Positions 1-37,744 of a stretch of 37,744 nucleotides of DNA are shown piece after piece. The notes below the pieces were generated by a model. It was not told the origin of the DNA. It worked only from the letters and a program-made list of their open reading frames with translations, and searched no databases. The position numbers were made by a program, and so were the translations under genes. The stretch covers positions 1-37,744 of the forward strand of contig JAJFLJ010000276.1 in assembly GCA_021772755.1 (NCBI GenBank), in the 5' to 3' direction. Within the stretch, counting starts at the first letter, position 1; each line of letters begins with the position of its first letter. Source of the stretch: Candidatus Sumerlaeota bacterium (GTDB lineage: Bacteria; Sumerlaeota; Sumerlaeia; SLMS01; JAHLLQ01).

Positions 1-72
1 CTTCGCCGTTCCCGCGCACGACGACAGTCCCGTCGCCAGCACACCCAGAAGAACGCAAAAGAGATATCTCAT
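1..72 (-). CDS. N-terminus of a lipoprotein (cut by window start)
   Basis: Only 24 codons are inside the window, reading MRYLFCVLLGVLATGLSSCA and onward. They form a typical lipoprotein signal: a basic start, a hydrophobic core and a lipobox LSSC with Cys at about residue 19. A good ribosome binding site (GGAGGG) lies 5 nt upstream of the ATG, which supports this start. The rest of the protein lies outside the window, so no function can be given. It is probably exported and lipid-anchored. The ORF track misses it because it is short and open-ended. Confidence 0.7.
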   Translation of the reverse strand, partial: MRYLFCVLLGVLATGLSSCAGTAK

Positions 73-228
73 GGAAAACCCTCCGTCACATCGATGAACG
101 CCACTGCGCCGCCGCCACACCCCCGGGGAAAGCGGAAACCCGCCTGCATCCCTCCCCGAGGGTGGCTCGGGCGTCCCGCCCGAGCAAACGCCAGACCTGA
201 CATCCGCTCCACTGGCCGGCGCATCCCG

Positions 229-276
229 CTTCTCTGCGTCTCCGCGTCTCCACGCGAAACCACCCGAACCCGCTAC
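229..276. repeat. Interspersed repeat, CTCTGCGTCTCCGCG type, copy 1
   Basis: This 48-bp segment begins TTCTCTGCGTCTCCGCGTCT and is repeated with few changes at 1019-1066. Shorter relatives occur at 19283-19316, 28523-28558 and 29741-29776. Several copies can fold through TTCGCG / CGCGAA arms. It sits between two minus-strand genes. The remainder of 73-315 holds nothing else I recognise. ORFs in the track reading 'CVSASPRETTRTR' come from this repeat and are not genes. Confidence 0.75.
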
Positions 277-315
277 GGTTTCGCCCGGGACTCGAAGTGT
301 TCCAGAACGCCTGCG

Positions 316-840
316 CTATTGGTTCGGCATCTCGGCTTCGAATCCAATGACGATATCACCCGTGCTAACGGTTCCGTTTGTCGGATCGTAGGCAAGCGCC
401 CCTCCTTGATCCGATCTGTCCGGCCCCAAGCTGTAGATGGCGTTACCACTCCTGACAAGAGGGCTTCCGAAGGGATCGAGTCCCCGTGAAATCGCGGACA
501 CCTTCGTCCTGATCGCATCCTCCTGCATTCCGGGATACTCGAGCGGCGCGAGATAAATCAGGATGGCCGGAGGGTCTTCGGAGCCTGCGAGCGAGGACGA
601 GAGACAAACCAGTCCAAGTATTCTCAGGACGACGCCGAACGATATCACGGCAAGCAGGTACCAACGCAAACGAAACAGATCCAAAGCCCTTCTTTGAACG
701 ACGATCACTGGAAGAACGACAGCGGCAAGGGGCCAGAACCAGATGGCCAAGAGGAGGAACAGGGGAGTTGCCACAAGGGCCGTGAATCTCTTGGCCGTGC
801 TCCACTCCTCGGGAATTCGAGCGAACAGTCGTTCGGACAC
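316..840 (-). CDS. Membrane protein with GspG-like C-terminal motif
   Basis: The product is 174 aa and starts at GTG. Residues about 19-50 are very hydrophobic (one or two helices) and a second hydrophobic span covers about 60-85, so it is an inner-membrane protein. The C-terminus, from about residue 120, reads DPFGSPLVRS then YSLGPDRSDQGG and YDPTNGTVSTGDI. Such a motif is known from the C-terminal domain of type II secretion major pseudopilins (GspG), where the DPxG and SLGxD elements bind calcium. However, the N-terminal prepilin signal and F-T-L-x-E methylation motif are absent. This therefore looks like a pseudopilin C-domain on a different membrane anchor. Its base composition is less GC-rich than the nearby pyr genes. 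No secretion genes lie nearby. Function unknown. Confidence 0.7.
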   Translation of the reverse strand: MSERLFARIPEEWSTAKRFTALVATPLFLLLAIWFWPLAAVVLPVIVVQRRALDLFRLRWYLLAVISFGVVLRILGLVCLSSSLAGSEDPPAILIYLAPLEYPGMQEDAIRTKVSAISRGLDPFGSPLVRSGNAIYSLGPDRSDQGGALAYDPTNGTVSTGDIVIGFEAEMPNQ

Positions 841-1018
841 GGCTGGCGGTCCTTTCAGGACAGTTGTGCTCGTTCCGCAGTTCCCGGTCCGTGACTCAAG
901 ACCTGCACAAGGTGAGAGCAGCCGCTTCGAAATACCTACAGCCCGGTTGTCTTGGCAATCGGAGTCGTCGCCAGTGTTGCCTCCCGCCGCGCGTCCTTGC
1001 GACTTCGCGTCAGAATCG

Positions 1019-1066
1019 CTTCTCTGCGTCTCCGCGTCTCCGCGCGAAACAACCCGAACCCGCTAA
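1019..1066. repeat. Interspersed repeat, CTCTGCGTCTCCGCG type, copy 2
   Basis: This is nearly identical to 229-276 and reaches the pyrE stop codon (1063-1065). Its position directly after the last pyr gene means it would be transcribed as the 3' tail of the operon. The rest of the 841-1018 gap shows no gene and no convincing terminator. Confidence 0.75.
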
Positions 1067-1656
1067 GGCCTCGCTCGGCTTCCCGGCTTGATCGGTTCGC
1101 TGCCCGCCGCGCACATCGGACATTCCTCCGGCTTGTGCGTCTGGAATTCCAGCTCCACCAGCGACACGAACGGTGCGCCCGGCTTGAACGTCCCCCCGCT
1201 GCGGTCCACCACCGACGCGAACGCCACGACCTTCGCCCCGGCGCCCTCCACCAGCGGAACCAGTTCGCTCACCGACTTCCCCGTCGTCACCACATCCTCC
1301 GCCAGAATCACGCGACTTCCCTTCGCCAGTTCGAAACCGCGCCGCAGCTCGAAACCCTCGCCCGACGGCCGTTCCGCGAACAGCGAACGAATCTCCAACG
1401 CCCCCGCCAGCGCATACCCCCACAGAATCCCCCCGAGCGCCGGCGCCAGAATCACGTCCGCTTCCAGACCCGACGCCTTCAGCCGTGCCGCCATCAGCCA
1501 CGCCAGCTCGCCGCCCGCCTCCGGCCGCTCGAACAGCGCGGCGCACTGGCAATAGCGGTCGCTGTGCAGCCCCGAACTCAGCAGGAAATGCCCCTCCCGC
1601 ACCGCACCCGTCGATTCCAGCAACTGCCGCACGCGTTCGCTCTTCAGATCGATCAT
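1063..1656 (-). CDS. pyrE: Orotate phosphoribosyltransferase
   Basis: This 197-aa enzyme transfers phosphoribose from PRPP to orotate, giving OMP, the fifth step of de novo UMP synthesis in the cytosol. The PRPP-binding loop VILAEDVVTTGKS is clear, as is the N-terminal substrate region HFLLSSGLHSDRY. The C-terminus has the CPMCAAGSEPIKPGSR segment common in bacterial PyrE. The start ATG (1656) overlaps the pyrF stop in an ATGA junction, which fixes the start and implies translational coupling. It is the last gene of the pur-pyr run, and its stop lies inside a repeat. Upstream in-frame sequence in the ORF track belongs to pyrF in another frame. Confidence 0.97.
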   Translation of the reverse strand: MIDLKSERVRQLLESTGAVREGHFLLSSGLHSDRYCQCAALFERPEAGGELAWLMAARLKASGLEADVILAPALGGILWGYALAGALEIRSLFAERPSGEGFELRRGFELAKGSRVILAEDVVTTGKSVSELVPLVEGAGAKVVAFASVVDRSGGTFKPGAPFVSLVELEFQTHKPEECPMCAAGSEPIKPGSRARP

Positions 1657-2480
1657 CGCGTCACCCCGCTTCGCCCCGCCGCTTCGGCGATGCGTGCATT
1701 CCAGTCGTCCGTCTTGCGGCCCATGACCTCCCGCGCGTCGCCGGTGTCGTCCTTCCCCGGCAGGACTCCGCGCGTCACATGAAGAATCAGCCCGCCGAAG
1801 TCGCCCGCCATCCGCCCGTTGCGAATCGTCGCCGCGACGTCTCCGCCCTGCGCGCCGAGGCCCGGCACCAGAAACGGCAGCGTCGGCGCCGCCTCGCGAA
1901 CCGCCGCAATCCGCTCGCCGTTCGTCGCACCCACCACCAGCGCACAGTTCCCCGCGCCCTCCGACCACGTCGCCACGTCCCGCGCGATGCGCAGATACAG
2001 ATCGCCCGCCGCGAGATAGTTCTCCGCGCCCGGATTCGACGTCAGACACAGGAAGATGTTCAGCTTGTCGCCGTACTCCAGAAACGGCTCCGCGCTGTCC
2101 CGCCCCATCAGCGGATTGATCGTCACCGCGTCCGCCCCCAGGGAATCGTACACCGCCTCCGCGTACCGCTTCGCGCTGCTGCCGATGTCGCCCCGCTTCG
2201 CGTCTGCGATCACGAACGCATCCTCCGGGATCGCTGCCCGTACGTCGTGCATCATCGCCCACCCGTCGCGCCCGAGCGCTTCGAAGAACGCCAGGTTGAA
2301 CTTGTACGCGCAGACCCTTCCCGCCGTCCCCTCGATCACCGAACGCATGAACTCCCCGTACCCATTCGCGTCGGCCTTCAGGTTTCCCGGCAGATACTCG
2401 CGGCACGGCTCCAGCCCCGCCGACAGCAGACTCCCGGTGCGCGCCTGCGCGTCCCGCAGCTTTCGCACCGCCCCGTTCAT
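1653..2480 (-). CDS. pyrF: Orotidine-5'-phosphate decarboxylase (type 2)
   Basis: The product (275 aa) decarboxylates OMP to UMP, the last step of the pathway. The catalytic segment FVIADAKRGDIGSSAKRYAE contains the D-x-K-x-x-D element. Length and the downstream Q-G-G-D and G-L-I-L-H-V-T-R regions match the longer 'type 2' OMP decarboxylases typical of actinobacteria, myxobacteria and related groups rather than the approximately 230-aa E. coli type. The ATG at 2480 overlaps the pyrC stop by 4 nt, and the 3' end overlaps pyrE by 4 nt. PyrF and PyrE being adjacent and overlapping recalls the fused UMP synthase of other lineages, but here they are separate polypeptides. Confidence 0.96.
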   Translation of the reverse strand: MNGAVRKLRDAQARTGSLLSAGLEPCREYLPGNLKADANGYGEFMRSVIEGTAGRVCAYKFNLAFFEALGRDGWAMMHDVRAAIPEDAFVIADAKRGDIGSSAKRYAEAVYDSLGADAVTINPLMGRDSAEPFLEYGDKLNIFLCLTSNPGAENYLAAGDLYLRIARDVATWSEGAGNCALVVGATNGERIAAVREAAPTLPFLVPGLGAQGGDVAATIRNGRMAGDFGGLILHVTRGVLPGKDDTGDAREVMGRKTDDWNARIAEAAGRSGVTR

Positions 2481-3811
2481 CGCGCTTCCTTTCGCGCCGC
2501 CGCCAGGCCCTTCGGAAACGCCTCCTCGTTCACGAAGACGGCGCTTCCGTTCACGAACGTCGCGGCGATGCGCGCGCCGAACGTCTCGCCCAGCCACGGA
2601 CAGTTGCTGCACTTCGACCGCAGATGCCGCCGCTCGAACTCGTACGACACGCCCGTCTGGATCAGCACCATGTCCGCCGGCTGTCCCGTCCGAAGCGTCC
2701 CCCATCGTCCTCCCACCACTTCCGCCGGCTTGACGGTCAGTCGCTCGATCAGAAAATCCAGGTCCCACCGCCCCGATTCCACGAACCTCGTGTAGAGAAG
2801 CGGAAAGCAGCTCTCCAGCCCGATGATGCCGAACGGCGCCGCGTCGAACACCTTGTTCTTCTCCGCGGCCGGATGCGGCGCGTGGTCTGTCGCGATGCAG
2901 TCGATCGTTCCGTCCTCCAGCCCCTCCAGCAGCGCCAGCCGGTCCGCCTCCCCGCAGAGTGGTGGCTTCACCTTCGCCAGCGTGTTGTACCCCTCCACGT
3001 CCGCGTCCGTCATCGTCAGATGGTGCGGCGTCGTTTCCGCCGTCACTCGAACGCCGTCCAGCTTCGCCTCGCGAATCGCCTTCACGCTTTCCCGCGTCGA
3101 AACGTGGCTGATGTGCACATGCCCACCCGTCGCCGCCGCCAGCGCGACGTCCCGCGCCACCACCACCGACTCCGCGATGCGCGGAATGCCCCGCAGACCC
3201 AGCCGCAGCGAAACCTCTCCCTCGTGCATCACCCCTTCGCCGGCCAGGTCCAGGTCCTGGCAGTGCTCCATGATCGGCACCCCGACCATCCGCGTGTACT
3301 CCAGCGCCCGCCGCATCATGTCCGCGTTCCGCACCGGATGCACGGAATCGCTGAACGCACCCACCCCGGCGCGCCGCAGCACGCCGAAATTCACCATTTC
3401 CCGCCCTTCCTGCCCCCGCGTCACCGCAGCCACCGGCACCACGTTCACGCATCCCGTGTCCGCCGCGCGGGAGAGCACGTACTGCACCCCCGTCGTCGAA
3501 TCGCACACCGGGCTCGTGTTCGCCATCGCGTGAATCGTCGTGAAGCCCCCGGCCGCCGCCGCCCGCGTTCCCGACTCGATCGTCTCCGACCCCTCGCCCC
3601 CCGGCTCCCGAAGGTGCGTCCGCAGGTCCACGAACCCCGCCGCCAGATGAAGCCCCTTCGCGTCCACGACGCGGCGCCCCGCCGTCTCCGGCATGCTCCG
3701 CGAAATGTCCGCGATCACGCCGTTCTCCACCACGACATGCATCTCGCTGTGCAGACCCTGCGACGGATCCACCACCGTCGCGTTCGCGATCACCAGGCTT
3801 TCAGGCTTCAA
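2477..3811 (-). CDS. pyrC: Dihydroorotase, class I, with altered metal site
   Basis: The 444-aa protein belongs to the amidohydrolase class I dihydroorotases, which cyclise carbamoyl aspartate to dihydroorotate. Seen in order are [11 protein letters not shown] (62-71), NTSPVCDS, the GAFSD loop, MEHCQD, HISHVS, and ATDHAPH near residue 312. In the family the first motif is normally D-x-H-x-H, whose two His bind metal. Here the first is Arg64 (codon CGG at 3622-3620) while His66 and the other ligands remain. Inactive PyrC paralogs lose several ligands, so this one may still be catalytic; that is inference. No second pyrC is seen here. It overlaps pyrB by 11 nt and pyrF by 4 nt. Confidence 0.93.
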
Positions 3812-4751
3812 CGTTGCGCGCCCCCCGAAGAAGATACATGCACGCCATTCGCACCGCCACCCCGTTCGTCACCTGGTCCAGGATCTTCGTCTGCGGGCTC
3901 TCCATCGCGTCTCGCGACAGCTCCACGCCGAAGTTCACCGGCCCCGGATGCATGATGATCGCGTCTCTCTTCGCGTGCCGCATCCGGTCCGCGTCCAGCC
4001 CGTACAGCTGCTTGTACTCCTTCAGCGACGGCAGCAGGTGGCTTCCCTGGCGTTCCAGCTGGATCCGCAGCATGTACACCACGTCCGCGTTCCGAATCCC
4101 CTCGTCCATGTCGTGGCGGATGTCCGCCCCCATCGACCGGAAACCCTCCGGCACCAGCGTCGGCGGCCCGATCAGCGTCACCCGCGCGCCAAGCCGCGTC
4201 ATCGCCAGGATGTTCGAGCGCGCCACACGGCTGTGCAGGATGTCCCCCACGATGCAGACCTTCAGCCCCGCCAGGTCGCCCTTGTTCTCCCGGATCGTGA
4301 AGCAGTCCAGCAGCGCCTGCGTCGGGTGCTCGTGTTGCCCGTCCCCCGCGTTGATGATCGACGCCTTCACCTGCCGCCCAAGGTACTGGTGCGCGCCTGA
4401 ACTGCCGTGGCGGATCACCACGTAGTCCGCCCCCAGCGCCTCGATCGTCTCCACCGTGTCCAGCAGCGACTCCCCCTTGTTCACGCTGCTCGTCGCCACG
4501 TCGAAATTGATCACGTCCGCGCTCAGCCGTCGCGCCGCCAGCTCGAACGACGTCCGAGTCCGCGTCGAATTCTCGAAGAACAGATTCACCACCGTCTTGC
4601 CTCGCAGCGTCGGCACCTTCTTCACCGTCCGCGTCACCACGTGCTTGAAACCGGTCGCGTTGTCCAGGATCAGAAGGATGTCCTCCTTCGACAGCTGCTC
4701 GATGCCGAGGAGGTCCTTGCTCTGGAGCTGTCCGTGCCGGTCCGTGTTCAT
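3801..4751 (-). CDS. pyrB: Aspartate carbamoyltransferase catalytic subunit
   Basis: This 316-aa protein catalyses carbamoyl phosphate + aspartate to carbamoyl aspartate. Diagnostic motifs are [13 protein letters not shown] (carbamoyl phosphate binding), [32 protein letters not shown] and [11 protein letters not shown]. The length is normal for the catalytic chain. No pyrI regulatory subunit lies nearby. Its partner in the active complexes of several lineages is a dihydroorotase or pseudo-dihydroorotase, and the pyrC gene directly follows with an 11-nt overlap. That matters because PyrC has an altered metal ligand. The ATG at 4751 overlaps the purM stop (ATGA). Confidence 0.97.
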
Positions 4752-5776
4752 GCGTCCCCGTTCCCGATTCGGACGCCGCGGCGGCCCTTGCGGATTTCGC
4801 CGATCGTCCATGCGCGTTCGCCCTGTGCCTCCAGGATCGCGATCGCCCGCTTCGCCTTCGTCTTCGGAACCACGATCGCGTATCCGATGCCCATGTTGAA
4901 CACCCGGAACATCTCGTCCCTCTCGATGTCGCCCTTTTCCCTCAGCAGCCCGAACACCGCAGGCGCCTCCCACGAACGCGCGTCGATCGTGGCCATGCAG
5001 TCCTTCGGCAGCACCCGCACCAGGTTGCCCGGCAGTCCGCCCCCCGTGATGTGCGACATCGCCAGAGGCCGCACATCCTCCATCATCGCCGCCACCGCCC
5101 GCACATAGATGCGCGTCGGCGCCAGCAGCACGTCCTCCAGGCTCGCCCCCAGGCCGTACTCCTTCTTCATGTCCAGCCGCGCCCGCTTCGCCGCGGCCCG
5201 CACCAGGCTGTACCCGTTGCTGTGGATGCCCGAAGACGCCACTCCGATGATCGCGTTCCCCGGCTTCACCTTCGAACCGTCCACCATCTTCGCGCCGTCC
5301 GCGATCGCCACGCCGAAACCCGCCAGATCGAAGTGCCCCGGCTCGTACACGCCCGGCATCTCCGCCGTCTCGCCCCCCAGCAGCGGAATCCCCGCTTCCT
5401 CGCATCCCCGCGAGATTCCCCGCAGGATCGCGTCCGACTCCTTCGCGTTCAGTTTCCCCGTCGCGTAGTAGTCCAGGAAGAACAGCGGCTTCGCGCCGCT
5501 CACGATCAGATCGTTCACCACCATCGCGACGAGATCGATCCCGATCGTGTCCAGCTTCCCCGCCCGCTGCGCCACCAGCAGCTTCGTCCCCACGCCGTCC
5601 GTCGAAGCCAGCAACACCGGCTTCCTCATCCCCTTCGTCGCCAGCGGCCACGCGCCGCTGAATCCGCCGATGTGCTTGTTCTTCCGGGCAAGGCGCTTCA
5701 CCAGCGCGTCGCCCTCCTCGATGGAAACCCCCGAGTCCGCATAGGACAGCTTCCCCGTCTTCGATCGCTTCGTCAT
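4748..5776 (-). CDS. purM: Phosphoribosylformylglycinamidine cyclo-ligase (AIR synthase)
   Basis: The product (342 aa) closes the imidazole ring: FGAM + ATP gives AIR, the fifth step of IMP synthesis. It is an ATP-grasp-unrelated PurM/SelD superfamily member. Visible motifs are [53 protein letters not shown] and [16 protein letters not shown]. The length matches the family. It overlaps purF upstream and pyrB downstream by 4 nt each, so the purine-to-pyrimidine boundary of the operon falls at its stop codon. Confidence 0.97.
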
Positions 5777-7227
5777 GTCGCCGCAGCCGCCTTCTTCGCC
5801 GATGTGTTCGAAACCCGCGGGCGTCCGTCCGGATACCGCCCCGTAAAGCACGTCGTGCAGTACTGCATCGTCGGCGGCACCGCCCGCATCAGACCGTCCA
5901 TGCTGATGAACGCCAGCGACTCCACCCCGAAATGCTTCCGCATTTCCTCGGGGTCCATCCGGTTCGCGATCAGCAGTTCCTCGTCCGGCGTGTCGATCCC
6001 GTAGCAGCACGGATGCCTCCACGGCGGCGCCGTGATGCGAAAGTGCACCTCCCGCGCCCCCGCGTCCCGCACCAGGCCCACGATCTTCCGCGCCGTCGTT
6101 CCCCGGACCACCGAATCGTCCACCAGCACCACCCGCTTGCCCTGCAACAGCTCGCGCACCGGGTTGAACTTCATCTTCACCCGTTCCACCCGCGCGCCCT
6201 GTCCCGGCGTGATGAACGTCCGCCCGATGTAGTGCGAACGCATCAGCCCCATTTCCAGCGGAATGCCCGACTGCCGCGCGTACCCCATCGCCGCGGGGTT
6301 CGACGAATCCGGCACCGGCACCACCACGTCCGCCGTCGCCGGCGCCTCCCGCGCCAGCTCCTCGCCCAGCCGCACCCGGTACTGATAGATGCTCTTGCCG
6401 GCCGCATGGCTGTCGGGCCGCGAGTAGTAGATCAGCTCGAACACGCACGCCGCCGCGGGACTCGCCGCCTCCACCGCCTGGAACTTCTCCGGCCCCCCGT
6501 TGCGAAGGCAGATCCCCTCGCCCGGCTTCAGCTCCCGCAGAAACGTCGCGCCCATGATGTCCAGCGCGCACGACTCCGACGCCACCACCCATCCCTCGCC
6601 CAGCCGCCCCAGGCACAGCGGCCTGAAACCGAACGGGTCCTTCACCGCGAAGATCTCGTTGTTGTGCAGCAGCACCGTCGAATACGCGCCATGCAGCTTC
6701 GGCAGCGACTTCACCAGCGCGTCCTGAAAATCCCCCCCGCGGTTCTGCGCGATCAGGTGGACCAGCAGCTCGCTGTCCGTCGTCGACTGGAAGATCGCCC
6801 CGTTCGCCTCCAGCAGCCGCGCCAGCTCCTCCGCGTTCGTCAGGTTCCCGTTGTGCGCCACCGCCATCTCGCCGCCGCGATAGTTCGCCCGCAGCGGCTG
6901 CGCGTTGTACGGCGCCGTTCCGCCCGCCGTCGAATACCGTACGTGCCCGATCGCGACATTTCCCCTCAGTCCCGACCAGTCGTTGCCCGCGAACACCTCG
7001 CTCACCAGGCCCGGCCCCTTGTGCAGGTACAGCCGCTCGCCATCGTGCGTCGCGACCCCCGCGCTCTCCTGGCCCCGGTGCTGCAATGCAAAGAGACCGA
7101 GCGCCGCCAGACGCCCGGCCTCCGGGTGGTTATACACGGCGACCACGCCGCATCCCTCTTTCGGGCGGTCGGCGAAGTCGGCTGCGCGAACGGCGCCGCA
7201 CGGAGTGGCTAAAGCGCTGTTTCCCAA
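5773..7227 (-). CDS. purF: Amidophosphoribosyltransferase (Fe-S type)
   Basis: PurF makes phosphoribosylamine from PRPP and glutamine, the first committed purine step. The N-terminal Ntn glutaminase begins at the Cys of [11 protein letters not shown]. In the family that Cys becomes residue 1 after propeptide removal. The PRTase motif [13 protein letters not shown] is present. The four Cys of the Bacillus-type [4Fe-4S] enzyme are visible ([33 protein letters not shown]). No ATG or GTG lies between the purL stop and the Cys. I chose TTG at 7227, preceded by GGAG, giving 484 aa with a 25-residue propeptide and a 19-nt overlap with purL. The track start at 7407 would overlap purL by 199 nt and seems unlikely. 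Confidence 0.93.
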
Positions 7228-9395
7228 GAGGCCCGCATCTCCGACAGTGAAATCCGCGCGAGACCCTGCATCTCCAGGTGTCCGGACGCAACCGTTCCGA
7301 TTTGCGCGAATCGCGCCCCACGCCCCTCGCACCGCAGCATCAGCCCCGCCACGTTCCCCGCCCTGCAGGTCACCACGAACCGCGAGGGCTCCTCGCTCAG
7401 CAGCCATGCCCCCGCGTCCACGCCCGACGGCGGATTCACCGTCGCGCCGAGTCCTCCGCGCGAGTTCAGCGCCATCTCCGCCAGCGTCACCAGCAGACCA
7501 CCCTCCGCGACGTCCGCCGCCGCCGTCAGCAGCCCCTCGCGGATCAGCTCCAGCACCGTCTCCTGCACGTTCTTCTCCACGTCCATGTCGATGCGCAGCG
7601 CCGGTCCCGGGATCACCCCGGTGCGGTCCCGCAGGATCTTCGATCCCCCCGCGTGCGTCGCCGCCGGCCCGATCAGGAACACGGCGTCGCCCTCGGAGCG
7701 GAACGCCGCCGCCGTCAGGTGCGCCGGATCGTCGATCACCCCGATCATTCCGATCACCGGCGTCGGGAACACCGCCATGCGCGGCGACTCGTTATACAGC
7801 GAGACGTTGCCCCCCGTCACCGGCGTGCCCAGTGCCCGGCACGCGTCCCCCAGCCCCCGCACCGACTCCTGCAGCTGCCACGCACCCGCCGGCTTGCGCG
7901 GGCTTCCGAAATTCAGATTGTTCGTCACCGCCACCGGCCTCGCCCCGCACGCCACCAGGTTTCGCGCCGCCTCCGCCGTCACGCACTTCGTCCCCTCGTA
8001 CGGATCCAGCATGCACCACAACCCGTTCCCGTCCGTCGTCATCGCCAGCAGCCCCTTCCATCCCCGCACGCGGATCACCCCCGCGCCCACTCCCGGCCGC
8101 ACCACCGTGTTCGTCTGCACCTGGTGGTCGTACTGCTCGTGAATCCACCGCTTCGACGCGAAGTGCGGCGACGCCAGCGCCGTCTTCAGCACCTCCGCCC
8201 AGTCGAAATCCCCCGTCCCGCAGTCGCGCCAGTCCCTCGTCTCCGGCGGCGACGCCACCGCCTCCACCTCGTCCGGCCACACCAGCTCGTTGCAGATCGT
8301 CTGAAGCGGAATGTCCGCCACCACCGCGCCCCGGTGCTCCACCACGAAACGGTCCGTGTCCGTCGTGTGCCCCACCACGTGCGCCCCCAGGTCCCACTTC
8401 GCCAGGATCCCCTCCACGACTTCCAGGTTCTCCGGCGACACCACCGCCAGCATCCGCTCCTGCGACTCGCTCAGCAGCAGCTCGTACGCCGACAGGTTCG
8501 CCGCCCGCTGCGGAACCTTGTCCAGGTCCATGTGCAGACCCAGCCCCCCCTTCGACGCCATCTCCGTCGAGCTGCACGTCAGCCCCGCCGCACCCATGTC
8601 CTGAAGCGCGATGATCTTCCCGCTCCGGATCAGCTCCAGCGTCGCCTCCAGAATCTTCTTCCCCATGAACGGATCGCCCACCTGCACGCACCCGCGGTCC
8701 TCCTCCGACTCCTCCGACAGCTCCTTGCTCGCGAACGTCGCACCGTGCGTTCCGTCGCGCCCCGTCGCGTTGCCGTAGTACACCAGCGGATTCCCCGTCC
8801 CCCGCGCGTTCGCCGTCATCAGCTCCTCGTGCTTCGCCACCCCCACCGCCATCACGTTCACCAGGCAGTTGTCCGTATAGCACGGATCGATGCTCAGCTC
8901 GCCCCCCAGCACCGGCACCCCGATGCAGTTCCCGTAGTCCGCGATGCCCTTCACCACCCCCTGGATGAAGTGGCTGTTGCGGCCCTCGCCCGGCGGTCCG
9001 AACCGCAGCGGGTCCAGCAGCGCCACCGGCCGCGCCCCCATCGCGAAGATGTCCCGCAGAATGCCGCCCACCCCCGTCGCCGCGCCCTCGTACGGCTCCA
9101 CCGCGCTCGGATGGTTGTGCGACTCGATCTTGAACACGCACGCCCAGCCCTCCCCGATGTCCACCGCCCCGGCGTTCTCCCCCGGACCGTGCAGCACCGC
9201 CGGCCCCTTCGTCGGCAGCGTCGCCAAATGCCTGCGCGTGTGCTTGTACGAGCAGTGCTCGCTCCACATCACGGAAAACACGCCGAGCTCCGTGATCGTC
9301 GGCTCGCGGCCCAGAACCTCCAGGATCCGGTCGTACTCCTTCGGAGTCAGACCGTGCTCGGCCACGATGGCGGGGGTGATTTCGATGGTGGTCAT
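7209..9395 (-). CDS. purL: Phosphoribosylformylglycinamidine synthase, small-type large subunit
   Basis: At 728 aa this is the small PurL that works with PurQ and PurS, converting FGAR to FGAM. The N-terminal SEHCSYKHTRRHL contains the catalytic His region, followed by IESHNHPSAVEPYEGAATG, GVPVLGGELSI and LQDMGAAGLTCSSTEM. A second PurM-like half contains NNLNFGSP and PVTGGNVSLYNE. The start ATG overlaps the stop of the upstream lipoprotein gene by 4 nt (ATGA), so purL translation is coupled to a gene of unknown function instead of directly to purQ. The extra N-terminus in the ORF track (to 9869) is another frame of the lipoprotein gene. Confidence 0.97.
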   Translation of the reverse strand: MTTIEITPAIVAEHGLTPKEYDRILEVLGREPTITELGVFSVMWSEHCSYKHTRRHLATLPTKGPAVLHGPGENAGAVDIGEGWACVFKIESHNHPSAVEPYEGAATGVGGILRDIFAMGARPVALLDPLRFGPPGEGRNSHFIQGVVKGIADYGNCIGVPVLGGELSIDPCYTDNCLVNVMAVGVAKHEELMTANARGTGNPLVYYGNATGRDGTHGATFASKELSEESEEDRGCVQVGDPFMGKKILEATLELIRSGKIIALQDMGAAGLTCSSTEMASKGGLGLHMDLDKVPQRAANLSAYELLLSESQERMLAVVSPENLEVVEGILAKWDLGAHVVGHTTDTDRFVVEHRGAVVADIPLQTICNELVWPDEVEAVASPPETRDWRDCGTGDFDWAEVLKTALASPHFASKRWIHEQYDHQVQTNTVVRPGVGAGVIRVRGWKGLLAMTTDGNGLWCMLDPYEGTKCVTAEAARNLVACGARPVAVTNNLNFGSPRKPAGAWQLQESVRGLGDACRALGTPVTGGNVSLYNESPRMAVFPTPVIGMIGVIDDPAHLTAAAFRSEGDAVFLIGPAATHAGGSKILRDRTGVIPGPALRIDMDVEKNVQETVLELIREGLLTAAADVAEGGLLVTLAEMALNSRGGLGATVNPPSGVDAGAWLLSEEPSRFVVTCRAGNVAGLMLRCEGRGARFAQIGTVASGHLEMQGLARISLSEMRASWETAL

Positions 9396-10408
9396 TGTGC
9401 CTCGCCGGTTTCCATGTCTTTGAACGTTTCTTCCCCCATCATCATCATCATTATTGTTTCCTCCTCCAAGGTCATATGATCGTTCGTTTCGGAGTGGAAC
9501 GGATAGTCCCATCCCTCCGGAGAGAACTTCATCATCTCGTCGAAACGGAAATCGAACCAAGGTATATAGATGGTTCGGAACGGATACCCGTCTTCGTCCA
9601 GCACCGCAGCCCGCCATTCCTCGCCGAACCATCGCTCCATCTCGAACCGAACGTAATCGTCGAAGTTCGACGGGGTCACGTCCCCGAATGCGGGGTGCGA
9701 TGCGGGTCTTGCCTCGTCCAGCGCGCGAAGGTACTGGTAGAAGGCGCTCGCGAGATACGCGAACCACCCGGGCATGGCCAGTTGGTCGGCGAACTGCTCC
9801 TGGAATTCGGCGACTACTTCGTCGCAATCCACGGCGCCGGAATATGCGCAGAAGTAATACGCATCCCAATACCAGGTGGGCATTCTGTCAATATCGGACC
9901 GGACGAGTCGCCGCATCGCCTGCGAAAAGAAGAGAACATGCTTCTGCCTCGCCTCATCGTGCTCGTCCGAGATCAGACCATACCGATATCCTGGATCGAT
10001 GTGCAGATCAACCCCTTCGCTTTCCGCGAGTGCAATGGCTTCGTCGAGGAACTCCGTGTTCTGATACTCGATCGCGAGGTCGAAGAGCTTGGAACCCGTG
10101 TCGCGGAGGAGGTTTGATCGGCTCTCCCCGTCCAGTGTGGCGGACACCTGGAGGATTCTCTCGTAGTACCCCATCACCCGGTCTTCCGGCGAAAGACCCA
10201 TTAGGAGATCGAAGGCTGTTGCGCGAAGTGAGATATCGTAGTCCCCGTATGCGATCTCTTCGATGACCGGGAGCTGCTTTTCCCACTCCTCCGGCGTCCA
10301 TTCCTTGACGTACTTGTCGATCGCCCTCTCCAACCGCTCCTCCGGCGTACGACCGCACCCCGCCGCAAGGAAGAGGCACGCGAACAACACCGCCGCGACG
10401 CGAACCAT
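9392..10408 (-). CDS. Orphan lipoprotein coupled to purL
   Basis: The 338-aa product starts MVRVAAVLFACLFLAAGC, a clear lipoprotein signal with lipobox LAAGC at about residue 18. The mature part is acidic, rich in Tyr, Trp and Phe, and looks mainly helical. It ends in EEETIMMMMMGEETFKDMET. I recognise no domain. Codon usage is less GC-biased than in the purL gene it overlaps by 4 nt, which suggests separate origin or weaker constraint. Its position between purQ and purL, next to a transposase gene and repeats, suggests it came in with the insertion or drifted into the operon. An alternative is a real role tied to nucleotide synthesis, for which there is no evidence. The longer track ORF start at 10816 would run through repeats and is rejected. 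Confidence 0.8.
   Translation of the reverse strand: MVRVAAVLFACLFLAAGCGRTPEERLERAIDKYVKEWTPEEWEKQLPVIEEIAYGDYDISLRATAFDLLMGLSPEDRVMGYYERILQVSATLDGESRSNLLRDTGSKLFDLAIEYQNTEFLDEAIALAESEGVDLHIDPGYRYGLISDEHDEARQKHVLFFSQAMRRLVRSDIDRMPTWYWDAYYFCAYSGAVDCDEVVAEFQEQFADQLAMPGWFAYLASAFYQYLRALDEARPASHPAFGDVTPSNFDDYVRFEMERWFGEEWRAAVLDEDGYPFRTIYIPWFDFRFDEMMKFSPEGWDYPFHSETNDHMTLEEETIMMMMMGEETFKDMETGEAQ
9437..9451 (-). repeat. In-frame ATG trinucleotide run
   Basis: Five consecutive ATG codons (read on the minus strand) encode a Met run near the C-terminus of the orphan lipoprotein, about 14 codons before the purL start. Trinucleotide slippage here would change length without breaking the frame. Confidence 0.8.
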
Positions 10409-10475
10409 CGTACCCCGTGCATTCAATGCTTTGCTCCGCGCGCCCGATTCCATGTTCCGGGCATTCGTCGCCCCG

Positions 10476-10590
10476 CCCCCCGCCTTGGGCGCCGCACGTC
10501 CGCCCTCAACCGCGAAACCTCGCCGCGATCCGCCACCCCCGCCCACGCATCCGGGCCGAGCCTCACCACCCTTCGCCCTCCGACCGAACA
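10476..10590. repeat. Composite repeat unit next to three-hairpin repeat A
   Basis: This segment, containing GCCTTGGGCGCCGCAC and CTCAACCGCGAAACCTCGCC, recurs with few differences at 11421-11531. Its second half (CCACGCATCCGGGCC...) recurs at 11577-11644. In two of the three cases it directly precedes the three-hairpin repeat. The arrangement suggests a longer duplicated unit, about 200 bp, of which 11421-11531 is a truncated copy. Confidence 0.65.
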
Positions 10591-10680
10591 GAGCCCGAAG
10601 GGCTCGGCTGATGTTAGCCCGGGGCTTCAGCCCCGGGTAACCCGCCGCCCCCCGATCCGAGTCCCGGAGGGACGACTGAA
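10591..10680 (+). repeat. Three-hairpin repeat, copy A
   Basis: This is a 90-bp element with three short palindromes. H1 is GAGCCC-GAA-GGGCTC (10591-10605), H2 is CCCGGGGCTTCAGCCCCGGG (10618-10637), and H3 is GTCCC-GGA-GGGAC (10661-10673). GGCTGATGTTA joins H1 and H2, and the element ends in GACTGAA. The transposase stop codon lies 17 nt further on. Full copies are at 11161-11251 (inverted), 11645-11734, 29907-29996 and 31259-31346. Confidence 0.85.
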
Positions 10681-10697
10681 TCCGCGAATCCAGGAAT

Positions 10698-11144
10698 TCA
10701 AACATGCCGTTCATCGTACTCGATCCCGTGGCGTTCCAAAAAATCGACGTACTCGTCGCGAAACGACCTCGCCCGATGATGCTCTTCCTGGCTCTCGATG
10801 TACCGCCGCGTCGCATCCAGGCCCGAGACGCCGATGCTGAACGCTCCGAACCCCGCCTGCCACCGGAATTCGCCCGGCTGGTCGAATGTCTCGTTCAACC
10901 ACTTCGACGACCCGCCCTTCAACAACTGCACCGCCTTCGACACTGCCATCGTCGTCGGTACCCGCAAGAGGACATGCACATGGTCCGCCGTTCCACCGGC
11001 GACGACGACATCGAAACCGTTCGTCTGGGCGATTCCGCCGAGGTACGGATACAGCCTCTCGCGCATGGGCGGCGTCAGCACCGCCTCGCGGTTGCGCGTG
11101 GAAAAGACCACATGGACGTGAATCGAGGAATAGGAATCGGACAT
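10698..11144 (-). CDS. REP-associated tyrosine transposase (Y1, TnpA_IS200-like)
   Basis: This 148-aa protein begins MSDSYSSIHVHVVFSTRNRE, typical of the transposase_17 / TnpA superfamily. The HUH metal motif is in TADHVHVLL. The conserved GGSSKWLNETF segment follows, and the likely nucleophile is the Tyr in RRYIESQEEHH. In this family the enzyme cuts and rejoins single-stranded DNA at palindromic sequences. I chose ATG at 11144 over the track start at 11264, because the extra 40 residues are the translated repeat B. The start has only a weak ribosome binding site. The gene appears intact. Confidence 0.93.
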   Translation of the reverse strand: MSDSYSSIHVHVVFSTRNREAVLTPPMRERLYPYLGGIAQTNGFDVVVAGGTADHVHVLLRVPTTMAVSKAVQLLKGGSSKWLNETFDQPGEFRWQAGFGAFSIGVSGLDATRRYIESQEEHHRARSFRDEYVDFLERHGIEYDERHV

Positions 11145-11160
11145 AATCGGCCGTCGCTTC

Positions 11161-11251
11161 TTCAGCCGTCCCTCCGGGACTCGGTCGTACTTCGCGCTCA
11201 CCGACCCGGCACTGAAGTGCCGGGCTAACATCAGCCGAGCCCTGCGGGCTC
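11161..11251 (-). repeat. Three-hairpin repeat, copy B (inverted)
   Basis: This is the inverted partner of copy A on the 5' side of the transposase gene. Its central palindrome AGCCCGGCACTGAAGTGCCG... differs from copy A at paired positions on both arms, so pairing is kept. H1 has a GCA loop in place of GAA. The gap from 11252 to 11420 that follows shows no gene or other element I can name. Confidence 0.85.
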
Positions 11252-11420
11252 TGTCTTGCTCCAATGCCGGGCGTTACCGGCGTGGCAAAGTCTTCGAAAC
11301 GAACGAAACCCCAGGACCGCCGTATATCCCCGGGCCGCACACACGCCCCCGACCACATCCTCCTGGCAAGTCCGACCAATCTTCGCCGTACGGGCGAACA
11401 AACCCCGTGGAATCGTCGCC

Positions 11421-11531
11421 TCGCCCCCCCGCCTTGGGCGCCGCACCTCCGCCCTCAACCGCGAAACCTCGCCAAGCTCCACCACCCCCGTCCACGCATC
11501 CTGGCCGAGCCCGATCACCCTTCGCACCCCG
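11421..11531. repeat. Truncated composite repeat unit
   Basis: It matches 10476-10590 closely at its start, then breaks off in TTCGCACCCC without reaching the three-hairpin part. A further partial copy, 11577-11644, directly joins hairpin repeat C. No coding sequence is evident between 11252 and 11737. Confidence 0.6.
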
Positions 11532-11644
11532 AACGAATACGTTCTGCGCATTCAGCACTCCGCTACTTGCGCTCGGCGGAACACGACCACCCCCGTCCAC
11601 GCATCCGGGCCAAGTCTCATCACCCTTCGCCCTCCGGCCGAACA

Positions 11645-11734
11645 GAGCCCGAAGGGCTCGGCTGATGTTAGCCCGGGGCTTCAGCCCCGGGTAACCCGCC
11701 GCCCCCCGATCCGAGTCCTGGAGGGACGACTGAA
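11645..11734 (+). repeat. Three-hairpin repeat, copy C
   Basis: This is a 90-bp copy nearly identical to A, including the CCCGGGGC central stem. It ends 3 bp before the purQ stop codon (11738). Lying just after purQ on the transcribed minus strand, it could act as an mRNA 3' structure separating purSQ from the downstream genes. Confidence 0.85.
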
Positions 11735-11737
11735 CCC

Positions 11738-12448
11738 TCACGCCCCCGCCCCCGTCTTCACGGCATTCGCGTCCATCGCCTTCAGGATATTCAACCCGTC
11801 CGTCCCTCCGACCAAATACTCCACCGCCCGTTCCGGGTGCGGCATCATCCCGAGCACGTTCCCGCGCTCGTTCGTCACTCCCGCGATGTTCATGACCGAC
11901 CCGTTCGGATTCGTCCCCACTTCCACGCCGCCGTCCGCGTCGCTGTACGCGAACAACGTCTGCCGCCCCGCCGCCTCCGCCTGGTCCGCCGGCACGTAGT
12001 AGTTCCCATAGCCGTGCGCCATCGGGATGCGGATGACGTCGCCCTCTTTCAGAAACCCGTCGGTGAACGGCGAACCGTTCCGCGCCGTCCGCAGATACAC
12101 GTCCATGCACCGAAACCGCAGCGACGCGTTCTTCATCAGCGCACCCGGCAACAGACCCGCCTCGCACAGCACCTGGAACCCGTTGCACACGCCGATGATC
12201 AGCGTCCCCTTCGCCGCGTGTTCCTTGACCGAACGCATCACCGGCGACATCGCCGCCAGCGAACCCGCCCGCAGATAGTCGCCGTACGAAAAACCGCCCG
12301 GAATCGCGATGCAGTCCACATCCTCCGGCACCGCGTCCTTGTGCCAGACCTCGACCACCTCGCGCTCCAGCACGTCCCGCACCGCGTGGACGAAGTCCTG
12401 GTCGCAGTTCGAACCGGGAAAGACGACGACGGCCCAGCGCGCGCTCAC
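11738..12448 (-). CDS. purQ: Phosphoribosylformylglycinamidine synthase, glutaminase subunit
   Basis: PurQ (236 aa) is a class I glutamine amidotransferase that feeds ammonia to PurL. It has FPGSNCDQD, GGFSYGDYLRAGSLA, the nucleophile Cys in IIGVCNGFQVL, and the His-Glu pair in MMPHPERAVE. The start is GTG at 12448 within GTGA, overlapping the purS stop by 4 nt. Its 3' end abuts repeat C. In most bacteria purL follows immediately; here a transposase element and a lipoprotein gene intervene. Confidence 0.96.
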   Translation of the reverse strand: MSARWAVVVFPGSNCDQDFVHAVRDVLEREVVEVWHKDAVPEDVDCIAIPGGFSYGDYLRAGSLAAMSPVMRSVKEHAAKGTLIIGVCNGFQVLCEAGLLPGALMKNASLRFRCMDVYLRTARNGSPFTDGFLKEGDVIRIPMAHGYGNYYVPADQAEAAGRQTLFAYSDADGGVEVGTNPNGSVMNIAGVTNERGNVLGMMPHPERAVEYLVGGTDGLNILKAMDANAVKTGAGA

Positions 12449-12693
12449 GACTCCACCACTTCCCACGAGTAGTCCTCCAGCAGCGGATTGCTCAGAGTCT
12501 CCCCGCACAGTCTCTCGATTTCGTCCCGCGCCGAATCCGCATCCGCCGCGTCGATCTCCAGATAGAACGACTTGCCGACCCGCACCCCGGCGACGACGTC
12601 GTGCCCCGCCCCGCGAACCGCTTCGCGAATGGCCTGGCCCTGCACGTCCATGATGTCCGGGCGCAAATGCACGAGAACGTGGACCTTCAGCAT
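12445..12693 (-). CDS. purS: Phosphoribosylformylglycinamidine synthase, PurS subunit
   Basis: This small 82-aa protein bridges PurQ and PurL in the FGAM synthase complex. The sequence MLKVHVLVHLRPDIMDVQGQ followed by VRVGKSFYLEI and ERLCGETLSNPLLEDY is typical of PurS. ATG at 12693 is chosen over the 29-residue longer track start because family members begin at this point. The upstream gap to the glycosyltransferase stop is 106 nt with no clear promoter or terminator. No purC is seen. Confidence 0.94.
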   Translation of the reverse strand: MLKVHVLVHLRPDIMDVQGQAIREAVRGAGHDVVAGVRVGKSFYLEIDAADADSARDEIERLCGETLSNPLLEDYSWEVVES

Positions 12694-12799
12694 ATGTTTG
12701 GGTTCCGGAAAGAAGAGTCGTCCGCCGCGACCAGCCTGCGGACGCGGGGACGCTGACCACGCCGGCGCGCCCGGGTCCACCCGAGAGTTGGAGAGATTC

Positions 12800-13981
12800 T
12801 TACCCCGCGCGCGAGCCCCCGACGACCCTCAGGTACAGCCTCTCGTGCCCCTCTACCACGCGTTCCGGCGAGAACCGCCGATCCGCCCGCCGGCGCCCCG
12901 CCTCCCCAGGCCCGCTCCCCGCCGAAACCGCTTCCAGAATCGCTGCCGCCAACTCCTCCGGCGACCGCGGCCGCACCAGCCACCCCGTCCCGCCATCCAC
13001 CACCGCCTCCCCCGTCCCGCCGACATCCGTCGCCACCACCGCCAGACCCGCCGCCATGCCCTCCAGCACCGCGCTCGGAAACCCCTCCTCGCGCGACGGA
13101 TGAACCAGCAAATCCGCCCCCATCAGCAGCGACGGCACATCCCCCCGGGGTCCCGCCAGAATCGCGTTCCGCCCCAGGTCGTGCTCCCGGATACGAGCCG
13201 CGATCTCCCGCCGCGCCCCCCCGTCCCGGCCCGCCACCACCAGAACCGCCCTTCGGTGTACCGAGACCACGACCTTCCACGCGTCCACCAGATCGCCGAC
13301 TCCCTTGTAAGGGAACAGGTTGCACACGCACACCGCCACGAACTCCGGCTCGAACGCCAGCCCGAAGGCATGGCGGAAATCCGTCGGGGCGGCCTGGCGA
13401 ATCGCCTCCCCGTCCACTGCGCTATGGATCACCGCGACCCGTGGGCGCTCCAGGTTGCGTTCCCGCGCGACCACATCCTTGGCCACCGCCCGCGAATTGC
13501 ACACGACCGCCCGCGTCATGCCGTTGTATGCGTTCTGCACCCATTGCTTCCAGGGCGATGCGTCCTTGTACAGTCCCAGGCTCTGCCGTGTCGTCACGAA
13601 CGCCCCCGGCGCCCCCAGGCCCTTTGCTGCCGCCGCCCACGCCTCCGCCTCGAACAACCACGCGTGCACCACGTCCGGACGGAACTCCCGCAGCACCCGG
13701 ATCGTCCGCGCCATCGCCGCCGGCAGGCGAATCTTCCCTCCGGCGTCGTACCACGGGCGCAGCAAAGGCACCCGCAGCTCCGTCACCTCGACGCCCTCCC
13801 GCCGCAAATCCCCCGCGCGCTCCAGCCCCTCCGACCGCAGCAACAGCACCGCCACCGAATGCCCGCGCCGCCTCAGCCCCCGCGCCAGCATTGCCAGATT
13901 CGCCTCTGCGCCCCCTCTTGCCAGAGAGCCGATCACCATCGCGATTCGCAGAGGTCGCTCCCGGGTCGCCAAAACGCGCAT
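12800..13981 (-). CDS. Glycosyltransferase, GT4 family
   Basis: The 393-aa protein has the GT-B layout. The N-terminal domain opens with RIAMVIGSLARGGAEANLAML, a glycine-rich acceptor-side loop usual in group 1 transferases. The C-terminal donor domain includes CNLFPYKGVGDLVDAW, ADLLVHPSREEGFPSAVLEG and the E-x7-E motif. It transfers a sugar from a nucleotide-sugar donor, probably in polysaccharide or lipid glycosylation at the cytoplasmic face. The substrate cannot be told. ATG at 13981 is preceded by GAGG; the longer track start is unsupported. It lies upstream of purS on the same strand and is divergent from the next lipoprotein gene, so the 13982-14077 gap probably holds promoters for both directions. 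Confidence 0.9.
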   Translation of the reverse strand: MRVLATRERPLRIAMVIGSLARGGAEANLAMLARGLRRRGHSVAVLLLRSEGLERAGDLRREGVEVTELRVPLLRPWYDAGGKIRLPAAMARTIRVLREFRPDVVHAWLFEAEAWAAAAKGLGAPGAFVTTRQSLGLYKDASPWKQWVQNAYNGMTRAVVCNSRAVAKDVVARERNLERPRVAVIHSAVDGEAIRQAAPTDFRHAFGLAFEPEFVAVCVCNLFPYKGVGDLVDAWKVVVSVHRRAVLVVAGRDGGARREIAARIREHDLGRNAILAGPRGDVPSLLMGADLLVHPSREEGFPSAVLEGMAAGLAVVATDVGGTGEAVVDGGTGWLVRPRSPEELAAAILEAVSAGSGPGEAGRRRADRRFSPERVVEGHERLYLRVVGGSRAG

Positions 13982-14077
13982 TGCCTCGCCATCGAAGAAT
14001 GCCCCAGCCTTCTCCAACACGCTCCCGGCTGCAAACGCTATGAGCGCGTACCACTCGCCCCCGACGGGAAAGCCCCC

Positions 14078-14509
14078 ATGTCCCGCATTCTTTCGATTTC
14101 CGCGATTCTTCTCGCGACGCTCCTCGCCGCCGCCTGTTCCGGCGCTCCCGAAGAACGCGCCCCGGCGAAGACCACCGACGTTGTCCAATGGCCCCAGGTG
14201 CGCGCCCTCGACGACGTCACCCACCGTCTCAAGGCCGCCGCCGAGTCCGGCACCCGCGAGGAAATCCTCGCCCTGGCCACCGAGTGGGCCGAAGCCGTCC
14301 GCGCGGTCGCAGGCGAGAAGATGCCCGCCGACGTCGCGAACCCCGAACAGGTTCGCGTCCACCTCGATGAGGTCCGCAGCCTCGCCCGCCTCATCACCAC
14401 GGCCGAAGTCATGCCCGACGAGAGCCTCCGCAAACTCGTCGCCGGATTCTCCTCGCCCGTCCACAACCTCACGGACGCGGCTGGTCTTCCCCATTTGTTG
14501 GAAGACTGA
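14078..14509 (+). CDS. Small lipoprotein of unknown function
   Basis: The 143-aa product begins MSRILSISAILLATLLAAAC, a clear lipoprotein signal with Cys at residue 20. The mature region is acidic and helical, with Glu/Ala-rich stretches such as THRLKAAAESGTREEI and VHLDEVRSLARLI. No family is recognised. The C-terminal half resembles helical-bundle periplasmic proteins only in general character. It lies 162 nt before the RND adaptor gene on the same strand and might be co-transcribed. The long track ORF starting at 12572 is a shadow of the glycosyltransferase. Confidence 0.75.
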   Translation: MSRILSISAILLATLLAAACSGAPEERAPAKTTDVVQWPQVRALDDVTHRLKAAAESGTREEILALATEWAEAVRAVAGEKMPADVANPEQVRVHLDEVRSLARLITTAEVMPDESLRKLVAGFSSPVHNLTDAAGLPHLLED

Positions 14510-14671
14510 CCCGGTATCGCGCGACCTTCCCTGCTCCGCATGGCACTGAAATCGCTCCCGTCGTTGCGTTCGGCAGGAACGACGGAAACGCGAGCCCCCC
14601 TCGTAAGTCCTTCGCAATCAATCGCCACTGAGCCACACCGTATGAATATGGTACGATTCAAGACGAGGGCC

Positions 14672-15919
14672 ATGCGTATCAGCTTTGCCCTCGCCACTCT
14701 CATGTTCGCCGAAATCTCAGCACACGCGCAGGACCCCGAAGCCCAGGGCCCGCCTCCCGCCAATGTCGATGCGTCTCCCGTCGTCGCCGAGAGAATCCGC
14801 GACACCATCACTCTCACCGGCAGCATCGTCACCCGCCGCGCGTCCGAAGTCTCCGCCGAAGTCAGTGCCCGCGTCGCGGAAGTCCTCGCCGACGCCGGCG
14901 ACTACGTCGAGAAGGGCCAGGTCCTTGCCCGTCTTCGCGCCGAGCCCGTCCGCCTCCAGATCGACGAAGCCCGCGGGCAGCTCGCCATCGAAGAGGCCAA
15001 GCTCGCCGAACTCCTCAACGGCTCGCGCGCCGAAGACATCGAAATCGAGCGCGCCCAGGCCGAAGAGGCCCGCGCCGCTCTCGAACTCGCCACCCTCGAC
15101 GAAGACCGCGCCCGCGAACTCTTCGAGACGAAGGTCGTCTCCGACAGCGAATACGACCGCGCCCGCACCTCCAAACTCGGCCGCAAGGCCGCCTGGGAAC
15201 GCGAGCAGGCCCAGTACGAGCGCACGAAGAACGGCCCCCGCGCCGAAGAGATCGCCTCCCAGCGCGGCGAAGTCGAAGCCGCCGCCGCCAAGGTCGCCCA
15301 GTACGCCGACATGCTCGAGCGCCACGAAATCCGCGCACCCTACAACGGCGTCCTCGGCGCCAAGCTCGTCGAGGCCGGCCAGTGGGTCACTCCCGGCACC
15401 ACGGCCTTCACCATCGCCGAACTCGACGTTCTCCGCGTCGAGGTCAAGGTCCCCGAGCGCCACTTCAACGACGTCGCTCCCGGCACCCCCGCCCGCGTCA
15501 TGATCGACGCCGTCCCCGGCAAGCTCGTCGACGCCACCATCTCCCATCGCATTCCCCTCGCCAACGAAGCCTCCCGCACCTTTCCCGTCCGCGTCGAGTT
15601 TCCCAACGCCGACCTCTCCGTCGCCCCGGGAATGTTCGCCCGCGCCACCTTCGAGATCGGCCCCGAGGACGAAGAGCCCTCCATCCTCGTTCCCCGCGAC
15701 GCCATTGTCATGTCCCCCGACCGCTCCCAGTCCGTCTGGGTCGTTCGCGACGGCGACGCCGGCCCTGCCGCCTTTCCCGAGACCGTCGAGACGGGCCGCT
15801 CCTGGAAAGGATCCATCGAGGTTCTTTCCGAAGGACTTCGGCCTGGCGACCGCGTCATCGTGCGCGGCAACGAACGCCTCTTTCCCTCCCAGCCCGTCAA
15901 CGTTCGCGAAGGACAGTAA
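14672..15919 (+). CDS. RND efflux periplasmic adaptor (membrane fusion protein)
   Basis: This 415-aa adaptor links an inner-membrane RND pump to an outer-membrane channel. ATG at 14672 has GAGG 5 nt upstream and gives a Sec signal ending in SAHA-Q. The order is N-terminal beta strand, lipoyl half-motif (EVLADAGDYVEKGQVLARL), a long coiled coil rich in Ala/Glu/Arg (about 95-205), second lipoyl half (HEIRAPYNGVLGAKLVEAG), beta barrel (VEVKVPERHFNDVAPG) and a membrane-proximal domain. The RND gene follows after 3 nt. No TolC-type gene is seen nearby, so the pair must borrow an outer-membrane partner encoded elsewhere. Three in-frame ATGs exist upstream of the chosen one. Confidence 0.93.
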   Translation: MRISFALATLMFAEISAHAQDPEAQGPPPANVDASPVVAERIRDTITLTGSIVTRRASEVSAEVSARVAEVLADAGDYVEKGQVLARLRAEPVRLQIDEARGQLAIEEAKLAELLNGSRAEDIEIERAQAEEARAALELATLDEDRARELFETKVVSDSEYDRARTSKLGRKAAWEREQAQYERTKNGPRAEEIASQRGEVEAAAAKVAQYADMLERHEIRAPYNGVLGAKLVEAGQWVTPGTTAFTIAELDVLRVEVKVPERHFNDVAPGTPARVMIDAVPGKLVDATISHRIPLANEASRTFPVRVEFPNADLSVAPGMFARATFEIGPEDEEPSILVPRDAIVMSPDRSQSVWVVRDGDAGPAAFPETVETGRSWKGSIEVLSEGLRPGDRVIVRGNERLFPSQPVNVREGQ

Positions 15920-15922
15920 CCC

Positions 15923-18900
15923 GTGCTCAAAGCCGCCATTAAGAACGGAGTCGGCGTCGCCGTCACGGTCCTGATCGTCTGCCTCTTCGGCTTCGTCTCC
16001 CTCTTCCGCGTTCCCATCCAGATGACCCCGGACCTCACCGTCACCACGGTGTCCGTCCTCACCTCGTGGCCCGGCGCCACGCCCCAGGACATCGAAAAGG
16101 AAATCGTCGTCGAGCAGGAGAAGTACCTCCGCGCCATTCCCGGTCTGCAGGAGATGATCGCCACCGCCAACACCGGCCAGTCCGAAATCGTTCTCGAATT
16201 CGACATCGGCTCCAGCCTGGACGAAATCCTCGTCCGCGTGAACAACTCCCTCTCCCAGGTCCCCTCCTACCCCGAGAACGTCGACCAGCCCCGCATCGTC
16301 ACAGCCTCCGCCTCCGACCAGCCCATCGCCTGGTTCAGCATCCGCCCTCTTCCCGGCAACCCCAAGGGCCTCGACATCGTCGCCCTCAAGGACTTCGCCG
16401 AGGACCACATCCAGACCGAAATCGAGCGCACTCCCGGCGTTTCCCAGTCCGAGATCTTCGGCGGCGCCGAGCGCCAGATCCGCATCTACGTCGATCCCCG
16501 GAAACTCGCCGAGCGCAGCATCACCCTCAACGAGCTGCGCAACACCATCCGCGCCCGCAACCGCGACCTTCCCGGCGGCGACATCGACGAACTCGGCAAG
16601 CAGCGCTTCCTCATCCGCACCGTCGGACGCTTCGGCTCCACCGACGACATCCTCGATTCCATCGTCGCCTACCAGCCCGACGGCGCCCCCGTCTATCTCC
16701 GCGACATCGCCACCGTCGAAATGAGCCGCGCCGAACTCCGCGCACAGGTCCGCCACAACGGCGAACTCGCCATGGCCACCAACGCCCGCCGCCAGCCCGG
16801 CACCAACATCATCCAGGTCATGGACGACCTCAAGGTCACCGTCCAGCGCCTCAACGAGGGCATCCTTCTCGAAAACGGAATGTACCTCACCCAGGTTTCC
16901 GACGACACGATCTACATTCGCGAAGCCATCAGCCTCGTCCGCTCCAACCTCATCCTCGGCGGCCTCCTCGCCACCATGGTGCTGCTCCTCTTTCTGCGTT
17001 CCGTTCCCGCCACCATCATCGGCTCCATCGGCGTGCCCGTCTGCACCATCGGATCGTTCCTGGGGCTCATCGTCGCGGGCCGCACCATCAACGTCATCTC
17101 CCTGGCCGGCGTCGGCTTCGCCATCGGCATGACGATCGACAACAGCATCGTCGTCCTCGAGAACATCTACCGCCACCGCGCGATGGGCAAGGACCGCGCC
17201 ACCGCCGCCTACGAGGGCGTCCGCGAGGTCTGGGGCGCCGTTCTCGCCTCCACCCTCACCACCGTCTTCGTCTTCCTTCCCATCGTCTTCGTCGAGGAGG
17301 AGGCCGGCCAGCTCTTCGCCGACATCGCCATCGCCATCTCCGCGGCCATCGTCCTCTCGCTCCTCGTCGCCACCACCGTCATTCCCGCCGCGGCCTCCCG
17401 CTGGCTCGACGACGTCACCCGCGAGCCCCGCACCCCCTTCGCGCGCAACTTCAGGAACCTCTTCGGCTTCGTCCCCCTCGCCAATCTCTTCGTCGCCACC
17501 ATCATGTCCGCCGTGCAGTGGCTTATGGGCGGAGTCCTTCGCCGCGTCGTTCTCGTCGCCGGGATGTTCCTTCTCAGCATCGGCATCGCCATCTTCCTCA
17601 CCCCCCGCACGGAATACCTGCCCGACGGAAACCAGAACGTCCTCTTCGCCTTCATGCTCCCCCCTCCCGGCTACAACTTCGAGGAAATGACCCGCATCGG
17701 CGAACGCGTCGAACGCGACTTCGTCCCCTACGTCGGCAACGACCCCGAACTCTGGAAGAACGGCGAGAGCGACTGCCCCGCCCTGGAGCAGTTCTTCTTC
17801 GTCAACACCACGTCCTTCCTCCTCGCCATCGCCAAGACCGTCGATCCCGACGACCTCGAAGACGTCATTCCCATCCTCACCGCGCGCCTCAACGAGGAAC
17901 CGGGAATGATCGCCTTCGCGACGCGCCGTTCCATCTTCTCATCCGACATCACAGGCGCCCGCGGCATCGACCTCAACGTCTCGGGAGACGACCTCCCGCC
18001 ACTTTTCGACGTCGCGCTGCATGCGTTTCTCAAGACCCGCGAGGTGCTCTCCGAGTCCATCCGCCCCGAACCGTCGAGCCTCTCCCTCGGCCAGCCTCTT
18101 CTCGAAATCCGTCCCGACTGGGATCGCGCCGCCCAGCTCGGCATCGACACCCAGGAACTCGGCTACCTCGTCTGGGCCATGTCCGACGGCGCATTCGTCG
18201 ACGAGTTCTTCCTCAAGGACGACAAGATCGACATGTACCTCTACAGCGCCGACGGTTCCCTCACCGATCGCGACGACCTCGCGGACATCTACCTCTACGC
18301 CAGCAACGGCGATCCCGTTCCCCTCAGCTCCGTCGCCGACATCGTCCAGACCGTCAACACCGAGACCATCCGCCGCGTCGACCGCCAGCGCACCGTCACC
18401 CTCAAGATCGTTCCCCCCGTCGAAACGCCGCTCGAAACCGCCATCGAAACCGCCGAAACCGACATCATGGCCGCGCTCCAGGCCGAAGGCAAGGTCCCCG
18501 CCGGCGTCTCACTTCGCATCGCCGGCGCCAGCGACAAGCTCAAGGCCACCCGCGACGCTCTCGGCGGCAACTTCCTCCTCGCCGTCGTCATCTCCTATCT
18601 GCTCATGGTCGCCCTCTTCCGCCACTGGGGCTATCCCCTCATCATCATGACCAGCCTTCCCCTCGGCATCGTCGGCGGCATCGTCGGCCTCTGGCTAATG
18701 AACCACATGGGGTGGCTTCCCTTCGTCAAGGACGTCTACCAGCCCCTCGACGTCATCACCATGCTCGGCTTCGTCGTCCTCGTCGGCACCGTCGTCAACA
18801 ATCCCATCCTCATCGTCGAGCAGACCCTCATCTTCATCCGCGAACACGGCATGACGTCCCTCGAAGCCGTCGTCGAAAGCACCCGAACCCGCATCCGCCC

Positions 18901-19162
18901 CATCATGATGTCCACCACCACCACCATCTTCGGCCTCTCGCCCCTCGTCTTCGTCTCCGGCTCCGGCAACGAACTCTATCGCGGCATCGGCACCATCGTC
19001 CTCTTCGGCCTCGCCTTCTCCACCCTCTTCACCCTCACCTTCATCCCCAGCGTCCTCAGCCTCATGCTCCAGTTCGGCGAATGGACCCACGCCCGCCGCA
19101 TCGCCGTCCAGGAACGCCTCTCCAGCGCCAGCACCGACACCGCCCCCCTCCCCGGCGAATAG
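15923..19162 (+). CDS. RND family efflux permease (AcrB/HAE-like)
   Basis: This is a 1,079-aa proton-driven exporter starting at GTG, 3 nt after the adaptor gene. It shows the duplicated RND plan: TM1 (AVTVLIVCLFGFVSLF), a large periplasmic loop with FPGxTP-like WPGATPQDIEKEI, TM2-7 from about residue 335 with the proton-relay segment GMTIDNSIVVLEN, TM8 near 545, a second loop, and TM9-12 from about 890 with GTVVNNPILIVEQTL. One Asp remains at the TM4 relay, as in many HAE-type pumps. Substrates cannot be inferred. Length is full and the frame is intact. The Arg-rich ORFs overlapping it in the track are shadows. Confidence 0.95.
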   Translation: MLKAAIKNGVGVAVTVLIVCLFGFVSLFRVPIQMTPDLTVTTVSVLTSWPGATPQDIEKEIVVEQEKYLRAIPGLQEMIATANTGQSEIVLEFDIGSSLDEILVRVNNSLSQVPSYPENVDQPRIVTASASDQPIAWFSIRPLPGNPKGLDIVALKDFAEDHIQTEIERTPGVSQSEIFGGAERQIRIYVDPRKLAERSITLNELRNTIRARNRDLPGGDIDELGKQRFLIRTVGRFGSTDDILDSIVAYQPDGAPVYLRDIATVEMSRAELRAQVRHNGELAMATNARRQPGTNIIQVMDDLKVTVQRLNEGILLENGMYLTQVSDDTIYIREAISLVRSNLILGGLLATMVLLLFLRSVPATIIGSIGVPVCTIGSFLGLIVAGRTINVISLAGVGFAIGMTIDNSIVVLENIYRHRAMGKDRATAAYEGVREVWGAVLASTLTTVFVFLPIVFVEEEAGQLFADIAIAISAAIVLSLLVATTVIPAAASRWLDDVTREPRTPFARNFRNLFGFVPLANLFVATIMSAVQWLMGGVLRRVVLVAGMFLLSIGIAIFLTPRTEYLPDGNQNVLFAFMLPPPGYNFEEMTRIGERVERDFVPYVGNDPELWKNGESDCPALEQFFFVNTTSFLLAIAKTVDPDDLEDVIPILTARLNEEPGMIAFATRRSIFSSDITGARGIDLNVSGDDLPPLFDVALHAFLKTREVLSESIRPEPSSLSLGQPLLEIRPDWDRAAQLGIDTQELGYLVWAMSDGAFVDEFFLKDDKIDMYLYSADGSLTDRDDLADIYLYASNGDPVPLSSVADIVQTVNTETIRRVDRQRTVTLKIVPPVETPLETAIETAETDIMAALQAEGKVPAGVSLRIAGASDKLKATRDALGGNFLLAVVISYLLMVALFRHWGYPLIIMTSLPLGIVGGIVGLWLMNHMGWLPFVKDVYQPLDVITMLGFVVLVGTVVNNPILIVEQTLIFIREHGMTSLEAVVESTRTRIRPIMMSTTTTIFGLSPLVFVSGSGNELYRGIGTIVLFGLAFSTLFTLTFIPSVLSLMLQFGEWTHARRIAVQERLSSASTDTAPLPGE

Positions 19163-19170
19163 CGCGATCC

Positions 19171-19235
19171 ACCACCGAGACACCGAGAAGGGAAACGACG
19201 GACCCCTCCAACCTCTTCTCCGTGCCTCCGTGGTG
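19171..19235. repeat. Imperfect inverted repeat after the RND gene
   Basis: The arm ACCACCGAGACACCGAGAAG (19171-19190) pairs imperfectly with CTTCTCCGTGCCTCCGTGGTG (19215-19235) across a 24-nt loop. It begins 8 nt after the permease stop. It may end or stabilise the plus-strand transcript, but there is no T-run, so a terminator role is uncertain. Confidence 0.55.
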
Positions 19236-19282
19236 CCCCCTTGCTCTCGCGAAAGCCTTCGCCTTGCACCCCATCAATTGCT

Positions 19283-19316
19283 CTTCTCCGCGTCTTCGCG
19301 TCTCTGCGCGATAGCA
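19283..19316. repeat. Interspersed repeat, CTCTGCGTCTCCGCG type, diverged copy
   Basis: CTTCTCCGCGTCTTCGCGTC followed by TCTGCGCGATA is related to the 229-276 repeat. It lies between the convergent RND and comEC genes. Confidence 0.55.
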
Positions 19317-19345
19317 AAAAACGAACAACGCCCAACGCCCAACGT
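19316..19345 (-). terminator. Possible comEC terminator
   Basis: On the minus strand, a weak AACG...CGTT stem formed by a GTTGGGC tandem is followed by a six-T run, 10-40 nt after the comEC stop. The stem is short, so confidence is low. Confidence 0.3.
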
Positions 19346-19355
19346 TCCCTCCCCC

Positions 19356-21770
19356 TCACTTCCGCTCCACCCGCACCGCCAGCCCCCGCCCGTCCGTCTC
19401 GAACATCACCGCGCCTTGGCGGTCCGTTCGCCGCACGGTCGCGCCCGCGTTCTTCGCGCGTTCCACCACCGCCGCCGCCGGATGCCCGTAGCGATTCTCG
19501 CGGCCGCAGCTGAACACCACATGCGCCGGCGACGTCGCCGCCAGGAACGCCGCTCCCGTCGACCCCGCCGAACCGTGGTGTCCCGCCTTCAGCACCGTAC
19601 AGTCCAGCAACTCCGGATCGACGCCGAACACCATGCTCTCCTCCGCATCGAACTCCGCGTCCCCCGTCAGCAGAAACGACACCTCCCCCTTCGCCACCCG
19701 CAGCACCACCGACGCGTCGTTGCGGTCGTCGCCCTCCCGCGTGAACTCCGCCGTCGGATGCAGCACATCCACCGTCACTCCATCGCCGAATTCCATCCGC
19801 GCGCCCCGCCGAACCGTCGAGACCGGCGTCTTCCGCCACGCCACTTCCGTCGCCACCGCCTTCCACGTCTCCGTGTCGGCGAGGCTTCCGCCCACAAGCA
19901 CCTGCTTCACGTCCAGCTCCTCCAGCAACCGGTCCGCGCCACCGATGTGATCCGCGTCCGCATGCGTCAGCACCAGGGCATCGATCCGTTCTACGCCGCG
20001 CGTGCGAAGCGACTCCACCAGCCGCGCCCCTTCCGGTGGTCCGGTATCCACCAGCATCGTCGCCCCCGCGCTTCGCACCAGAATCGCGTCGCCCTGCCCC
20101 GCGTCGAGAAACTCCACCGTCAGCTTCGCATCCCCCGGCCCCGCCGCCGAACCGCCCAGCGCCACGAGACACGCCGCCAACACGCCTCCCATCGCCGACA
20201 GCGCACCGTCGAACGGCGTGAACCGTGGCCGGAGGCGCACCCACGCACCGCCCAGCAGGCACACGTACCATCCGCCGACCGTCCAGGCGCTCCACGGTCG
20301 CGCGCGCACCGAAGCGAATGGCAGCTTCGCCAGCCCCGACGCCACCCCGTCCACCGCCACCAGAGCCGTGTCGAGAACGCCGAACGGAATCTCCGCCAGT
20401 CCCGGTGCGACGAGTTCCACCCCCACGCAGAGAATCGTTCCCCCCAGCACCAGCGGCAGCGCCGGCAGAACCACTGCGTTCGCCACAGGCGCCGCCAGCG
20501 AGACCTCCCGCACGTGCGCCGCCAGAAACGGAGCCAGTGCCAGTTGAATGCACGTCGTGACGTACAGGAGTTGCACGGCCCGCACCAGCGGCTGCAGCCG
20601 CCAGTTCCAGCCCCGCGCCCTCCGTCCCGCCCACTCCTCGATCGCCACCGCACCCGGCGCCACCTGCACCAGCGTCGCCGCGCACAGGAATGAAAGCTGG
20701 AAACCCAGCTGCCACAGCGCCTTCGGGTTCGCGATCAGCAGCAGCAGCGCGACGCTCGACAGAGCACCCAGACGGTCCACCTCCCGCTTCAGAAGCGGCT
20801 GCATCACGAACACCGCCACCAGCATCGACGCCCGCATCGCGCTCGCCCGAAAACCCGTCAGCGTGCAGAACGCGAACAGGCCCGCCATCACCAGAATCGC
20901 CCGCGCCCGCGGCCCCGCCCCCGTCATCGCCGCCGCCAGCGCCAGCATGATCCCCACGATCCCCGCGTGCAGACCGCTCACCGCGAACAGATGCATCAGC
21001 CCGGCCCGCGTGAACGAATCGCGCTGCTCCGGAGAAAGCCACCCCGTCCGCCCCAGCATCATCGCCGACATCAGCGCCGCGTGGTCGCGGTCCAGATTCT
21101 CGTGCAGAATCTCCTCCATCCCGTTCGCGAGCCCGTGCATCGCCGCGCGATACCGCGCGAACGGCGAACGCCTCGCCGGCTCCACCGTCCACAACGACGC
21201 GCGGAACGACGCCCCCGCCCCCAGCGACGCCAGATAGCTCTCGAACGAACCTGCGCCCGGCCCGTCCGGCAGCGGAAGAAGCCGCCCGACACCATCGAAG
21301 ACATCGCCATCCACCGCCTCCCGCACCGCCGCCAGGTTCCCTCTCTCCGGATCGAGACGAACATAGACCGCTCCCGGAAACCGCACGACCTCGCCCGACT
21401 TGCCCAGTTCCGAACCCGGTGCCAGCAACACGCTCGCCCCCCGGTCCGTCACGCGCGCCGTCCCGTCGATCCGCCCGCGCACCTCCACCAGGCCGCCGGC
21501 GATCTCGTCGAACTGCGCGATCGCCGCTGCCGACTCCGTTCGCGCGCGCTCCTGCGGCACCTGAAGCAGACACCCCATTCCCGCGAACCCCGCCAGCAGC
21601 GCCGCCACCCGCGCTTCTCGCCGCATGGAAAGCGCGCAAGCCGTCACCACCAGCGCCGAAGGCCCCCACGCCGACTCCAGCCCCACCGCCCGCGCCGCCG
21701 CCATTCCCGCGATCGTCGCCAGCACTGCCAGAAAGGATGGTCGGGGGAGCGTGCGCTCGCCGAACTCCAT
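19356..21770 (-). CDS. comEC: ComEC/Rec2 family DNA-uptake channel
   Basis: The 804-aa protein carries single-stranded DNA across the inner membrane in natural transformation. The N-terminal region has two or three hydrophobic helices and an OB-like DUF4131 segment. The middle is the Competence domain with many helices and the hallmark LMHLFAVSGLHAGIVGI. The C-terminal 280 residues form a metallo-beta-lactamase domain with LDAGQGDAILVR, LVDTGPP, LTHADADHIGG and LKAGHHGS. The metal motif is complete, so the nuclease-like domain may be active. ATG at 21770 follows GGAG by 7 nt and is preferred over upstream in-frame starts. It stands alone; no comEA or pilus genes are visible, though the GspG-like protein at the left edge hints that pseudopilins exist in this genome. 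Confidence 0.93.
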   Translation of the reverse strand: MEFGERTLPRPSFLAVLATIAGMAAARAVGLESAWGPSALVVTACALSMRREARVAALLAGFAGMGCLLQVPQERARTESAAAIAQFDEIAGGLVEVRGRIDGTARVTDRGASVLLAPGSELGKSGEVVRFPGAVYVRLDPERGNLAAVREAVDGDVFDGVGRLLPLPDGPGAGSFESYLASLGAGASFRASLWTVEPARRSPFARYRAAMHGLANGMEEILHENLDRDHAALMSAMMLGRTGWLSPEQRDSFTRAGLMHLFAVSGLHAGIVGIMLALAAAMTGAGPRARAILVMAGLFAFCTLTGFRASAMRASMLVAVFVMQPLLKREVDRLGALSSVALLLLIANPKALWQLGFQLSFLCAATLVQVAPGAVAIEEWAGRRARGWNWRLQPLVRAVQLLYVTTCIQLALAPFLAAHVREVSLAAPVANAVVLPALPLVLGGTILCVGVELVAPGLAEIPFGVLDTALVAVDGVASGLAKLPFASVRARPWSAWTVGGWYVCLLGGAWVRLRPRFTPFDGALSAMGGVLAACLVALGGSAAGPGDAKLTVEFLDAGQGDAILVRSAGATMLVDTGPPEGARLVESLRTRGVERIDALVLTHADADHIGGADRLLEELDVKQVLVGGSLADTETWKAVATEVAWRKTPVSTVRRGARMEFGDGVTVDVLHPTAEFTREGDDRNDASVVLRVAKGEVSFLLTGDAEFDAEESMVFGVDPELLDCTVLKAGHHGSAGSTGAAFLAATSPAHVVFSCGRENRYGHPAAAVVERAKNAGATVRRTDRQGAVMFETDGRGLAVRVERK

Positions 21771-21913
21771 GTCGTCGCTCCGAACCCGGAATGGTGCCAT
21801 ACGGCCCCCGTCGCCGCACCGGCTCAAGCGCGAACGCGGGCTTTGCCGTTGCCACGGTTGCATCCCCGCAGCGAACAGAGACCCATCCGACCCTGTCCGG
21901 AGTCCGCACCCGC

Positions 21914-22885
21914 GTGCATCTCGTCGTCATCCTGCCGGCATTGAACGAGGAACGAACCATCCGCGAAGTCGTTCGCGCGATTCCCTCCGGCATGCCCGGC
22001 ATCCGCCGCATCACGACCGTCGTCGTCGATGACGGCTCCACCGACCGCACCTCCGACTACGCCGCCGCCGTTGGCGCCCGTGTCGTCCGCCATCCCGAGA
22101 ATCTCGGCGTCGGAGCCGCCTTCGCCACCGGCGTCGAGACCGCCCTGCGCCTGGGCGCCGACATCGTCGTCAACATGGACAGTGACGGCCAGTTCCATCC
22201 CCGCCACATCGCCGCCCTTCTCGAACCCATCGTCGACGGACGCGCCGGCTTCGTCACCTGCACGCGCTTCGGAGACGCCGCCCTGGAACCCCGCATGCCC
22301 TGGATCAAGCGCCGCGGCAACGCGTGGATGGCATCCCTGGTCAACGCGATCGTTCGCCCCGCGCGCCCCTTCACCGACGTCTCCTGCGGTTTTCGCGCAT
22401 ACACGCGCGAGACACTTCTCCTCATGAACCTCTTCGGCAGATTCACCTACACCCAGGAAACCTTTCTCGACCTCGCCGCGAAGAACGTCGCCATGGCCGA
22501 AGTCCCCATCCCCGTGCGCGGCGTGCGCAAGTACGGCGAGAGCCGCGTCGCCCGCAGCATCCTCCGCTACGCCCTCCAGACCAGCGCCATCATTCTGCGC
22601 ACCGTGCGCGACTACCGCCCCCTGGCGTTCTTCGGCTCCATCGGCGCCGCGACTCTCGCCTTCGGTCTTCTCCAGACAGGCTTCGTCGGCGTCCACTGGC
22701 TCCGCACCGGAGCCACCTCCCCCTGGCGCTCCCTCATCGTCACCGGAGGCGTCACGCTCGTGACCGGCTTCCTCCTCGTCGTCCTCGCCCTCCTCGCCGA
22801 CATGCAGGGCCGCAACCGCCGCATTCTCGACCGCATCCTCTATCACGCGCGGAAGCGCGAGTACGATCCGCCGGGCGATTCGTGA
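21914..22885 (+). CDS. Polyprenyl-phosphate glycosyltransferase, GT2 family
   Basis: This 323-aa enzyme has a GT-A catalytic domain (VVILPALNEERTIREVV, VVDDGSTDRT, MDSDGQFHP, SCGFRAY) followed by two transmembrane helices near 240-270 and 275-305. That plan is known from dolichol-phosphate mannose synthase, GtrB and ArnC, which move a sugar from a nucleotide donor onto a polyprenyl phosphate on the cytoplasmic face. The start is placed at GTG 21914, just before the first beta strand. No ATG lies close, and the true start may be slightly upstream. It is the first gene of a six-gene run with 4-20 nt overlaps or short gaps and shares a 143-nt divergent region with comEC. Confidence 0.88.
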   Translation: MHLVVILPALNEERTIREVVRAIPSGMPGIRRITTVVVDDGSTDRTSDYAAAVGARVVRHPENLGVGAAFATGVETALRLGADIVVNMDSDGQFHPRHIAALLEPIVDGRAGFVTCTRFGDAALEPRMPWIKRRGNAWMASLVNAIVRPARPFTDVSCGFRAYTRETLLLMNLFGRFTYTQETFLDLAAKNVAMAEVPIPVRGVRKYGESRVARSILRYALQTSAIILRTVRDYRPLAFFGSIGAATLAFGLLQTGFVGVHWLRTGATSPWRSLIVTGGVTLVTGFLLVVLALLADMQGRNRRILDRILYHARKREYDPPGDS

Positions 22886-24849
22886 CCAGACGCACGCTCA
22901 TCCTCGTGACCGCAGTCTCCGTCGCATGGACCATCGTGCTCTGGCTCTTCCACGATCCAGGCACCTTCAACATCGACGAAGTCCACTATCTCCTCGCCGC
23001 GAAATCCTTCGCCGAAACCGCCGGCTTCGTCGTGCCCAACGGCTTCGACCGCTTTCCCCACAACCTTCTCCTCTTCATGCACCCCGCGCGCCTCGCCGAA
23101 CTTCCCGGCCAGACCGGCATGACCGCGTTCATTCCGCCCTGGTACTGCATCTTCGCCGCGCCGTTCCACCGACTCTTCGGCCTTCCCGGTCTCTTTCTCC
23201 TCACCGCGCTCTGCTATGCCGCGTCGCTTGTGCTCGTCGCCGTGCTCGCGTCGCGCGCCGCCGCAGCACCCGACCGCGCCGCGTGGCTCGCACTTGCAGC
23301 CGCCGTCGGAGGAACCTACTGGGCCGACTACGGCGTCGCCGTCATCAACCACGCCCTCGACGCAGCCCTCGCCCTCGGAGCCATCGCCCTGCATCCCGCG
23401 TTCGCGCGGCGCGACGACCGCGCCGAACCCCTTCTCGCCCGCGCGTTCGCCTGCGGAATGCTCGCCGGCATCGCCACCGGAGTCCGCTACCAGACCGTCG
23501 TCACCGCCTTCGGCCTCGGCGTCTTCATGCTCGCCGCCCATCCCGCCGCCATCAGGCGCGCGTTCGCCTTCCTCGCCGGCTTCCTTCCCTGGATCGTCGC
23601 CCTCTCGATGGTCAACGCGGCGCGCTTCGGCGATCCCTTTCCCTTCTCCTACGGAGTGACGGCGAACTGGAAGACGGCGTCCCTTCTCGGGGTCTTCGTG
23701 CGGCACTTCCTCCCCTTCGTGCTGCTGCTCGCGCTCGCGGCGGGCATCGTCGCGTTTCTCTACGGCAGGCTCCTCGCGCGCTGGAGCGCGCTCCCCCCCG
23801 ACCGTCGCTCGACGATCGTCTTTCGCGCGATCGCCGCGCTTTGCGCGCTCCCCGTTCTCCTGCTGGCGCTTCCCCCGTTTCGCGCGCACGTGCTCGAGCG
23901 CTTCCTCGGCGTGTGGCTCTGGCCGGCGGGCGAATCGTGGCACGTCGCCGGCCCGCTCTCCCTCTTCGCCGGGGTGCGCCGCGCCTGGCTCCAGTCCTTC
24001 CCCCTCGCGCCGCTTTGCCTCGCCGCACCGGTCGTCGCCGCGTGGCGCGCCCGCCGGGCATCCGGCGTGCCGGACGCCGTTCTTCTCGCCGGCGCGCTGC
24101 TCTGGCTGCACACGCTCTTCGCCCTGCTGCTGCACAACAACGGCGGCTACTTCTTCAACCAGCGCTACCTGCTCGACGCCACTCTCTTCGGCGTCATCGC
24201 CCTCTCCACCGTCGCCGCGCCCGCTCTGGACAGGACGTCCGGCCCCGCCATCGGCGGGGGAGGAGTCGTCGCCGTACTGCTGGCGCTCTTCTATCTTCTC
24301 GCCGTCCAGAAGGGCGGCCCCGCCACGCCCTTCGAAGTCCTCGTCGACCGCGGCATTCTCCCCCTTGTCGCTCTGCTTCTCGTCATCGCCGTCGCGCTCT
24401 CGTATCGCGTGCCCCGGCTGCGCATCCTCGCGTCCATCCTTCTGCCCGTCGCACTCGTCCTTCCCCTCGTCGTTCATGCGTGGACCGACATGGCCGCATC
24501 CCACGAGTACCGCAAGACCCGCCGCGAGGCGTACGAACGTCTCCTTGCCGTCGTTCCCGACGGCAGTCTTCTCGTCGTCTATGGCGGCCAGCGCGAACCC
24601 GCCGGCCGTCTCAAGGAAAGCCGCGACGTCTGGGTCGCCGACGCCCAGCGCACCGAATGGGAGGGCGTCTCCGAACTTGTCGCGTTCGTTCGCGAATCCG
24701 GCGCCCGCGAACGCGTGTTCCTCTCTCCGGCGGGCGACGTTCCCCCCGCTCTTCTTCGCGAGACCCTCACCCTCGGCACGCTCGTCTTCGAGAAACCCTT
24801 CCCGCTCTATGAACTTCCCCGCGCCGCGCCCGGTTCCGCTCGACCTTGA
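22882..24849 (+). CDS. GT-C type membrane glycosyltransferase (ArnT/PMT-like)
   Basis: The 655-aa protein has about 11-13 hydrophobic helices. After TM1 comes FNIDEVHYLLAAKSFAE, with the Asp-Glu pair in the first outer loop that marks GT-C enzymes using polyprenyl-phosphate sugars. The last roughly 130 residues form a soluble periplasmic domain (RLLAVVPDGSLLVVYGG and onward). It begins with GTG overlapping the GT2 stop (GTGA), and its own stop overlaps the following ORF. By analogy with ArnC-ArnT and DPM-PMT pairs, it would take the sugar placed on the lipid by the GT2 enzyme and attach it to an envelope acceptor. Family assignment within GT-C is uncertain. Confidence 0.75.
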   Translation: MTRRTLILVTAVSVAWTIVLWLFHDPGTFNIDEVHYLLAAKSFAETAGFVVPNGFDRFPHNLLLFMHPARLAELPGQTGMTAFIPPWYCIFAAPFHRLFGLPGLFLLTALCYAASLVLVAVLASRAAAAPDRAAWLALAAAVGGTYWADYGVAVINHALDAALALGAIALHPAFARRDDRAEPLLARAFACGMLAGIATGVRYQTVVTAFGLGVFMLAAHPAAIRRAFAFLAGFLPWIVALSMVNAARFGDPFPFSYGVTANWKTASLLGVFVRHFLPFVLLLALAAGIVAFLYGRLLARWSALPPDRRSTIVFRAIAALCALPVLLLALPPFRAHVLERFLGVWLWPAGESWHVAGPLSLFAGVRRAWLQSFPLAPLCLAAPVVAAWRARRASGVPDAVLLAGALLWLHTLFALLLHNNGGYFFNQRYLLDATLFGVIALSTVAAPALDRTSGPAIGGGGVVAVLLALFYLLAVQKGGPATPFEVLVDRGILPLVALLLVIAVALSYRVPRLRILASILLPVALVLPLVVHAWTDMAASHEYRKTRREAYERLLAVVPDGSLLVVYGGQREPAGRLKESRDVWVADAQRTEWEGVSELVAFVRESGARERVFLSPAGDVPPALLRETLTLGTLVFEKPFPLYELPRAAPGSARP

Positions 24850-24896
24850 CCCTCCGCCCCGCCCCCAATCCCCAACAACCCGCCCCGGGAAACGCC

Positions 24897-25748
24897 GTGG
24901 ACCGCATTCTCTGCATTCGATTCGACGTCGATACGCCCGTCTGCATGACCGGCGGAATGCCCGCGCTTCTGCGTCTGGCGCGGGAAGAGGAACTGCGCTT
25001 CACCTTCTTCTGCAACATGGGACGCTCCATCTCCTGGCCCTCCGTTCTCCGTAGCCGTGCCCGGCGCGCGTCCTCCTCCGAGCCGCCGAAGCGCAAACTC
25101 GGCATGGCGGCGAAACTCGGCTGGAGCGGACTCCTTCGAACCATCGCCCTGAACCCCGAAGTCGGCGCCGCCAACACCGGCGTTCTGCAGCGCGCCCTTC
25201 GCGACGGACACGAACTCGGTCTTCATGGCGGCCGCAATCATTCCGCATGGCACCATGACGCCATTAACTGGCCCGCCGAAACCCTTCGCGACGAAATCCG
25301 CAGCGGCCTCGATGCGCTGCGCAGGACCGGCGCCGCGAACATCGACAGCTTCGCGTCCCCCGGCTGGACGAGTCCCCCCGCACTGCCCGGCGTTCTCGCC
25401 GAATTCGGCTTCGCCTACCTCTGCGACGCCAGCGGGCCTTCCCCCTCGCCCGTTCGCCCCAATCCCTCCGACGAGCGAATCACCGACGTCTTTACCAGCG
25501 TTGTCGGCAACGGAGGCGTCGGCTACCTGGAGGAGTGCGCGGCCTCCGGCGAATCGCCGGCTGTTCTTCGCGAACGCTATCGCCGCGATCTCGAACGCGC
25601 AGGCGCCTTCGCCATGATGTACGACCATCCCTGCTTCGCCGGTCGTCGCGGCCTGCCGCTGCTGCGCGACTTCATCGCCGTCGCCCGCGAACTCGGCTTC
25701 GCCATCCTTCCCCTTCGCGAGGCGGTCCCTGCGGTTCGCCATGATTGA
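24897..25748 (+). CDS. ArnD-like polysaccharide deacetylase family protein
   Basis: The 283-aa product is a NodB-fold hydrolase. It opens with ILCIRFDVDT, the metal/acid motif, and has RFTFFCNMGRSISW, then HELGLHGGRNHSAWHHDAINW. This order and wording resemble ArnD, which removes the formyl group from undecaprenyl-phosphate Ara4FN. An alternative is another N-deacetylase acting on a lipid-linked or polymer sugar. I prefer GTG at 24897, just before the fold and behind GGGA. The track start, TTG at 24846, overlaps the previous stop and adds a Pro-rich 17-residue tail. Its 3' end overlaps the flippase gene by 8 nt. Confidence 0.8.
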   Translation: MDRILCIRFDVDTPVCMTGGMPALLRLAREEELRFTFFCNMGRSISWPSVLRSRARRASSSEPPKRKLGMAAKLGWSGLLRTIALNPEVGAANTGVLQRALRDGHELGLHGGRNHSAWHHDAINWPAETLRDEIRSGLDALRRTGAANIDSFASPGWTSPPALPGVLAEFGFAYLCDASGPSPSPVRPNPSDERITDVFTSVVGNGGVGYLEECAASGESPAVLRERYRRDLERAGAFAMMYDHPCFAGRRGLPLLRDFIAVARELGFAILPLREAVPAVRHD

Positions 25749-26634
25749 ACTCTCCGCCGAAACCCGTTCGCGCATCGACCGCGCGCTGAAGAACCGCACT
25801 CTGCGCGCCGCCTCCTTCGGTGCCGCCGTCCTGCTCTTTGCCTTCGGTCTCTGGCGTGCCACCGCGAAACGGCCCGACCTTCTCGACGATCTGCAATGGC
25901 TTCCCCTCGCCGCCGTCGTCGCCCTCGTTCCCGTCACGCTTCTTCTGATGGCGCTGCGCTTCATGGTCTCCTCTCGCGCCATCGGCTCGACCGCGACCTT
26001 CCCCGCTTCCTGCAAAGTCGTCGTTCTCGGCGCCGCGGCGAACATGCTCCCCGTGCCTGGCGGCGTCATGGTGCGCGTCGCCGCGATGTCCAGGGGCGGC
26101 GCGACGCTTTCCCGCAGCGTCGGCATCAACATCGACCTCACCATCTGCTGGCTCGGCGTTTCCGCCCTCTATTCCGCTATTGCCGCGGCGGCCGTCGGCA
26201 ACGCTCCACTCGCGGCGGTCTTCTCCATCGTTGCCCTCGGAGGAGTCGGCCTCGCCATCGCGCTGCTTCATCGCAGGATTCGCGACCTGCGCACCTCCCT
26301 CGCGCTCGCGCTCATCCAGACTCTCGCCACCTTCGTCGACATCGCCCGCGTCTGGCTTTGCTTTCGCGCCCTCGGTCTCTCCACCGACATCCTGCGGGTC
26401 ATGGGCCTTTCCTTCGCATCCGTCGCCGGGTCGATCGTGACCATCGTGCCCGCCGGCCTCGGCGTGCGCGAGTGGGTCGCCGCTCTCCTCGCACCCGTCT
26501 TCCAGCTCGCCCCCGAAGCCGCCTACCTCGGTTCCGCCCTCAACCGCGTCGCCGCACTCGCCGTCGTGCTCGTTCTCTCCTCCGTCCTGTTTCTCGTGCA
26601 GTGGCGCGCCCCGAAGGGAGGCGTCGCGCCATGA
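25741..26634 (+). CDS. LPG-synthase-TM / YbhN-type membrane protein, possible flippase
   Basis: This 297-aa protein has about eight helices. NMLPVPGGVMVRVAAMSRGG, SVGINIDLTICWLGV and IVTIVPAGLGVREWVAALL match the conserved parts of the lysylphosphatidylglycerol synthase TM region family (UPF0104). Members of that family are membrane proteins proposed to move lipids or lipid-linked sugars across the bilayer. Lying between an ArnD-like enzyme and sulfotransferases in an operon with GT2 and GT-C enzymes, it is a natural candidate for the step that flips the polyprenyl-phosphate sugar. That role is inference from context. ATG at 25741 overlaps the previous gene, and its stop overlaps the next ATG (ATGA). 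Confidence 0.82.
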   Translation: MIELSAETRSRIDRALKNRTLRAASFGAAVLLFAFGLWRATAKRPDLLDDLQWLPLAAVVALVPVTLLLMALRFMVSSRAIGSTATFPASCKVVVLGAAANMLPVPGGVMVRVAAMSRGGATLSRSVGINIDLTICWLGVSALYSAIAAAAVGNAPLAAVFSIVALGGVGLAIALLHRRIRDLRTSLALALIQTLATFVDIARVWLCFRALGLSTDILRVMGLSFASVAGSIVTIVPAGLGVREWVAALLAPVFQLAPEAAYLGSALNRVAALAVVLVLSSVLFLVQWRAPKGGVAP

Positions 26635-27575
26635 TCTTCGACCGTCCCGTTCTCATCGTCGGCGCACCCCGCTCCGGCTCGAGTCTCCTTCAGAAGCTCG
26701 TCCGCGAGCACCCCGCCTTCGTCTCCGTTCCCCGCGAATCCGACATGATCTGGTTTCGCCACACCCATCCCGAACGCAACGCGTGGGACGGCGAAGGCGT
26801 TCCTCCGTCCCGCCTCTCCGACGATGTCTGCGCCGAAATCCGCAGCGACTTCGCCCGCCTCGCCGTTTCCGCCGCGGCATGGCGCCGGTGGTCCTCCCTC
26901 GGCCTCATGGAGAACCCCGCCACCGCCGCCATCGTGCGCGCGCTCTATCCGCTCGCAAAGCCCATCTTCCGCATCGCGCATTCCGCCAGGCCCCGCCCCG
27001 ACCGCCCCGTGCGTCTCGTCGACAAGTCCGTCCACATGGGTCTCTGGCTCGACCTCGCGCTGAAGACCTTTCCCGACGCCATCGTCCTGCACATCGTGCG
27101 CGATCCCGCCACCTGCATTCCCTCCATGATCGGCGGATGGCGCGAACCGGGGCGCTTCGAGACCTTCGACGTGCCGGCCCCGCTGGACATCGGCGGCTGC
27201 ACCGCGACGAAGTGGAAGTTCCCCCTCCCCCCGGGCTGGCGCGACTGCGTCAAAGCCCCCGTCGGCGACGTCGCCGCGTTCCAGTGGGCCGCCATCCAGT
27301 CCGCCATTCTCGCCCACGAAGCCGCTCTCGGCGAACGATACATGCGCGTTCGACTCGAAGACCTCTCCGCTTTCCCCGGGCGTGAAATCCAGGGACTCTG
27401 CGCCCACATCGGAATCGCTTTCGACGCGCACTTCCAGCGCGCCGCCGCCGACCTTCCCGTCGTGAACGCCGCGGAACGGAAACGCGCCGGCACGGGCGCC
27501 GCAGCCCAACCGGACCTTCGCCTGCGCGTCGCGCGCATCGCCGAACGCCTGGGCTACGCGGAGTCGCCCACGTGA
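26631..27575 (+). CDS. Sulfotransferase family protein
   Basis: The 314-aa protein has the PAPS-binding signature at its N-terminus, VLIVGAPRSGSSLLQKLV (5'-phosphosulfate loop), and VLHIVRDPATCIPSMI near residues 150-165 (3'-phosphate site). It would transfer sulfate from PAPS to a sugar or lipid acceptor. It lacks a signal peptide and so acts in the cytoplasm, before export. It overlaps the flippase gene by 4 nt and the second sulfotransferase by 4 nt. The C-terminal ERKRAGTGAAAQPD is an accessory tail. Acceptor unknown; the neighbours suggest a lipid-linked or envelope glycan. Confidence 0.88.
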   Translation: MIFDRPVLIVGAPRSGSSLLQKLVREHPAFVSVPRESDMIWFRHTHPERNAWDGEGVPPSRLSDDVCAEIRSDFARLAVSAAAWRRWSSLGLMENPATAAIVRALYPLAKPIFRIAHSARPRPDRPVRLVDKSVHMGLWLDLALKTFPDAIVLHIVRDPATCIPSMIGGWREPGRFETFDVPAPLDIGGCTATKWKFPLPPGWRDCVKAPVGDVAAFQWAAIQSAILAHEAALGERYMRVRLEDLSAFPGREIQGLCAHIGIAFDAHFQRAAADLPVVNAAERKRAGTGAAAQPDLRLRVARIAERLGYAESPT

Positions 27576-28441
27576 CATCCCGCTTCGAAACCATTCCGAA
27601 GACCTTCATCGTTTCCGCCGGACGAACCGGCACGCAGTTCTTCGCCGACACCCTCGGCCCCCTCGTCCCCGGATGCCTTGGCGTTCACGAACCCGACAAG
27701 ATCGACCTTCACACTCTCGGCCCCGGACCGCTTCTGCGCCGCCTCGCGCGCCAGGGCGTCTGGCGGCCTCTCGTCCTCAAGTCCCTCGGCCTCTCCGGCG
27801 CGCGCAATCATTCGCTCAACCGCCTCGCCGGCCGTATCGGTCGCGACGAAGCCGTCGCGCGACTCGTCGCCGACCGCAAATGGCTCCCGTCCGGCGCGAA
27901 GCTCTACGTCGAGTCCAACGCCCAGCTCTTCGGCCTCGTCGACGACCTTGCGCGCATGGAGAACGCCCGCGTCCTCGTGGTCGTCCGCGACGCCGGCGAA
28001 TGGATTCGCTCCTGGCGCGGCAAGCGCTGGTACTCCGAACGGGACTGGCTCGCCCGCATCGACGTGCTCGGCCTTCGGCGCCTCTCCCCCCGCAACGCGG
28101 GCGTCGCCGAACCCGCCTGGGACCGATGGAACCGCGCCTCCAAACTCGCCTGGGTCTGGTGCTTCATGAACGAATCCTTCGTTCAGGCCGCCGCCGAAGA
28201 CCCGCGCACCGTGCGCCTCGTGCGATTCGAAGACGTCTTCCTCCGCCGCGATGCCGACGTCATCGGCCCGATGCTCGACCACGTTTCCCACGGCACGATG
28301 ACCGACGACGCGAAGACGCGCTTCATGGACTGCCTCGCCACGAAGATCAACGCCGGCCGCACCGCCGAACCGCTCCCCGAAGAGGACATCGCCCCCGAAC
28401 TCCTCGACCGCATCGCGCGCCTCCGCGACCGCCTCGCCTAA
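27572..28441 (+). CDS. Second sulfotransferase-like protein
   Basis: This 289-aa product is only distantly like its neighbour but has the same architecture: TFIVSAGRTGTQFFADTLG at the N-terminus (PAPS 5' loop form) and VLVVVRDAGEWIRSW in the middle (3' site). The rest is Arg/Trp-rich. GTG at 27572 overlaps the upstream stop (GTGA). It ends the glycan operon. The last 28 bp of the gene, coding ARLRDRLA and stop, are repeated at 29631, where they are followed by the same downstream sequence. This shows that the gene's 3' end took part in a duplication. It is not known whether both sulfotransferases modify the same glycan. Confidence 0.75.
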   Translation: MTSRFETIPKTFIVSAGRTGTQFFADTLGPLVPGCLGVHEPDKIDLHTLGPGPLLRRLARQGVWRPLVLKSLGLSGARNHSLNRLAGRIGRDEAVARLVADRKWLPSGAKLYVESNAQLFGLVDDLARMENARVLVVVRDAGEWIRSWRGKRWYSERDWLARIDVLGLRRLSPRNAGVAEPAWDRWNRASKLAWVWCFMNESFVQAAAEDPRTVRLVRFEDVFLRRDADVIGPMLDHVSHGTMTDDAKTRFMDCLATKINAGRTAEPLPEEDIAPELLDRIARLRDRLA

Positions 28442-28695
28442 CTCCGTCGCCTGACCGCGACGCCCTCCTTCACAAGTGTTCCGCCCCGTCGCCATGCGAA
28501 CCCGCGCCGACCGCAGGCACCCCTCTGCGTCTTCGCGTCTCCGCGCGAAACCCGACTCTCACCCCAACAACCTCCTCACCATGCCCGCCCGTCTTCGCCG
28601 ACCTCTGCGTGCTTCGCGCCTTCGCGTTCCGAACTTCCCCGCATCTCCCAACGCACCTCCGCCTTTCCGCCAACATGAGCCCGAAGGCCTCGGCA
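28414..28695 (+). repeat. Direct repeat 1 (about 280 bp)
   Basis: It starts inside the sulfotransferase 3' end and runs through ACGCCCTCCTTCACAAGTG, the CTCTGCGTCTTCGCGTCTCC element, and CTCTGCGTGCTTCGCGCCTT. It ends in a broken H1 hairpin of the three-hairpin repeat (28677-28695). The matching copy is 29631-29925. There is no gene of its own in 28442-28753. Confidence 0.85.
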
Positions 28696-28702
28696 GACGC
28701 AA

Positions 28703-28730
28703 ACGACCGCGGACGGACGCCCGCGGTCGT
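28703..28730 (-). terminator. Hairpin after the secreted-protein gene
   Basis: ACGACCGCGG and CCGCGGTCGT form a perfect 10-bp stem around an 8-nt loop, 24 nt past the stop of the minus-strand gene at 28754. On that strand it is followed by TTTGCG, a short T-run. It may also stop plus-strand readthrough from the sulfotransferase operon. Confidence 0.5.
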
Positions 28731-28753
28731 GGGGAACCGGGGAACCCTCGCCC

Positions 28754-29533
28754 CTACTCGACGCCGAACGTGTCGAGCTCGACGGGGAGTGTGCCAGTCG
28801 GGTCGGTGATCAGCGAGTTGAAGTAGAGGGTGACTGGTGTCGAAGGCGTCGCGTCGAAGTCTCGTGCCCGGACCTCGACACCGGTAACATCGGACGAGGG
28901 AGACGTGCCCTTGACAAGGGGAGCATCGTGCGTTCTCCCGGTACTGACGAAGGCGGTCCCGGAAGGTAGCGGCTGGAGCTCCACATCGTAGGTCGCACCC
29001 GCCTGAAGCGTCCAGGTCACGCGAATCGGCGTGGTTGCGGGGATGGTTGTCACAGTCGTTGAATCGTCGTCGATCTGCCAGAAGGAACTCGTCTCGTCGC
29101 GCCGCACATACGACACGGGCCCGAACGTCCTCAGTGCGCCCCAGGCGACATAGTCCGTGGAGGTCGTCGTGCCGGACTCCAGGGTCATGGATATCTTCGT
29201 TCCCGCAGGTTGAGGACTGGGAAACCCGCGCCGGGCCACGTGGATCGTCCCGCCGTCGGTCTGCATCTTCCATGATACTCCGCCGACATCGATGACTCCG
29301 GCCCCGCCGTCGTCGGCGGAACTCTCGACCGTCACCGCCCCTCCGTATCCGCTGTTGAACCAGGCGTCGAACGACGAAGTTCCGGTGTTCTCGTTCTCGC
29401 CATCCGCCAGGCCGTCGGAGTAGGCGGCTTGGCTGGCGTCGTCTTCGTACTCCCAGGCGGGGGCGGGGGCGGCGAGCGCCAGGGCGAGAATAGAAAGCGC
29501 GGTGGCGCAAGGCAACGAACGGTATCGTGGCAT
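28754..29533 (-). CDS. Secreted beta-rich protein of unknown function
   Basis: The 259-aa product begins MPRYRSLPCATALSILALAL and has a Sec signal ending at APAPA-W. A GGAG site lies 8 nt before the ATG, which supports it over the 112-residue longer track start. The mature part is Thr/Ser/Gly/Asp-rich with alternating hydrophobic residues. It opens with AAYSDGLADGENENTGTSSF, a style of secreted proteins seen in planctomycete-like bacteria. The remainder looks like a beta-sandwich, similar in character to LamG/concanavalin-like or carbohydrate-binding folds, but no motif proves this. There is no PEP-CTERM or other sorting tail. It lies, reversed, between two long direct repeats, suggesting an inserted or duplicated cassette. 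Confidence 0.8.
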   Translation of the reverse strand: MPRYRSLPCATALSILALALAAPAPAWEYEDDASQAAYSDGLADGENENTGTSSFDAWFNSGYGGAVTVESSADDGGAGVIDVGGVSWKMQTDGGTIHVARRGFPSPQPAGTKISMTLESGTTTSTDYVAWGALRTFGPVSYVRRDETSSFWQIDDDSTTVTTIPATTPIRVTWTLQAGATYDVELQPLPSGTAFVSTGRTHDAPLVKGTSPSSDVTGVEVRARDFDATPSTPVTLYFNSLITDPTGTLPVELDTFGVE

Positions 29534-29630
29534 CGGGGGGGCTCCGGACAAAGGTGTGGTTTGACCTACTGCTTGTTGGAGCGCCCCGGTCCTGTCAACT
29601 CGCAATCCCACGCTGCACCCGCACCCGCAC

Positions 29631-29925
29631 CGCGCGCCTCCGCGACCGCCTCGCCTGAGCTCCGTCGCTTGACCGCGACGCCCTCCTTCACAAGTGCCCC
29701 GCCCCGTCGCGATGCGAGCCCGCGCCGACCGCAGACACCCCTCTGCGTCTTCGCGTCTCCGCGCGAAACCCGACTCCCGTGCGAACCTCTTCACCATGCC
29801 CGCCCGTCTTCGCGGACCTCTGCGTGCTTCGCGCCTTTGCGTTACCAACTTCCCCCCATCTCCCGACACCTCCGCATCCCAACGCGCCTTCGCCCTTCCG
29901 CCAACAGAGCCCGAAGGGCTCGGCT
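29631..29925 (+). repeat. Direct repeat 2 (about 290 bp), with sulfotransferase 3' remnant
   Basis: This is a second copy of 28414-28695. It starts with the last codons of the sulfotransferase gene (CGCGCGCCTCCGCGACCGCC then TCGCCTGA) and continues into a complete three-hairpin repeat, whereas copy 1 is broken there. Small substitutions and short indels separate the copies, so the duplication is not recent. The region 29534-30114 contains no gene. Confidence 0.85.
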
Positions 29926-29996
29926 GATGTTAGCCCGGCACTCGGTGCCGGGAAACCGAACGCCTCCCATCCCCGAGTCCCGGAGGGACGACTGAA
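29907..29996 (+). repeat. Three-hairpin repeat, copy D
   Basis: GAGCCC-GAA-GGGCTC, the CCCGGCACTCGGTGCCGGG stem, and GTCCC-GGA-GGGAC-GACTGAA are all present. The similarity to copy E extends about 45 bp beyond GACTGAA (GCCCGCACGACAGRCGCATC), so D and E share a longer unit than A-C. Confidence 0.85.
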
Positions 29997-30114
29997 CATC
30001 CCAACCGCTTGCCCGCACGACAGGCGCATCGCGCCTGGTCTTCACAGCCTGCGGCTACCGCAGGTCGATCTGCCGGAGACCGGCCGCTCGCTTCATTCCC
30101 GGGAGCCCTGAACT

Positions 30115-31011
30115 TCACCATCGCAAGCCATAGCCTTCGTCTTCAAGGTACAGCTTTACATCCCTTCTGCGCTGGCTCAGCGTTGAGTCGGTCCATTGAC
30201 CAGCGACCGAGACCGCGTAGGTGTATTCATAGGGAATCCTGCCTCTGGCGTCTCTCGCCAATGGGTCCGCGCCCATGCCGATCAGCTCGATGACCAACTC
30301 GAGCTCGCCATACGCCGCCGCTTTGTGAAGCGGAGTGGCGCCCAGTGAGTCCGTCGCCTCTACATCTTTCATTTCCGCCAGCAGCAGCAGGGCGCCTTCG
30401 ATGTTTCCGAACTCGATGCACAACTCGACTAATTCCATAAGCTCCGACTGTTCCGGGACCGAAATCTGGAGGAGGACGGCCAGGGAGGACGCGTCATCCG
30501 CTCGTGATGCTGCCACATAGGTATCGTATTCTATTCTGGCCGGATCCACATGATCCAGCAGCAACTCCAAAATGGATGGCTCAGCGTACTCGAGAGACAG
30601 CTCAAAAGGGGAAATGCCAGATGAATCCCTTGCACATACATCGGCGCCGCCGGAAAGCAGGATACTTGTCGCCTTCCCGTCGCCCTCTCGGACTGCAATG
30701 TGGAGGACTGTTGCACCGTACTCGTCTCTATTGTTGGGCGACAGTCCGCCTTTCAACAGCGAAGACAACGCCTGATGCTTTCCCTGGGACACGGCGAAGT
30801 GTCCCAGGGGCATCCCGCTTGCCGTCAAGTCATCGACGGTCGAGATCGTGTCGAGGCACCGCGCCAAACCAGCAGTGTCTTCTTCCATGATCAACCAGCC
30901 GAAATCGCATCTCGTACCCGAGGGGCGGCAGCTGGGCAGCAGCATGAGAGCGCACCCCACGATTGCCATAAAAACAGCGACAACGCGATATGTGAAAGGA
31001 ACTCGCATCAT
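30115..31011 (-). CDS. Ankyrin-repeat lipoprotein
   Basis: The 298-aa protein starts MMRVPFTYRVVAVFMAIVGC with a lipobox LPSC near residue 28. ATG at 31011 follows AAAGG and is preferred over the 25-residue longer track start. Ankyrin repeats are clear at YGATVLHIAVREGDGKATSI with LLSGGADVCARDSSG, and at LGATPLHKAAAYGELELVIE with LIGMGADPLARDARG. Diverged repeats lie between. Ankyrin proteins bind other proteins; in the bacterial periplasm some act as antitoxin or immunity-like or catalase-support proteins, but nothing here picks one. The gene is visibly less GC-rich than the glycan operon and sits among repeats, so it probably belongs to an accessory segment. Function unknown. Confidence 0.85.
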   Translation of the reverse strand: MMRVPFTYRVVAVFMAIVGCALMLLPSCRPSGTRCDFGWLIMEEDTAGLARCLDTISTVDDLTASGMPLGHFAVSQGKHQALSSLLKGGLSPNNRDEYGATVLHIAVREGDGKATSILLSGGADVCARDSSGISPFELSLEYAEPSILELLLDHVDPARIEYDTYVAASRADDASSLAVLLQISVPEQSELMELVELCIEFGNIEGALLLLAEMKDVEATDSLGATPLHKAAAYGELELVIELIGMGADPLARDARGRIPYEYTYAVSVAGQWTDSTLSQRRRDVKLYLEDEGYGLRW

Positions 31012-31090
31012 GCCCGACCTTTCACCGATATCTCGAAGGACTGCGCAAGCAGCCATCCCTGCCCGGTGGTCCATGTACAGATCCATACAG

Positions 31091-31160
31091 TGCGGCGACA
31101 GGATACCGGTTCAACCCCATTCTCCGAACGGGCCGTTCTGCCCCGACCGTTCCCTTTCGC
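31091..31160. repeat. Diverged intergenic repeat (GGATACCGGTTCAACCCC), copy 1
   Basis: TGCGGCGACAGGATACCGGT followed by TCAACCCCATTCTCCGAACG is similar to 32211-32270 and to 32932-33000. Each lies at a boundary of one of the three orphan genes between 30 and 33 kb. Confidence 0.5.
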
Positions 31161-31258
31161 GGGCAGGCTTCGAGCCGTCTTTCCCTGCCCCCGAACGCCC
31201 GATGCTTGTCGCCCAACGCCACCCTCGCTTCCCAACCGGCCCCGCCTTCCCGCGAACA

Positions 31259-31346
31259 GAGCCCGAAGGGCTCGGCTGATGTTAGCCCGGCACTCGGTGC
31301 CGGGAAACCGAACGCCCCCGCCCCCGAGTCCCGGAGGGACGACTGA
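31259..31346 (+). repeat. Three-hairpin repeat, copy E
   Basis: This is nearly identical to copy D and shares about 45 bp beyond the GACTGAA end. The following segment to about 31433 (GCATCCCGACAGGACCGGAA) is related to 32316-32373. No gene lies in 31012-31513. Confidence 0.85.
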
Positions 31347-31513
31347 ACACCCCGACCGCCTGCCCGCACGACAGACGCATCCCGACAGGACCGGAACCGC
31401 GAAGGAATCGCACTGCGGGGGTACAGAAAGAGATGAGAATCAAAACTCACCCCGACTCTACTCCCGACGGTACGAAGCGGGGACGGGTCACGTCGTGTCC
31501 CTGTTCTGCCACA

Positions 31514-32089
31514 TCACATTGATCGGTCGGCAAACTCGGTTGCCAGTAGGCGAAACTCCGGATCCTCATGATGCCGAAACGCCAGAATAGTGCCGTGATA
31601 GTCTCTATAGAGGGCGGGATCGCTCAGTGCATGTATTAGAACGATCTTCATCTCATCATGCGACAACAGGTCCCAATCGTCGAACAGCGTTCTCAATACC
31701 TCCTCCATCGCCGTGAGCGTATCGAGCTCACCGTCCTGTGGCACGATCCATTTCCGGTAGAGAACCAGGCACTTGAACAAGAGGAATCGATCACGTCCGG
31801 ACGTGGAACTCGTCAACTCTTGAACGGTAAGACTGGCGCTGTCGGGATGCGAGAAGAGAATCCGCGCACTTTCCGTGCTTATTCCCTGAAACATTAGTCG
31901 ATTGTCTGATCTTGAGACGTGAAAGACATCTTCACGCAAGCGATCCACATGGTGGCCCCACTCCGGCACTTGAGGTGTGACGGCGGTTTCGTTGATCGTC
32001 GCCTCCGAATGTCCGCAGCCTGCAATGATCGATAGAGACAGAAGGGCCCCCATCATTTGGAACATGCTGAAAGAGATTCGAGTGTTCAT
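31514..32089 (-). CDS. Orphan lipoprotein
   Basis: The 191-aa product begins MNTRISFSMFQMMGALLSLS with lipobox IAGC near residue 25. GAGG lies 8 nt upstream of the ATG. The mature part is acidic and probably helical, with Leu-rich stretches (RFLLFKCLVLYRKWIV, EMKIVLIHALSDPALY). It has no motif I recognise. Lower GC and unusual codon choice set it apart from the core genes in the window. It shares strand and general character with the ankyrin lipoprotein downstream, but a 500-nt gap with repeats separates them. Confidence 0.78.
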   Translation of the reverse strand: MNTRISFSMFQMMGALLSLSIIAGCGHSEATINETAVTPQVPEWGHHVDRLREDVFHVSRSDNRLMFQGISTESARILFSHPDSASLTVQELTSSTSGRDRFLLFKCLVLYRKWIVPQDGELDTLTAMEEVLRTLFDDWDLLSHDEMKIVLIHALSDPALYRDYHGTILAFRHHEDPEFRLLATEFADRSM

Positions 32090-32210
32090 GGATGTCCTCG
32101 GAAGAATGCTAGAGGCCTTTATGGCCGCGGCTGCCCTTTCGATTCACCGACCACACCTCTGCTACTCCTCGTTTCCCACGTTCTAATGTGAGCCTATCAA
32201 TAGAAACGGA

Positions 32211-32373
32211 TAGTGCAGTCACAGAGTACCGATTCAACCCTATTCTTCGGACAGTTCACGCTGCCGGGTCTCTCCAGGCGTCGATGAGATCGCTGGAAGT
32301 CGGCCGGTTCGGGCGCATCCCGACAAGGTCGGAGCCACGAAGGACTTGCATTGGGGGCAGTCGCGAAAAGGGT
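32211..32373. repeat. Diverged repeats upstream of the orphan lipoprotein
   Basis: Two pieces are seen. The first, 32211-32270, resembles the 31091 repeat (GAGTACCGATTCAACCCTAT). The second, 32316-32373 (CGCATCCCGACAAGGTCGGA), resembles 31378-31433. The remaining parts of 32090-32458 show nothing I can assign. Confidence 0.5.
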
Positions 32374-32458
32374 TGATTTCCGAGCGAACCGGGTATTCTG
32401 GTTCCCACTGGTACACAGAGGGGGGAGCGGGTCGCAATCCCCGGATCAGGATGGCATT

Positions 32459-32899
32459 ATGAATGGCTTCATGCGGAACTCGCTGGCCCGACTGTTCGTG
32501 CCTCTGTACGTTTACGCCTGGTCTGGATGGCTCATCAACGAATACAGCATGGCCTATTACGACTCAAGGAAGACTTATGCGCTATGCTCTCTTCTCTTGG
32601 GCGGCCTCGCTATTGGGTGTGGGATGTCGGGGCTTAAGGCCATGGTTGCGGGCAGGATGCCCGAGACCAAACGGATCGAAAAACCTCGCCGCTGGCCGGA
32701 GCAGCAAGGAGTTCGCGAGCATTCCGTTCCCCTGGTTCCCTTGCTGTTGCTATGGGCCTGTATTCCAACGGTTGCCATGATCGGAAGGTCGATATTCCTC
32801 CCGCTGCTTGCCGTCTTGTGCGCTTTGCTGCCACTGACTCTGGCGCTATTCGCATCTGATTCGCCGAAGAACAGGAAGACTGTCGGCGTGCCCCGATAG
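32459..32899 (+). CDS. Small membrane protein of unknown function
   Basis: The 146-aa product starts at ATG 32459 behind AGGA and has four hydrophobic spans: LFVPLYVYAWSGWLI, YALCSLLLGGLAIGCGMSGL, VPLVPLLLLWACIPTVAMIG and FLPLLAVLCALLPLTLALFA. It has short charged loops, including an Arg/Lys-rich one between helices 2 and 3. I recognise no family. Composition resembles the adjacent orphan lipoproteins more than the rest of the window. The 36-residue longer track start has no support. Confidence 0.65.
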   Translation: MNGFMRNSLARLFVPLYVYAWSGWLINEYSMAYYDSRKTYALCSLLLGGLAIGCGMSGLKAMVAGRMPETKRIEKPRRWPEQQGVREHSVPLVPLLLLWACIPTVAMIGRSIFLPLLAVLCALLPLTLALFASDSPKNRKTVGVPR

Positions 32900-32931
32900 G
32901 TGCGATCGGACACTGGTGGCGATTCGGAGGG

Positions 32932-33000
32932 GCTGCGGCGACCGGATACCGACTCCGCCCCACTCGTCGAAGCTCACTCTCTCCGGGCCGTTCCTCATTC
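32932..33000. repeat. Diverged intergenic repeat (GGATACCGACTCCGCCCC), copy 3
   Basis: GCTGCGGCGACCGGATACCG and CTCTCTCCGGGCCGTTC resemble 31091-31160. It lies between the convergent membrane protein and epimerase genes. Confidence 0.4.
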
Positions 33001-33077
33001 CCTGAAGAGCCTCCTGCCCGCTTGTCCGGGCGCTGCTCACCACTTGCAACGCCCAACCTGCGACGCGTTGCCTTGCG

Positions 33078-34163
33078 CTACCCTCCGAACCGCCCCACGA
33101 CCTCGTCCACGATCGTCCGCGTCGGCGACTCCCCGAAGTCCGCGAAGCCGAACGCCAGGTCGCGATAGTTCTCCAGAAACCCGTCCACCGCGCTCTCCTC
33201 GTACCGCGAGAGCACCACGTTCCGCCCGATGCCCTCCTGCCGCTCCGTCGCCTTGCGCAGCAGCAGGCACGGCTTGCCCATGTAGAAGCACTCCTCCTGA
33301 TTGCTGCCCCCGTCCGTCGCCAGGAACTCGCTGTTCCACACCAGCTTGATGAACCGGAAGTAGTCGTAGCGCGGACGCAGCCGAATCCGCGGATTCCCCT
33401 TCAGCCGCTCCATCATCCCGAACCGCTTCAGCTTCGCCCGCGTCGGCGGATGCAGAATGAACAGCGCCGGCATCCGTTCCGCGATGCGCTCGACCAGCCC
33501 CACCACCCGTTCCATCGCCGCGCGGTCGAAGATGTTCTCGAACCGGTGCAGCGAAACCACGCAGTACCTTCCCCGCGGAACCGGAACGTCCACGCTCTCC
33601 ATCCGCGCCGCCGCCAGCCGCAGCGAATCCAGCAGCGTGTTGTGCACCGTGTCGATCTTGCGCCCCCGGTGCCCGCGCAGGTTCTCCACCGCCCACGCGC
33701 CGGGGCAGAAATACACGTCCGTCAGCCGGAACGTCAGCACCCGCGTCAACTCCTCGGGAAACGGGTTGAACAGATCGAACGACCGCAGTCCCGACTCCAC
33801 ATGCCCCACCCGCAGGCCCCGCACCCGCGCCAGCAGCGCCCCCAGCAGGCACGAAAACGTGTCGCCGTGAACCAGCACGATGCCCCGGCGGTCGCCGCGA
33901 AACGGATCCGGACGCCGCAGCAGCGCCCTGGCCAGAATCCGCGCCATCCACACCGCCATCGCCGGCACCGATTTGATGTCGCGCCCCTCGTGCAGCACCA
34001 CGTCCGGGTCCCGCACCCCGAAGTTCTCCCGCAGATCCCGGATCGTCTCGTGGTGCTGGCCCGTGAACACGAAATTCCACGCCGCGCCCCGCGATTCCAG
34101 CTCCGCCATCACGGGGCCCATCTTCACCAGCTGCGCCTTCGTTCCGATCACCACGTGTATCAT
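33078..34163 (-). CDS. UDP-N-acetylglucosamine 2-epimerase family protein
   Basis: The 361-aa protein is a GT-B-like member of the WecB/NeuC family, which interconverts UDP-GlcNAc and UDP-ManNAc or hydrolyses the product. Motifs are MIHVVIGTKAQLVKMGPVMA, VLVHGDTFSCLLGALLA, GHVESGLRSFD, PEELTRVLTFRLTD and FLATDGGSNQEECFYMGKPC followed by KATERQEG. The TDGGSNQEE form differs from the classical TDSGGxQEE but keeps the Glu pair. The product would feed envelope polysaccharide synthesis. It is not in an operon: the upstream gene ends in a terminator-like hairpin and the downstream gene is convergent. ATG at 34163 has no clear ribosome binding site. Confidence 0.88.
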   Translation of the reverse strand: MIHVVIGTKAQLVKMGPVMAELESRGAAWNFVFTGQHHETIRDLRENFGVRDPDVVLHEGRDIKSVPAMAVWMARILARALLRRPDPFRGDRRGIVLVHGDTFSCLLGALLARVRGLRVGHVESGLRSFDLFNPFPEELTRVLTFRLTDVYFCPGAWAVENLRGHRGRKIDTVHNTLLDSLRLAAARMESVDVPVPRGRYCVVSLHRFENIFDRAAMERVVGLVERIAERMPALFILHPPTRAKLKRFGMMERLKGNPRIRLRPRYDYFRFIKLVWNSEFLATDGGSNQEECFYMGKPCLLLRKATERQEGIGRNVVLSRYEESAVDGFLENYRDLAFGFADFGESPTRTIVDEVVGRFGG

Positions 34164-34222
34164 GCCGCGATGAACCCGGCCCCCCCGCCCAGCGACAACG
34201 CGAAAGACGCCCCCAACGAAAA

Positions 34223-34255
34223 CCGCCGGCCCGGAATCGTCGTCCGGGCCGGCGG
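34223..34255 (-). terminator. Strong intrinsic terminator after the SRPBCC gene
   Basis: CCGCCGGCCCGGA and TCCGGGCCGGCGG form a perfect 13-bp stem with a 7-nt loop, followed on the minus strand by TTTTCG. It lies 35 nt past the stop at 34291 and isolates the epimerase gene from upstream transcription. Confidence 0.85.
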
Positions 34256-34290
34256 GATCGCGTCCTGTTTCGCCGGGGAGAGAGCCGCCC

Positions 34291-34848
34291 TTATGCCGTC
34301 GGCGCGGCCGACTCGTGAATCGCGCGGATGCCGTTGAGGAACGTGTCCACCAGGCCCGTCACGCGCGCCTCCTGGCGGTCCGGCGCGCTGCCGGCCCGGT
34401 TCTCCGACTCCACGTCCCACACCAGCTCCGCCTTCCGATAGCCGCGGTCGGCCACCCGAATCGTCGCCGTCGTGATGGAATCGCGCAGCGGGCCCTCCAG
34501 GAAGCGGACCGTCACCGTACGAAGCGAGTCGTCCGTCTCCACGATCTCGACGTCCTGCGTCGAGCCGTTGTTCAGCCGGAGAACGCGAACGTTCCCGCCC
34601 TCCGCCGGCGACGTGCGAGAGGAAACGACGATTCCGCCGGACCACTGTTCCACCGTCTCGAAATCGCGCACCATCGCATAGACGTGGTCCGCCGATGCGT
34701 CGATCCCGACGCTTCGCTCCACGCGGATCGCCGTCGCGGGCGCCTTCTGCGCGGAGGCATCGGCTGCTGGTTCTTCGGCGCCCGGGGAAACCGTCGCGCC
34801 AAGGATGATCGTGCTCAGAATTGCGGGGAGAAACTTGCCGTACTTCAT
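34291..34848 (-). CDS. Secreted SRPBCC (START-like) domain protein
   Basis: The 185-aa product has a Sec signal (MKYGKFLPAILSTIILGATV then SPGA) and a mature SRPBCC fold. The domain opens RVERSVGIDASADHVYAMVR, followed by VEQWSGG, a form typical of polyketide cyclase/dehydrase-like proteins that bind a lipid or small hydrophobic ligand in a cavity. An exported version is less common than cytosolic ones. GGAG lies 8-9 nt before ATG. A palindrome similar to the one before tetR lies about 190 nt upstream, suggesting control by the adjacent TetR protein. Ligand unknown. Confidence 0.85.
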   Translation of the reverse strand: MKYGKFLPAILSTIILGATVSPGAEEPAADASAQKAPATAIRVERSVGIDASADHVYAMVRDFETVEQWSGGIVVSSRTSPAEGGNVRVLRLNNGSTQDVEIVETDDSLRTVTVRFLEGPLRDSITTATIRVADRGYRKAELVWDVESENRAGSAPDRQEARVTGLVDTFLNGIRAIHESAAPTA

Positions 34849-35036
34849 CGTTGGTACTCCGAATTATATGTGCGTAGGGGATTGGTCGGGGGTTGGGGGT
34901 TTGGAATTCCGTCTGGACGTTTGGGTCCTCTCCTCGGACGCACCCGGCTCCAAGGCGACTTGCATGCCGGAATTCGCCCTCCGGAACTGTATCCGGGCAA
35001 TTGCTCGCCAACTGTCCTGGCCGGGCGGCCCTGTTT

Positions 35037-35052
35037 CGGAACGATCGTTCAG
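35037..35052. promoter_or_regulatory. TetR operator-like palindrome, site 1
   Basis: CGGAACGATCGTTCAG contains the perfect 12-bp palindrome GAACGATCGTTC, extended outward by TTTC and GAAA. It lies between the tetR stop and the SRPBCC gene start and shares GAACG...CGTTCAG with site 2. Confidence 0.65.
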
Positions 35053-35076
35053 AAACGGCGGCAAGGAAAAGGCCCC

Positions 35077-35688
35077 CTACCCCCGCGCCGCCGCAGACCG
35101 CACCGCCAGCCCCGCCAGCGCCGTTTCCGCCACCTGCTCCAGCCGCACCCGGTCCTCCGGGTACGTCTGCGCGATCAGCGGCACGCTGAAGGACACCGCC
35201 ACCAGGTACCGCGCCAGCGACTCCGTCGGCGCCATCGACGCGATCGAGCCCACGCTCCGCGCGTTGCGGATCGCCACCGCGAACGCCTCCTCCAGCCGTC
35301 GGTGGAACGTCTGCGCCAGCTCCCGGATTTCCGCGTCCCGCGACGCCACCTCCGAAATGCTGTTGATCATCAGGCAGCCCCGCCGGCCCTTCGGCCCGCC
35401 AAAGTACTCCACCATCCCCGCGAAGTGCGCGCGGATGGCCGCCAGGCCGTCCTGGTTGGTGCGCAGCCGCGCCAGGGTGCTCTTCTCGAAGCCCTCCAGA
35501 TAGCGGTCCGCCGCCTTGCGAAACAGCGCGTGCTTGTCCCCGAAGAACTCGTACATCGTGAACCGGTTGATGCCCATCGCCTCCAGCAGATCGCTCACCC
35601 CGGCGGCTTCGTACCCTCTGGCCCAGAAGACCATCATGGCCTGGCGCAGAGCCTCGTCGGGATCGAACTTGCGGGGTCGGGGCGACAT
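35077..35688 (-). CDS. TetR/AcrR family transcriptional regulator
   Basis: The 203-aa protein has an N-terminal TetR helix-turn-helix (about residues 10-57: DEALRQAMMVFWARGYEAAG then VSDLLEAMGINRFTMYEFFG) and a helical ligand-binding C-domain with GRRGCLMINSISEVASRD, a form shared by YxaF/AcrR-like regulators of efflux or stress genes. These repressors bind short palindromes and release on ligand binding. Two similar palindromes lie on either side of the gene, one 37 nt upstream of its start, as expected for autoregulation. Possible targets are the SRPBCC gene and the divergent radical SAM unit. Confidence 0.93.
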   Translation of the reverse strand: MSPRPRKFDPDEALRQAMMVFWARGYEAAGVSDLLEAMGINRFTMYEFFGDKHALFRKAADRYLEGFEKSTLARLRTNQDGLAAIRAHFAGMVEYFGGPKGRRGCLMINSISEVASRDAEIRELAQTFHRRLEEAFAVAIRNARSVGSIASMAPTESLARYLVAVSFSVPLIAQTYPEDRVRLEQVAETALAGLAVRSAAARG

Positions 35689-35724
35689 GGCGGGGGAGCC
35701 TCGGAGTTGGGATCAAGCGCTTAT

Positions 35725-35740
35725 CTGAACGACCGTTCAG
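35725..35740. promoter_or_regulatory. TetR operator-like palindrome, site 2
   Basis: CTGAACGACCGTTCAG has 7-bp arms that match exactly around a two-base centre. It lies 37 nt upstream of tetR and 224 nt upstream of the divergent radical SAM gene, so it could control both. Confidence 0.72.
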
Positions 35741-35963
35741 AATCGCCCCATTCGGCCCCGAGAGTCAACTGCCGAATCCCGCCCCGCGACCGCCCTGCAA
35801 CGCCGCCGAGAATCCGGGGATGCGGTCGCGCAACGGGCGGGGCGGGCCAAACCGCAGCCCGGCGGAGGAGGTCGGGGTGGAGGAGACTTCGGGTTTCGGA
35901 TCGACAGCGGGGAGAGAATCCGCCAGTCTGTACCGTGACCGACGGGAACGGAGGCCGGGGCCT

Positions 35964-37157
35964 ATGGGAAGCGCGCATCAGGACGATTCGCCGGAACTGA
36001 CGGTGACGTTCCATCTCACGCACAATTGCAACATTCGCTGTTCGTACTGCTACACGGGCGAGAAGTTCGGGCGGGGCATGACGGACGAAACGGCGGACCA
36101 GGCGGTGGACTTTGCCCTGGCGCTGGTGCGCGACCGCGGGGTCTCCCAACTCAACGCCGTGTTCTTCGGCGGCGAGCCGCTGCTTCGCAAGGACCTGCTC
36201 CTTCGGATCGCGGACCGGCTGCTTGAGGAAGCGCCGGTCCCTGTCACCCTCAAGACGAGCACCAACGGGCTGCTGCTGACGGAAGAGGTCGTCGGCGAGT
36301 TGGTGGCGAGAGGGCTCTTCGTTTCCATCAGCATGGACGGCACACCGAAACAGCATGACCGCCAGCGGCGGGACATTCACGGCAGGGGAACCTCTTCGAG
36401 GCTGGGCGTCGTCGTCGACAGTCTCCTCCGGGAGATTCCCTCCGCACACGTCAACTGCGTCGTGACTCCGCAGTCGGCGGGGAGTCTCGACGAATCCGTC
36501 GCGTGGCTTTCCGACAGGGGGTTCATGTTCATTTCGACGTCGCTCGACTACGGCGACCCGGGCTGGACGCGGGCGGACCTGACGCGGCTCGCCGCGTCCT
36601 ACGGGCGCCTTGCGAAATGGTACGAGCGCCGGACGCGGGAAGGCCGAAAGTTCTACCTGAGCGGATTCGACAACCGGATACGGTCGCGAACGTGGGGACC
36701 GGTCGGCGACGGAGACCGCTGCGCACCCGGAGAGTCCAGCTTCTCCATCGCCCCATCCGGCCGCATCTATCCGTGCATCCAGTTCGTGGGCGAGGACAAC
36801 GACCACCGCTACGCGATCGGCGACGTGCGAACGGGGCTTGCGCGGGACGCGAAGACCCGCGTGCCCGGCTGCTCGCGCGACGAATGCCGGGGATGCGCGC
36901 TGCTGGACCGCTGCGGTTCGGGATGCGCCTGCGTCAACATGCAGGCGCACGGCGATCCCGCGCTCGTCAGCGCGCTCGTCTGCGAGCACGAGCGCCTGCT
37001 GATGCCCATCGTCGATCGAATGGCGAACCGACTTTGGAGGAAGCGAAACGCCGCGTTTCTCCGCAAGCACTACGACTCCGAGTTCCCGCTGGTCAATTTC
37101 GTCGAAGAGGTCATTCTGCGCGAAGCCATGGCCGGACCGACAGGAGGTGCCGCATGA
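35964..37157 (+). CDS. Radical SAM/SPASM maturase
   Basis: The 397-aa enzyme has the CxxxCxxC cluster motif at Cys22, Cys26 and Cys29 (HNCNIRCSYCYTGEKF), GGEP at 69-72, and a TIM-barrel core to about 240. A SPASM domain follows with Cys at 253, 271, 303, 308, 311, 317, 321, 323 and 340 (DRCGSGCACVNMQAHGD), enough for two auxiliary iron-sulfur clusters. Enzymes of this build (AlbA, anSME and RiPP maturases) modify peptide or protein side chains. No separate RRE domain is seen. ATG at 35964 is preceded by GGAGG, and the 48-residue longer track start is unlikely. Its stop overlaps the next ATG, so the downstream protein is the likely substrate. The family within SPASM proteins is not identified. 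Confidence 0.92.
   Translation: MGSAHQDDSPELTVTFHLTHNCNIRCSYCYTGEKFGRGMTDETADQAVDFALALVRDRGVSQLNAVFFGGEPLLRKDLLLRIADRLLEEAPVPVTLKTSTNGLLLTEEVVGELVARGLFVSISMDGTPKQHDRQRRDIHGRGTSSRLGVVVDSLLREIPSAHVNCVVTPQSAGSLDESVAWLSDRGFMFISTSLDYGDPGWTRADLTRLAASYGRLAKWYERRTREGRKFYLSGFDNRIRSRTWGPVGDGDRCAPGESSFSIAPSGRIYPCIQFVGEDNDHRYAIGDVRTGLARDAKTRVPGCSRDECRGCALLDRCGSGCACVNMQAHGDPALVSALVCEHERLLMPIVDRMANRLWRKRNAAFLRKHYDSEFPLVNFVEEVILREAMAGPTGGAA
37142..37148 (+). promoter_or_regulatory. Strong Shine-Dalgarno for the substrate-like gene
   Basis: AGGAGGT lies 5 nt before the ATG at 37154, inside the maturase gene. It is the best ribosome binding site in the window and suggests that the downstream product is made in excess over the enzyme. 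Confidence 0.85.
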
Positions 37158-37744
37158 CCGCTCCGATGAAGGTGCGTCCGCTCCGTTCGTATACCGTTCC
37201 GAAGTACCCTTCGGCGGCGGACCCGAACCCGCTGGACGAAACGCCCGGCGTGCCGCACGCCACCTCCCGCGAGGTTCTTGCGGCGCTCTCGGCGCTGGGA
37301 ATCGCTTCGACGATGGGGTGCGGATCGCAGGGCGGGGCGCCGGACAGCGCAGGTCAAAACCCCTTTTCCACGAGCTCGGTCACGAAAAGGTCCTTTGAGT
37401 ATTCCGAGAACGGTTCAGGGAGACAGGCGCCGCCGCCGCCCATGTTCACCAGTTACGGAACGGGAATGTTCGGGACGGGATCGTGGCTGGCACCCTCCAG
37501 AAAATCCGGAAACATCGAGCGGTATCGCGTGGAGCAGGCACTCGACGCGATCATGAGGGATGCGGGTTTCGAGCCGGAGAAACGGGTGGCGGTGGAGATC
37601 GACGGCGTGGAATTCGTCGCGCGGGGATTCGACGCGAAGCACGGAATCGGCTACGCCTTCTATCACGGCGACACCGGCACCATCGCGATTCCGAAGAACG
37701 CGACGAGAAGCATGGAGGAACAGGTCCTGCGCATCGAGGCCCAC
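37154..37744 (+). CDS. Candidate radical SAM substrate / RiPP-like protein (open at window end)
   Basis: This reading frame of 197 codons has no stop before the window ends and is missing from the ORF track. Its start is fixed by AGGAGGT and by an ATGA overlap with the maturase gene. The product has four parts. The first is a basic leader-like N-terminus (MKVRPLRSYTVPKYP, residues 5-19). Next is a hydrophobic segment (REVLAALSALGIASTMGCG, 39-57) that could be a helix or a poor lipobox. Then comes a Ser/Gly/Pro-rich stretch with the near-repeat SYGTGMFGTGSW (100-111). Last is a folded-looking C-part with VEIDGVEFVARGFDAKHGIG. No enzyme motif is visible. The pairing suggests it is modified by the maturase; that is inference. 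Confidence 0.8.
   Translation, partial: MTAPMKVRPLRSYTVPKYPSAADPNPLDETPGVPHATSREVLAALSALGIASTMGCGSQGGAPDSAGQNPFSTSSVTKRSFEYSENGSGRQAPPPPMFTSYGTGMFGTGSWLAPSRKSGNIERYRVEQALDAIMRDAGFEPEKRVAVEIDGVEFVARGFDAKHGIGYAFYHGDTGTIAIPKNATRSMEEQVLRIEAH

Follow-up and report, generated by a model that had tools for sequence, protein, structure and literature searches.

The window analysed here, a 37,744-nt stretch of a Candidatus Sumerlaeota genome (G000; 3.96 Mb, 312 contigs, 81% complete), carries towards one end a tetR gene in tandem with a gene for an SRPBCC protein and divergent from a radical SAM maturase gene. The features of this locus are the following:

34223..34255, minus strand: terminator-like stem 3' of the SRPBCC gene, 13 pairs (12 G-C), then TTTT
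34291..34848, minus strand: SRPBCC / Polyketide_cyc2 protein, 185 aa, probable signal peptide (PF10604, E 2e-12)
35033..35056: predicted operator O2, GTTTCGGAACGATCGTTCAGAAAC, 24 bp, near-perfect palindrome (11/12 pairs)
35077..35688, minus strand: tetR, 203 aa, Pfam matches PF00440 and PF16925 (TetR_C_13)
35721..35744: predicted operator O1, 24-mer TTATCTGAACGACCGTTCAGAATC, perfect arms inside 35724-35741
35763..35768, minus strand: TTGACT, -35-like box of tetR
35964..37157, plus strand: radical SAM/SPASM peptide maturase; PapB is the closest NCBIfam model, with a score under its cut-off

The window protein belongs to the TetR family, both Pfam matches lying above the gathering scores. Among named genomes, MAGs of Candidatus Sumerlaeota provide its closest matches. 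Its recognition region contains NRF, with F43, and its Cys105 lies in a GCLM motif that is kept in all four TetR proteins of the family in a four-genome alignment. The best NCBIfam model is AcuR, the acrylate utilisation regulator, but membership was rejected given the score (37 bits, where the cut-off is 247) and the neighbouring genes, which encode SRPBCC and radical SAM proteins rather than acrylate functions. A terminator scan found no terminator-like stem between tetR and the SRPBCC gene. In the region 35964-37744, the maturase has the PapB ranthipeptide model as its nearest; its best homologue shares 43% identity and comes from another member of the class (L029). The presumed partner of the maturase, an open reading frame from 37154, has no Pfam match and runs past the contig end.

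A sequence-only reading of this DNA had described two matching palindromes around tetR, at 35039-35050 (O2) and 35725-35740 (O1). Direct checks of the sequence found GAACGATCGTTC and CTGAACGACCGTTCAG at exactly these coordinates, and both palindromes are even longer than claimed, O1 comprising TCTGAACGACCGTTCAGA (35724-35741), 18 bp with 8/8 pairs around a 2-nt centre. The exact core GAACGNNCGTTC occurs twice in the window, in O1 and O2, and nowhere else in it; 0.13 copies are expected in dinucleotide shuffles of the window, and 0 of 100 shuffles reached two. O2 lies 20 bp past the tetR stop and, as had been stated, upstream of the SRPBCC gene, 188 bp ahead of its start. O1 likewise lies where it had been placed, in the gap between tetR and the radical SAM unit, but 36 bp separate it from the tetR start and 223 bp from the start of the maturase gene.

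Five genomes of the family were sampled (G000-G004), four of them with this TetR, which was called absent when no match was found at E 1e-10. The sole congener compared, G001 (Ca. Sumerlaeia MAG IP29b_bin.95), keeps the tandem arrangement, with a TetR 83% identical to that of the window and, next to it, an SRPBCC protein 64% identical. In this genome, CAGAATGAGCGTTCAG stands 29 bp ahead of tetR, at the O1 position, and the counterpart of O2, CGGAATGACCATTCCG, stands about 30 bp past the tetR stop and 196 bp ahead of the SRPBCC start. The places of both sites are kept despite base changes, and in O2 the two arms are altered together (GAACG..CGTTC to GAATG..CATTC). In G003 and G004, where TetR is 42-43% identical to the window protein, a palindromic site was again found ahead of tetR in each, and the SRPBCC gene was not found. 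Conservation near orthologous tetR genes, proposed as a check of the palindromes, was thus observed in G001, G003 and G004. An MFS transporter gene lies divergent from tetR in G004 (L023:9448-11569), and the operator faces this gene as well. On the tetR strand, each of the four TetR-bearing genomes has a TTGAC[TAG] box that ends 11-23 nt ahead of the operator. With 36 bp between it and the tetR start, and with such a box closely preceding the site in all four, O1 is best read as the operator of tetR itself, and judging by its position it would cover the -10/start region of this gene.

A further site is found on another contig of G000 (C58), where CTGAACGATCGTTCAG lies about 205 bp ahead of pdhA (E1-alpha), in an operon with the order pdhA-pdhB-E2. 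The distance is equal in G001 (C98), with CTGAACGATCGTTCTG about 205 bp ahead of the orthologous E1-alpha gene. E1-alpha passes the pyruvate dehydrogenase equivalog model TIGR03182 (446 against a cut-off of 393.85 bits) and E1-beta passes PRK11892 (486 against 454 bits), whereas E2 scores 417.5 bits with its best model, TIGR01349, just under the cut-off of 445. The E1-alpha and E1-beta scores point to a pyruvate dehydrogenase operon, a name to be used with some caution considering that the mycobacterial bkdABC genes were once annotated as pdhABC (PMC3920632). We scanned the 400 bp ahead of E1-alpha with a 24-position matrix trained on six tetR/SRPBCC sites only, which avoids circularity. For the four genomes that carry the TetR, the best scores were 34.8, 28.5, 22.9 and 24.9, reached by 0 of 1000 local shuffles; ten genomes without detected TetR, among them G002, a family member that is 97% complete, scored no higher than 8.1. 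The order- and class-level relatives without detected TetR have no pdhA site. The site is therefore present in 4/4 TetR-bearing genomes and 0/10 of those without detected TetR, in a family sample whose two genera provide few independent co-occurrence events. No site was found before the E1-alpha-like genes of ten distant TetR-bearing genomes (best score 11.1), so that control of pdh seems confined to the Sumerlaeota family. The three-target local regulon of the sequence-only reading stands in part: tetR and the SRPBCC gene are retained, the maturase pair is not, and the predicted third target, pdh, lies on another contig, so that the regulon would not be purely local.

The approximately 205 nt between operator and pdhA (L006:4783-4988, minus strand; L062:4094-4299, plus strand) contain blocks that both species have kept, CCAGTTCGCGGTTGCA and ACTCCCCGGGAGCC, and may form a long leader; the comparison with Rfam gave no match at the two pdh loci. 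The isochorismatase-type gene divergent from pdhA on C58 was rejected as a target, as the site tracks pdhA and the nearest relative of this gene in the congener is 36% identical and on another contig.

Genome-wide, the pattern CNGAAYGNNCRTTCNG has 11 matches in G000, 6 in G001 and about one on average in the other relatives, which served as the control after a reversed-pattern control was dropped for its bias from stop-rich words. Most extra matches in G000 are intragenic, with strong operator matches inside a secreted-protein gene (C40:18814-18829, L056), a beta-lactamase-like gene (C185:9041-9056, L008) and a lipB-like gene (C74:23095-23110, L057), which may be chance matches or genuine intragenic sites. 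A second model that also recovered intragenic matches had the pdh sites in its training set and is hence not independent. Matches lying inside open reading frames were discarded as targets (C40, C74 (lipB), C136, C185 and C287 of G000; C57, C170 and C260 of G001). Two orthologous pairs of intragenic matches are explained by conserved protein sequence, in a membrane protein (G000:C254 and G001:C151) and in a DinB-like polymerase (G003:C64 and G004:C79). An intergenic match in G000 (C242:3370-3385, L009) lies about 17 bp ahead of a metallophosphoesterase start; this gene was rejected as well, the site being absent before its orthologues in G001-G004.

Beyond the family, 79 TetR homologues from many phyla were scanned over the 150 bp ahead of tetR and the stretch just past it, with each threshold letting through 5% of shuffles. 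High-scoring sites were found upstream in 21/79, downstream in 18/79 and on both sides in 14/79, for 5% expected each. Judged by these predicted sites, the arrangement seen in the window, with two sites around tetR, recurs within this TetR subfamily. An operator before tetR and another just past its stop are found, for instance, in L072, L077, L079, L101, L114, L121 and L136, from Acidobacteria, Phycisphaerales and Alphaproteobacteria. Which gene follows the second site differs among homologues; in Sumerlaeia, it is the SRPBCC gene. By eye, we take this gene to encode a short-chain dehydrogenase in L072, L076, L077 and L079, an AhpD-like protein in L101, L114, L121 and L080, and a thioredoxin in L085 and L096. 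The outermost operator pair also differs with the protein: C..G is found with 6/7 NRF proteins and 2/16 others (Fisher p 0.002, uncorrected for kinship), and proteins with A, G or S at the NRx position mostly have T..A. The predicted operators of the window TetR, an NRF protein, carry C..G, including all four pdhA sites. The residue at NRx thus appears to track the outer operator base.

Taken together, control by this TetR of its own gene is well supported by the O1 position kept in the congener and by the pairs before and after tetR in distant homologues, the conserved palindrome in the tetR promoter region of G000, G001, G003, G004 and these homologues being that of an autoregulator. Control of the SRPBCC gene is equally well supported, by the O2 position kept in G001 and the recurrence of the pair, so that one TetR would control both genes, as had been proposed. 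That the palindromes are a product of chance is hardly conceivable: short GATC-centred palindromes are also found within genes of the same genome, but the shuffle counts disagree with chance, G001 keeps both positions although the bases differ, and the two-site layout returns in distant TetR homologues. O2 could alternatively be an RNA hairpin, an attenuator or processing signal between tetR and the SRPBCC gene rather than a DNA operator. Such a hairpin would be transcribed if the two genes form one unit, and the joint change of both arms in G001 would also be expected from it; nevertheless, this is very unlikely, given that no T run follows O2, that the terminator scan was negative there and that the same sequence returns ahead of tetR and pdhA. 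It is almost certain, from their sequence and position, that both palindromes serve the neighbouring TetR as binding sites.

The choice of targets is where other readings have to be weighed. TetR at O1 might also control the divergent radical SAM maturase-substrate pair, as the sequence-only reading had it, since O1 sits in the gap between tetR and the maturase gene and BkaR shows that TetR proteins can act on both sides of a divergent gap (PMC3920632). This is nevertheless unlikely, as O1 occupies the promoter position of tetR, far nearer to its start than to that of the maturase, and tetR of G001 has no adjoining radical SAM gene, the best radical SAM match of that genome being 32% identical and on a different contig. 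On the corresponding side, G001 has what we take to be a dCTP deaminase gene and then a nitrilase gene, while the gene divergent from tetR is pilin-like in G003 and encodes an MFS transporter in G004. Upstream of six other radical SAM homologues no operator was found (best matrix score 7.7). The arrangement of tetR, operator and radical SAM pair is not conserved, and we judge the maturase to lie outside the TetR regulon. For pdhA, a different regulator, perhaps a TetR paralogue, could use the site, the likeness reflecting a site type shared by the subfamily. Operators within one TetR subfamily do resemble each other across phyla, and the incompleteness of G000 leaves room for a paralogue, but a single such TetR is found at E 1e-10 in each of G000, G003 and G004, the site is present exactly where a window-type TetR is and absent from G002 and the order- and class-level relatives, and the outer C..G pair associated with F43 is found in all four pdhA sites, which makes a second regulator improbable. 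The regulon of the window TetR would therefore probably comprise tetR, the small exported SRPBCC protein and pyruvate dehydrogenase, and not the radical SAM genes.

By analogy, CifR and BkaR would be the nearest working parallels. CifR of Pseudomonas aeruginosa and Cfl1R/Cfl2R of Burkholderia are TetR-like and epoxide-responsive, and CifR is the nearest named solved relative of the window TetR by sequence (E 1e-17; PDB relatives CifR and 2i10). As in the window, the regulator gene adjoins its target, and a GC of CifR aligns with Cys105. The Burkholderia cflR and cfl genes are co-directional (PMC8244358), like tetR and the SRPBCC gene, and the title of a reference cited there mentions two CifR binding sites. 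In contrast, the targets of these regulators are epoxide hydrolases, whereas here the tetR neighbour is SRPBCC (PF10604) and the distant target the pdh operon; the recognition regions (IRPPS in CifR, INRFT in the window TetR) differ and the sequences are distant. BkaR (Rv2506/MSMEG_4718), a mycobacterial TetR repressor, is autoregulated through a 24-bp palindrome with a 16-bp core and has few targets, including a 2-oxo-acid dehydrogenase operon (PMC3920632), all of which recalls the proposed circuit; the window operator, however, bears no relation to the BkaR motif, GTTA(N)T(N4)A(N)TAAC. Moreover, its operon encodes a branched-chain 2-oxo-acid dehydrogenase and adjoins bkaR, whereas the Sumerlaeota E1-alpha and E1-beta pass pyruvate dehydrogenase models and lie elsewhere. 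In Proteobacteria, the pyruvate dehydrogenase operon has a dedicated transcriptional regulator, PdhR, of the GntR family (PMC5343134). Its role resembles that proposed for the TetR, but it belongs to another protein family. PaaR (TTHA0973) of Thermus thermophilus is a TetR family member. This repressor of the phenylacetate regulon, with the operator consensus AACnAACGTTnGTT (PMC6651687), shares CNAACG..CGTTNG elements with the window operators.

In the circuit that we propose, a TetR dimer would bind O1, over the tetR promoter, and so autoregulate tetR; it would also bind O2, in front of the SRPBCC gene. That gene may be transcribed from a promoter in the gap behind tetR, by read-through from tetR, or both. 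The same TetR would bind the site upstream of pdhA-pdhB-E2, and we regard it as quite likely that it controls itself, the SRPBCC gene and pdh in this way, as an ordinary autoregulator with an unusual distant target. By analogy with its relatives, TetR probably represses its targets and would be released by a small molecule or reactive compound at the C-terminal domain; repression rather than activation is suggested by the family and by the operator position in the tetR promoter region, and is a more tentative reading for pdh. A thiol-reactive signal acting through Cys105 is possible, though speculative.

From the association of the NRx residue with the outer base, and from the pair of sites before and after tetR, a simple predictive rule suggests itself for the targets that this TetR subfamily has in other phyla. 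A TetR from an uncultured phylum now has a defined operator and three predicted targets, which can be tested. One of them is a central metabolic enzyme, for which the literature searched provided no TetR regulator, BkaR being the only related case. We lean, by a small margin, towards the view that in this Sumerlaeota family a TetR, rather than a PdhR of the GntR type, has pyruvate dehydrogenase under its direct control, along with an exported SRPBCC protein. If so, carbon entry into acetyl-CoA would be set by a small compound, either hydrophobic or reactive.
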